Shown here: in pieces, positions 1 through 64,000 of the stretch
How positions within the stretch are numbered: the stretch's first letter is position 1
Layout: each line of letters opens with the position of its first letter
Notes under the pieces: model-generated
The model's database searches: none
What the model was told of the DNA's origin: nothing
Seen by the model: only the letters and a program-made list of their open reading frames with translations
Origin: Owenia fusiformis
Taxonomy: Eukaryota > Annelida > Polychaeta > Sabellida > Oweniidae
Direction of reading: 5' to 3'
NCBI GenBank assembly: GCA_903813345.2
Contig: CAIIXF020000005.1
Span: 28,833,375 to 28,897,374, forward strand
Length of the DNA: 64,000 nucleotides
Program-made: the position numbers and the translations under genes

Positions 1-399
1 GATCCCAATGGAGGGTGTATAAGGTCCTTTGAAAAGAAACATCCGTTAAAGTTTTACAGTGCAAGCGCAGACTAGTGTCAAGATCTGATTAGGTTTTGGG
101 GATGTTGGGTAAATTACATGGCAGCCATTTTGCTTGATCTTCAACGTGTCATCTTTATCACTGTGTCTTGTTATCACTAGGGCTGGAAGTTGAAGTACTG
201 ATGTTCGACATTTATCTCCAAAGCAATTAAACAATCGGGTGCTGCACCTAGTGACATCTATATCTCAAATTATACTTGTCCAGTCTGGTCTAGCTCAGTG
301 AAACTTGCTTTTGGCTGTTCATTCCCTGTATCAAATCAGATCTTTTGATTGAGTTAGCTAATAAAAAACAGAATTCACTATGTAACATATTTTTATTTT

Positions 400-512
400 T
401 AAGTCTAGTCTAGCTTGTGACCCCCCTCCCCCAACTACACATTCCTGTCTGATAAGGTGTGTAGTCAAGTAGAGGGAGGGGGTATTCACAGGTGCTAGCT
501 AGACTATTTGAA
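400..512. repeat. Imperfect hairpin repeat
   Basis: AGTCTAGTCTAGC with CCCCCCTCCCCCAACTACAC at the left; GTGTAGTCAAGTAGAGGGAG + GGGG and GCTAGCTAGACT at the right. About 113 bp. Confidence 0.6.
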
Positions 513-547
513 GTCTTGTTTTACATACAAGTGCCTGTTAGTGTATT

Positions 548-2135
548 ATTATGTCACCACCAAAAGTGGTGACATATTGTTATGGTCTCCGTTTTTTTGC
601 GACGGCGGTTGGCGTCCGGCGGTTGGCGTCCGGCGGTTGGCGTCCGGCGTCTGGCGGTTGGCGTCCGGCGTCTGTAACAATTTCTTACAACTTCCTATAA
701 CTTAACAAATACTGTTTAGACTGACTTCAATTTTTTTCTAAATCATCTACATGTTCTCAGAAGTTCAAATCTGACTTTAGATTTGACATTTGACCTTCAA
801 TGACCTTCTCAAGGTCAAAAAGGTCTTTTTTCAACTTGCTTCACATTGACTAAATTTTTTTTCAAAATCATCTACATGTTCTCAGAAATTCAAATCTGAC
901 TTTAGATTTGACATTTGACCTTCAAATCTGACTTTAGATTTGACATTTGACCTTCAATGACCTTCTCAAGGTCAAAAAAGGTCAAAAAGGTCTGTTTTCA
1001 ACTTGCTTCAAATTGACTAAATTTTTTTTTCAAAATCATCTACGTGTTCTCAGAAATTCAAATCTGACTTAAGATTTGACTTTAGATTTGACATTTGACC
1101 TTCAATGACCTTCTCAAGGTCAAAAAAGGTCAAAAAGGTCTGTTTTCAACTTGCTTCAAATTGACTAAAAAAAATTTTCAAAATCATCTACGTGTTCTCA
1201 GAAATTCAAATCTGACTTTAGATTTGACTTAAGATTTGACATTTGACCTTCAATGACCTTCTCAAAGTCAAAAAAGGTCAAAAAGGTCTTTTTTCAACTT
1301 GCTTCAAATTGACTAAATTTTTTTTTCAAAATCATCTACATGTTCTCAGAAATTCAAATCTGACTTAAGATTTGACTTTAGATTTGACATTTGACCTTCA
1401 ATGACCTTCTCAAGGTCAAAAAAGGTCAAAAAGGTCTTTTTTCAACTTGCTTCAAATTGACTAAATTTTTTTTTCAAAATCATCTACATGTTCTCAGAAA
1501 TTCAAATCTGACTTTAGATTTGACATTTGACCTTCAATGACCTTCTCAATGTCAGAAAAGGTCAAAAAGGTATTTTTTCATCTTGCTTCAAATTGACTAA
1601 ATTTTTTTTCAAAATCATCTACATGTTCTCAGAAATTCAAATATGACTTTAGATTTGACATTTGACCTTCAATGACCTTCTCAAGGTCAAAAAAGGTCAA
1701 AAAGGTCTTTTTTTCAACTTGCTTCAAATCGACTAATTTTTTTTTTCAAAATCATCTACATGTTCTCAGAAATTCAAATCTGACTTTAGATTTGACATTT
1801 GACCTTTAATGACCCTCTCAAGGTCAAAAAGGTCTTTTTTCAACTTGCTTCAAATTGACTAATTTTTTTTTTCAAAATCATCTACATGTTCTCAGAAATT
1901 CAAATCTGACTTTAGATTTGACATTTGACCTTTAATGACCTTCTCAAGGTCAAAAAGGTCTGTTTTCAACTTGCTTCAAATTGACTAAAAAAAATTTTCA
2001 AATCATCTACATCTTTTCAGAAGTTCAAATTTGACTTTACAAGTTCTCAGAAATTCAAATCTGACTTAAGTTTGAACTCATAATATTGTGAGCAACTAGG
2101 TGGTGACATTTTGTCATGTTAATGCCTTGTATAAT
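548..2135 (+). mobile_element. GGTGGTGACAT-ended repeat carrying an AGGTCA-rich tandem array
   Basis: Starts with the palindrome GTCACCACCAAAAGTGGTGAC, then a GC-rich tract of GGCGGTTGGCGTCC units (601-675), then a tandem array (about 710-2080), and closes with AGGTGGTGACATTTTGTCAT and GTTAATGCCTTG. The same ends appear at 15810-15925, 29890-30021 (inverted), 42740-42967 (inverted) and 57486-57580, so it is a dispersed, non-coding family. The terminal GGTGGTGACAT sequences suggest a non-autonomous DNA element. Confidence 0.75.
710..2080 (+). repeat. Tandem array, about 140-bp unit, 9-10 copies
   Basis: Each unit reads ACTTGCTTCAAATTGACTAA, a T-run, CAAAATCATCTACATGTTCT, CAGAAATTCAAATCTGACTT, AGATTTGACATTTGACCTTC, AATGACCTTCTCAAGGTCAA and one to three further AGGTC repeats. 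Units differ mainly by short internal duplications of the TCTGACTTTAGATTTGA part. Each has a near-perfect palindrome TGACCTTCTCAAGGTCA. Confidence 0.9.
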
Positions 2136-2394
2136 ATGACATGATTGGCATAAATGCACATGTGAATATTTATATACAGGTGTGTCTGTGTGACACATCA
2201 AATCCTTGCGACATATTGCTCAATACAATTGCAAGTATTAAGTAGTGTAATAAGTGCCTTAAATGACATTCTTTGTGTTTAGCCTAAAATGCAACATCTT
2301 TTTTTCTCACTTAATACATGTATGTTATATGCAGTGCCTACACTTTTCATTGTATTGTTATTCATACCACAAATAGATACATAAAAAACTATAA

Positions 2395-2510
2395 GTTATT
2401 GAATGATTTGAAGTGCAATTTTCCGTATTGGAACGAGATGAAGTCGAGTGCCAATACAGAATATTGAGAGCAGAATATATCCTGTATTGCACTTCAAACC
2501 ATTCTATAAC
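2395..2510. repeat. MITE-like inverted repeat
   Basis: GTTATTGAATGATTTGAAGT + GCAAT against ATTGCACTTCAAACCATTCT + ATAAC, about 116 bp, in the intron upstream of the PGC-1 exon at 2602. Confidence 0.75.
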
Positions 2511-2601
2511 GTTTTTATCGTGTGATCCTCTTGTTTTGCTACTGAGAATGTCCCCTCCGTACCAATAATTTCTGTATTTTTCTGTATTTTTTTTATTTCA
2601 G

Positions 2602-5600
2602 TGTCTAACTCTGCAAGTAGTACAGGCAGTGCAATGACACCTAAGAAAGATGGCACAAATATGAAAGATGCTGGCAGTGTTTATATGTAAGTAAGCAGTG
2701 AATACTGTAATGGTATGATTATAGAAATTATAATCATGCATAAAGTGTGTACTCAATTACTGTACAATAAACATAACTTATGATTTTTTCATGTAAACCA
2801 AGGGTGTATGTTTAATACTGTGATGTATTATGAATTCTTGCATATTATGGAAAACTTTTACAGATAACTTTACCTGAATTATGTAAAGGGATCATATTGT
2901 ACTCAATTGTTTACTTTAAAAGAAGGATAATTGAAATATGTGCCATGACATTTTTGTCATGCTTTGCATTATTACACATGTTACATTGTTACAAAGACAA
3001 ATTAAAATTTAGATATGTTGTGTTCTAATTAAATCCATGCAATTCCTCACTGTGAAATGTGAATGAAGAGTATTGCATCAAGTCCCTGCCCTCTCATTTA
3101 ATATCCTTTCCCTTGAGAGAATATGAGTAGGTGGCAGCTGCAATATAGGGGTTTAATGCAATACTACTTTACAAGCGTGTAGGAATACTCCTTGTAATGC
3201 ACTTTCTCTCTTTGTTGTAGGTTCAAAAGCATTGCAGCCCCCAAGTCACTGTTATCTACCATGAGCCTTCCAGCGAGCCCAGGTATTTATATGATAAAAC
3301 AATAACCTCATTTCAAAGTGCAACATAGTTGGCAAAAGGGCCAAGATTTCACTATGTTGCCCGCAAAATGAGGTTATTACTATTGTCACCATCTATTGAA
3401 AACAAAGTACTAACTAGGATAAAGATCACTATGATCCAGCACTATGGCTTCACCTATTGGTCAAGTCAATATAGTTAAATATAAACCTTCTAAACTAGTA
3501 CTATTACCCCGAGAACAGGCTTCGCAAGGTGGTAATATTGTATTTTACCAGCTATGTAAAATAACAGGAATCATGATTTTGTCTTTCATATGCATTTTGT
3601 TTGACACACAACTATACGATCAAGAATCAATAATTTTAATCGATTTGATGCTTTTTATTAATTTTGGTTTACATATGACGAATCTAAACATACGGTTTAA
3701 TCCTATTTGTGCAGGTACTGCAAGATATATCACTTGATATGTCACATTACATTGATTCAGCAAATTGAGTTCGAATTGAAACATGAAATTAATGATACAT
3801 ACAAGATGTGTTATTAGAATTTCGCACATATTGTGTAAATGAATAGCATCCGTGTGGTAATTTCCAATATACCATTAGGAATTGTCACCTATGTATTGGT
3901 GTAAATGAATCACAAATCTGTATGGTTTTCCAGTATATCTGTATGTAATCAGCTGGCCTGTATGGGCCTCTGTCGGGTTCTCACGAATCTAGATTCATGT
4001 ATAAATAATCCATTGCCACCGAAATGGGTAAAATTAAGAACAAATTAAGAAAAAGCCTAGGGAGATGATTCCCGAGATAACAATTCATTATTTATCCAAG
4101 GTTTTGTTATTATTTTTCAGTAAGCACGCCACCAAGCACGCCTCCTCCTGAAATCATCAATAAAATCAAGGCATCCAACAAACAGAAATCTGCCATCTTG
4201 ATACCAGCAGTAACAGCTTCGAATAAATCTGGCAAAGCTGCACTTATGGAATTACATAAATCTCAATCTCAGCCAGAACTTAAACTATCCATACAATCCA
4301 GTCACAAACCTAAAGTAATGCAGTCAACCCCAAAAACTGAAGTTCCATTATCTAACCCAAAAACTGAAGTTCCATTATCGAAATCCCTAGCTCCTCTGGG
4401 ACTTGAAACGAAAAAAAAGAGTATCATGCTAGAAGTACTTACATGGGATAAGGAGAAAAATCCAGCCCCATTGAGTAACAGGGATTTCCAAAATAAGGAC
4501 AAAAAAGATAAAATTAGCATTAACTTAATGTGCAATGGCAAAGACAAGAAAAGCCTCACTAACATTCTTGAACAGAATGGCAAGTCACAAAAATTGAATC
4601 GTAATTTAAGTATAGAAAAGGAGACTAAAAAGCGAGCAAGCCCTATTACCTTAGAGGAGTATAAAGAAAGGAGAAGAGGACGGCTTGACGGCCGAGGAAG
4701 TGGGAGTTGCTCCCCTATTACTACTGAAGTGAAACGCACATCTAGTCCTAGTTTACCTAATGTAGTTCTACCTGCCATTCCAGATCAAATCCTCGTTGAC
4801 CATGGCTATAGTACCATACAGCCTAGTCCCAAGATGATAAAACAAGTATCAGAAGAAGTTGAGGAAAATATCGATAATAAAGACGCACAACCAGATGCTG
4901 CAATAATAAAACAGCTATCAGAGCACATAGGAGGAATGATAGAGGTCGCATTTAACACAAAACCTGAAGCTTCTGAATCGTTTGGCGCTCCTCCTGATGG
5001 ACAATCTAGTACAGGCTCTGATTCATCAAGTAGGGATGACACGTCATCAGCTGTTGATGATCAACCTGATGATGAACATATGGATATCACAGAAGAGCTA
5101 GCATCATCTACACTAGTTAAACCAGAGCTTCAAGGAGATGAACCTATGAATGTTATGGAAGAGGAGCCATCGGAAAATCTGGAGGAAAATATTGTTGAAT
5201 TTGAAGTTCATGATAGTTCGGAACCTGAAACTGTAGAAATTCAACAGTTATCTGAAGATGTGAGCATAATAGTTGAAACTGACACTGTTAATGACACACA
5301 TGTTGATGAAACACCACAAGTTGATGTCTCCAGTGGTCATGTAGAAATAAAAACTGAAGAGATTGATCTTCAAACTGATATAGTTGATAATAGAATTGAC
5401 ACAGAAACGGTGTCTGATGAAACAACTATTCCAGCCAATGACGCTGTCAGTGAAGTTAATGATACTGTCAGAAATAGTGAGTGCAATGAACTTGAAAACA
5501 ACAATAAAACCACACTTGAAGAAACAATGAACTCAGAAAATATTAGGTATTCAAAGTTCAAAAATGAAAAAAGTAGTTCCAGTAAGGAATGTTTGAGAGG

Positions 5601-8600
5601 TAGATCTCATCGTGGCAGAGGCCAGAAGAGAGCTTATAGGAAACGCGATACAAGCCCAGGCAGTGACAATGATGTCTACTTTGATAAAATTCCCCAGTAT
5701 TTCACGGCACTAACAAAACCTGAAAAGCCACCTAAAAAGACTAGCGATATTAAGCTAACTAGTATGTATCATGATGACATAGATCGCGACAGATCCCCTA
5801 TACGTGAAGACGATACATTTGATAAAGTTCCTGGTTACTACAGTTGTTTCACCAATAGTACAAAATATGATAGCACTGGTCCAATGACCATTCATGATGT
5901 GAATCGACAAGTCACAAGTGCAGTATCAAGTCGCAGTAACTCTCCTCTAGTCATAGACTCTCGTGCAGTATCCCGGGCGAACAGTCGAGCTTCCTCAAGG
6001 TCATCTTCAAGGTCATCCAGTAGCAGTTCAGGGTCCTGCTCTTCTTGCTGTAGAGGCAGCTCATATAGTAGATCAAGGTAAAAATAAGTGGCTGCCCTCT
6101 TTGTGTACAGTACATTGTGAGGTCATTAATAGTGATGACTGCGAATGGTTGACATTATTATCCTGGCTATAATTTCATGAAACCAATACAAAAGATTTGC
6201 AAGTTATCATGTGAGAGCCATGAGATTTAAGTCTAAATCTTTTCAATAGCCAATCATGTTAAGGGGTTTATGAAAACTGGAAAGTGAGGTCACGAGGATT
6301 GATTTTCCAAGTTTGAGGTCACCATTCAGGGATGTATGAATTATAAATAAGATAAATTGATGAAATATTTCTATTGGTTTCTACAATAATTTGTCTAAAA
6401 GAAAATTTGTTCCTATATTTTTGATATTTTCTTTACTCCAGACAGCATAAACACATACCAATACCCAGACATTTATATTTTATGAATTTCAACTTTTTAT
6501 TGTAACTTTTTTAATTTTTGATTTTGGATAACATCTGTTGGTAGAGGTACGAGTGGAATTTATTTCATTGTTTTAAAAAATTATCTCCAGATCAAGGTCA
6601 CACAGCAGAAAGTCAAGGTCATCTCGCAGATATCATTCAAGGTCAAGGTCACGGGACAGGAACAGAAGGAGTAAAAGAAACAGAAGGTTAGTATTGCATT
6701 CTTTAGAAATATATGTAAGCCTATTATCAAAACAATACTTAAAATGCGCAATTGGGGAAGCAAGAACACAGATTCATCTTCATGGTGTGGAATCAAAAGA
6801 TTCAGTTTTGAATTAATGTATTTAGACTCTTCTAATATATCTTATAAACTATACATTATAGGCTACAAAGTGTGAGACCTCCTCTCTTATGAAATGTCCA
6901 ATGCAAGATTGAATGCACAAAATTCAAATTTTGTGATATAAAAATGATCATTCAGAATTTTTCAGTGTTTTACTCTAGGTTCACATTTACTTCATAGTAA
7001 CTCACTTATTATTGAATTTTCACTAATGTTTGATAAAATGTATGTTTTTTAACGGATATTTTCTCTATTACAGATCATATCGGTCAAGATCACGTTCGCA
7101 CATATCAAGGTCACACAGATCCAGATCAAGGTCATATAGATCTAGGTCACGTAGATCTAGGTCACATAGATCTAGATCAAGGTCATATAGATCTAGGTCA
7201 AGATCATATAGGTCTAGATCAAGGTCATATTCACCAGGAAGGAGATATAAATCAAAGAGAGAAAACAGATACAATATACCAGACAGATCTAGGAATGGTA
7301 GGCCGCTTGATGAACAAAGGGACAAACACTTAAAAATAGTAAGTTTTCTCTTTTTTTTAGCAAAGGACCTGATTTGAAGTTTACTTAATTAATTGATTTA
7401 TTTAAAGCATTGAGGTTTTACTGCTTCTCACAGCCAGCTCAGATTTGTTATTACTGGTTGTTTACTCATTCTGTTATATACCTGTGTAACCATCTGGCTT
7501 GGTTGTAGTATCAGGATGACACTGTTGCTGAATTTTTTTTGATTGTTGCATTCCAGGAGGAGAGAAGAATTGTTTATGTGGGAAGGATTGGTTCAAACTG
7601 TGTACCTAAAGATCTCGAGAGAAGATTCGAAAGATTTGGTCCTATTGACAAAGTGACTGTTCATTTTAGAGAGAATGGGTAAGGCATTTTTAGTAACCTA
7701 AATAATATGCAATTACTAGCCTTATGTGGTGACATTCTATGTGTGAGTCAGAATATTTAACCAGACACATTATTTGATGAAATACTGGATAATACAGCCC
7801 ATATGTATTACATGATTATGAATCTACATTTTTAATATTTTGCAATGGACTGTAGACTAAATGGATGGTTTATGGAATAAGAAATTCCAATGGTTGATTT
7901 TACTGTACGTGTACTTCAATACTGTTTCTAAATATATACTTATACTGTATGTGTATTATTTCAGGGACAACTATGGCTTTGTGACGTTCACTTATTCTTG
8001 TGACGCCTATGCCTGTGTAGAGAGTAAGTAATAATGGAGATTTTATTAAATTATCTCATTATTACACAATTATAAAAACTTTACTTTTAACTTTACCGCA
8101 AATTGGGTTAATTTAGTAACTTCAATTTTGCAACAATCCATTAAAATACCTTAAAATAAAATGGTGAACTGGCTATTGATGGAGACTTGAAAATTCCAAA
8201 TCAACAAATAAAAGGAAGCACCAGATCAATGCAAATGTTTATGGGGTCTAATTTTGGGAATTTAATTAGAAATACATGTACAAGTAAGCATTTGTTTTAT
8301 GGCTATCTAAATATCACCATTCACTGATGGAGTGTGATTAACATGTGTTTTAGAAGGCAACGATATCCCTGGGGAGAGAAAGTATGACTTGTGCTTTGGG
8401 GGTAGGCGTGAATTCTGCAAGACTGACTACTTAGATCTTGGTAAGTAGGCACTAGAATGGCCTGATTTTTCCAAAGATAATTTTCGGTTAACCATTTTGA
8501 AAAGTCAACTTTGATTGGCACTAGTATAGTCTGATTTTTCCAAAGATAATTTTTATCCAACTTTGATACCATGTTAATTGTTATAGCCACCGTATTTTTA

Positions 8601-8842
8601 TTATGATTGGCAGTCTACATTTGTGTCATTGAGAACTTCAAACACTTCTTTAGCCTTTGCAATAACTTACCATTTGGTGACATATCATCATGCCTAATGC
8701 CTACTCTAATGTTCTGTTTACAGATAGTAAAGCAGAAGAAGAGGAATGGTACGGTCCACAGGAACCTAAACAATCAGCATCTCTAGACTTTGACGCACTA
8801 TTGAAACAAACAATGTCAAAATTGAAAAAGAAGAAATCCTAG
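2602..8842 (+). CDS. PPARGC1: PGC-1 family transcriptional coactivator (3' part, 9 exons)
   Basis: Nuclear coactivator of nuclear receptors and NRF-type factors that drives mitochondrial and energy-metabolism genes. Exons: 2602-2686, 3221-3282, 4121-6077, 6591-6686, 7074-7338, 7557-7678, 7965-8023, 8354-8440, 8724-8842 (TAG). All junctions are GT-AG and phases agree, giving about 949 residues. Order of parts: a TPPSTPPPE stretch near residue 50, like the TPPTTPP motif of vertebrate PGC-1; a long acidic, low-complexity middle; two FDK[IV]P motifs near residues 569 and 615; an RS domain spread over three exons; an RRM from about residue 824 (RNP2 IVYVGRI, RNP1-like DNYGFVTF); then CFGGRREFCKTDYLDL and SLDFDALLK, both closely matching the PGC-1 tail. 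The N-terminal activation domain and LXXLL motif are not visible, so 5' exons lie upstream of the window or were missed. An AATAAA at about 9290 could serve polyadenylation. The single copy and fused layout fit an invertebrate PGC-1 (like fly spargel). Family assignment is very secure. Confidence 0.93.
3301..3378. repeat. Hairpin repeat (AATAACCTCATTT)
   Basis: AATAACCTCATTTCAAAGTG + CAACATAG at the left pairs with CTATGTTGCCCGCAAAATGA + GGTTATT at the right. 78 bp. Starts 18 bp after a PGC-1 exon (3221-3282), so it is transcribed in the intron. Confidence 0.8.
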
Positions 8843-9763
8843 TGTAGCCTAGAGTCCTTGTGTAAGGAACCCCAGGATTGCAGTGAAACCACAAGTGACC
8901 TGTAGCTCCATAAACTGTGGTTCATGTATAGTAGAAACTGAGTGGCAGTCAATTTACCCGTTGATTGACTCATATCTGGACCTGATTTGGGCCTCTAGTG
9001 TACTCAAGGAGAATAAGGACATGTTGACGATGCATCAATAGCTTAATAAGTTAATGAATGTATATTTTGATTGGGCTATTATCACTCATGAGTAGTCAAT
9101 GTCCTATAACATGGCTTATCAAACTCCTAAATCAGGTCACATTACCATAAATCACCTATACCCTGTAAATGCAGTTGGCAAAAGCCATCACTAATGAATA
9201 TAGCCTTGCACCACTGAAAGCAATGAATGTCACAATGCAGGCCTGCATCAATGGATACTAGATTGCACCAAAATCTCTGTGTTTTACAAAATAAATCAAT
9301 AATCATTATTAATTTAGAGATAATTACTCCTCTGCTACTGCATCAAGTTGGCTTGTGTATTGTGAGTTGACTCTGTGACTATTGAAAATGGAAGACAAGT
9401 GCGTCTGTTCTATCCAAGAAGTGGTAACTTATAGTTAATAAAATATATAGTCTAGTATGGTATGCTCGATTAATAAATTATTACATGTGATCGGGATTTC
9501 TATAATCAGATAATTATTTATCACTGGGTGCTTGTTAAATGACATATAAATCTATGACATGAGACATATAAAATTCCCATGAACATGTGGTACTGGGTAG
9601 TACTGTATTCAGTTCAAATTCCTTTGACGACTAAATGTTTTTTACGTTTTTACAGTATTCAGTAATTAAAATGTCTGTTTTTGTATAATTTAGCTTAGAA
9701 TACAAAATGCATGTTTGTTTTGTTTTTTTTCTTGCTAATGATATTTTGTTCTCTTGATTTGTT

Positions 9764-9793
9764 CATGGGCTTTCAATCTAGTTGAAAGCCCAT
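9764..9793. repeat. CATGGGCTTTCAA palindrome
   Basis: CATGGGCTTTCAA - TCTAG - TTGAAAGCCCATG. The same 13-mer arm occurs at 11844, 60164 (again as a full palindrome), 61319 and 61937. Short palindrome of a dispersed family. Confidence 0.85.
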
Positions 9794-11094
9794 GATTTGT
9801 TGTACTTCAAAACTCAACTATTGTGACATTTTTACACAAGTAGGGGTTGTATAACTATAAATGGTGTATGAATATATTCCATGTTATAAAAATAACAAAT
9901 TGCAACGTAGTGCAGCCTTTTCATTTTCAAAGTGGCAAGTTAGGAAAAAAACTGCCTGCCATTTTTCACAATATGTTTATCTAATTATGTTTTCGCATTA
10001 AAGGATGAGTTCTTCCAATTTGTTTTTGTTTAATTGAATGATCTGCTAGTTGTAATAAAATCATAAACAATGAAATGCCAATACTGTTTTCTGTTCAGTG
10101 ATCTAGTGGAATAGTATCTAGTAGTTATACTAATTATTTAGATATATTTTCAAAAATATATAGTCTAGGCTAAAGCGAAATAACAAGGGCAGAGGTAATA
10201 TTGGACACACAAAAATATACATTGATGCACTTCGACATAAAATAATTACCCACACCAGTAAAAATTAAGGAATATTTTAATGTAAGATCGACTTGTGGTT
10301 CAAATGTATTTGATAACTACAGTAGAAAGTGCCTTAGTGAACTGAACTTCTCTAGTGAACACCTGTATTAGTGAACGCCACTTCAGAACACATTTTTCAT
10401 TGACTTCTGTATTGAATCCCATGTCTGTAGTGAACACCTACCTATAGTGTACACTTTTTTATGGCTCCATAAGTGTTCACATACAGGATTTACTGTATAT
10501 CTTCTCAGATTCATCAAAAATTGATTGTTGTTTAGTGTTTACCCTGTATTGGGTTTCCCTGTTCAAAACTTAGACTAAAAAAAGTATGACTACTAGGTAG
10601 TTACAAGTTTCACCACCAGGTGGCTAATTCGGGGCAGATAGCATGGCAGATATAATTGAATGTTCCTTTAAACTTGAATATTCACCATCACCCTTATGTA
10701 TCAGTTAGTTAGACAAGTTATGTCCAGTAAAAGAAAATATCTGTCCAATGATTTTATAACATGTGATCTATGGGGAATCTCTGACCAAGAAGTCATATTT
10801 TCAAAGAATATTTTTTCAAGTTAATAAACACTTTTTAAAACCACATTTCTAGATGACATAAAGAGTTTAGAAAGAATATCAAAAATGAAGGAACAATTTC
10901 TATTTTTCAGTTTACATTTAATATCTTTGATCCATGTGTATTACTGCCATGGATCAACAACCTTGTGTCACTGTTGGCTTCACTGAATTAATTGTTCACT
11001 TCACTTGAATCAATAAGGGAATTATTGCTTTGATTAAATCAACAGTGTAGAAATTAATGGCTTCACTGACCACTGGTGAGGAACTTCTTGCCCC

Positions 11095-11286
11095 ACCAGA
11101 TCCATTAGCAATTATTATTAGCTGTTTGTCAGTTTGTTTCTAGACTAGTAATTATACTGTTCATCTCTCCACACATGTCATTGTTGAGCTACCAGATCCA
11201 TTAGCAATTATTATTAGCTGTTTGTCAGTTTGTTTCTAGACTAGTAATTATACTGTTCATCTCTCCACACATGTCATTGTTGAGCT
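11095..11286. repeat. 96-bp perfect tandem duplication
   Basis: ACCAGATCCATTAGCAATTA to CATGTCATTGTTGAGCT occurs twice head to tail with a 96-bp period and no visible difference. It is in the 3' flank of the DMA-domain gene. A very recent duplication. Confidence 0.95.
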
Positions 11287-11334
11287 TTCATGTGGTTTTG
11301 GCACCATGTGAATATGCCAAGTTTCCCCTAAAGT

Positions 11335-12220
11335 TTAAAATTTTTCTCTACTCTGTCCTTCATCATTCTCATTTATATATCCATCTTGAATAGAAGCTTG
11401 TGGATGAATTTCAGGAGTTTGTAGCTCACAGCTTGTTTTCTGTGTGGAATCGTCTTCAATGTCAGGACTTTTTTGACGAGTTCTATCACTCAGATATTGT
11501 GTATCGTATGTTGTATTCTCGAGAGCCGAACTAATGAGCAAATCACATGGTCCAATGCTGCGACTGGTTTGGAAAAGTTGTCTTGCCTTTTCTATAAGTC
11601 TCTTGTGGTATTCATGCACATTCATGATGTTCTCAACAGTTCTGATGACATCACCACCGCAGCGATCTGAAAAATACAAACAAAAAACATCAAGATCTAA
11701 GATTATCACCGCACCTCAATATTTACATTTCTCAGGACTTTGTTTCTGAAGAATTAACAAATTCTTACATGCAAAATAGATTGTGCATATGTGCATGTGA
11801 TGAACAGTAAGTTGAATATTATTAAGTATACTAGTCCTAACCCATGGGCTTTCAACTAGAAGCTTTTTCTCACAAAAATGTCACCTACCCAGTATTGCTT
11901 GCAGTTGACTGGACCTATGCTGTGGGAAAAGCCGCGCTAAGACCATGAGGTTATTTTGATTCAGTTCAGTTGCATTTGGATACATTTTGGCTGATTGATC
12001 ATCATGGTTTATAGTTGGTGATGGTGTGAATCTCCAGGTTTGATCGATTGGAAATCCTTGTGCACTATTATCATTCATGTCTTCAAGCTCTAGCTGAACA
12101 TGTGTGGTTGCCGTGTTCTCATGATTTTCATCCTGGATAGCTGGTGCGTTGTTAGTGTTAGCACCTGTTACCTCAACATGGGTAACATGTTGACGAAGTA
12201 TTTCAACTAGATCATTTTCC
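11335..12220 (-). CDS. DMA-domain (DMRT-like) protein, two 3' exons
   Basis: Two coding exons on the minus strand, 12220-11889 and 11666-11335 (TAA), joined in phase (CTG G|AT CGC). They encode about 220 residues. Across the junction sits a sequence with LARLFPQHR...LDRCGGDVIRTVE, which matches the DMA (CUE-like) domain of DMRT transcription factors (typical form LTRLFP.HRR...L..CGGDVVQAIE). Around it the protein is polar and low in complexity, with no other domain seen. The first exon starts in phase after a ttttcag acceptor at 12221-12222, so at least one upstream exon exists. I looked on the minus strand up to the GPAT gene for the cysteine/histidine-rich DM DNA-binding domain and found none. 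It may be a DMRT sex/neural-differentiation factor with a distant 5' exon, or a DMA-only paralogue. The domain call is good; the subfamily is unknown. Confidence 0.7.
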
Positions 12221-12473
12221 CTGAAATAAAGACAACTATACTTTATAGCATGCTAACTCAAGCTATATTTCATTAAAGAATTTAAAAATAACCTTGGAAA
12301 ATATATTTCTTATATCACTCTTCATTACATCAAAAAGGCTCTGATACAGATGTGGGGGTGTTTTGCCTGTTTGTTTGTTATTTGCCTCTTTCTTATTTTT
12401 GATATTTACTGATAGATGAACATGTTGTCTCCCTAACACTGATTTCAACAAACCTGCTCATATTTCCTTTACT

Positions 12474-12575
12474 CAAAGCTTTTCAGTGACTGGATTGATC
12501 TCGATTATCTAGACTTACAACACCTTTTCACACAGTTTCAGCTTTTTCAAAATTCGCGGTTCTAAACTCAGGCTT
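12474..12575. repeat. Direct repeat A, left copy
   Basis: About 100 bp (TCAAAGCTTTTCAGTGACTG ... TTCGCGGTTCTAAACTCAG) repeated in the same direction at 13808-13912 with roughly 10 per cent divergence. The two copies bracket SSNA1 exon 1 and a LINE remnant. Confidence 0.8.
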
Positions 12576-12897
12576 GAATTGAATAATTCACGAAAATATG
12601 AAAGCCTCATTGAAATAATAATAATTACTCGCAAGGGCGATTTTCATCTGTTGTTTTTTGTAAAATTCAAATCAAGACAATCCTGATTTATTCATATAAC
12701 TACTTAGAATACGAAATGAAGTAAAGGATAAAGAACACGATGAAGAATGATGCATTTATTTCGTGATTATAATAGTACCGTCTTTGTATCCATACACTGA
12801 AAAGAACAAAAAGTGACACTCGTTTTTGTTTCCCGAAGAATTTGAAAATCAGTTGTTCAATGTTTCTCTGTTTTCACCTTTATTTATAAGCAAAGAG

Positions 12898-15146
12898 ATG
12901 TCTCACCAAGGAGCAGCTTTACAGGGATACAATAACGAATTAGTGAAATGTATGCTTTGTTTATTTTCTGTATGAGAATCAATCAAAATGTGTTTTTAGA
13001 AAAAATTTATTTTATTTTTTGGTGTTCAATTTTGATTTTGAAATATTTACTTATTTATCAAAGAAATGTATACAAAACATGCAACATGTCACAATCTAAG
13101 ACACCACAATGGCATATAAAAGAAGTATCATATGTTAGGGAAAAAATGTTTGTTTGTTTATATCCAATATTTGTGGTGCTTTAATGCCACCTTATATAGT
13201 CTCTGGTGCTGGTTTTCACTTTGTAGTCTCACTGATGTGGTTTACACTGTTGTTTTGTAAGAGTTTATTTTTATTTTGGTTTTGCTTAAAAGTCCTTATC
13301 TACTTATAACTAATGTTTTATTTACACTTAAAATCTTTTGCTTTTTATGATGTAGGTGCGTAATACATCATATAGCTTTTTATTCATGTCCTTGTTTAGT
13401 GTTTGATTTTCACCAGCAAGGGTTTTCAGATCCACTGCACATGTATTTCCACTCTCTAGAAGTATACAGTCTGCATCATATAGCATTTTATCCCTTAGAT
13501 CCTGGAGTTTGTCGCATTTAAATAAGTAATGGTCAACTGTCTCTGGTTGGTTGCAGTTTAAACAGAGGTTAGTACTATGTATAGGGTTTATTTTCTTCAG
13601 ATGGCTGTTAAGTCTGGTGTGACCACTAAGGAGTTGGTTTGTAATGCAGAAGGTTCTTCTGTCAGATTCACCTAGCAAAGGTCTCTTTCCTACCGACTCA
13701 ATAGAGCATTGGATATACCCCAATGTTCAATCTTCTATTTATTGTAGTGGAAACAAAACAAACAAAACATCAACCTTCTAAAAATTTAATGACTTACTTT
13801 CCTTATCTCAAAGCTTTTCAGTGGCTAGATTGATCTCGATTATCTTGATTTACAACCCTTTCACCTTTTCACACAGTTTCAGCTTCTCCGACGTTCGCGG
13901 TTCTAAACTCAGTCAAACTAAGCATTTTTGAAGAATTTGCAGTCTGTTTAGATTTGATTTGTAATTATTGCCCCATATCTAATTCCAGTAATAAATATGA
14001 GAATAGATAATATTTCAGTTAAAATTCTTGAAGAAAATTGTAACTTGGCCTAGTTGAAGAAAAGTTAGAGTGTTCATTGGCTTGTTCATAGGTTGGGTAA
14101 TGTCAACGGAAGCATGTGAATGGAATGGACTAGTTGTAAATCATGTCATATAAATATCGATTTAATACAAAGCCTATATCAATGACTACTATGATCAAAA
14201 GTGTGGGATAATCGAAATTTGTTTTTTCCTCTTATTGATCCTTTCAAACAACTTTATTCATTCAAGCAAATGTCCAATCAGATTGTCATTGTCCAATAAA
14301 CCTGAGACCTCTTAGTTGTTGGTTTTATGCTCTATCCTCAAGGTGTAAAATCCTAGGCTGGAATAATCACACTGCAAAATGCACTGGTATGGGTATTTTT
14401 GTTTTATATAACAAATATAATATTTTCAGGTATAGAAGACTTATGTACAAAGCGTGATGATTTGCAAAAACAAATACATGAAGAAGAGGAAGAAAAACGA
14501 AAAGTTCAGAATGACATTAGGATTCTAACTGAAAGACTAGCAAAAATTAATGAAAGCCTAAGTAAAAAGATGGCTACACGACAAGAGTTTGACAAAACCA
14601 TAGCAGAAACAGAGTCGGCATATATGAAGGTATGCATTTCAAATTAATAACCTTGTCAAATAACAGAACACTTGAATTTGATATTTTGTTTCGGCAGAAA
14701 TTCTACACCATAAATCTTGTCATGATGGATGGAGTTTCAAATACAACTCCTAACATTTAAAATATAAAATATTGTAATTTACTTAAGATTTTACCTCACC
14801 GATTGGTTAAGGTTATCGATCAATTAGAATGCAATGAACTAAATGATAAACCTAAATATTTTGTTTTGGCAGAAATTCTACACAATTAATCTTGTCATAA
14901 TGAGGGAATTTTCAAATACAGGTGACTCAATTGGATAAGGTTTAATACTTAATACTATTCTGATTAATTAGAATGCATGATTTCAATGAAATACATTATA
15001 ATCCTAAATATTTTGTTACCCTTCAGATTCTTGAGAGTTCGCAGACTTTACTAAATGTGTTGAAAAGAGAATCTCAGAATATAAGCAACAAAGCACCAGC
15101 AGGATCCATCATCAGCCAATCCAGGATTAATACTGCAGCTCCATGA
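12898..15146 (+). CDS. SSNA1: SSNA1 (Sjogren syndrome nuclear autoantigen 1 / NA14), complete
   Basis: Small coiled-coil protein of centrosomes, basal bodies and axon branch points; in other animals it forms fibrils that bind microtubules. Exons: 12898-12949, 14430-14629, 15027-15146 (TGA), 123 residues, against 119 in human. The start is MSHQGAALQGYNNELVK, almost identical to the human N-terminus. Exon 2 is one long coiled coil with the family signatures CTKRDDLQKQI, LTERLAKINESL and FDKTIAETESAY. Exon 3 begins ILESSQTLLNVLKRE and ends in a short unconserved Ser/Asn-rich tail. All splice sites are GT-AG. Intron 1 holds a LINE remnant; intron 2 holds a short diverged internal duplication. An AATAAA at 15571 is a candidate polyadenylation signal. 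The start codon is 678 bp from the nearest DMRT-like exon on the other strand. Identification is secure. Confidence 0.95.
13328..13723 (-). pseudogene. LINE ORF2 C-terminal remnant (RNase H end and zinc knuckle)
   Basis: 131-codon open frame in SSNA1 intron 1. It shows LLSGHTRLNSHLKKI and the motif CLNCNQPETVDHYLFKCDKL, the CxxC...HxxxxC zinc-binding end common to non-LTR retrotransposon polyproteins. RT and the catalytic RNase H core are gone. A 5'-truncated remnant that by chance keeps an open frame. Confidence 0.75.
13808..13912. repeat. Direct repeat A, right copy
   Basis: Partner of 12474-12575; contains TCAAAGCTTTTCAGTGGCTA and the same TTCGCGGTTCTAAACTCAG end, plus a small internal insertion (CCTTTTCACC). 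Confidence 0.8.
14678..14925 (+). repeat. Diverged internal duplication in SSNA1 intron 2
   Basis: CGGCAGAAATTCTACACCAT followed by AAATCTTGTCATGATG at about 14694 recurs as TGGCAGAAATTCTACACAAT, TAATCTTGTCATAATG at about 14870, roughly 180 bp apart. No coding content. Confidence 0.7.
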
Positions 15147-15809
15147 TGTAGATTGAAAACAGAGACTATATATAGGCAATAGAACATGGACTATACTGTA
15201 AATCATAGACTATGCCAAATTGTAGCCTAAGACCACATTTGAGGAATTATAAATTATAATTTAAAAATGTAACAGCACCACACAAAAGTCAATATGGCGT
15301 ACATCACAAACTAAATACATGTAGTATCATTAATGTGAGTAATACAGTCTATTTATTTTGACTGAAAGTGATGTAAGTTATTAAAGGAATTGCATGATGA
15401 TCACTGATGATTTTCTCAATAATGTCCATCAGTTGATAACAACTTTACTTGTATAAATATGTTTATTAGTGATAATTAATGGAAAAAGCAGAGAATGTTT
15501 GATTGAACAATTATAATTCAATATATACTTGTATATCATTCTAGAAATTGAAGTAAATCTGTTTGTATAAAATAAATTCATAGTCTATGTTTAGTGTAAT
15601 AGGACAATTATATTTTGAAATATATTTAATTTAAAAATTAACTTATTATGTGATATCTTTATTCATAGAATTATCAAAAAAGGTTTTGATTACAAAAAGA
15701 GGACAGAGTTGGAATATGGAGGAGGTGAACCACTATATGTCAGTTTTATCTAAATGTCATACATACTTACAGGTGAAGGCTTATTATCACCGTTCCCAGT
15801 TTTTATGCC

Positions 15810-15925
15810 ACCACCAGAAGTGGTGAATATTGTTAGTGTCCAATTTTTTGTGTATGGTGTTCAGTGTCTATAACAGTGTCTGTAACAAATGACAGTTCTG
15901 ACATTTTACATGTTAATGCCTTGTT
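15810..15925 (+). repeat. Short copy of the GGTGACAT repeat
   Basis: ATGCCACCACCAGAAGTGGT hairpin, a short core with CAGTGTCTGTAACAAATG, and the ACATGTTAATGCCTTG end. No AGGTCA array. Between SSNA1 and GPAT. Confidence 0.6.
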
Positions 15926-16337
15926 TGCAAGTTGAAATGATGAATCCTGCAATAAAAGGCATTTTTGCAGTTTTACATGAAACATGAAACAAATATGCCA
16001 AAAGTATTGTGAAAGTCATTCATTTAATTCAAAGTGAAGTTAAATGTCAAAATTAACCAGGTTTTTAGGTTCAAAGGTTTTTATTATCAAAATATGTAGA
16101 ACAAACACAGCCGAGGTAATGCATCATTGGCCCTGTTAATTAAGTATTAATATAGGCCTATGTAAAAGATAAAAGTTGCAATGAAAAACTTGTGGGTCAA
16201 CTAAGACAGAAATACTACTCACTCAAAATCAAAAAAATTAATTGGAGAAAACGTGCAGTCATTTCAATAATTTTCTGATTTGTCAGACATGATAAAGAAG
16301 ATTCACCATACAACATTAACTTCACCTTGTCTTGCTG

Positions 16338-16602
16338 TTAAGGTGCAGTGGTACTTAACAGGAAATGACAATACAGGAAGTGACGAAAAATGTGGCATTT
16401 TTAGACATTTTTTGAACAAAGATAGGGTCATTCTGACCATGGCCATTGTGATCCTGGTCCTGTAAATGATATGTGGAACTATTTGAATTGACTGGAGGTC
16501 AAAACAGAACTCTGTTATCTTTGTTCAAAAAATGTCTAAAAATGCCACATTTTTTGATACTTCCTGCTTTGTCATTTCCTGTTTAGTACCACTGCACCTT
16601 AA
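16338..16602. mobile_element. Long-hairpin MITE-like inverted repeat
   Basis: Arms of about 87 bp at 16338-16424 and 16516-16602 (TTAAGGTGCAGTGGTACTTA ... and its inverted partner ending TAGTACCACTGCACCTTAA) with a 91-bp loop. The arms are about 90 per cent identical. Ends at TTAA on both sides, which could be a TTAA target duplication. Confidence 0.8.
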
Positions 16603-17600
16603 CCAGGGTCGAGGGTACACTCATGTTGAATTCCTGGAATATTAGACTGCTTTTTTATGCTCGCAATGATGCAGGTTTTGTTGATGAAGTAGACAAAAAC
16701 ATGAACAGTGTTTGTTGTAACAATTGAATTCTCTTTATTTCTAAATTAGTTGTGCAGAATATTATAAAACTATGTCTTTGATATATATTTGCATTTTAAT
16801 TGCACAACCAGCTTTAAGTGCTACAAAATTAAATCTCTGAAAAATGTGTTTCTTATATAAATTCTGTACTGTTATAATCCTACCCAGTAGTAAACAGTTA
16901 TGGTGCAAATCCCTATTCCCCGTAAATAACCACATATATTTTATATCAAGTGATGATCCAGCTCTTGTCATGGAGATATATTCAGAATACAGATTATACT
17001 AGTATGCAATTGTGTTGCAGACCTTTATATCGTTAAAGGGGAACACATCTTTTTACCATCTACCAAGACTGGCCCCCAATTTATTTTCTTCCTCTTAAAA
17101 CCAAAACATTTTTACTTTCAATATTCAAGTCAAAAATATAGTCTCAGAAAAACATTGGTCCCTAGGACCGAATGGTCTGCCAGCTAATTATAGTAAGACA
17201 GGTTATATGCAGCCATGTGCTGGACTGACAAAATATTTAACAACTACACATGCCAACTACAATTGTTCTTGAAGAAAAGTTCTATTGCACATGTGTTTGA
17301 GACTGAAATATTTCAAACCGCATATTTCCAGATTCACTTTTAAACATCCTTTTTCTCTTACGATATGTCACACTTTGTGCCACATTTTGTAACTTCAAGC
17401 CATATATATTAACTATATACTAATTCACATCTTACATCATCTTATTCCCACACTCTGAGAATCTTTCAAATTCCACTACCGCGAAAGCACCAATTCATAA
17501 ATATTAACCAACACATAAAAACTAGTAGTTAAACGGGGTCAAACATGTTATATCACAGATTTGATCCATGATAGACCCCTCAATTGATTTTGATATTTCA

Positions 17601-20600
17601 CTAGTACGATTTGTACTTTTCCAATTTTTCAATGAAATTACAAAGAGTCTGTTGGTTTTTATATGCATCACTGAGTCCAATCATTCGCAGATTGCCGGCA
17701 TAGTAAATAATTGTCACTTTCATTGTTTCAAAGGCCTTCATTGCATTCTTCAAGGAATCCATAGAAACGCTCTCACCTGCAAACATAACCAAAATAGATT
17801 TAAAAAAGAATTGATTTATGTGGTGCCTGCCCGCGGCCACACATGCACCCATCAGTCCAAGATAATGACAATAGCACTTTTTAAAGTGTGATAAAAATTT
17901 ACTTAAGTTCACATAAAAAGTAAATCTCTACACGCTGACACAAAAATCAAGCAAGTTATGGGTTGCATCTTGCGTTTTATGTTTCAATGTTTATTTGGAC
18001 AAATTAATATGAAAATCTGCCATCTGATATCTGGTGTTCATTCTGAAGATACATTTCCTGACCTATTTCATGTTTCAATTTATCAACGTTATTGTACTTA
18101 ACACATCTTACAATAATCAGTGAGCCCCTGATTCACTCTACTTCTTGTGTGCTTCTGAAGGTTTAACAGGAAATCCTCCTCTGAAAAAACAATTTTTTGT
18201 AATTACCATCTGCAAAAACATTTATCTCCTATATTATTTTCTCTTTTTCATTTGAATACAGTGTCCAATTGTCACACATTTCTTTAGAATTCAAACTTGA
18301 AATAACAAAAGCATTTACTTTATTCATTGCTTATTTCACATTTCATTTCTTTTTCAAAAGAATAATGGAGATTAATTTGTAATTTAATATTGCCATATTG
18401 CAGATATTTAAAACTAGAAATCACAAATTACAATCTTTTTCTAATGAGCTCTATGTACCTGGCTGATCTTCCTGTAGCTTGGCAAGTTGGCACCCAGCAA
18501 TCCAGTATGATTCCACAATAGGGGCAAGATATGACTTGAGGAAATGTAGCATAGCTTTGTGTTCAAGCACTTCTAAGTTCACCTAAAATATATACATTTG
18601 TAAATATGAAGTCAGGGATAGTATAATTATGAGATTTATCATAGGGACATATATGATATCTCCATTATGATTTTACAATAGGAACAAGATATAACTTATG
18701 GAAGTTTAACACAGCATTAACACTACCCAACAATATACACATGTGATACAATGTCAGGGAGAGAATATGATTTGATACCCCTGAAAGGGATAAAGGCACA
18801 TGCATACATCCATGTACACATATTTAACTAAAGTGCTACAATGCTACATTACAGTCAACAAAAAATGATAAATTAGGAGGTTTGTAGAATGAACTAATAC
18901 ATATATCTAAAGTATTTTACCTTCAAATATCTATCAGGTATGGGCAAATCATCGCCATCAGAGTCACTACTGTTGTCAAAGTCCACAGACTTAGCAAGTC
19001 TTTGTGCCCATTCCTTGTCTTTGGTAGAGTAACCCGTATCATCCTACAACATTTCACAGGAAATTAGAAATTGAGTGGTTTATTCTGGGGGAAATTGAGT
19101 GGTTTATTCTGGGGGAAATTGAGTGGTTTATTCTGGGGGAAATTGAGTGGTTTATTCTGGGGGAAATTGAGTGGTTTATTCTCAATGAGGATTATTTGCA
19201 TATAGGTATCAACACAGAAACTAATTTATGATTTTTTGGGATTACATGCTCTTTGTTCTTGTGAGATAATGGTTTGCTACTTCATCAGTATCTGATGGTT
19301 ACATCTCTAATCTCTGGCCAGGTTTATTTTAATAGGGCACACTTTTACAATTTTATCCAAAATAGCTGGCCCAATAGCGTTCAATATTGATAAATAGCAG
19401 CCTTGTCTCAGTAAAGTATGGTGACATAAATTTTTTCGAATAAATGAACCATAAAATAAATATTACGTTTGTCACAAATTATTGCTGGTAGATCTGTAAA
19501 TAATTTCTCATTAAATGTTGACTAACCTCATCTACATAAAATATTTCTTTCACAATAAACTGCTCCAAGGCATCAGAGAGGGCATTGTCCAGACTGCTAC
19601 AAGGCTACAAGATCATAAAAAGCTGTTAACATCTGCATTACTAATATAAGTAAATCCCTATATCAGGGTAAAGTGTTACAAAGGCATAATAATTATTATT
19701 ATTATTATTTATTTATTCAGTAAGCTAAGTTTTGAAATACATACAATGAGCGGGTGACACAAATTGTGTATATTCCCGACAGGGTGGTAAGTTGCCTACA
19801 TAGAAACAGAGGGGGATCTGTTTGTGTGCAAATGCTTGTAATGGATGGTAAATGAATTGTGTGTCATAAAGCCCAAAATATAAAGTATACGAATGATAAT
19901 CAATTATTGACAAAGTACTTTTTCAGTTCTCTTTTCATGATGTGAACACTTCGAGAAGATTTAATCTTGTTTGGTAATTGATTCCAAATTGTTGGTGCCG
20001 TGAAAGTTAACATTGAAATGCCATAGTTCGTCCTTACTTTAGGTTTATCATAAGAATCCTTGTTTCTGGTATTGTGATCATGTCTCGCCTGGACCATTTT
20101 GAAAAAGTTAGGAAAAATGTTCTGGTAGTTATCAAGCTTATTTATCCATTTATACATGAATAAATATTTCTGTTGTTTGTGTATGTCAAAAATATTCAAA
20201 AGGTTTAACTGTTTGAATAATGGTAGGGAATGAGCCCTATAATCGCTGTTTGTTGCAATGCGGGTGAATTTCTTTTGCACAAGATATAGGGAATTTAATG
20301 AACTACATGTTTCACCCCAAATAACATTGCCATATATAAGATGGGAATATATAAGTGAATAATAGATACTCATAAAACCGCTGATATTCAACAGTTGTTT
20401 AACTCTATATAAAATACCAATTGTCCTAGAAATTTTTGCATTAACAGAAGCAATATGCCGTTTCCAGTTCAAATGGTTATCTATTGTTATTCCAAGAAAG
20501 TTAATATGATCAACTTGTTCAAGTTGTTTGTCATTTAGATAGATTTTTATATTATTTGCATTAAATCTTTTTTGTCTTGAGGAAAAAATGATATATTTTG

Positions 20601-23600
20601 TTTTATTAGCATTGAGTGATAATTTGTTTGTGACCAGCCATTCCTCAATATGTTTGAGTTCAGTGTTTAAAGTTTCTGTCAGGTCATGTAGATTTTTGCC
20701 TTTGATCAATAAATTAGTATCATCTGCAAATAAGACGAAAAATAGTGTCGGAGAAGAAAGATAAATATCATTAATATATAATATAAAAAACAGGGGTCCC
20801 AAAATTGAGCCTTGAGGAATACCGCAAGTGATCAACTCACGATTAGAGATTGTTTCCTTATATAAAGTTTGCTGAAATCTATTTTTAAAATAACTTTTTA
20901 TCCAGTCAAGAGCAACACCACGTATACCATAATATTGAAGTTTGTCAAATAGTATGTTATGATCTATTGTATCGAAAGCTTTGGAAAAGTCAATGAATAA
21001 TCCTATTGTAAATTCACCATCATCGATAGATTTTCTGATCTTTTCAATAAATGTTAACACACCCATGAAAGTTGATCTCTTTTCCCTAAATCCAAATTGA
21101 TTAGTATACAAAATGTCAATGATATCTATAAACTTTGTTATTCTTTTATGCATTATTTTTTCCAAAATTTTTGAAAAAACAGGTAATACAGATATTGGCC
21201 GATAATTGGTGAAAAAATGTTTGTCATCTTTTTTATAAATCGGTATAACTTTAGCAATTTTAAGTTGGTCCGGAAAAACTCCGTTTGAAATGGATAAATT
21301 AAAAATATGCATTAGAGGCTGATATAGAACAAAACCGCATTCTTTCATAATAAAAGGTTTAAAATCATCATGACCTGCAGCAGAAGGTTTTAAATTAGAA
21401 ATTATTTTTTGTAGTTCGTTAACATCAACTGGGTCTAAAGAAATTGAAGAAGCCTGTTGACCTAATGTTTGCATAAAATCTAAAGGTTTTTTATCTGACT
21501 TTGGAATTTTGGCAGCTAATTTTTCTCCAACTTTTACAAAGAAATTATTAAACTGATTAGCTATATCCTGTTTGTTGGTTATTTTCACATTATTTTGAAT
21601 GAAGAAGTCTGGAATGTTATTATTTTTATTCTTTTTTTGAAGTATCTCATTAATTATTTGCCAATTTGCCTTTATGTTGCCTTGATTCAGTTTAAATTTG
21701 TTATTATAATATTGCTTTTCAGATAATTTAATTGTACTTTTTAGTTGATTTGCATAAGTTTTATATTGTTTTTTATTTTGATCTGTGGGATTTCGAAGAT
21801 ATTTCTTGTATAGTTTGCTTTTATATCTAATTGACTTAAGTATGGCTGACGTAATCCATGGCTTTTGATTATTATTGTATAGTTATAATAATTTTCAAGA
21901 GAAAAAGTTATGACTTATTTCGCTATAATTTATTTTCCATGTACAATGTATTATATCATATATGAAGTAGACCCTGCTGAAGTTTAAGCAAGTTGTTCAC
22001 ATACATAGGTGTTACTGTTTTTGCCCACAATGTACATACTGTATAATGCGAGACATTGATGTTTTAGTACTCACTGGATTAAATGTGTATTCAAACTGCA
22101 ATATCTCACATAATTGTGTTGCACACTCCATGAGTCTCTGCTTGGAGATTGTGAGATTATTTCCCAACATTGACGCCTCCTCCCAGTTGCATATTGCATA
22201 ACAAGCAGTAGCTGCAAAGAAAACAACAGACATTAAATACTTTGAGGGTCATTATACCTTATATTGAAAGACACCCCCATGGGATGTTCTAAGATTTAAA
22301 GGTCTCCCTTCATAAAGAGATACTAATATATTAAAAGAAAAACATATATTCTAAAAATAATGAACTGTAGTGCAAAACTGGGTAGATCCTGTATCAATTT
22401 AATCTAAAATGATCTTGCTCTTACCAATGACACTGTCCAATACAAAAGCAGTACCAGCAACATTGCCATAGTAGACTAGTTCAAATACATGGGGGAGTTG
22501 GATTGTTGGCTTTAACCGAATACAGCCTGGATTGCAACTTGCCCTAAATAAATAAATAAAAAACACATTGAAATGCCATTTTATCATAGACAATCTTCTA
22601 GGATTTTAGAAAGATTTTAAACTTAATAGAATAGCCAGGATATTTTAGACAGAAATATCCAATGAATAAAAAATAACAATACGACAAAACAAAGACAGCT
22701 GTCATTTATATAAAATTCTGTTGTCTTCAGACCGTTGAACTATTACCTTGCTTTAGCAATCTCAACTTCCCTATATTATATTTTGATGCTAAGCTAGAAA
22801 ACTCCACGGAGTACCAAATCCCAACAAACACTATATAAATCATGAATCTGTACAGTCACAATGTAATATTTACCTTCTACTCTTCCCTTCAATAAATATT
22901 TGAGATCATTGTAGTGTCATGTTACCATGATATATGAAGAAAATCTGTCGGCGAGTATTCAAGTGATCTTCCAGACAGATGGTTGAACTGACTGACTGAT
23001 GAACTGACGGACAGACGGACTGACGGACAGAGGGTTTCACTATATCCCTACTGAACTTCGTTCATTGGAATAATTAAGACTGTGATTACTAAAGCATACA
23101 ACTACTTGTACATATTTACCCTTCTGAATCATTATCAGGTATTGACTGCTGAACAAGATGGGAGCCAAGTACAATGCAGGCATAGAGCACAATGTCAACC
23201 GGTTCACCTGAGAAGCCCACATCTCTACCTTTCAGCATTAGCTCTTCCCTAAGCCACATAACACTACTTGCTAGCTCATCCACAGTGCAGCCCTGTATGG
23301 GACAAGAGGTCACTTTAAATATGAATATCATTGAATGTCCTATGTCACCCATGGTAAGATTGACAAATATTATGAATTATTGTATCACTGTCAATTTGAC
23401 ACTCTCTGATTGGTACATGTGCTACATATCTAGTAATAATGGACATTCTTTTTAGGTGAATAATTATACTGATAAATAAATAAAGCCGGAAAAATTAGCT
23501 TGAAGGATATGATTGGGACCACCTGATATCAAATTTGTATATTGAATTCTGGCAAAGCATTTCCATGAGATACCATGAAAAGATCCAAAAGTCAAAGTTT

Positions 23601-26600
23601 TCGAACAAGGAACATGACGTTAATAAAAACACTTCACAAAGAATCTACCCAAAAACTGTACTACCTGATATACTCAAATATGTGTACCAATTTGAAAATA
23701 ACCCAGGAAAGCAGTTTCTCTTTGAAGGGTGATGACAAGATTTACTAAAAAACTTCTAAAATGGCTAACAGAAAATATGATGACTATCAAAAAAATAAGT
23801 TGGTACCCTTTAACATATGCATACAAGGGACCAGAGGTTTTTCCTGGAATAATGATGGCAAAAAATGGGAAGTCAATCATGATCATGCTCACAATTACAA
23901 TCATGTCACAATCATGACGACAATATCCCATCAGTGGTGTGATTAAAACGGACTTGGACATGCATATTTTCCTACCTTCCTGTGTAGAGTAAGAAGTAAG
24001 AAACTGACAGCATTGGTGCTCATTACAGTCTGGGCTTGCATACATGCTGAAATATCAAAATACATATATTCATTCCAAATGTAAGTTTGCCTCAAGGGAA
24101 CCTTATAGCACAATTTGATAAGCTTAACTAGATTGATAGTATACACTACTACGACTACAAAAATCCCTTAATTTGCTAAATTAGGATAACTTATAAAGTG
24201 GGAGATACTTCAACTGAATATCATATTTAATTTACCTTATTATATTTTGTGATATAAATATTTCCTTTTTGTTGCTTCAAAGGTGGGTTGTTTGGTTCTT
24301 AAAGGTAATTCAGATGGGGATTGATCATTCTTATCTGTTTTTACCAACTTTATTCAGATATAATTGCACCAATGCTTTACTTTCCTAATGATAAACCGTT
24401 ATATTCTCAAGAACTTAAATGTTACATAATTATCTGCTTTTGGCTTAGATAACTCTTATAAACTTCATAATATTGCAGATTATAATTTCCTAGGTGCATG
24501 TGTACTTACTGTGAATAACATGCTGAGCAATGGATTTGACGATGTTCCTCTGGGTCTCGACCAACACTTCAGCACCATATAAGGAGCTAGCGCTACCCAT
24601 AGGCTTCTGGTCACACGGGGAGCGAGGAGGTGTTGTACTTCTAGAACGTTTCTGACAATAAAGTTGGCTGCTACTCAAGTACTCCTGGAAACAGAGACCA
24701 CAAACTGCATGGTGCTCAAAATATATGATCAAACTGCATAGTGCTCAAAATATATGATCAAAAAACCTACATGGTGTATAGATGCACAAAGCATATACAT
24801 GAACATCAAAAAGATACAGACTTAAGAACTATAGAGTGTTCAGAATTATTCAGACAACCAATCTACAGAGTGTCCAGAAATTAATAGACCTGTAAACTTA
24901 TATTTTTTACAGATGCAATTGATATTTGCAGCAGAGTTGTGCTTGTAAATTACCTGTAAACTGAATGGCTGACAAAACTCGACCCTGACATTGCCAAAAT
25001 CTTGGTTCAAAACTCGCCAGATTCCTATCACAGCTCGCCAAAATGTCTCCTTTTCTTTTTTCTCCCCCTGTACATACAAAAGACACGTAAGTTATAAGTG
25101 CTCCATGGAACTTTGAACTCTTCCTTGATCATGCTTGATAAGTTGATTTCACTCCATTTCTCGAAAATCTTAATCTGTTCATTTCGGGGATTTCTAGTTC
25201 TACATATCTATGTAACTACATATCTCAATCTCACTCTCATTCTTTTATCCCATTCAAATTTTGTCAATAAACTTGTATGTAAGCTGTATGTAAGCTGTAA
25301 GTTGTTACACGCATATTTCATTAATGAAACAAGGCATTTACATGAAACAATGTCATCACTTAGTAGGTTATTGCAAATGAATGAAAAATTTACTGGTGGG
25401 AACATCTCAAAAGAGAAATATTACCATTTGTTCTTTGTTGAAGTTGCCATCAAGTATTTTTTCATATGTAATGCTAACAGGTACAATGTAAGCATCATTG
25501 ATAGCACCTGAAAAACAAAAAATATTTGATCAAGTCCACAAAGAGGTTATTGTAATAAATGTACTTTTAAAAATCAATAGTTGAATGAATTGTAATGAAA
25601 ATGCAGCCATAATCATATTGTTTTGCTCTTCTATACCTCCAAGATTGTGTTGTTCAAACCTGTTTATCTATTCTTATTTTAACACATAGAATTGTGACAC
25701 CGGACTATGTTTCCTCACCTTGACTGACACCATCTACTATGACAGAAAGTAGTCCACCTTTAGGAATCATGGGTTTCCCCGACCTTGACCTTCCTCCCTC
25801 TATGAAGAACTCGAAACTCTGTTTGTTTTTTAACAGCTCCAACATATACTGAAAAATAAAAGACATTTGAAATAAATAATTTTGATTTGAAATAACAGTC
25901 AATTAAAGCAGTAAAGTATTTTTAAAATGTTAAGGTTTTAAGTCATATATAGGGAAGGACTAATAGGCTTTTTCATTCAGAACCTCAAAAATAATTTTAG
26001 GTCAAGAGAGAATCAAGTCCATAGTGACTCGTCAAGTGTAATATGTAAGGTAGGCCCGTAGCCAGGGGGGGGGGTTCGCCCGTAGCCAAAATTCCTTTCA
26101 AAATCATGCAGTTTTTCACCATTCTGACTATTTTTTTGAGTGATTTTTGGCCAAATTTGCCAAAGTGAACCCCTCTAGAATCTTTTGGAAAAGTGAACCC
26201 CCCTTGGAAAATTCTGGCTGCGGGCCTGTGAGGATTTCTTGTATAGACTCAAACCACATACCTCATGCAGTACTGCTCTGTAGAGAATATCCTTCTTGCC
26301 TTTTTCCAAGTCTAACTGCCTTCTGATAAAGTATCCACCAAGGCCTTTCATTAGAAGACTGCAATATGGAAATGCACCATTTGAATTCATGAATTATTTT
26401 CAATAAGAACATAATGAAGTACATGTATTCATTTTCACATTCTTTAGTTGAATAAGTACATGAAAATATAAATTCTGGGGCAATAATAATGGTTTACAAA
26501 ATTCAAGACATAAATATACATGTATACAAAGTTGTTGATTTTCTTTCTCAGAGATATTTATTTTTATTTTTGACGTTTCGTAGGATGTCCATCCTACTTC

Positions 26601-29600
26601 TTCAGAAATAAAAATTATATTTGAATCAAACTGAAATAATTAATTATTACATAACAATGAGACAAATAGCAACCGTTACTATAGAAAACTTCATTGATGT
26701 TACAATTAAACAATTATTGACAAAAATAGCAACCGTTACCATAAAAAGCTTCAATGATGTAATATACAATTAAAAATGTTACTAAGGTATTACACAACAT
26801 ACCACCTAGAAACGACACTAAGACATTATGAATATGAATATATAAACTATAACATCTTAAAATAGACGGGATCCAGTGTGTAACCCTGATCCCTGTTTAA
26901 TTCTGGACTTTTAAGTTTAATATGGATTGCTTCTTTGATTTTTCTTTTTAACCAGTGTTTTTCATTATCAACTAGATGATGGCAACTCCACGGAGTAGCA
27001 AATCCCAACGAACAAAATATCAATTACCAAATTCCAATCAATTATACTCATTACTTTGGTTAAAATTGAAAAATTTAGATTTTAGAATTGCGAATTCCTG
27101 CAAAGCAGCCATTTTGAATTTTCTGAGGTACAAATCTGAAAAATAATACCATAATTGTGATCTACTCCAAAATTCCTTCAATTTGAGTATTTTTTAGCCA
27201 TACGTTGAAGGGATCGAAAAATTATTGCGAAATCGTACATTAGACCCCCATACACGGCCCCTGGGGGTCAGGATGAAAAACACTGAATATATGTGGAATA
27301 AATAGATGTTGCGAATATACTACCAAAATTTCAAACAATAATATTAATTACTTTGGTTTAGAATGAAAAATTTATGATTTTTGCGAAAAAGTCCCGCCAT
27401 TTTTAAAGCGGCGGCCATCTTGAAAAAATCCATTTTGAATTTTCTGAGGTACAAATCTGAAAAATATTACCATAATTGTGATCTACTCCAAAATTCCTTC
27501 AATTTGAGTACTATATAGCCATACTTTGAAGGGATCGAAAAATTATTGCGAAATCGTACATTAGACGGCCATTTTGAATTTTACGAGGCTCGAATCAGAA
27601 AAAAGATACAATATTTGCAATCTACTCTTAATTGCCTTTCATTTGAGTATAATAAAGCTATACTTCAGAAAGATCTAAAAATTAGCGAAAATTTCTGTTT
27701 TCCTGACCCCCCATACACGGCCCCTGGGGGTCAGGATGAAAAACACGGAATATATGTGAAATAGATAGATGTTGCGAATATACTACCAAAATTTCAAACA
27801 ATAATATTAAATACTTTGGTTTATAATGAAAAATTTATGATTTTTGAGAAAAAGTCCCGTCATTTTTAAAGCGGCGGCCATCTTGGAAAAAATTTTTTGC
27901 CTAAAACTATTCATCAATATACATCTTTCAACCAAATATGAAGAAAATCCTTCAACTAATATTTGAGTTATCTTCCGGACGGACAGACGGACGGACGGAC
28001 GGACGGACGGACGGACGGACGGACGTCTTGTAATATATAGATACACTGTCCCACATGTTTTGTTAAAGAGCAACTGAAGCATACAATCTTTCCACAAAGA
28101 TAAATTCAGACCAACATTTGGATATCTACATCATATAGGTAGATTATAATTGATTTTATTTACTTGTCATATCCAGTATTTTATACATTATAGGTTTAAA
28201 CCCATATTAATATTGAAGTCATATTTGGTAAGTTAAAATCCAGTATATATTAATTATAGGAAATACCCATATTAATATTGAAGTCATGATTGGTAAGATA
28301 AAAATCCACATTAGATATAAAAGCAGGTTCCTCAGGCTTGTGACTGGGCATAGGTGGGTTTAACGTTTTAGTCCATGGAAACACTCCCCTTCCCTGCATG
28401 GATTCAATAAATAAGACATAACTGGGTCCCTGGACTATATTAACAAGTCCATGAACGCTTCAGTGTACGGTGTATTTTTATAGTTAACATTTTTAATTTG
28501 TTTTCCATTTTTATAGTTAACATTTTTCATTTGTTTTCCATTTTTATAGTTAACATTTTTATTTATTTCATTTTTTATTTTTCTATTCATATATCTATAC
28601 CATTTACTCAGTATTTTAAACTATTTAAAAAAATCATATGTATATTCATTTTATTTAAAAAAATTTACGGACGGACGGACGGACCGACGGACGGACGGAA
28701 GGACGGAGGGCTTCACTATATCCCTACCGAACTTCGTTCGTTGGGATAATAACCGATACACCTGTCCAATTTATTTCATGTTCTTTATTGATAGAGTGTT
28801 CCATAATGGCTGAAGCTATCTGTCCATTGGAAGATAAGGTGACCCTCTTGTGCTCCTTTACTCTACATTCCAAATCCCGCCCTGTCTCACCAATGTAACA
28901 CTGACTACAATCTCCACATTCAACTTTATATATCACACCTGCCTTTTTCTCATCTTCAACCTTGTCTTTCAAATGGACCAATTTATTCCTTAAAGTCATT
29001 GTAGATGAAAAGCATACTCTAATATTGTGTTTACTTAATATCCTTCGTAACCATTTTGAGAGGCCTTTAACGTATGGTAACACAACCGTGCAAACTGGCT
29101 CTGGTAAATTATCTCTATTTCTTCTATTACGGCTCCTAACATCACATTGTTTAATGAACCACTCTGGTTACCCACATTCTTTTAATGCCTTCACGATCTG
29201 TTCTTTTTCTTTCAACAAATCTTCAGATCAAGTACTAACCAAACTGGCCCTCTTGAACAGCGTATTCACTATACCTGCCTTTGTAGCCAACGTGTGATTA
29301 GAATTATAATTTAAGTACTGATTAGTATGCGTTTTCTTTTTGTATACTGTCAAAGACACTGATCCATCCATCTCACATTTGACTAATGTATCTAAAAACG
29401 GCAGATTATTGTCAACACTTTCCTCAAATGTAAATTCTATCTTAGGATTTTGTGAATTCAAATGTGTAGTAAAATCACGAACATATGTTTGTGTTTTTAC
29501 TGTGAAGGTATCGTCCACATATCTGTACCAACATTTAGGGGGTTCGTTCGCAGAAAACAGAGCTCTTTGCTCTAAGTCCTCCATGAATAAATTTGCTACT

Positions 29601-32600
29601 ACTGGCGATAATGGTGATCCCATCGCTGCTCCATCCTTCTGTACATAATAACTACCATCAAATTGAAAATATGTAGTTGTCAAGCAAAACCGCAATAACA
29701 TCAAGATGTCATCAATATCCATTTTTGTCCTACCCTTAAGACTGTCATCTTGCTCTAATTTATGTATAGTATAGTATAGTATAGTATAGTATAGTATAGT
29801 ATAGTATAGTATAGTATAGTATAGTATAGTATAGTATAGTATAGTATAGTTTTTATCAATTTTTTCTCAGTTTTTATTTTTTCTTGAATTTTGATGACAA
29901 GATTTGTTAACAAGGCATTAACGTGCAAAATGTCACCACCTGGCATTTGAATGCCAAGCAACACAATCCATAAAAGTCGAAGACTATATAGCAATATGTC
30001 ACCACTTACGATGGTGACATAAAAAGGCTATGGACATAGAACTGAAGCTTACCTAAAGAAAGGTATAAGGAGGTTGTCTCCAGCTGCTACATGAGGGGCC
30101 TGTATATCATAGTTGAACAGTATAAATGTAAGTAGGATGTAGTCAAGGTGACTTCTGTGTATTGGTAAATAGATCATTGGTACCCCATCCTGCAAAAATA
30201 CAACACATTTTGGAGTTAAATACAATCAGTATTTGTTAAACTTTCAGCCAATGATTGAGTATTTACTTCAAAATTACTCTTTGTTCATCTAGACAATATT
30301 TTATGCTATTTTTTATTTGTTTATTTAGTTTACCAAAGTTTAAGCAACATTCTTTATGCTACTGTTGAAACATTATTTGGTGCCAGACAGCCAGTACACT
30401 TGAACTCTTGTGAATTACTCAATTGACTGAAATACTCATTGATGGATTGCCTCAAATAATTGTATTATACAAAGATGATATTGAGTCATTAATGGTTAAT
30501 AATGAATATTGAGTTTTACAATTAATGTATGTTGATGTTCCTCAAAATGTATCTCTAATGAAAAGAATTAGCCTTGCTTCAGACCCTGGACCCCCTTATC
30601 TACTACAGTTGTTGCTAAGGGGGAGGGGGTCCAGGGTCTTGAAGCAAGGCTAGAAAAGAATGATGAGCTGACTTACCTCGGAGGCTTTAGAGATTATATC
30701 CATCTGTCCTTTATGTACCTGTAATGTGGATAATAGATGTCCCAGCAGTTTCTGTAGGAACCACCCTGTGAACCTACAACAGTGAAATATCACGGTGGTG
30801 AATTATAAATATTTTTATTCTGGGAAGGATTAAATTTTACAAGCAGCTTTTATTATGTAAACTCTTACACTTACCGTAATATGCTACTAATTGCCTTAAT
30901 CCTACCATATAGCCTTTCTATGGTGAAACTTATACATGTATGTATTTCGTGACAACCCTGTCTCCGTCACGAGTCTATGACCTCAATTTTATCCACCATT
31001 TTTTCTATGTGAAAACAAATCGTTTAATTTAGCTTTAGTATAGTGAATTGAGTAACTTTGATAGTGCGTTGTTGTGCAAAAATGTCGGATAGTTCTAAAA
31101 ACGAACGTAAATCTGATAGAGAAGACACAGATAAAGAACATTTGAGCAGTGAAAATCGGAACGTCGATAAAAATGTTCAGAGTCAAGATACGGCGAAAAA
31201 ACACAGAACTGTATCCTTTGACAAGAAAAGAAGTAATACTAGCTCAGGTAGTAGTACTTCTAGTTCACCCAGACCTAAGTTTCAGAAATCTAAGAGATCT
31301 CGTCGGGACTCTAGTTCTGAACATAGCAGAGATCGACGACGTCCACCTGATTTGAACAAGAATAGACCACGTCGTGCTGGTCATTCTTCTTGTGAGAAAT
31401 CCCGTCGGGATTCAAGTCAGGAAGATAGACGTGAACAACGTCATCGTTCACGTGTATCAAAGAAGAGTAAGAAGAGATCACGTCGTGCTGATACTTCTTC
31501 TTCAGATAGCTCAGTGTACAGCCAGTACAGTGAGTCTAGTCCTAACTACAGGAGACATGGCCAACATCGTCGGTCATATTCACCTCATAAGGGTTATAAG
31601 AAGTCACATCGTGCTGACAGATATCACAGGGAACATAAAAGGCGTTTTCGATCACCTTCATCTTCCCCTGAAAATAGATCTAGATATGATAAATTCAAAT
31701 CTCGAAGAATAGATAATCATAGTTCTAATGATACGTCAACTCATATGCCCCAGGTTCAAAAAAGGGCATACTTTGATTATCAACAGCGTGAGGATTTCAC
31801 ACGTTCAGTCCCATCGTGCGGACTTCCTTATCAAAAGTTTGACAATGCTGGTGAATCAGCTTTTTCAGTCGGAAACAACACTTTTTCGCAAGAATCGCGT
31901 AAATTTCCTATGCGTTTTCTACAATCTCTTCCTACTATGAGGCAATCGGACATTCCTCATGGAGGCCATTCTTTTGAAGAACGTGGTACTGATTTTTTTC
32001 CTGGTATGTCTAGACAGGAGAGACAACTGAACAGAGATCACATGTATTCATATCCTCCTGTTGTACCACGTACTACTTCACTAGAAGAAACTTTTTCTTT
32101 AAATGAAGACATTGAAGAAGAACAGCCAGCAGTGGAAGTGTCCATTTCAGATGAAATGACACAGGCAGTAAGTATGGTAAGAGACTGCTTCCCAGATCTT
32201 ATAGGTGAGTTGTCTACACCAAAATCGGCATATAAATCCAAATCTTTAGTCAGGGATAAAACACCCATTGTGCCAAAATCACTTGAATTGCCACTTTGTC
32301 CGGGTGTTAAACACAATCTGGCTGAAGGTGTTCATCTTTTCAAGGATTATCCTCCAAATGCGTTCTTGAAGGATTTTCCTAGCTTTGACAGCAAACGGTT
32401 TAAACTTAATAAGAAATTATATCAAGTTGTACCTTCAGAAGCTGGAGTTAAACCCTGTGAATTAGATGTTGACTTTCCTACGATAGTCTCATCTAAATTC
32501 AAGAATCAAAAACAGGGTAACACAGGTCAAACAACCAAGTCCGAGTTAAACCCTCGACCTTTTCTGGCCATCAAGACAATGGCAGATTGGGAGGGAGTTG

Positions 32601-35600
32601 TAAGAGAGCAATTGCTAACAACATCCCATACGGAGTGGTTCATAGGCACAGTGAAACCTCTTTTTGAAGAGTTACTTGCACAAGGTAACACTTCAGAGGA
32701 AGATGTCTGGAAAGAGAAGCTTGAAAAAGCGCTCACACTTGTTAAAGTAGCAGGCAGGTGTATTGAAGATAATAATCGCCTGACTACATACCTCCTGAAT
32801 CAAATAGTAGCTTGTAGGAGGCACTCATACATTGGGATGAGAGCAGACAGGGACATCCCCTTCAGTATTACTAAGGAATTGATGTCTTTAGATAGCAGTT
32901 CTGGAAAATTATTCCAGAACAAATTGCCAGATGTCAAAGATAGCCTCAGAACTGCTAAAGCTGACTTAGCTCAGACTCGCATTTTGGACTATACAGCTCC
33001 AAAGAAGAGTCAATCTGACAAACCTGGTTTTTCAGATAATAAAGACTCAGGTCAATCTTCCTTTCGAGGTAGAGGAAGAGGAAGTAACAGAGGCTATAAC
33101 AGGGGAAATAGAGGCCGAGGTAGTTCAAGAGGAGTTGCCAAGTCCTCTAAAGGCCGGGGTCGTGGTACCCCTAAGTGACTCTCCCCACGTCGGAAAATTG
33201 CCACAGTTCCCAATAAGATGTTCAGGGGAACCAGTAGGAGCAAGGTTGCAGAAATATTGGCAAAATTGGGAATTAATAGGAGCTCACAGAATGATTTGCA
33301 ACATTCTGAAGGAAGGTTATTTTCTTCCTTTTCGGGAGTTCCCAGTTCTAACACAAATTCCAATTTGGTCAACATTTCCAAACCCTGTAAAGAAAGAAGC
33401 AATTTCCGACATAATAAATTTGCTCCTGCAAAAACAAGCAATAGAGAGAGTTTGGAACATAAACTCTGTAGGCTTTTACAGTCGAGTATTCTTAGTGCCC
33501 AAGAAAAATGCAAATTGGAGGCCAATAACCGATTTGTCAATATTGAACACATTTCTGGAGGTGCCACATTTCAAAATGGACACACCAGAGATAGTGAAAA
33601 GGCATCTAAGAAAAGGAATGTGGTTTGCATCCCTGGATTTAGTGGATGCGTACTTGCACCTACCAATTGCAGCCCCTCATCGAAAGTATCTGAGGTTTGC
33701 AATTCAAGATCTAGGAGTTTTCCAATGGAAGACTCTACCATTTGGGGTGGCAATCGCACCTCTATTATTCACACAAGTGATGGCTCAGATAAAACAATAT
33801 CTTCACACGAAGCACAATGTGAAGATTTTTCAGTACATCGACGATTGGCTCGTAGTAGCAGACACAAAAGAATTGTGTCAAAGCCATATTCAACTGGTGA
33901 TAGATCTAATAAGAAAGTTAGGTCTATTGATCAACGTAGAAAAGTCAGAGTTAGAACCAACTCAGACTTTAGTGTTTTTGGGGTCAAAGTTCGACCTAAC
34001 AAAAGGTGTGATCAAACCTACAAGAGAGCGAATAAGCTTGTTGATAAAAGAAATTCAATTATTCCTCTCAAAACCAGCACAAACTGCTCATTTGTGGCAA
34101 AGAGTGCTAGGACTCTTGGCCGCAGCAGAGAAATGTGTTCCCTTGGGCCGTTTGAACATGAGAGAAACTCAGTTCGATTTGCAGACAAAATGGTCTCAAA
34201 AGACAGGAAATCAAGAGGACCAAGTAAAATGGTCTCACAAAACTCAGACAGAGCTCATGTGGTGGGTAACCACATTGGAGCTACAGGAAGGGGTACCTTT
34301 GGAGACCAAAGTACCCCAAATCAGTCTTTTTACAGACAGCTCCCAAACTTCATGGGGAGCACACATGAACGGGATAGAACGTTCAGGCGTGTGGACACGT
34401 CAGGAACAAACTCTTCACATAAATGTGAAGGAATTGATGGCAATAGAGAAAGCTCTTTATGCTTTCAAAACGGATCTTGTGAATCAGACAGTCATGATTG
34501 CATCAGACAATGTGACAGCGATTTCATACATAAGAAATCAAGGGGGTACCCACTCGTACGTGCTTTACCAGATAACAAAGAGATTGTTGAACTGGGCAAA
34601 ACTTCACAATGTGAAGATTCAGGTAAGACATATCGCAGGCCGACTGAATGTGTTAGCAGACGCCCTGTCGAGAAAGAACCAAATCATTCAAACAGAGTGG
34701 TCTCTATCACATCAGGTTTTCAAAACCATATGCAAGATATGGGGTCAACCTCATGTAGATCTCTTTGCCACAAGACACAATGCAAAAATCGATCTATTTG
34801 TGTCACCAGTACCCGATCCACTAGCTTGGAAAGTGGATGCCTTGAGCATAGAGTGGAAGAACCTCTGGATTTACGCATTTCCTCCAACTCCTATATTGAC
34901 AAAGGTTTTGGAGAGACTGAAAATGCAGGAGAATGTGGAAATGATTCTGATTGCTCCTTGGTGGCCAAAACAGCCATGGTTCACAAGTCTTCTGGAGACA
35001 TCAGTAGATGTACCCAGGCTCCTGCCATTGATTCCATCTCTGCTGAAACAACCACATATGATGGTGTTTCACAACAATGTATCAATGTTGAATCTTCACG
35101 CGTGGAGATTATCCACAAGCAGCTCAAAGCAAAGGGCTTTTCTGAAAAAGTTGCCCAACGCATGGCTAGACCACAAAGAATCTCCTCATCAAGAGTGTAT
35201 GATTCAAGATGGAATATTTGGTCTAAGTGGTGTAGTGAAAGACAAAAAGATAGTCTCAATGCCCCTGTAGAACAGGTGGCAGAATTCTTCAATTGGCTAT
35301 TTGAAGAAAAGGGCCTCCAGCCTAGCACTTTTGCAGGCTATAGAACAGCCATCAGTAATACAATCAAAGATGCTTCTGGTGTAGATATAGGCTTCCATCC
35401 TTTGTTGGGAAATCTACTGAAAAATTTCAAACAAGACAGGCCTAGATGTTTAGAACTTGTGCCAAATTGGGATTTGAATCTAGTTTTGCTAGGTTTAATG
35501 AGACCCCCTTTTGAGCCTATAGAATTGATAGACTTAAAATTCTTAACTTGGAAAACTGTGTTCCTAGTTTCACTTGCGTCTGCTGCAAGAAGAAGTGAAA

Positions 35601-38600
35601 TTCATGCTTTAGCTATAGATAAAGTTTCACATAACTTGAGCAAAGCTATTTATTATCTAGGATATAGAGCTGACTTTGTTCCCAAGACTTTTCTCAAGAC
35701 TGGGAATGCAAATCTGTTGTCAGATATCGAGATAAAAGCTCTTGAAAATCCTGATGATCCTGATGAACGTCTCTTGTGTCCAGTCAGGAGTTTGAAAGTC
35801 TACTTAAGAAGATCTAAGGATTTAAGATCAGACCAGAAGAACCTATTCTTGTCTTATAAGAAAGGTTACAATAAAGACATTCACAAATACACTGTATCAT
35901 CATGGATCAAGCAGTGTGTAGTACGAGCATTACAGGCAGTACCAGAATCTTCAGCGGTAAAGTTTAGAGTACATGCTCACCAACTGAGAGCATTAGCAAC
36001 GTCACTAGCTTTCTCAAAGAAAACTAGTTCTGTGGACATTTTGAAGGCTGGAAGATGGTCTAATCTTACTACTTTCATCAAGTTTTATTTGAAAGACATT
36101 ACAGTAAAGGACTCTTCCAGTGACTTACACTTTATTGCGGGTAATACTGAAATTTAATGTCTTGTGATATAAATTATATCCACCATAGAAAGGCTGTAGT
36201 GTAAATAAATTAGAGTTGGAACACAAAGTGTGCATTTGTTTTTTATGCTTTACACTTTCCCTGTAACTTCTAAATTTGTTTAGATTAAAGGCGATTTGTC
36301 AGCCATTGGTTGAGAACCATAATTTTACATGTTTGTCTATGAAGTTAATCTATGAGGCCCACCACCAAGTATGGTGTATTCAGCAATTAGTAGCATATTA
36401 CGGTAAGTGTAAGAGTTTACATAATAAAATCCCAAAATTTCAGTACCCATCCACCCCGCCTATTACATAGATGGGTTTTGTAAGTAATTAGGATGGACAA
36501 AATTGAGGTCATAGACTCGTGACGGAGACAGGGTTGTCACGAAATACATACATGTATAAGTTTCACCATAGAAAGGCTATATGGTAGGATTAAGGCAATT
36601 AGTAGCATATTAGGTAAGTATAGTTTTCTTATAAAAACCAAAATTACTGAAATTTTGGGAATTGTTTTTGTTGAACCAAATATATAAAAACAAAATTACA
36701 CATACAGGTATATTTTAAATTTTTGAGGGTATCAAGATAACTTTATTATACTGTATAAATGGATCAACTGAAACTTTCATCCTCTAGCCACAGTTTAGTT
36801 AGTGTAGTTCTGTAACACCCTGGTCTATTTGCCAGAAAATTTATCTAAATTACATAAGGAAATGTGTGCAAACCTGATTAGTCTATTTGATATTGTGGCT
36901 TTCATTCTATGTATTATTTTCCTGACTTTTTTACGTTGTTCCTCGAGAAGTTTTGTACTTTCTTTCTCGTCTTCAGTTCCAGTCTCTATGACGACTCTTC
37001 GTATTGCTTCCACAACACTGTGTAAACAAGTGTAACACAATTGAATACAAGTGTACCAAAATATACACAGTAATTCGAAATTTTAAAACAAGACTTTTAT
37101 TTCAGTACTGGTATATAGTATGTAAATACTGAGCTCTCATTTCCTTTCTTTGGAAAGTGAAACCTAACAAGTCAATATGATACATCAATGTACCATAAAG
37201 ATGCATACCTTGGGGATGTTGCAGTTGCTATAGATACATCTGGATATTTATGGCTGACATCTCGTCTCATAACTTGGACAATATGACAGGTCCACTGTAC
37301 AATAAGGGGATTGTTTCTTCCCTCCTCATCTACCCGTAAGATATCTTTCAAACCACTCGTTGGCATGGAATCTTCATAAAACCTGTCCTGGAAATATAGA
37401 TGAGATTTGTGTCAGTTTAAAATATTTTTTGTTGCACAGGCCTGTAGCCAGGGGTGGGGGTGTTCAAAAACCATCCTGGCCCAAAATTCTTCAAAATCAT
37501 TCACTTTTCACCATTCTGAGCACTTTTCAAATGATTTTGGCCCCCTGGAATTTTTCAAAAAATGAGCCCCCTTGGCAAATCCTGCCTACTGGCCTGTTAT
37601 GTATAATTTTAATAATACATGTACACATATTGATGTGATCCTAATAAGATGAGAAAGAATAGGAAATAGACACATGTTTTGAGGAAACTGGCTGAAATAC
37701 TTATTGAAAATTCAAAATGAAAAACCTAACATGATGGGTATAAATTGTTCCTTCACCCCTCCTTTCACAGACATGCCAAAGCTTAAACATGTTGTCTTCA
37801 CTTCGTGTTTTTGCCTTTAGAAATTTTCTGAAATACAGCTATAGTCAATCTAGAAAGCTTTTATTCAATATTTCAATTAATCACAGATTTTAGCATCAAT
37901 AGAAATGTCATCAATAGAAATGTCATGTTTTCTGCACAATACTTTAGAAAAGCCATACTATTTCATTGTAGAAATACCATAAACAAATCACACATAAATT
38001 AATAATGAACTAGGCATTAACATGACAGAATTTTACAGTGTGTATGTGGTTCCAAAAGTTTTACAAACTGTGACGGATCCAACCATCGATGCCGAGCTCT
38101 GAATGCATGAAATGAAAATTATGAAGGCTATCAGAATATATCACCAATGATGACACTAACACATTAAGGAACAAGACGCACAGTGATAAATATCGAACTT
38201 TGAAGAGCAAAATGACCACTGTGTAATTTACCCATCATGCCCTAAACCCAATCAGATCTAGACACTGGCCTGCTCTTGCATCTAACAGATGTAAAATTTC
38301 AAGTTTAACAGATAAGTAGTTACGTGGTGCTTGGCCGCGCACCCATCCATATAGATTGGCACACACTCATCAGCATAAGATGTGACAGAACAGTACTTTT
38401 CTAAAATGTGATAAAAAAGTTCACTTACTCTACTATTTGGCATACATTGGCAACACCTCCCCATATTTGGTCGCAGATTGGCATTGTCAGCTGATACTGA
38501 AGGCATTGTCTTGTAATGGTCATAAACAAACTTCTGAAATAAATATAACACTTTAACTGGAATATTAAGAAACAACATAGAATATTAGGGAGGGGGTATT

Positions 38601-41600
38601 TTCGAGACAGTGCTCAATCTGGGATCCAGTCACACTTGGTCTATTTTAGATACAGTCAGCTAACTTACGAGTATACTGTATCGAATGGCACGAAGGATTA
38701 GTTTGAGCCTTTCGAAATTATGTTTTACAATACAATGCATTTCAGTACAATGAGATATATCCATTCATCCAATGGTTGGATTGTGTTGAGATTAAACCTC
38801 TTTTCCTACATCAATCTACCCATTAATCTTTTAATTTACTACTATCTAAGCAATGTCCAAGTTAAATAAGCGTCATTCAGATTCTAACAGACAATACAAT
38901 AACAATCTGTTTTAATAAGGAAATAATACAGCAGGATATTTATTGAAAAACAAACGCCAAATAGATCAAAATGACTCCTTAAAAGTTGTAAGATCACAGT
39001 GACCTATAACTTGATGGTAACAGTATGTTAATCAATTCTAGTACATCACACTGTAGAATAAAACAAGCCTAAAATGAACACTCACTATGGAATAAAACAA
39101 GCCTAAAATGAACACTCCTATGAGTCTTTGTGACCAGCTTAAGTAGTTCACATTGAGAAGTGTTCACATTTAGGAATATGCAATATCATCAAAAAATGGA
39201 GTTCAAAATCTTCACATTCTGAAATATTCAGTTGTACACATATTCAGGTTTCACCGTGTTTTGACATGAAACCGGAAGCTAGACAAAATAAACAATATTT
39301 ATTTATCAAAACAGCTGATCACTTTCTGAGTTAATACTATGCACATGTTAAAACTATGTTGTTAATACAAGGACATCTTCACTAGAGATTAAAGCCTTCT
39401 ATCAGTCATAATAAGTATCAGAATTCAAGTGTACATGTTCAAATACATGGAATGTACAGTTCAAGCAAGTTTGCAAAGTACCAAGTAGGTTTTGATATTT
39501 GAAAACGTGGCAAAAATATAAAATGCTATAGAAACCTAGAGGCTTTGAGAACATGTAATTACATGATGGAATATTATTAAGAACTTTTTTATGCTTGATC
39601 CCTATGTATAGAGCTTTAAAATCTTTTGAGAAAAATTATATGAGTTTTCAATAAAAGAAAATAACCTCTAAATAGCTTATTCCTAGTTCTTTTTTCTCAA
39701 AATATCAATCCTAAGATGTACTGGTATAGTAAATAGCGTTAGCCTGTAAATAACATCTTCAAGATTTGCATACTACAAGGTTAAAGGAACTTTGATCTAG
39801 AAATAGCCAACTAAGTATCCATACATAAACAAGGTCAGAGCAAAGGTATTCAATACTCAGAGAACAAATGAACAATCTATAGAATGTAACAAGTAAGACA
39901 TTGTCTAAATATGAAGTGTATGTACTATAACTGTAAAAGTATTTTTCAAAACATGACTACTCCAGTAAATTATGTGATATTCAATTTGTGGTAAATAGCT
40001 AGAAATTAAAGGTAGTATCAGATCTAGCAGGTAACCTTTAACAAAAATTGTTTGAGTTTAAGAACTAATTTTGGTTCATATTATTTCTTGTCATGTCTGC
40101 TTTTAAAAAATGCCCAAAGTGCATACTCGTATGGTACTTTAATTCAGAAAAGCAAAAGGCTTTTAAAATAATGTATCATTTTACCACATAAATCATTTGG
40201 GAGAATTGTTGTACACGTTGTACGAATTTATGTACATGTTGTATACATGTACTGCGCTATATAAAAACACATTAATGTTTTTTTGTCTTAATGGCTTACA
40301 TTGAGTGACCATTGAGCTTTTGTATGGATTTTTAATGTAACATTTTAGGATTTCATTTGTGTTCTATTAACATGTGTAAATAGCGTGTTGTGTTTATAAC
40401 TCTGTGCTCAAGAGTAAAAAGGAAATTTAATAAAAATTGGAAATGCACCAGATGAATTAAACTTTTTGAATTCAATCATCACCTTATTTGACTTCATTCA
40501 GTTAAAGTTGATTTGGGGAAAGTGCCAACTGTTACAAGGCACATTGTCCATATTAAAAAATATACTGTCAAGTACAATGAATGTATATGTATTTGAACAC
40601 AATAAAAATGAATGTACAGTAAAGTTGGACAATGAGAAAATATGAGAGAACATATTATAATCAAATCAATGCTCCAAATCAATGTTTCTACATCTCTCAT
40701 AAATATTTGACGTCTAGAAAAAAGTATATGAACATTTTTCAACATCTACTGTAAAGGAATATTCCAATTTACTTTCCTATTTATTTATTCCTTTTTCAGC
40801 ACAAAGCTTTAACATGTGACATCATTTCTGGTGTTTACAACTGAAGCCCATCTTGGATTTCCAAGGTATGATGTTTGAAAATCAAACTGGGAAACAGGTA
40901 TGTGGAATATCAGACTGATGTTTCTGCCCAAGACTACTGCTGTTAGATACAGAAATTCCTAATAGTTTTGCAATGAAATCAACAACAATTATCCTTTAAA
41001 GTTAGTCTTGCATCAAGCCATTGTATAACCCTCCCCCACATCAAATGCTAGTATAGATATATGAGCTGTAGGGATACTTGGGGGGGGGGGGGGCAAAGAG
41101 CTGATGCAAGAAAATCCCCTCAGCCTACTTCTCATCTGAGGATACCAAACCTCTATATTAATAAAATAATAAAAGTGAAGAAACATTATTTTTGATTTTA
41201 AGATTAATACTCACTTATCCAAGATATTTTGTCCAAAGATTGAAGTACAAATTACTAATCCATACTAATTCATTCCAGATTCACATGACAAACTATCATG
41301 TCATTTTTAAAAAATTATCCATAAATTGAAGCGCAAGTTTCCAGCTATGTTGTTCCTAACTTATTTATATTATTATACATGTATGTATGTTATTACCCAT
41401 ACAAATAACAGCTGATTACCAGGTTCAATTACCAGTTCACCATGACCTTGAAATGAGTCTTAAACTTATCATAATAATAGAGGTTAAAGTCAAATGAATA
41501 TGATCCGATGATAATGCTTATTGTACAAGAGGGATGCATTTCCCACAATTCTCCTGTTAATGGTTTAACAAGAAGTCATGTTTTTATAGCTTTTAAATAA

Positions 41601-43191
41601 AAAATACAAATAAAACAATAACAGACCTCTTTGTTTGGGAGAATGTATTCTCGGTTTATGTAATCAAAATTGAATTTTAGTCCCTTAAAATAAATTTCAA
41701 GATTTGATCTTCATTTACTTATGTTGGGGACATTTTGACAGTCTGTTCATGCTTCAGGGGTATGTACCCAGGAGGCAAGAAGTAAGTATTAAATTCTGAA
41801 TAAAAAAATAAGTATACAGTTAAATAAATGAATGAAATATTATGGGGTACCTAATTATGTGACATTATGGGTAAAGAAATATGATCAGTACCATATAACA
41901 TAGGGAACTGTGGGTAAAGATGTACTCATTCGGTAAATTACTAAATATGATAAATGAATGAACTTTCTTGAGGTATCTTCAGATTAAAGTATTTTTTTAA
42001 TCAGACAATGAAGGGTCAGGGTCAGGACATGATATTAAAATGAAAAACACAAAGTACAACACTTAACAACCAAAACAAAACAAAGGAATAAATTAAGTAC
42101 ATGTGTTCTTACTATGATGGCCCAACTAAGGTTTATAACTGTCTACTTTCACCAAATCTATGTCGGGCATGTTGCAAAGGGGGCTCAAATCCCCTGATCA
42201 AAATTATTCCAAAATTATGCAATTTTCACCATTTTGAGCTCTTTTCAAGTGATTTTGGGCCAAAATTATCAAATCTGAAATCCCTGGAAACCCCCACTTA
42301 GCAAAAGCTGGCTACATGCCTGCATATCTACTTACAGTCAATCTACATTGACTTTAGCGATGCAGAATAGAATATTAATTTACCTGAAGTCCATTCACTT
42401 TGAAAGGGTCTCTGTTATTCTGTCGACTACGTCGTCCCCCACTCCATGACATAGGCTCTGAAGGTTTATATTTGTAGTTTGGGCGTGAAGACCTGTTGGC
42501 GCTAGGGGGCCCTCCTCCTTGCCGCCTTTTCTCCCAGTTAGCAAACACATCCTTGAACTGGTCGGCCGGATTCATCCTGTGTCAAACAGAAGGGTTTATC
42601 TCTACCCAAGATCAGAATGCAAAATACACTTCTGTAGATGACCAAAGAATGTTACTAGTTTTCATTCGGGATTTCTTCAGTTTCTTCATTTCTTTATTAA
42701 TCAGCCAAGTTGAAACATTGAAAGAAAAATTGGTCAATTTGAAGCAAGTTGAAAAAATACCTTTTTGACTTTTTTGACCTTGAGAAGGTCATTGTAGGTC
42801 AAATCTCAAATCTAAATTCAGATTTGAACTTCTGAGAATTTGTAGATGATTTTGAAAAGATTTGAAGTCAGTCTAAACAGTATTTGTTGGTTATTGGAAG
42901 TTGTAAGAATTTGTTACAGATGCCAGACGCTAACCACTTATGCCACCACTTTTGGTGGTCACATAAAAATAAATTGTATAACATCACATATTGAAGTGTG
43001 ATATTACATAATCTGTTCATCCTAGGTACAAGATATGATATAGACTTTGTTTAGAATAGATTGGGGTAAGAAATGTGTGCATAGCTATGGGGCAAACGGG
43101 TGTAATGTCAATGTGTGGGGTAATGTCAACATGAGAGACTGGGTAACTTCGACACTTACTTATTAGAGGTAGAATTTCCATTTTCCGCCAT
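17601..43191 (-). CDS. GPAM: Mitochondrial-type glycerol-3-phosphate acyltransferase (GPAT1/GPAM-like), complete
   Basis: Catalyses acyl-CoA + sn-glycerol-3-phosphate to lysophosphatidate, the first step of glycerolipid synthesis, at the outer mitochondrial membrane. Exons (minus): 43191-43160, 42576-42384, 38533-38429, 37387-37209, 37017-36874, 30773-30677, 30189-30053, 26358-26262, 25848-25719, 25507-25425, 25067-24954, 24684-24510, 24046-23976, 23292-23120, 22543-22425, 22211-22075, 19604-19527, 19043-18921, 18582-18459, 18180-18112, 17776-17601. They sum to 2556 nt, 851 residues (human 828). Acyltransferase blocks: HRSHLD at 261-266 (HX4D), GDNLLIPFF, IEGGRSRSGK at 344-353, VPVSITY at 380-386. 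GRCCQCMP near the N-terminus and the acidic C-terminal segment also match GPAT1. The start exon is chosen because MAENGNSTSN joins the next exon in phase; an internal ATG at 42575 is the alternative. GPAT1 and GPAT2 cannot be told apart here. Confidence 0.92.
17819..17912. repeat. Dispersed repeat also at 38317-38428
   Basis: TGGTGCCTGCCCGCGGCCAC ... AAGTGTGATAAAAATTTACT matches TGGTGCTTGGCCGCGCACCC ... AAATGTGATAAAAAAGTTCA at 38317-38428. Both lie in GPAT introns right beside coding exons (17776-17601 and 38533-38429). Confidence 0.6.
19067..19172. repeat. 24-bp minisatellite next to a GPAT exon
   Basis: AAATTGAGTGGTTTATTCTG plus GGGG, about 4.5 near-identical copies, starting about 24 bp upstream (in gene sense) of the GPAT exon 19043-18921 and therefore within the acceptor-side intron. 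Confidence 0.95.
19687..21885 (-). mobile_element. 5'-truncated CR1/Jockey-like LINE
   Basis: Non-LTR retrotransposon in GPAT intron 16, same strand as the gene. An uninterrupted reading frame runs from about 21880 to a stop near 19900. It begins inside the linker after the endonuclease (KPWITSAILKSI...), so the endonuclease is lost by 5' truncation. The 3' end is a microsatellite-like tail of TAA/TAAA units (19687-19722 on the plus strand shows the complement) rather than poly(A), as in CR1/L2-type elements. Confidence 0.85.
19900..21588 (-). CDS. LINE reverse transcriptase (ORF2 C-terminal part)
   Basis: 562 codons from an internal Met; the frame itself stays open upstream to about 21880. 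Motifs: VIPIYKKDD and NYRPISVLP (RT motif 1-2), LFIDFSKAFDTIDH (A), GIPQGSILGPLFFILYINDI (B), LFADDTNLL (C, FADD), FLGITIDNHLNWKRHI (D/E). The C-terminus has the HNTRNKD...WNQLP signature shared by CR1/L2/Jockey-group elements. There is no internal stop, so the copy is recent, although it lacks an endonuclease and cannot move alone. Confidence 0.88.
   Translation of the reverse strand: MKITNKQDIANQFNNFFVKVGEKLAAKIPKSDKKPLDFMQTLGQQASSISLDPVDVNELQKIISNLKPSAAGHDDFKPFIMKECGFVLYQPLMHIFNLSISNGVFPDQLKIAKVIPIYKKDDKHFFTNYRPISVLPVFSKILEKIMHKRITKFIDIIDILYTNQFGFREKRSTFMGVLTFIEKIRKSIDDGEFTIGLFIDFSKAFDTIDHNILFDKLQYYGIRGVALDWIKSYFKNRFQQTLYKETISNRELITCGIPQGSILGPLFFILYINDIYLSSPTLFFVLFADDTNLLIKGKNLHDLTETLNTELKHIEEWLVTNKLSLNANKTKYIIFSSRQKRFNANNIKIYLNDKQLEQVDHINFLGITIDNHLNWKRHIASVNAKISRTIGILYRVKQLLNISGFMSIYYSLIYSHLIYGNVIWGETCSSLNSLYLVQKKFTRIATNSDYRAHSLPLFKQLNLLNIFDIHKQQKYLFMYKWINKLDNYQNIFPNFFKMVQARHDHNTRNKDSYDKPKVRTNYGISMLTFTAPTIWNQLPNKIKSSRSVHIMKRELKKYFVNN
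22798..23072 (-). repeat. Short copy of the CCCAACGAAC / GGAC repeat family
   Basis: Begins AACTCCACGGAGTACCAAAT and ends TTCACTATATCCCTACTGAA then CTTCGTTCATTGG, with (GACN)n-type sequence between. Same family as 26993-28753 but about 275 bp. In GPAT intron 14. Confidence 0.65.
26049..26232. mobile_element. GTAGCCAGG-type MITE, copy 1
   Basis: About 184 bp: GGCCCGTAGCCAGG at one end and CTGGCTGCGGGCC inverted at the other, with CAAAATCATGCAGTTTTTCA, then GTGAACCCC stretches between. Non-coding; in GPAT intron 8. Confidence 0.75.
26571..26606 (-). ncRNA. Hammerhead-ribozyme-like motif of the Penelope element
   Basis: On the minus strand the order is CTGAAGA, one extra A, an 8-bp perfect hairpin GTAGGATG/CATCCTAC with a GA loop, then GAAACGTC. 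CUGANGA, stem II and GAAA are the conserved parts of a hammerhead, and Penelope-like elements are known to carry hammerheads in their repeats. The extra A and the unclear stems I and III leave activity in doubt. Confidence 0.5.
26993..28753 (-). mobile_element. GGAC-microsatellite repeat element inserted in the Penelope element
   Basis: Read on the minus strand it begins ATTATCCCAACGAACGAAG and ends with GTTCGTTGGGATTTGCTAC followed by TCCGTGGAGTT, so its ends are short inverted repeats (CCCAACGAAC). It holds two (GGAC)n tracts (27976-28024 and 28667-28707) and a direct internal duplication (about 27247-27440 against 27707-27895, around CCCCTGGGGGTCAGGATGAA). No protein frame was found. Shorter relatives are at 22798-23072 and 43460-43608. 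Confidence 0.65.
28757..29757 (-). pseudogene. Penelope RT / GIY-YIG coding remnant
   Basis: One frame covers RT (GSPLSPVVANLFMEDLE, YRYVDDTF) and the start of a GIY-YIG nuclease (VIYKVECGDCSQCYIGETGR, CRVKEHKR). It is interrupted by two in-frame stops, TGA at 29230-29228 and TAA at 29170-29168, both in the linker, while the frame is otherwise kept. The nuclease then runs into the inserted repeat after WTGVSV and its last part lies about 1.7 kb further on. Non-functional as it stands. Confidence 0.85.
29762..29850. repeat. (TATAG)n microsatellite
   Basis: About 17 uninterrupted TATAG units, at the 5' truncation point of the Penelope element. Confidence 0.97.
29890..30021 (-). repeat. Short copy of the GGTGACAT repeat
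   Basis: AACAAGGCATTAACGTGCAA, then AATGTCACCACC at one end and CACTTACGATGGTGACATA at the other. Lies next to the (TATAG)n tract in GPAT intron 7. Confidence 0.55.
30569..30652. repeat. Hairpin repeat (TAGCCTTGCTTC...GGGTCCAGGG)
   Basis: Arms TAGCCTTGCTTCAGACCCTG + GACCCCCTTA and TAAGGGGGAGGGGGTCCAGG + GTCTTGAAGCAAGGCTA form a long stem with a small loop. 84 bp. In GPAT intron 6, close to the DIRS-containing intron. Confidence 0.85.
30877..30994 (+). repeat. DIRS left inverted terminal repeat
   Basis: 118 bp, the reverse complement of 36495-36612 with only one or two differences. A further roughly 28 bp outside it (30849-30876) is matched by the internal complementary region near 36400, so the real element end lies outside this repeat. 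Confidence 0.88.
31082..33178 (+). CDS. DIRS ORF1, Gag-like RS/RGG-rich protein
   Basis: 698 residues from the ATG at 31082 (first ATG of the frame). The N-terminal third is packed with Arg/Ser/Lys/His. A middle region (about residues 350-620) is non-repetitive and probably folded, with LFEELLAQGNTSEEDVWKEK. The C-terminus is RGG-like (RGRGRGSNRGYNRGNRGRG). No zinc knuckle is seen. Position and composition match the first, Gag-like ORF of DIRS elements, expected to package element RNA. The last 44 bases overlap the RT frame. The assignment is by position and the character of the protein, not by a conserved motif. Confidence 0.8.
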   Translation: MSDSSKNERKSDREDTDKEHLSSENRNVDKNVQSQDTAKKHRTVSFDKKRSNTSSGSSTSSSPRPKFQKSKRSRRDSSSEHSRDRRRPPDLNKNRPRRAGHSSCEKSRRDSSQEDRREQRHRSRVSKKSKKRSRRADTSSSDSSVYSQYSESSPNYRRHGQHRRSYSPHKGYKKSHRADRYHREHKRRFRSPSSSPENRSRYDKFKSRRIDNHSSNDTSTHMPQVQKRAYFDYQQREDFTRSVPSCGLPYQKFDNAGESAFSVGNNTFSQESRKFPMRFLQSLPTMRQSDIPHGGHSFEERGTDFFPGMSRQERQLNRDHMYSYPPVVPRTTSLEETFSLNEDIEEEQPAVEVSISDEMTQAVSMVRDCFPDLIGELSTPKSAYKSKSLVRDKTPIVPKSLELPLCPGVKHNLAEGVHLFKDYPPNAFLKDFPSFDSKRFKLNKKLYQVVPSEAGVKPCELDVDFPTIVSSKFKNQKQGNTGQTTKSELNPRPFLAIKTMADWEGVVREQLLTTSHTEWFIGTVKPLFEELLAQGNTSEEDVWKEKLEKALTLVKVAGRCIEDNNRLTTYLLNQIVACRRHSYIGMRADRDIPFSITKELMSLDSSSGKLFQNKLPDVKDSLRTAKADLAQTRILDYTAPKKSQSDKPGFSDNKDSGQSSFRGRGRGSNRGYNRGNRGRGSSRGVAKSSKGRGRGTPK
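33135..35270 (+). CDS. DIRS ORF2: reverse transcriptase - RNase H - methylase-like
   Basis: 711 residues, open to a stop at 35268-35270. The frame opens at a TTG inside the end of ORF1; no early ATG is evident, so translation may need frameshifting, re-initiation or splicing. RT motifs: FASLDLVDAYLHLPI (motif A Asp), LPFGVAIAP (motif B), YIDDWLVV (motif C). RNase H follows: FTDSSQTSWG, a Glu in NVKELMAIE, ASDNVTA and ADALSR, so all acidic catalytic positions are present. Downstream, VDLFATRHN...DPLAWKVDAL...PPTPIL...LIAPWWPKQPW matches the region in DIRS polyproteins annotated as adenine-methylase-like. It is read in a different frame over nearly its full length by the recombinase ORF. Confidence 0.9.
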   Translation: MPSPLKAGVVVPLSDSPHVGKLPQFPIRCSGEPVGARLQKYWQNWELIGAHRMICNILKEGYFLPFREFPVLTQIPIWSTFPNPVKKEAISDIINLLLQKQAIERVWNINSVGFYSRVFLVPKKNANWRPITDLSILNTFLEVPHFKMDTPEIVKRHLRKGMWFASLDLVDAYLHLPIAAPHRKYLRFAIQDLGVFQWKTLPFGVAIAPLLFTQVMAQIKQYLHTKHNVKIFQYIDDWLVVADTKELCQSHIQLVIDLIRKLGLLINVEKSELEPTQTLVFLGSKFDLTKGVIKPTRERISLLIKEIQLFLSKPAQTAHLWQRVLGLLAAAEKCVPLGRLNMRETQFDLQTKWSQKTGNQEDQVKWSHKTQTELMWWVTTLELQEGVPLETKVPQISLFTDSSQTSWGAHMNGIERSGVWTRQEQTLHINVKELMAIEKALYAFKTDLVNQTVMIASDNVTAISYIRNQGGTHSYVLYQITKRLLNWAKLHNVKIQVRHIAGRLNVLADALSRKNQIIQTEWSLSHQVFKTICKIWGQPHVDLFATRHNAKIDLFVSPVPDPLAWKVDALSIEWKNLWIYAFPPTPILTKVLERLKMQENVEMILIAPWWPKQPWFTSLLETSVDVPRLLPLIPSLLKQPHMMVFHNNVSMLNLHAWRLSTSSSKQRAFLKKLPNAWLDHKESPHQECMIQDGIFGLSGVVKDKKIVSMPL
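33218..36157 (+). CDS. DIRS ORF3: tyrosine recombinase, overlapping RT in another frame
   Basis: 979-codon frame from an ATG at 33218 to TAA. The part past 35270, together with the last roughly 200 bp of overlap, holds the recombinase: a core-binding helical region (WCSERQKDSLNAPVEQVAEF, TFAGYRTAISNTI) and the catalytic domain with Arg in SAARRSEIHAL, H-x-x-R in HAHQLRALATSL, Trp in AGRWSNLTTF and a Tyr in IKFYLK near the end. This is the full R...HxxR...W...Y set. Recombinase replaces integrase in DIRS elements and joins a circular cDNA into the genome. The first 650 or so codons overlap the RT frame and look Ser/Arg/Asn-rich and unlike a folded domain. Whether they are translated is open; DIRS elements are known for such overlaps. 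Confidence 0.87.
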   Translation: MFRGTSRSKVAEILAKLGINRSSQNDLQHSEGRLFSSFSGVPSSNTNSNLVNISKPCKERSNFRHNKFAPAKTSNRESLEHKLCRLLQSSILSAQEKCKLEANNRFVNIEHISGGATFQNGHTRDSEKASKKRNVVCIPGFSGCVLAPTNCSPSSKVSEVCNSRSRSFPMEDSTIWGGNRTSIIHTSDGSDKTISSHEAQCEDFSVHRRLARSSRHKRIVSKPYSTGDRSNKKVRSIDQRRKVRVRTNSDFSVFGVKVRPNKRCDQTYKRANKLVDKRNSIIPLKTSTNCSFVAKSARTLGRSREMCSLGPFEHERNSVRFADKMVSKDRKSRGPSKMVSQNSDRAHVVGNHIGATGRGTFGDQSTPNQSFYRQLPNFMGSTHERDRTFRRVDTSGTNSSHKCEGIDGNRESSLCFQNGSCESDSHDCIRQCDSDFIHKKSRGYPLVRALPDNKEIVELGKTSQCEDSGKTYRRPTECVSRRPVEKEPNHSNRVVSITSGFQNHMQDMGSTSCRSLCHKTQCKNRSICVTSTRSTSLESGCLEHRVEEPLDLRISSNSYIDKGFGETENAGECGNDSDCSLVAKTAMVHKSSGDISRCTQAPAIDSISAETTTYDGVSQQCINVESSRVEIIHKQLKAKGFSEKVAQRMARPQRISSSRVYDSRWNIWSKWCSERQKDSLNAPVEQVAEFFNWLFEEKGLQPSTFAGYRTAISNTIKDASGVDIGFHPLLGNLLKNFKQDRPRCLELVPNWDLNLVLLGLMRPPFEPIELIDLKFLTWKTVFLVSLASAARRSEIHALAIDKVSHNLSKAIYYLGYRADFVPKTFLKTGNANLLSDIEIKALENPDDPDERLLCPVRSLKVYLRRSKDLRSDQKNLFLSYKKGYNKDIHKYTVSSWIKQCVVRALQAVPESSAVKFRVHAHQLRALATSLAFSKKTSSVDILKAGRWSNLTTFIKFYLKDITVKDSSSDLHFIAGNTEI
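36384..36430 (+). repeat. DIRS internal complementary region
   Basis: About 45 bp (CAATTAGTAGCATATTACGG and on to ACATAATAAAA) is the reverse complement of 30849-30895 at the left end of the element. In the DIRS replication model this region templates completion of the ends and circularisation. Confidence 0.8.
36495..36612 (-). repeat. DIRS right inverted terminal repeat
   Basis: 118 bp, inverted partner of 30877-30994. The two diverge after GCATATTA: the left continues CGGTAAGTGT, the right GGTAAGTATAG, as expected when ITRs of a DIRS element differ at their outer ends. Confidence 0.88.
37438..37600. mobile_element. GTAGCCAGG-type MITE, copy 2
   Basis: AGGCCTGTAGCCAGGGG at the left and CCTGCCTACTGGCCTG at the right, with the shared TTTTCACCATTCTGAGCACT core. 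In GPAT intron 3. Confidence 0.75.
38317..38428. repeat. Dispersed repeat also at 17819-17912
   Basis: See the copy at 17819. Here it directly follows the 5' splice site of the GPAT exon 38533-38429. Confidence 0.6.
38534..42383. other. GPAT intron 2
   Basis: 3.85 kb, AT-rich, with a G-run at about 41082 and the diverged GTAGCCAGG MITE at 42150. I see no exon, RNA gene or transposon protein in it. Confidence 0.6.
42150..42322. mobile_element. GTAGCCAGG-type MITE, copy 3 (diverged)
   Basis: Keeps TTTCACCATTTTGAGCTCTT, TTCAAGTGATTTTGG and AGCTGGCTACATGCCTGC; the left end is degraded. In GPAT intron 2. Confidence 0.65.
42740..42967 (-). repeat. Single-unit copy of the GGTGACAT / AGGTCA repeat
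   Basis: Inverted copy with one AGGTCA unit (TGACCTTGAGAAGGTCATTG), the CTGTAACAAATTCTTACAAC-type junction and the terminal CCACCAAAAGTGGTGGCATA hairpin. It shows that the long array at 710-2080 is an expansion inside a dispersed element. In GPAT intron 1. Confidence 0.7.
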
Positions 43192-43459
43192 GTTTGAATT
43201 CTGGAAAAAATTAAATCTAGTGATACCTCAATCAATGAAAGAAAAAAAGGCTTCATCTTATATCGGAAATTAGAGCAAACAGTGATCTCCCCAGTATTAA
43301 AGCAAGTGGGCGTAGCACCCATCTGAGATTTTTAAAATAGGCTTGTACCCACCTGAAAATCCATTTGCACCCACTTGAAAAATGGCATTTTTGGACCAAT
43401 TTTGGTCTGAATTGTGAAAATGAGAATTTTGCACCCGCTTGAGAAAAAATCCTTTGGAG

Positions 43460-43608
43460 ATCGCAGGCAAATATGAAGAAACTAAATATGAAGAAAATCT
43501 GTCAACTAGTATTTGAGTTATCTTCCGGACGGACGGATGGACTGACTGACTGACGGATGGACGGAGGGCTTCACTATATCCCTACCGAACTTCGTTCGTT
43601 GGGATAAC
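43460..43608 (-). repeat. Short copy of the CCCAACGAAC / GGAC repeat family
   Basis: Contains AATATGAAGAAAATCTGTCA, a GGACGGACGGATGGACTGAC tract, and ends in CCGAACTTCGTTCGTTGGGA. Upstream of the first GPAT exon. Confidence 0.6.
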
Positions 43609-44369
43609 AAGGTATCAAAGTTACCCCAAATGTTAAAGTTACACCAAAATGGTGTCAATATTACACCCATTTGCACTAGTTCTACAGGAAAATTGTAAAT
43701 GTTTGTAAGTACTTTTAAAAAATAAACAATCAAAGGAACATATTGAAACAGTATAGTGTGGGAATTTTTAATTCCCCCTGATTAGTACTAGGGCTTGTGA
43801 TACGTTTATTTTACAGGATTTTGTGTTATTTCATCTTTATTTCATGTTCTGTCCACTGTAATTAAAGAATTGTATTGTAAAGTGTCTACGTGCAGAATCT
43901 CACGTAGGCACTTGGATGTTTACTTGATCAGCCAATCAGATTCTTTTATTTGAATTTCCCTCCAACATAAGTTGTAGTTTTCCCATGATGCAACTTGAGG
44001 TGTCTGTATTTTATTGTTTGTAAGTAACCACGTGAGTCAGAGTAAACCAAGACTTTGCAGACGAAACACCTCGTCAGTTTGTATCGTTTTATGTGAGAGC
44101 GTGATCGATTTGAATTGAGAACTATATTAGACAATCTACAGGTTATTTGGATTATTTGCTGACATTATTTGCTGCAGTTTTTGCGTCCGTTGTGACTGTG
44201 CGAGATACAAGAAGATAACAGCCAGTTTTGGGTGAGTTGGCAATTTGATTATTGAGTTTGATGCCATATTGCTGTCCGCCATTTTGATTTCTTCTTCCCA
44301 GAATTCCCAGCGGTCGGCCATCTTTGTTTTGACGGAAGTGACGTCATTTTAAGATGTAATTCCTCCTCC

Positions 44370-45650
44370 GAGTAATTAAGGCTCTTGTCTAATCTCAGTT
44401 TGATTGATATTCGAGAGTCGTGTCTGCTCTGAGGACTGTCAGCTCTGAGTCATTACTACTCCATTTGCCCCGAGGATCGCCAGCTCCGAGTAATTAAGGC
44501 TCTTGTCTAATCTCAGTTTGATTGATATTCGAGAGTCGTGTCTGCTCTGAGGACTGTCAGCTCTGAGTCATTACTACTCCATTTGCCCCGAGGATCGCCA
44601 GCTCCGAGTAATTAAGGCTCTTGTCTTATCTCAGTTTGATTGATATTGGAGAGCCATATCTGCTCCGAGGACTCACTGCTCCGAGTGATTACTCCTCCAA
44701 TTATTTAAGTGTTATATCTCCTCCGAGTTATATTTGGTCCGAGTAGTTACAGCTCTGTCTAATCTCCGTTGTGATTGATATTCGAGAGTTGTATCTGCTC
44801 CGAGGATTGCCAACTCCGAGTGATTACTCCTCCATCTAGTTGAGAGCCATACCTACTCTGAGGACTCACTGCTCCGAGTGCTTACTCCTCCATCTATTCT
44901 AGAGTGGAATCTGCTCCGAGGGTTGAGGATACAGCTCCGTCTAATCTCAGTTTATTGATCGATATTCGTGAGTTGCTCCTCCTCCTCCGAGTTATTGATG
45001 ATCCGAAATTGATACAAGTTGCTGAACTTGACGCATCCTCCGAGGTGATTTGACTCCTCCAGAAGTTAGATACTGAGGTAACACTTCCGGAACCAAAGTA
45101 TCCCTGGGTTGCAAGGTTTACTCTCATTGGAGCCAAGGTTACACTCCCGGAACTGAGGTACTCCACGATCGAGAAGTGGCAGCTCTGGTCTAATCTCACC
45201 ATTTGATTGACATTCCAGAGTTGTTATTTCTCTGTAGAAGTTGTAGTGGTCTCTCTTGTGAAGTGGTGACTCCTTGAGCAGAAGTTACTCCAGAGCCTGG
45301 ACTCCTTCCCAGAGACAGTGTGAGTAGAGGTTGAGAAGAGATTACTGTGGTGAGGAGGTTACTATAGAGACGAGAAGACTCCCCGAGCAGAAGATACTCC
45401 CGGAGCCTGGACCCCTTCCACGAGACAGTTTTATAGAGACAAAATAACTCCTTGAGCCAAGGTTACACTTCCGGAACCAAAACTCCTGGAGCCCTGATTC
45501 CTTCGAGGTGAGACGACTCTGAGGGACAGCGCAGTGAAGATTATTTGGAGCATTTATAACTTGGGTCTAATCTCAGTTTTGATTGACATTCCTGAGTTAT
45601 TCCTCCTCCATAGATATCACATTGAAGCCGTGATATAGACGAGACGATAC
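44370..45650. repeat. CTCCGAG-rich tandem array (118-bp unit at left)
   Basis: Three copies of a 118-bp unit start at 44370, 44488 and 44606 (GAGTAATTAAGGCTCTTGTC ... CGAGGATCGCCAGCTCC), the first two indistinguishable by eye. After that the units decay into irregular blocks built from CTCCGAG, GTCTAATCTCAGTT and TTGATTGATATTCGAGAG. The same CCGAGG-type vocabulary resumes past the inserted element at 49253-49480. No coding frame. Confidence 0.85.
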
Positions 45651-45672
45651 CTAGAGCAGAAGGAACTGGCTT

Positions 45673-48600
45673 TGTATAAAAAACCTCCTACCCACGTACC
45701 CTCGTACCCACGTACGTGGGTCCTGACCCAGTCTTTAAAGAGTTAAATCTTTAACATTTTTTAAACATTATTCTATCTCAATGTATGCTTAATTATGGAT
45801 GAATTTATGTACCCATATGCCTTTATTTCTAGATCGGACATCTGTCTCGTCATAAAATAAAGCCGGCATTGCATAATGTTCATTTGAGCTATTTGAGTGT
45901 TGTTTTTGATATATCGAAGCGATTTTTTGTTGATCGGGCAGTCTTACAGTGTACAACCAATCTATTGCTTGGCGCAAATTGGCCACATGGGGCATGTGTT
46001 GTAAAGTGCTGTAGTTTTTGACTCCATGAGCAGAATATGGTCAAACTTTCACAACAAAATTCACATTGAATGACCTGAATGATTCTGGATTGACGAAGTT
46101 ATTCAACTTTTCATCGGTCCTGTTTTTTAACACCCTGTAGTTTCGATTTTTATCACATATACTTTTTATTCTTTCAAACGATATTACAAGTATTCATTGT
46201 TTGCACGACAGATTTGAACTATACGTGTAATTTGTCTTATGTCTTTTATTTAAGGATATACCAGTGTAACCTCCGAAAAAATCGACCATTTTCAATCTCA
46301 ACGAGACTAGGTTTTTATTATAGACATAGATGAAGCGATTCGAAATATGTAATAAAAAGGGTAGGTCAAAGGTTTAGTTTTTTCACAAGAAGCTTCTGAA
46401 AATAGTTGTGACGTTATCCTCATTTGAACATTTGTGGCGGCATTGATTTCACAGCCAAAAATATTTTTTTCTATATTTCTTTGATAAAATGATGATTTAG
46501 GAAGTATTGACGATTTTTGAAGCTCCTAGATAAACTTAATTTATCTATGATTACGTTAGTTTTAATTTTGGCACACTCAAGACATTTTTTCTTAGTTTTT
46601 CTACTTAAAGTGTTTCCCCTACCCCAAAGCTATTTGTCAGATTTTGTAACGTTTTTCCATTAAAAAATGAACTTTTTCATTTTCACATTCTGACACGTTT
46701 TGAATCGAAAATTACTCAAATTTCGAATCGATTGAGGTATTTGTTTTATTTGCTCATTTAAAAAAATATGTTCTCGTGTTTATTTTGATATAAAGAAAAC
46801 ATAGGGTCAAAGGTCTGTTTTACGCTTGAAAATGCCGTTGAAGTTTGATGTGATTTGACGATGATACAAAAGCCACGGGTCAATTCGCGTCATAATTTAA
46901 CGGATTCTATGACGTCTTTCTCAAGAATTAACGAAATCCACTGCTCACAAAAACATAAACTAGCTAAGTCCACATGATAAACATCATTCCAAAATATTAT
47001 AAATTATGAATAAATTGAGGGCTAGATGCCCCAGTAAGACATTCATTCAATAAACGATGATTTAAAATGGCTAATAATAGCCATATTTGACTCCTATTCT
47101 AATATGCTAATATTTCTGTTCATTTTCGGGAAAGGATAACGTTACATTTGAGGTTAACAATTGTGAAAACTCAACATGTCCTGTCTTAATGAACTGCCTT
47201 CACAAGTATAACCTCACAGATCAGGCATGAATGATTTCACTCGTGATTTATAGCATGCGTGCTTTTTGATGATTTTCGGGTGGGGTTGTACATTCCCTGT
47301 GCAACCCTCACCCCGAGGTCCCCACTCATGTAAAGCTGTCGGATTTGAGCAAGATACGTCTACTGAATGTAGTACACGAATAATGTGTTTTTGTGAACGG
47401 CTATGGACGTTTTTCGCATTGTATCCGGCATGTCCGATCATGGTCGTTAATACTCACTGGGGAAATATTTTTAACTGGTAACTATAATTATAAAAAATAT
47501 AGAATAATAACATAAATTGAACAAAGGTTTGAATGGCTTGTTTGACATGTTTGATGGTATTTGTTTTTACAGAAAGGAAAAACGAAACAAGGTAATGATT
47601 TCAATAGAAATACATATAAATGAATGTTCATGCACGGACTTTAAGTGTCCGTGGACTGGTTCATGTAATAAGTGTATACATGAATTAAAGAAATTCCAAA
47701 ATAGAATACTGTAATTTACAGTTGCCTTTTGATACCTGGTCAATACATAGGCTATACACTATAACTTAATGAAAACTCATACAGACTGTAGCGAAATAAG
47801 AAGCAAGTTACAAATTAGATTTGTCGTGTTTGTAATACATGGGCACATACACATATACTGCTGGCACAGGGATAAACGAAAGAAACGGACACGAAACTGG
47901 AATGAAACAAGAATATACAAAAAATTACTGAATTATTTGGAAGAATTGATGACGTATAGTTCATTTGTTTGTTTATTTGTTGATGGGGTAATATGTCACT
48001 GACGTCATAGATAATGGTATCATATTCCGAGAACCCATTAACAAAAGTGTTATATGACGTCATGATAAAACAACATTAAAAATGAGAATCTCTTAGTTGC
48101 TATGGATTACTATGTCGTAAAGCGTCATATTATCGTCATTCTGCGTCCTTGATATTTAATACAGAACACTTGTCAAACGTGAAGTTAACAAACGAGCTTT
48201 TCATAGAGGTGTTAATTTTCTATTTCTGTAATTTAAAAATATATCACCATTGTCGTAAGGGTTACACTGGTATATCCTTAATTTAACATCAGAATTGGAG
48301 ATACAAAGTGATAGAGTGATCAATTCACACGATCTCAAGGAATAATAAAGGCTGCATTTCTGTTTAACCGTGGCGCAATTAAATAACGAAATATTTGAAA
48401 AGTAGAAGGATTCGCTATATTCGTTTTTTATCGCTTCTTGGCACAATTTAAGGATAATTGTGCGCACTAGTTCAGTGAATCATTTAGATGGAATTAAAAG
48501 TTAGAGTTGCCAAACTTATGCAGGGGAGTGTAAGTTTGGTTTTGTAAACTTCGACATTATTCATGGCCGTTTGATCCATAATTAGGTAATATGAAGAGTA

Positions 48601-49243
48601 GAGTTTTATTTTGACAATGATTTGATGTAAAACTGGTTTGAATGATAAAAGTTCAGCTTTGTAGTTTCTAGCTTTTTGCGCGTAAAACGTGAATACAATG
48701 GACAACAACGACACCAAATCTTTGACTAACATACGTTAATAACGTATAATATTCGTAAGAATGAATTCTAATAACATTTGAAATAAACATCTAATAAAAT
48801 GTGGTGAATTTAATTGGTTGGAAACTCTAAGAAATATATTTTTAAAAAGATGTCAACTTTTGGACAAGGGTTAACTTCCCGGGACATTTACAATCTGCAT
48901 GAGGTAACAGGAGGCACGGATTGCACTGAACGAAGGTTAGGAGATTGCTAATCAGCACTGATGTGTTAAACAGGTTTATCAACAAAAAACATTTCGACAT
49001 ATCAAAAACATAAATCAAATAGCTCAAAAATAATGAACATTTATGCAATTCCGGCTTTATTTTATTTTACTAGAGAGATGTCAGACCTATAAATAAAGGC
49101 ATATGGATGCATAAATTCATCTATAATTCAGGATAAACTGAGATTGAATAATGTTTTAAACATTTAAAAATTTAACTCTTTAAAGACTGGGTCAGGACCC
49201 ACGTACGTGGGTACGAGGGTACGTGGGTAGGAGGTTTTTTATA
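45673..49243. mobile_element. Mutator-like non-autonomous element, long TIRs, 9-bp target duplication
   Basis: Left end GGCTTTGTATAAAAAACCTC and right end GAGGTTTTTTATACAAAGCC are perfect inverted repeats. The inverted match continues (CCCACGTACCCTCGTACCCA, CGTACGTGGGTCCTGACCCA, GTCTTTAAAGAGTTAAAT) with decay for about 170 bp. The bases GAAGGAACT occur directly outside both ends, a 9-bp target duplication typical of Mutator-like elements. About 3.57 kb; no transposase frame. A second element (46254-48277) is inside it. Confidence 0.85.
46254..48277. mobile_element. TTAA-flanked element nested in the Mutator-like element
   Basis: TIR GGATATACCAGTGTAACC at the left and GGTTACACTGGTATATCC at the right, each directly next to TTAA (46250-46253 and 48278-48281), as for piggyBac/Kolobok-type insertions. 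2.02 kb. Only small unremarkable open frames (e.g. 47517-47714, 47769-48002), no recognisable transposase. It carries several TGACGTCA-like motifs between 47990 and 48065. Confidence 0.8.
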
Positions 49244-49697
49244 CAAAGCCGAAGGAACTCCCCCGAGGTTAAATTCCTGTTTAGAGGTGAAGAAAGCTGC
49301 AGAGGAGCAGATCCTCCTCAGGCCATTTTACCAGTTGGAGCAGAATGACCTCCTAGAGGGTGAAGATAGTTCATAGGAGCAGATCCTCCTCCTTTTACAA
49401 TTATTCAAGAAGGTGTTATTAGAAGAGAGAGAAGACTGGAAGAAGCTGAAGTGAACAATTACAGAGACATTCCTGCTCAATATAGACATTTTGAAATTAT
49501 TTGTAGTATTATTTTACGTTGGAATAGATTATAAAATCCCTGTATACCATTGTTATCTTGCCATCTTGAAAGGTAACTGTCGTACCACCAAATCAGGTCG
49601 GCACCCAAATACAACACCTCAAAGATCCCTTATATCATCCCTGGCCTTTCCCTGAAGTTGAGATACAGGGTACTCCTTGGAAACGTCCCGGCGCGAC

Positions 49698-51358
49698 AAT
49701 ATGTAAAAATAGAAACACTTATACATGTCCTAACTTTTGTATATTTAAGTTTGTTTTGTAGTTTAGCTATTATATCTGTGGCCTCTTATATTTTGATGCT
49801 TCTCTGTCATTTTAGTTTTGGAATATTAACATGGCTGAAACTCCCTAAATTACAAAAGGCCACAGCATTGCTGCACATTATCCATAACTATGTGAAATAT
49901 ACAAAAGTTAGGACTTGTACATTCATTTATATGTTTCTACTTTTTATCACTGTTCCAATATAGTCATTTGTTTGCTTATTTTTAAAATTCAAAGTACTTC
50001 CAAACATTTAAAATTTTACTGCAGCTCTAGATCTAATCTAGCACAGATTTTTTCTACTTTTGAAATATAAAGAAAAGTTGTATGGAATGTCTGCGAGACC
50101 AGAACCTGAGATAAAGTGGCCTCCCTGGATTTTCTTGTATTGAAAACTATTGGAGAGAAGTACTACCTCCCTTATCTTGATTTTTCAAAACCAACCCCAC
50201 ATGGGGGTAAATATTTGTAGAGGTGGTTACTGAACACAGTTGATTCAAAAACCAGCTGAGGGTAAGTTCAAATATATCGTTTTGTGTAGTGGTTTTCTCC
50301 AACTTCCAGCCGGCGCACTGGAATGAGTAAGGGTATTTAGGAAGATAATTGAATGTAACTTTGCCTTTTTCATAACGCATGGTGACAATAAGTTCTATTT
50401 GTCAAATCTCACGCACCCCATTTTTATTTTTTTGTGCATACACACACATGCGCATTGGACTTTACATGCGCATGGGCATTGTCGTTAAAAGATCACGTGA
50501 CTATTCATATTTAGCTAACGCGATTATTTTGTAGCAAATCTTTACTTTCGAATGTCTTGAGATCTGGTGAGACCTAAAAATGTCTGCAATCTAAATTCAA
50601 AAGTTTTGTTGTCTAATAGAACATTGATTTACTAAGACAACAGACTGTTGAAGGTTACTTTCTTCTAAGGCCACTGTATCGTGGCCTTCCAGTAAAGATG
50701 TATTCCTGCATGAACAACTGGTCATGTCGTAATCATAAAATTTGAAATCATATGTCCGCCATTTTTCCACATCACAATTTGAATTGCGAGTTTTGGTCTT
50801 ATTACCTCACCAAAAATTCCAAAACACACATAAAGTGATCAGTGTATTAGTTCACATTTTCTGGATCGCTAACTTATAGTTTACAGCCAGTTACTTTATG
50901 TCAGACGTTAACGACATTTCGTCCAGTTTTCGAACATCGCAGTTTTTCTTGGAGCCATTTTGTTTTAATTTTAGACGAAAACCAGATGAAATCATGTCAT
51001 ATCTCATCAAGGAGCCGAGTGGGGTCCGTTTTGATTAACGATTTATTTATCTGGCGATTTTTAAAATATTCAATAAATTTATGACATGGCGGCCAGCTTT
51101 TTTCAAATGGAGTTCACAGTATTCCAGATGGAATCCCCTATAGCCAAGTATTGGCTAGAGACTCGAGTAAGTTGAAGGAACAAAATAAGGTAATCTAACA
51201 AACAAATAAATTATGTGTTGATTAAAATATATAGGGTAGTATAAACGCTACTCAGCACAGTGTTTAGTCAAAATGGGCTCGATTTTTTCTCTTCAAGAAT
51301 TTTCAATCCAGCTTCCCAGAGCTGACAGAGCAGTCAGCTCGTAAAGAGGCCGAGGTTG
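49698..51358. other. Intergenic sequence upstream of the second Mutator-like element
   Basis: Contains the 193-bp MITE. Around 50445-50480 there are ATGCGCATTGG and CATGCGCATGGGC, close to the NRF1 consensus, so a distal promoter is possible. No open frame looks coding. Confidence 0.4.
49727..49919. mobile_element. MITE with TCCTAACTTTTGTATATTT inverted ends
   Basis: GTCCTAACTTTTGTATATTT at the left and AAATATACAAAAGTTAGGAC at the right, 193 bp in total, A+T-rich centre. Non-coding. Confidence 0.8.
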
Positions 51359-51367
51359 CCTTTTATT

Positions 51368-52201
51368 CACTAGGGGCAATCTGCGCGAGGTTCCATTTTT
51401 AGGTTCGGTTTTTCGCACATGCGCATAAGATCCAGCAATTTAATTGGTTCAAATCATTTAAATGAATGCGCAATCAATAACTAGATTAGAACTTATAATT
51501 TAAAATAGATGTCACTTGCGTTCATTATTTCACAGTAGTCCGTACCCATAATTCATATTTAATTGCGGGAATATAATAGTTTAGTATAACAAGAAAATCA
51601 AGTGAAAATTACACTAGAAAAATACGAAGGCCATAATGCTATTTTGACAAAACTGATCCACTTTTTATGGAAATACCACAGAGAAAGACAATGAACAAAC
51701 TACATTTTACTGCTTGTTTTCTGTTGGCTAGGTAACATGTTAATGACGTCACAAATTAAAATATAATAAACACTGTGATGTGTAACGTTTAGCTTTCTTG
51801 TCTGTTTAGTTGATAGGGCAATAAGTAACTGATGTCATAGTTTATGTTATATTACGTCATATCTTCATCACAAACACAACATATGACGTCGTGATCGTTG
51901 CTTTGATGATTTGCCATATAAGGTAATAATGGCGGACTTTTGGTCACGTTACTGGTCGACAGTCGGTCCATAGAACGAATGGCCCCGCCCACTTCATGGG
52001 AGGCCTTCGTAAAAACAAAAGCATACACGGAACAGAAGTGTAATAACAGAATATGAACTGACCCCCAATTTGTGGACGTTTGATGTACAAATTTAAACCG
52101 AACTGATCGCAGAAAACCAATTTGAATCATGGGAAGGAAGTACTCTCATTATGAAAAACCGAACCAAGTAAAAACCGAACCTCGCGCAGATTGCCCCGAC
52201 T
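51368..52201. mobile_element. Second non-autonomous element with probable 9-bp target duplication
   Basis: Inverted ends GGGGCAATCTGCGCGAGGTTC (starting 51373) and CCTCGCGCAGATTGCCCC (ending 52198), followed by repeated GGTTCGGTTTTT on both sides. CCTTTTATT occurs at 51359-51367 and 52202-52210, a candidate 9-bp duplication. Part of the interior (51790-51890) resembles 47960-48065 in the TTAA element, including the TGACGTCA-type motifs. No gene. Confidence 0.7.
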
Positions 52202-52666
52202 CCTTTTATTTCATCAGAATCAGATCAGTTTTTCCGAAAAATGAGGTCTAAATTACAGTTCAAATAATTACATTAAAACGAAGCATTACAAAATACAATA
52301 AATAATATGACGTGGGTGTTATATAAAGCTTATTCCTTGATCACAAAATTTGCTTTAACATGCGTATATTTTACTAAAAGTAAGAAAACGCACCTTGTTC
52401 CTCTCCGGCCGTCTATACATGAGTTTCGTTTCTCTATTTTGAAGAGCTCTTATTCCAGGATCACTGAACGGAAAGACAAAATACCCGGGTATTTACATGA
52501 TCAAACGTTATGGGACTACATTTCATCTTGAGGACCTGCATGTGCAGCTATTTTAATGTCTATTGAACGTTGATGTCTGACTGAGATCACCCTGATGATA
52601 CAATAGGCTCCAAATAGGAGAAGTAAAAGTATAGAGTTTTGACTTTGTTCAAAACCTAGCAGAAGA

Positions 52667-52780
52667 AAACTTCCGGTTAGATCACTTCCTGGTCTGACCA
52701 CATTTTGAGAGTTATTTCCTTTTATAGATCAGTTTGGAGCTTGCTATGACTGTACCTTATTCCAAAGGCTAGTTGTCATA
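52667..52780 (+). promoter_or_regulatory. Probable promoter/5'UTR of the ankyrin gene with ETS-type sites
   Basis: Just upstream of the start codon at 52781 lie ACTTCCGGTT and ACTTCCTGG within about 30 bp (around 52669-52695). Both fit the ETS/GABP core (GGAA on the opposite strand). No TATA box is obvious. TATA-less, ETS-driven promoters are common for animal housekeeping genes. The transcription start cannot be fixed from sequence alone. Confidence 0.4.
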
Positions 52781-55700
52781 ATGGGTCACGAGAAAGATCT
52801 GTTTAAAGCTGTACAGAATGCTGATATAGAGAAGGTGGAGGTGAGATAATATTTTCACAACTTACTTTCTTCAAAAGTTTCTAAATTTTTGTTCAATTCA
52901 AAATAAATTGAAAATTATCCAAGTTTTGGTAAAGTTCTTTCAAAATAATTTCATTAAGTTAATATCTTTGTTTATTCTACTATCCAATTTAATTACGCTC
53001 ATTCTTATCAACATGGATGAATAAACACAAGGTGCACACACGTCTCGAACTCGCAACCTCGTGGTTACGGCGCCCAATCGCCTAGCCTGAACGTGCTGGC
53101 ACTCAAGCCCTCTCGGCCAACTCGACAACCCCTATCTACTTTAGATCTACTTTGCTATAAATCTACAATGCTACCCTCTTCCACTGTCTCTTCCAAGGTT
53201 CTATCCATGTGCAATACAGATGTAGCTTCATATTTGAAGCCTTATTTGTATTATTAATTTTGTTATTACTTTAATTTTGGTTTATTATTAATTTAACGAA
53301 CATACTACCTTCATTGATGTTTTTATATAGTTCATATCCCGTCTACCTCAGTTGTTGTTTGTTGTTTTTAGAGCAAGTCACGATAGGTGGTCTTCTTGTT
53401 TTTGCTATGGCACCTTCGCTTGTCCGGATTTCCGCCATCTTGTTTATAAATACCACCCATCAATGTAATATGAGTCTCATTGGGATTAGGATAACCCATG
53501 GGCTCTACCACCAAAAATTTGAGGTCAAATACATGCATCTGCATGGCCCAAAAGCAACATTTTTTGATATGGTCAATGTACAAAAAGATTAGGGGATATT
53601 ACATAATTGATCTCCAAAAAGAAAAAATAACATTATGACAAATGTATTATGAGATAATCCCTTTCTTATTTTGTTATTAGGATACTACTAGGATACACTT
53701 ATTCATAACTTTATGAACATATCCATGTTACTCCCCCATCTCATCCACCCTCCATCCCATTTTGATTATTTTTAATTATTTTATATAATGTATGGACACT
53801 TACTTATTTTATAAAGTCAGCAATGGCATTAATTAATTATACGATGATAATGTCACTTTCAAGTATTTATTACAGGTTGTGTAGATCATTGTTGCTTGAT
53901 TTATAGCAAAAATGTGCAAGTTGGTGTTGTTGAGCCTTTTTAAAAAAAATTAGATCTCATATCATGTGTATAGGTTAAAAAAATCCTAGGAGACATAACA
54001 TATTTACCATATGTGCACCTTTTCAATCAGCAATTCAATAGTAAACTTTCTCTTGAAAACATAAATCTTCTAGCAGAAATTGCCTGATCCCCCTCCATCC
54101 CATTTTTCAAATCACCGTCGTGATATCAGTCATCAATAATTAACGCTATTTCCCCTTGGAATTCTGACTCATGGATTATTCTGACTTATACCCTATAGTT
54201 ATATCACTGTTTTAAGTTGCAAAGCTTCCTTTATCAAAGCATGTCAGTTTCATTCACAGTTTCAGATTTTGATACTTTGCAGAGACTTCTTCCTGATATA
54301 ATAAGGTTAGCTTAACTGTAAAGAGATTTATCAAATCAGTTTAAGGTAGTAGCACACATTGATCTTTATACTCAATATTTTGTTTCCTTTCAGAAATTGC
54401 TATGTCAACCAAAATCGTCAAGGTCCAAACACACAGAACCGATTCCTACTACAGCCCAATTGCTGAGTCAGCAGAAGACGTGTCTCATAACACACCTGAA
54501 TATAGACTGGAAGGAGGAAGAGTCTGGATATACGCCACTCATTGCTGCAGTACTAAAAGGTAGGATTCACGAAGATTCAAACCAAAGAATAAAGATATTT
54601 TCATTTCAATACTACTGAAACACTCATCTTAAAAGATGTACAGATGTTCCCCTTACATAGCTGAGCTACTATTATCAAAATATATGATTCAACTATTTCA
54701 TTGCCTTAGTTGACATCACATTGTTGGGTTACCATAGCAACCATTATGTTGAATATCTGGATCACCGTGAAGGCTTGGTGTTTTCAATTGTAAAGAAATC
54801 CTGCACAATTATTTTGTTTAGAATTTCCTCCCACAAGCATAAATTATAACAATTTCATTGGAATACACCCAACTTTTGTACTTTGTCTTAAGTGAAGATA
54901 AAATGGTAAATCAGCAACAATTTGGGTATTTCGTTGTGAAGTGTGAACATTTTTTCAGGATATGCACTCTCTGAGATATTGACCTTTAGAGTTGACCTTG
55001 ATATTCAGGAATTTCAAAAGTGTTCCATCAGGTTATATTTGTATGAAATAATATTTTTGATTTTACAGGACTACAGAAGATTGTATTGAGCCTGTTGTGC
55101 CATGGTGCTAAAGTGAATGAAACTGATAAAAAGGGGTATGTATTGAAAAAAACTGTGAAATTTATACCAGAGAAAAATATGTAGTGCAAAATACATCACA
55201 TAGTTTTGGAATAATGCAGGGGCGTAGGAAGGTGTAAATTCAACACTACGCCAAAAAATTCCTCCAAAAATATGAAATAATTGTGTCAAATCTTCTATAT
55301 CAAAACGCCTATTATATGCTCGTAAAACGTCATTTTATGGCAATAGAGATCTTAAGCTTGCAATGATTTTCACAACCTAAATGTGAACGAAAATATTTAA
55401 GCGATGCATTTGTCATGGGCGATTGGTCATACGTATAGGCAGAGACACATATAACTGGTATAGGTTAGCGTTTCGATTTTATATGCAAGCTTAAAATCCC
55501 TGATACCTTTTAATGTGCTTAAAATGTTCGAATGATTTTCATCATTTAAAATCACCATGGAAAGACGATCTTTAAATGTCGACACAAATATCGTCACTTT
55601 TCTAATGTCTCGAACTACGCCGCGAGCAGAGTCTAGTTAAACGAAGCTCTCTTTTAAGAAGTGAAGTCAAACGAATGCAAAGGGTAGTCTCGAACGATAT

Positions 55701-58700
55701 TATAGACGACCAATTTCCAAATAACAACAAGATATTTTTAATCAATCAATCATTTTCGAATAATTGAATTAAGATGTATTGTTTGATTCCATCGTGTTCC
55801 GTGCAATACGAGCCAATACGACAACACGTACAGATTAAAGAAACTAGATTGATCAATTGATTTAAAGAAACGCATTCGCGATCAATGATACAATTAACCC
55901 TAGTGTCTGCAACCTTTTTATAACACTAATTCGGAAGACCAAATAAACCCCCACCACAAAGGTCAAAGGTCAACGTGACTTAGGGGGTGCCAAAATGCTA
56001 TATTTCCTAAAACAAAAATCTTTATCTTTCAAATGAAAAAAATCAAGGTAATAGCTTTTCTAGAACTGAAATCAATGGAACGCGTAATTGAATATTATTA
56101 ATCAACATTTCCAGGTTGTTTTTGTTTTAAACATTCATATTTCATTAAGAAGTACTACCAATAACAATTAGTGATTTAGTAAGAAAATAGATATTTGCTG
56201 ACTTACTATAATTTCTGTCTATGATTTTGCCTCGCAAAGGAATATAAATCGATATAGTGGAATTGAAAATTGGGGGTAGAGGAGAATAAAAATACACATC
56301 TAAAAAAGAGGTTCATCATTATAATTATATGATACCACTGTTTGCATAAGCATTACGGAACATGTTTTATCTCAAATTCGTGAAGAGAACGCGATTCACG
56401 AATATTTGACGAAATTGTATTTTACTTTTAAAATTCATAAGATAGTCAAAGTGGCTCGATTTTCATGAAATAAAGCATGAATTCATTCTGTTAAATGATT
56501 ATTTACCAAACAGAGCAATAATGATTACTTTGCATTTTCTACAGTATTAGAACTGTAGAAGCAGGGTAACTTTCAATATTCTGTTTTTCAAAGAGTCATT
56601 TATCTGTGGCCCAGGTTAGAAAAATAACAGAGGCACAAAAAACATGCAAAAGAGTACTATTAAAAAATCGAGCATATCATATGGTATCCACAACACATTT
56701 CTTTAGGCTTTTATGCTCGAGATTACTTTTACAATTTATGCACAATGAGAAAATATGACTAAAGAACATAGGAAAATTAATAAGCCTTTTTTATTCTCAT
56801 TTTCAACACTACGCACTGGCGTTTTGGCGTACATTGTTCCTACGCCACTGTAATGTATACCTAATGTTTCAGATAATATCAAATGATTTGGTCATTGAAT
56901 TTTTGCACTCATAATTTTTCACAATTTTGAGCTAACATGAGTCTACACTGTAAGTATAAGATATTAACCATACGCTATGAAGCTGTATAATTCATTTGAT
57001 TGTTAATTGTAGCAACACCGCTCTACATCTGGCTGTATTTAGTGGAAGATCAGACTTAATCGACATCCTTCTTCAATATGGTAGTGAAGTAAGTGCTTTT
57101 ATTCCCATTTATTTCATTTCACTTGTTTGTTTAAATTAGGCTTGGTTTTGGATCTTTGATCATCTCATAGATGTTTGAATATCTTATCTTGCAGCCTGTC
57201 CCTTTATACCTTTTTGGAATGGAGAATGTTATATTTATTATAAAATGTATACTAACAGAGAGAAAAGAGACAAGAACGCAGTCCAATTGATATCTTGCCA
57301 GTTTACATCCGATGACCATGTCCTAAATTTTGGATGGTTTGTTGGTTAAGGTGTGATGCCACAGTTAAGAAGCCACATATTATATACATAGTTTATGATC
57401 CCATTGTCTCACAATTGAAAAGTCTCTCGATGCCGCCTCCTATCATTTCATCAAGCCTCTCCTTTCTCCCCTGCTCCCTACCTTTTTATGTCACCACCAT
57501 TGCGTTTGGTGGTTGGTGGTCAGCATATGTCATTCTGCATTCAGCATCTGTAACAAATGGCATGTGGTGACATTTTGCATTGCATTCTCTTTCTTCCATT
57601 TTATTTCCCATTCCTTAAACCTTAAGTTTAATCCCAATAGTCCTCCTTGTAAAGAATTGGGTTATACATTTGTATGTTTTGGAAAATGTATTGTTTCTAT
57701 TTTCTTTGCAGGTAAACACACAGAACAGTGATGGAAACACAGCCTTACATATATCTTGCCAGTCCACATCTGATGGCCAGATGTTCATATTACTTAAACT
57801 TCTCAAGGTATGACATTTATCTATATGTACTATAATTTTCAAAATGTGGAGATTTCTCTCATTTAACCACAAGAAGAGAGGTTGACCTCTGGGGGGTTCA
57901 TTCTAATTAATTTGGGAATATGCAGCTCGGCCAATTTTGACTTTGGACATAACCCATGGGAATTGGCAAGAGGAGGTTAAACCCATGTACCGCTGGGTTT
58001 AGGGGGCTTCGGGAAGGCTAATATGTGGATTTAAAGAATGGATCTTATCTTGCAAAAATGCAACTTTACAAAGACGCATCACCACTCATTTAAAGAATCT
58101 AGAATAGTCAGAATGTAAATATACCCTACCCCCACTATAAAATTGTATTAATCTCTATTGCAGAGTCCCTTGTTATGTAGGCTAGTTATAGAAATGAATG
58201 CATTGAATGTTTCAGGCTGAGGCAAATGCTCTTATAAAGAATAATGAAGGGAGGACTCCACTTGATATTGCAGCAATGTTTAAGAGAAAGGGTAAGTGAT
58301 TGAAGAATTGTACTATTGCTCACAATTGTAGGAGTTGAGGACTCATGAGGTTAGCAAACGGAAACTATTTAAATACTGTATAAGTGGTAATTTTGCCTAA
58401 TCATTTAATTTGCCTATTTCCTAATTTTTGCCAGGTTCGGAAAATTAAATGTCGGAAATATTGTCTTATAATGTTATCCAATGGGAGGTTTCTTGTCATT
58501 AGGAAAATTAAAATTAGGAAAATGATGAAATTTGACCATTCGGAAAATTAACCACTCGGATTAAATACCACTTATACAGTATGCTTTTAGTTTGTTATTT
58601 GGTATTATATGGCCTAATGTGTAAGACTCCGATTAGTGCTTATTTGTTGCTTGTGTATTCCAAATAGTACCTCATTATTAGTGTTATCCAGATAGTACCT

Positions 58701-61700
58701 CATTATTGTTTGTGTATTCCTGGTAGTTCCTCATAATTGTTTGTGTATTCTAGACAGTGCCTCTGTGTTGTTAGACCATGAGCCTGCTATCAAAAACAAC
58801 ACGCTTGCCATAGTTGAATCAGCTATACGTGGGGACAGTGGTACAGTACAAATACTTCTAGAGCATGGAATCTCACCTAATGGAATAGATAGGAAGCTAG
58901 GTACAGGGCCATTACATGAGGCTGTACGCTACTTGAGGTAAGCAGGGCTGATATGGAATGATATTGTTCCAAATTTTCTTTTCTGTTCTATGCCAGCCTT
59001 AATGTTAAGAGTTCCACCTTGTCTGAGGTAAACTAAAAAAGTTAAGTGCGTTATGGAAGGAAGACTTTCTAATTGTTTTATTATGGGTGAGTATTGCAAT
59101 GTGAAAACACATGGAAATTTAAATGAAATTTTATATAATGCACCAGTTAAAAATTATTAAAAGTGGCGCATTGAATAGTCATAGAATCAGTGGCAGAGGA
59201 AAATACTACATTTAGCATAACTTTAATGCTGAATAGGGAAGAATGGAGCTATATACCTTAATCAAAGCATTAATTAATCTGTTTTGGAAGGAAATTTTCT
59301 TTATTGACTTTTAAGAAATAAAGATATGGAAAAATCTCTTTATCATATCAACTCCAGTGTTCTCTTCAACTTGCACCACAAGTTATAATGCACAAGTTAT
59401 AATGCACCCAATTTTGTTTATTCAGGTTTGAAGTCGCTAAAGAGTTATTGGAATTTGGAGGAAATTCTCGGCTAGTCAATAACAAACAAGAAACACCCGA
59501 CTCACTCGCTGTACAGGGTGGTACAGAAAATATGGCAAAGTTTAAAGATTTATTTCAAGGTAACAAATCAATCTTGCATCAGAGAAGTTTAGTTGTATTA
59601 GCATCTATATTGATTTAAAAATGAGAGATTTAGTTTTTTAAATGAAAAATTTATTATACCAGTGTTTTAAGTATGATACATGTAAGGTTGCCTCTGAGCT
59701 TTTTGAGAAATATGAATGAAGATAGAAATAGTGTTTATTCTCCTTATTTTTTATTCGCTGTAATTGCCATCTGTTTGGCATTTCTTATTGGCATTTTTTT
59801 GTTTCAGAATACAAAAATATAACTCCCAAAACTCCTAGATATTTGAATCAAAGTGAAACATATTCTCCAAAGATCTTAACTCCAACCAAATCACCATTCA
59901 CCTACCCAAGTAAGTAAAATGCCAGTTTTGTTTGTTACTTTAATAAAAAGCCCTTGAAAGACTAGGGGACCTGTGTAATCATGATCTCTTGAAAAATAAC
60001 ACCCTGCTGAGTTATGAACTTTTGTAAATACACATGATAAAGAATTGTATGTTGTAGAATACTTTAATGCTCAATTCTGATATATTGTATAAAAAAATAT
60101 TCCCCTTTGAATTTTGATTAATGATTTCTTGCATAAAAAAAACTAAATGATGATATGTCTCATCATGGGCTTTCAACCAGTTGAAAGCCCATGGTCTCAT
60201 TTTATGGCGACACTCCTGATGGGTGAGACCATAAGCTTTCACATTTCTGAGAAATAACACCCCTGTTGTAAAATACATTCTGGTAATATTGTAGAATACC
60301 CATTACTACCTAGTCAGAAGTCATGGACCCAGGTCACATCTCAATACTGTAACAGCTGTACCTCTCAGAACCCAAATGTCAACATATTTGATGGAAACCC
60401 AAAGACATTCTGGATCACACCTAAACAAACTGACATCTGGTGTGTCATGGACATGACAAGCCCACATACTTTAACTGGAGTTCAGGTTATTGGATGGTAA
60501 GTCATTTTGTGATTTTTATGCTGGAAACTGAAACTTAATTACGGTAATTGTTTTTTTATATTGATGATTTTGTATATTATGCTGTAATATTTATGATAAT
60601 TAGATACCAATACTGATATGAAATACATAGAGGATATCCTATAATATATATCCTAAATCATAGGATGTTCTTTTTATTCCATAGTTAAAGTCATCTTCAG
60701 AATCGTCGGAAATTAAGTTATTTAATTCGAATTTCCAAACGATCCGGCGATGTTGACACTTAGCCTCGTTTTGAGTCTGAAGTAGCAAAAATCCATAAAC
60801 CATCGCATACGACGTTGTATGTCATAGCTAAAAAACCGTATGTTATGGTTAAGTGAAAATTTGTCAAAAATATCATATTTTACCACTGATTACAAAAATA
60901 CCGTTTTTATTTTAACATGTTATCCTATGAATATCATGCTAACTATGGAATAAATAGAACTATGTTGTGTTTGTACCAAGACATATCTCAACTGAATACA
61001 ATCTTTCTACATATACAAGATTTATCTACATTTTAGGGCAAGTGACCAAATGATTCAAAATGTCTCCCTCCAAAGGTCAACAAGTATAAAGTAAGTCATT
61101 TTCATTTTTGCTAAAACATATATTGTTTATAATTAAATAATTACTGAGTTTTGAATCTAACCATGTGTTACCATACTTATGTTGCGGTAATATCAGAGAC
61201 ATTTGTACATTTACATACTAATATTTTTAGCCAATTTTCGCTAAACATTATTTAATTTTCCTGTAGTGATCATATCTGCCGCTCAGCCGGGATGTAAAGT
61301 TATGTCCTGCCCTTTATCATGGGCTTTCAACTACTTTATTGAAAATACAACATTTATTATATGTCTCTGGTTATACATCTAAATTATAATTTTTTGAATT
61401 TCTATGTCACATCATTTGTGAAAAACATAATTAATGGTTTATGTTATTTCAGTGGACCATGGAAATCAGTCACAACTTTTACATGTAAAAAGAAAGGCAG
61501 CTCTGACCCATTGACTCCAGGTAAATAATTAGGAATAAACAATCTGTCAATGAATCTTTTATTCAATCCATTAATCTAATAATATGCCAGTACATGTAGT
61601 TAGTTACCAGTTGCACAACTCGGGGCAGATACCATTGCAGCCATACAAAAAGATGAAAAATTTCCTAATGGATAAATTCTCAACATACCTTTCTGATTTG

Positions 61701-62532
61701 ATGATTATATTATCACGAATGTCACGGTGCCTGAAAAAAACTGGACATGCTGTTGAATTGAGACTGTAAGGCGATTTTTGATTTTCTACAGTTGCTTAGG
61801 AACTTACCGATTTCAGGGAATCTACAGTCGGTGTATGGTCGCCATAAAGCAAATGTGACTAAGGTTTAACCCTTGCTTGGTACATACGATTTCTAAAAAC
61901 AAGCAGGTTTTGAAAAATATTTTTTTAGGTAGTACCATGGGCTTTCAATATACAAATGCCCTATTGCATAAAATTTTAATATCTTTAAATATCTTTAGGT
62001 GTAGCGCAGAACTTTGATGGGTTCTGTGAGACCTCGCAGTACTGGCGTATCCTGATACTTAACAATCACGGGGGAACATGTACTGCCTTCCAGGGTGTTA
62101 ATTTTTACGGGTTTGACACAAGAGTCTCTCAGTTCCTGGAGCAGCTTAGAATGAGCAGTTATAAAGAGTCATGGATTAAAGAGGTACATCAAATAACTTT
62201 TTTACTTTTCCCTTGGGACATTTTGTGGATTTGTAAAACCGTATCTTGTGAGAAATTAATTTTTAAATGCTGCCCCATGACGCCATTAGATTAAATGTAG
62301 CATGGATCGTTTTTGGGAAATAACTACTTTTTTGATTGTAAAAACACATACTCTGTCGCAAGTTGCAAATGATATATTCTTTTCTAGGGGTACTACATAT
62401 TTATATATTTCTAGGGTATTAACTGTTATGAGAAGCTGATTTCTCTCCCCTTAGAGTCAGTGACGAGCAAAGTAGCTAACCCAATAGAGGCAGACAGGTT
62501 AATGCATGCTCTAAAAGACATAAAAATGAAAG
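52781..62532 (+). CDS. Ankyrin-repeat + F5/8C-like + SAM domain protein (5' part, 14 exons)
   Basis: Exons: 52781-52840, 54394-54559, 55069-55135, 57013-57088, 57712-57807, 58216-58291, 58754-58937, 59426-59559, 59808-59909, 60295-60496, 61037-61090, 61453-61520, 61999-62183, 62415-62532, all GT-AG and in phase, 529 residues so far. The start is MGHEKDLFKAVQNADIEKVE, a usual way for an ankyrin protein to begin. About seven ankyrin units follow (residues 20-305; clear ones are GYTPLIAAVLKG, GNTALHLAVFSGR, GNTALHISC, GRTPLDIAAMF, GTGPLHEAVRYL). Then a Pro/Thr/Ser-rich linker, a galactose-binding, discoidin/F5/8C-like domain at about 330-470 (FDGNPKTFWIT, LTGVQVIGWAS, YWRILILNNHGG, GVNFYGF), and the beginning of a SAM-like helical domain from about 471. 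No signal peptide, so likely intracellular scaffold or adaptor. It leaves the window in phase 1. I do not recognise a named orthologue; function is unknown. Confidence 0.85.
52841..54393. other. Intron 1 of the ankyrin gene
   Basis: Holds the tRNA-derived SINE (53033-53131). At 53370-53590 is a stretch with CACCTTCGCTTGTCCGGATT and CCATGGGCTCTACCACC that looks repeat-derived, but I could not place it. No exon seen. Confidence 0.5.
53033..53131 (-). repeat. tRNA(Ser/Leu)-derived SINE head
   Basis: Minus strand: GTTGTCGAGTTGGCCGAGAG resembles the A-box part of a class II tRNA, and GAGTTCGAGAC is a B box, 60 or so bases later. The acceptor stem does not close and no clear anticodon arm forms, so it is a SINE or decayed tRNA copy, not a tRNA gene. 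The unrelated tail may run on to about 52970. In intron 1 of the ankyrin gene. Confidence 0.7.
55217..56850. mobile_element. hAT-like non-autonomous element
   Basis: Ends CAGGGGCGTAGGAA and TTCCTACGCCACTG are inverted; a second inner inverted block is TTCAACACTACGCCA at 55240 and TTTTCAACACTACGCACTGG at about 56800. CAGNGGCGTAGGA is a typical hAT terminus; a TAATG is present on both sides, an incomplete 8-bp duplication. 1.63 kb, no transposase frame. In intron 3 of the ankyrin gene. Confidence 0.7.
57486..57580 (+). repeat. Short copy of the GGTGACAT repeat
   Basis: TATGTCACCACCATTGCGTT, a TCTGTAACAAATGGCAT core and a GTGGTGACATTTTGCATTGC end, in an intron of the ankyrin gene. Confidence 0.55.
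58373..58582. mobile_element. MITE with ATACTGTATAAGTGGTA inverted ends
   Basis: 210 bp: ATACTGTATAAGTGGTAATT at the left and TACCACTTATACAGTAT at the right; internal CGGAAAATTAA and AGGAAAATTAA repeats. In an intron of the ankyrin gene (between 58291 and 58754). Confidence 0.8.
60164..60195. repeat. CATGGGCTTTCAA palindrome, second full copy
   Basis: CATGGGCTTTCAACCAGTTG then AAAGCCCATG; in the ankyrin-gene intron before exon 60295-60496. Confidence 0.85.
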
Positions 62533-62693
62533 GTAAGTAAATGAACTTTACAGTACATCTCATTTAATGCTATGTGTACTTTTTGTGTCCATTTGCACTT
62601 TCATTGTGGTATTATTTCACATGGATCTATTCCCTCATATTGATACAAATAATGAAAAGAAATCTATGATATGCTATATCGATTGCTGATGCA

Positions 62694-63459
62694 GGCTTGT
62701 AGCCAGGGTAGGTTCAGGGGGTTCGAGCGAATCCCTCTGACCGAAAATGCTATCAAAATCATGCAGTTTTTATCATTCTTGGCACTTTTCAAGTGATTTT
62801 GGTCATTTTAGGCCTAAGGTCCATGTGCAGTATAGCAAGTTATTTTAGACCATCATATCTTTCACCATGAGTATTTTCTTGGTATAAATATAATGGTTTT
62901 TATTAGAACTATATGTTTTCTTTAAAGTGAAGTCCCCATGATAAAACTCTCTGAAAAATTATGGATTAGGACCCCACCTTGTCACTTTTTAAAAAATGTA
63001 AGGCTTATTTTCTAAAAAGAGGATATTGTTTTTTTTTTCTCAATTTAAATGTATCAATGTTTCTTATACACTATCTTAATAACTTCTGAAAAGGGGATGG
63101 GTATTGAAATGTGATAAAGTTAAAAACCACATTTCCCATGTTATTTTCCCATAGGGAAAACTCATGCAATCCATTGTTTTCACCATGATTTTGGTCATCG
63201 AAAATTGATATCTTCAAAACTAGACTTTCAATACCATTCTACTTTTGAAGATACTTTAGACCCCTTGTTGAATAATGTTTTCATGCAATAAAAATCAGAA
63301 AAAGAAGATCCTCTTTTGAGCAAATAAGTTCAACATTTTGAAAAAACTGTTGACGTTGACACTTGCCATACTGCACATAGACCTTTAGCAAAAGTGAACT
63401 CCCCTGGAATTTTTCAAAAAGTGAATTTCCCTTGTCAAATCCTGTCTACGGGCCTATGA
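62694..63459. mobile_element. GTAGCCAGG-type MITE, copy 4, interrupted by another element
   Basis: GGCTTGTAGCCAGGGTAGG at the left, CCTGTCTACGGGCCTATG at the right, but 766 bp long because a 569-bp element sits inside (62817-63385). Confidence 0.75.
62817..63385. mobile_element. Nested DNA element with 26-bp TIRs and TA ends
   Basis: AGGTCCATGTGCAGTATAGC + AAGT at the left, ACTTGCCATACTGCACATAG + ACCTT at the right, inverted with few mismatches, flanked by TA on both sides (Tc1/mariner-like target). No reading frame of note. Inserted in the GTAGCCAGG MITE copy 4. Confidence 0.75.
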
Positions 63460-63819
63460 CATGATTTATTACTGGTGATGTATTATATTTTTGCTGATGA
63501 TATATTATTGTTGATATGATATATTATTGCTGATATGATATATTTATTGCTGATATGATATGCTACTGACACTGATACGATATTGATGTGTTATAGATAG
63601 CGATATCAGTGAGTCTTGAATAAACATAATTAGTTTCTTTAATGTTATAACAATTTGGTATGCAACGGAAAGCTACTTAATACTTCTTGACTCAAAAACG
63701 TGACAATATCTTATGCATACGAGTGAAATAACATTTGTCCGCTGCATTTATAACGGTATCTAAGCCTCTCATAGTCTTAATATTCTCATATTATGTATTG
63801 TTAAAGTGATGAAGCCCAT

Positions 63820-63990
63820 GCCTTAAATTGTGTAGTAATTAGGCTAAAATAGTGAATTAGCCTTAAATTGTGTATTCCTTAGTAATAAATGGTATAATAC
63901 TTAGCCTCAAATGGTGTGTTAGCCTTAAATGGTGTAACAATTAACCTTTAATAGTGTATTAGTCTTAAATGGTGGGTCACTTTGTCTGAA
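63820..63990. repeat. Imperfect tandem repeat (TTAGCCTTAAATGGTGTA)
   Basis: Variants of TAGCCTTAAATTGTGTATT / TTAGCCTTAAATGGTGTAAC repeat about six times to near the window end. A smaller GATATGATATATTATTGCTG array precedes it at 63473-63560. Confidence 0.75.
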
Positions 63991-64000
63991 ATGCTGTTTA

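What the first reader, a model, noticed from the sequence alone, without database searches (positions are those of the whole stretch)
30849..36630. Apparently intact DIRS retrotransposon in a GPAT intron
All parts needed for mobility are visible: Gag-like ORF, RT with YIDD, complete RNase H acidic residues, methylase-like region, tyrosine recombinase with R...HxxR...W...Y, near-identical 118-bp ITRs and an internal complementary region. Intact DIRS copies are rare in draft genomes.
Basis: partly seen in the sequence, partly recalled or inferred. Interest (0 to 1): 0.7.

Follow-up and report, generated by a model that had tools for sequence, protein, structure and literature searches.

The report
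Young DIRS retrotransposon with damaged circle template
This is a recent insertion of a known kind of jumping gene (a DIRS1-like retrotransposon) inside an intron of a fat-synthesis gene; its genes are all readable, but an internal template thought to be needed for it to jump is mostly deleted, and its relatives in the same genome suggest how two of its proteins are made as one chain.

Summary
The window holds a DIRS1-like retrotransposon with exact ends 30848-36660, antisense in a GPAT intron.

It was wrong that every mobility part is intact. Five sibling copies carry an internal complementary region (ICR) whose right half matches the right end, exactly over 63 nt in three of them. Here a 58-nt deletion leaves 16 nt. 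In the accepted model this is the template for the right end, so I predict this copy cannot regenerate its own ends, though it could supply proteins in trans. It is the only one of the six copies with all frames open. Copies differ by 0.5-1.7%; this one has 12 private substitutions in 5.8 kb. Intact DIRS are not rare here: the genome has over 100 related recombinase matches, and at least one other family has a copy with open frames and full ITR and ICR.

Side finding: in eight families the recombinase frame stays open through all of Pol (0 stops; 19-39 expected from synonymous shuffles). It joins Gag in frame, either across one UGA-C (6 of 6 families) or with no stop (2 families). This suggests a Gag-recombinase fusion made by leaky termination.

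The parts
30848..36660 (+). whole DIRS1-like element (the 3-bp junction triplet TTT is its first three bases; the right-hand counterpart in the flank is 36661-36663, ATT)
   Evidence: exact ends from flank divergence in up to six copies
30848..30876 (+). left terminus, divergent ITR part
   Evidence: partial match to the right terminus
30877..30995 (+). left ITR, conserved part (118 of 119 match the right ITR)
31082..33178 (+). ORF1, Gag-like, 698 aa, SR-rich N-terminus and RG-rich C-terminus, ends in UGA (33176-33178) followed by C
   Evidence: C-terminal half similar in other families
32970..35270 (+). ORF2, Pol (RT, RNase H, methylase-like), +1 frame relative to Gag, no early ATG; 209-nt overlap with Gag
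   Evidence: RVT_1 8.2e-26 at aa 176-340, RNase_H 0.023 at 451-566, Dam 0.015 at 574-678
33834..33845 (+). RT catalytic YIDD
33179..36157 (+). YR frame, open for 992 codons from the codon after the Gag UGA, same frame as Gag
35075..36157 (+). tyrosine recombinase domain (R at 35591, HxxR at 35978-35989, W at 36056, Y at 36086)
36383..36429 (+). left ICR, exact reverse complement of 30848-30894 (47 nt)
36430..36445 (+). right ICR remnant, 16 nt complementary to the right end; a 58-nt deletion follows (siblings C3, C9 and C11 keep 63 nt exact)
36494..36612 (+). right ITR, conserved part
36613..36660 (+). right terminus: divergent ITR and right extension
36874..37017 (-). GPAT exon upstream of the insertion
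   Evidence: spliced translation reads through
30677..30773 (-). GPAT exon downstream of the insertion
30053..30189 (-). next GPAT exon (HRSHLD acyltransferase motif)

Best explanation
The feature is one of six copies of a recently active, low-copy DIRS1-like retrotransposon family. It inserted antisense into a roughly 287-bp GPAT intron by tyrosine-recombinase integration of a circular cDNA at a T-rich triplet, without target duplication. After insertion it accumulated 12 private substitutions and private deletions, one of which removed 58 nt covering most of the right ICR. Shown: open frames, exact ends, the ICR deletion and the sibling copies. Inferred: this copy can still make Gag, Pol and recombinase, but its RNA cannot template the missing right terminus, so it is defective in cis for making its own circle. 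Inferred from eight families, with less confidence (about 0.45): the recombinase is made as a Gag-YR chain by passing the Gag UGA-C stop, and Pol by a +1 shift out of Gag.
For: Ends and flanks; ORFs and domains; ICR of 16 nt here against 63 nt exact in three siblings; siblings broken by frameshifts, deletions or inserts; divergence and private substitutions; GPAT splice join reads in frame. Published model: the transcript lacks end sequences and the ICR templates them (PMC5633606; PMC3266345). The right end here is complete, so the ICR was probably whole when this copy was made, and the deletion came later.
Against: No RNA, reads or individuals were available, so transcription, fixation and the reality of the 58-nt deletion in DNA are untested. 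Sixteen nt of right ICR might suffice. Pfam scores for YR (0.073) and the methylase (0.015) are below curated cut-offs, and both structure models were too poor to use.
Confidence: 0.8

Rival explanations
1. The copy is fully mobile as it stands; the missing 58 nt of right ICR are dispensable.
For: All frames open; left ICR, both termini and the 16 nt next to the circular junction are intact.
Against: All five siblings keep the full right ICR (C8 and C2 with mismatches), no sibling shares the deletion, and other families keep about 64-68 nt. Annotated DIRS1-like elements list right ICRs of 36-89 nt in the rows read (PMC3266345 Table 3).
Confidence: 0.1
2. The ICR deletion is an assembly or polishing error at a hairpin-forming repeat, and the real copy is intact.
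For: The ICR and right end are complementary, and such repeats are error-prone; no reads were available.
Against: Five siblings with the same complementarity were assembled without the deletion, and this copy has two further private deletions.
Confidence: 0.1
3. The YR frame is reached by its own start (internal initiation, termination-reinitiation or splicing), not by passing the Gag UGA.
For: No measured readthrough; no stimulatory RNA fold downstream; YR-frame amino acids in the overlap are no better conserved than those of the third frame.
Against: The frame is open right back to the Gag stop in six families, no early ATG is evident in some of them (for example L055), and two families have no stop at all between Gag and YR.
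Confidence: 0.4

Closest known systems
DIRS1-like superfamily (DIRS-1 of Dictyostelium; metazoan families in PMC3266345)
   Same: ITRs, two-part ICR, Gag plus RT-RH-MT plus YR, long Pol/YR overlap, terminal TTT, no target duplication
   Different: this copy lacks 58 nt at the right ICR; Gag and YR lie in the same frame across one UGA-C, which I did not find described in the papers searched
Xenopus DIRS-like families (PMC9210276)
   Same: about 120-bp ITRs, TTT termini, three ORFs, ICR
   Different: no sequence comparison was possible with the tools at hand
Ngaro and PAT elements
   Same: tyrosine recombinase retrotransposons
   Different: they have split direct repeats; this element has inverted repeats and an ICR

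Membership tests
DIRS1-like retrotransposon | inverted terminal repeats | tested here: met
   119 nt, 1 mismatch
DIRS1-like retrotransposon | left ICR complementary to the left end | tested here: met
   47 nt exact
DIRS1-like retrotransposon | right ICR complementary to the right end and extension | tested here: inconclusive
   met by the family (63 nt exact in three siblings) but truncated to 16 nt in this copy
DIRS1-like retrotransposon | RT and RNase H in one ORF | tested here: met
   RVT_1 8.2e-26; Ty3 and retroviral RT hits in PDB; RNase H acidic residues conserved
DIRS1-like retrotransposon | methyltransferase domain after RNase H | tested here: inconclusive
   Dam E 0.015, below cut-off; structure model unusable
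DIRS1-like retrotransposon | tyrosine recombinase instead of integrase | tested here: met
   R, HxxR, W and Y invariant in three families; profile finds Cre chains first, E about 0.04, weak
DIRS1-like retrotransposon | no target-site duplication, triplet at the junction | tested here: met
   element starts TTT; right flanks of six copies begin ATT, GCT, TTT, TTT, TTT, TTC; no duplication seen
DIRS1-like retrotransposon | RT phylogeny within DIRS1-like | not testable with these tools
   no eukaryotic reference sequences held
Ngaro or PAT | split direct repeats | tested here: not met
   no long direct repeat pair found; ITR and ICR instead

The most novel reading that the evidence does not exclude
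In this animal's DIRS elements one weak stop, UGA-C, at the end of Gag acts as a switch: most ribosomes stop (Gag), some read through in frame and cross the whole Pol region to make Gag-recombinase, and others shift +1 to make Gag-Pol. The 640-730-codon overlap is kept free of stops only as a passage to the recombinase. Two families have lost the stop and encode Gag-recombinase as one frame.
Probability: 0.45. Interest if true: 0.6.

Novelty: new member of a known kind. Interest (0 to 1): 0.35.

Why it matters
The six copies give a clean natural contrast. One copy has every frame open but lacks most of its right ICR, while siblings keep the ICR but have broken frames, so the proposed role of the ICR in DIRS replication can be looked at in natural copies. 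The frame analysis across eight families gives a simple testable account of how DIRS recombinase is expressed; the papers I could search describe the ORF overlap but do not explain it.

Tried and rejected
ITR identity as a clock: rejected, because the single mismatch is shared by siblings. Extra amino-acid conservation of the YR frame in the overlap: the first test gave z up to 5.3, but the third frame scores as high, so it reflects shared codons and I dropped it. A stimulatory RNA structure after the UGA: no signal in six families. AlphaFold of YR and the methylase region: pLDDT 39 and 33, so no fold search. IMG/VR scan for independent DIRS: no relatives.

Full report
What is there. The element runs from 30848 to 36660. 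These ends are exact: siblings elsewhere in the 498-Mb assembly share sequence up to these bases and differ beyond them, at the left end in the four copies examined and at the right end in all six. Three frames are open: Gag-like 31082-33178, Pol 32970-35270 and YR to 36157. Pol matches RVT_1 at 8.2e-26, with weak RNase H and Dam-type methylase matches in the expected order. RT, RNase H and recombinase catalytic residues are conserved among the families aligned here. A profile of the recombinase finds Cre chains first, at a marginal E of 0.04, aligning two separate colinear segments.

Terminal repeats. The conserved ITR parts are 30877-30995 and 36494-36612, with one mismatch in 119 nt. Siblings carry the same mismatch, so it was inherited and does not date the insertion. 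The left ICR is an exact 47-nt complement of the left end. The right ICR is complementary to the right end over only 16 nt here, but over 63 nt exactly in the copies on C3, C9 and C11; C2 and C8 also keep the segment, with mismatches. This copy lacks 58 nt there. It also lacks 21 nt just inside the left ITR and 9 in-frame nt in Gag relative to siblings.

What that means. In the published model the DIRS transcript lacks end sequences, and the ICR is the template from which they are restored before circularisation (PMC5633606; PMC3266345). The rows of Table 3 of PMC3266345 that I read give right ICRs of 36-89 nt. The right end of this copy is complete, so its parent had a full ICR and the deletion most likely came at or after insertion. 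I infer that this copy can supply proteins but not its own end template. This is inference; nothing here measures mobility.

Family and age. Six copies lie on six chromosomes and differ by 0.48-1.74%. Private substitutions: 62 (C2), 33 (C8), 24 (C11), 14 (C3), 12 (window), 7 over a shorter length (C9). The siblings are broken by small frameshifts, internal deletions or insertions. The window copy is the only one with all three frames open. One 86% fragment was also seen. So the family was active recently and is small. The genome has many other DIRS families: 120 recombinase matches were listed, many with about 1000-codon open frames. Locus L053, from a family of about 16 copies, has all frames open and complete ITRs and ICRs.

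Host context. Exons of a GPAT gene on the minus strand flank the insertion. Joining exons 37017-36874, 30773-30677 and 30189-30053 gives an uninterrupted GPAT reading frame. The intron is 6100 bp, of which the element is 5813, so the original intron was about 287 bp. The element is antisense to the gene. The assembly resembles that of Owenia fusiformis in size and number of large scaffolds (505.8 Mb and 12 in PMC9977687), but identity was not tested.

How the recombinase is made. Gag and YR are in the same frame, separated by one UGA followed by C. From the next codon the YR frame runs 992 codons without a stop, crossing almost all of Pol. When Pol codons were shuffled among synonymous positions, that frame had a mean of 32-33 stops in this element, 19-39 across eight families, and never fewer than 9 in any shuffle; the observed number is 0 in all eight. 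The third frame has 74-82 stops in the three families where it was counted, so this is not general avoidance. In six families the stop is always UGA-C; in two families (L072, L073) there is no stop and Gag-YR is one frame. UGA-C is a weak terminator that raises both readthrough and +1 shifting in reporter tests (PMC9841425), and Pol lies in the +1 frame. Two controls limit the claim. The overlap's YR-frame residues are not conserved beyond what the third frame shows. And UGA-C implies Asp in Pol, so conservation in Pol could also keep it. The families share ancestry, so six of six is not six independent observations. Long Pol/YR overlap is already known (PMC3266345, PMC6681497); I found no account of the in-frame single UGA in the papers searched, but the original DIRS reviews were not readable here.

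Verdict. A new, young member of a known superfamily, with one largely deleted cis-element. It is ordinary as an element. The expression pattern across families is the part worth following.

Noticed in passing
window 33176-33178; L053 4373-4375; L055 3673-3675; L069-L073: Gag and YR frames are joined by a single UGA-C or by no stop in eight DIRS families; the YR frame has zero stops across Pol.
   Followed up: partly
window 28724-29866, minus: Penelope-like element fragments (RT with YVDD and a GIY-YIG-like ORF) next to a TATAC simple repeat, in a GPAT intron.
   Followed up: no
window 19900-21882, minus: Long open ORF of a non-LTR retrotransposon RT (RVT_1 9e-35), 660 codons.
   Followed up: no
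G000:C9:6561855-6564632 (L022): An internally deleted copy of the family: left end joined to the RNase H region, 3.1 kb missing, with full termini and ICR; possibly a non-autonomous derivative.
   Followed up: partly
window 13328-13726, minus: Small ORF with a zinc-binding domain found in reverse transcriptases (zf-RVT 7e-4).
   Followed up: no
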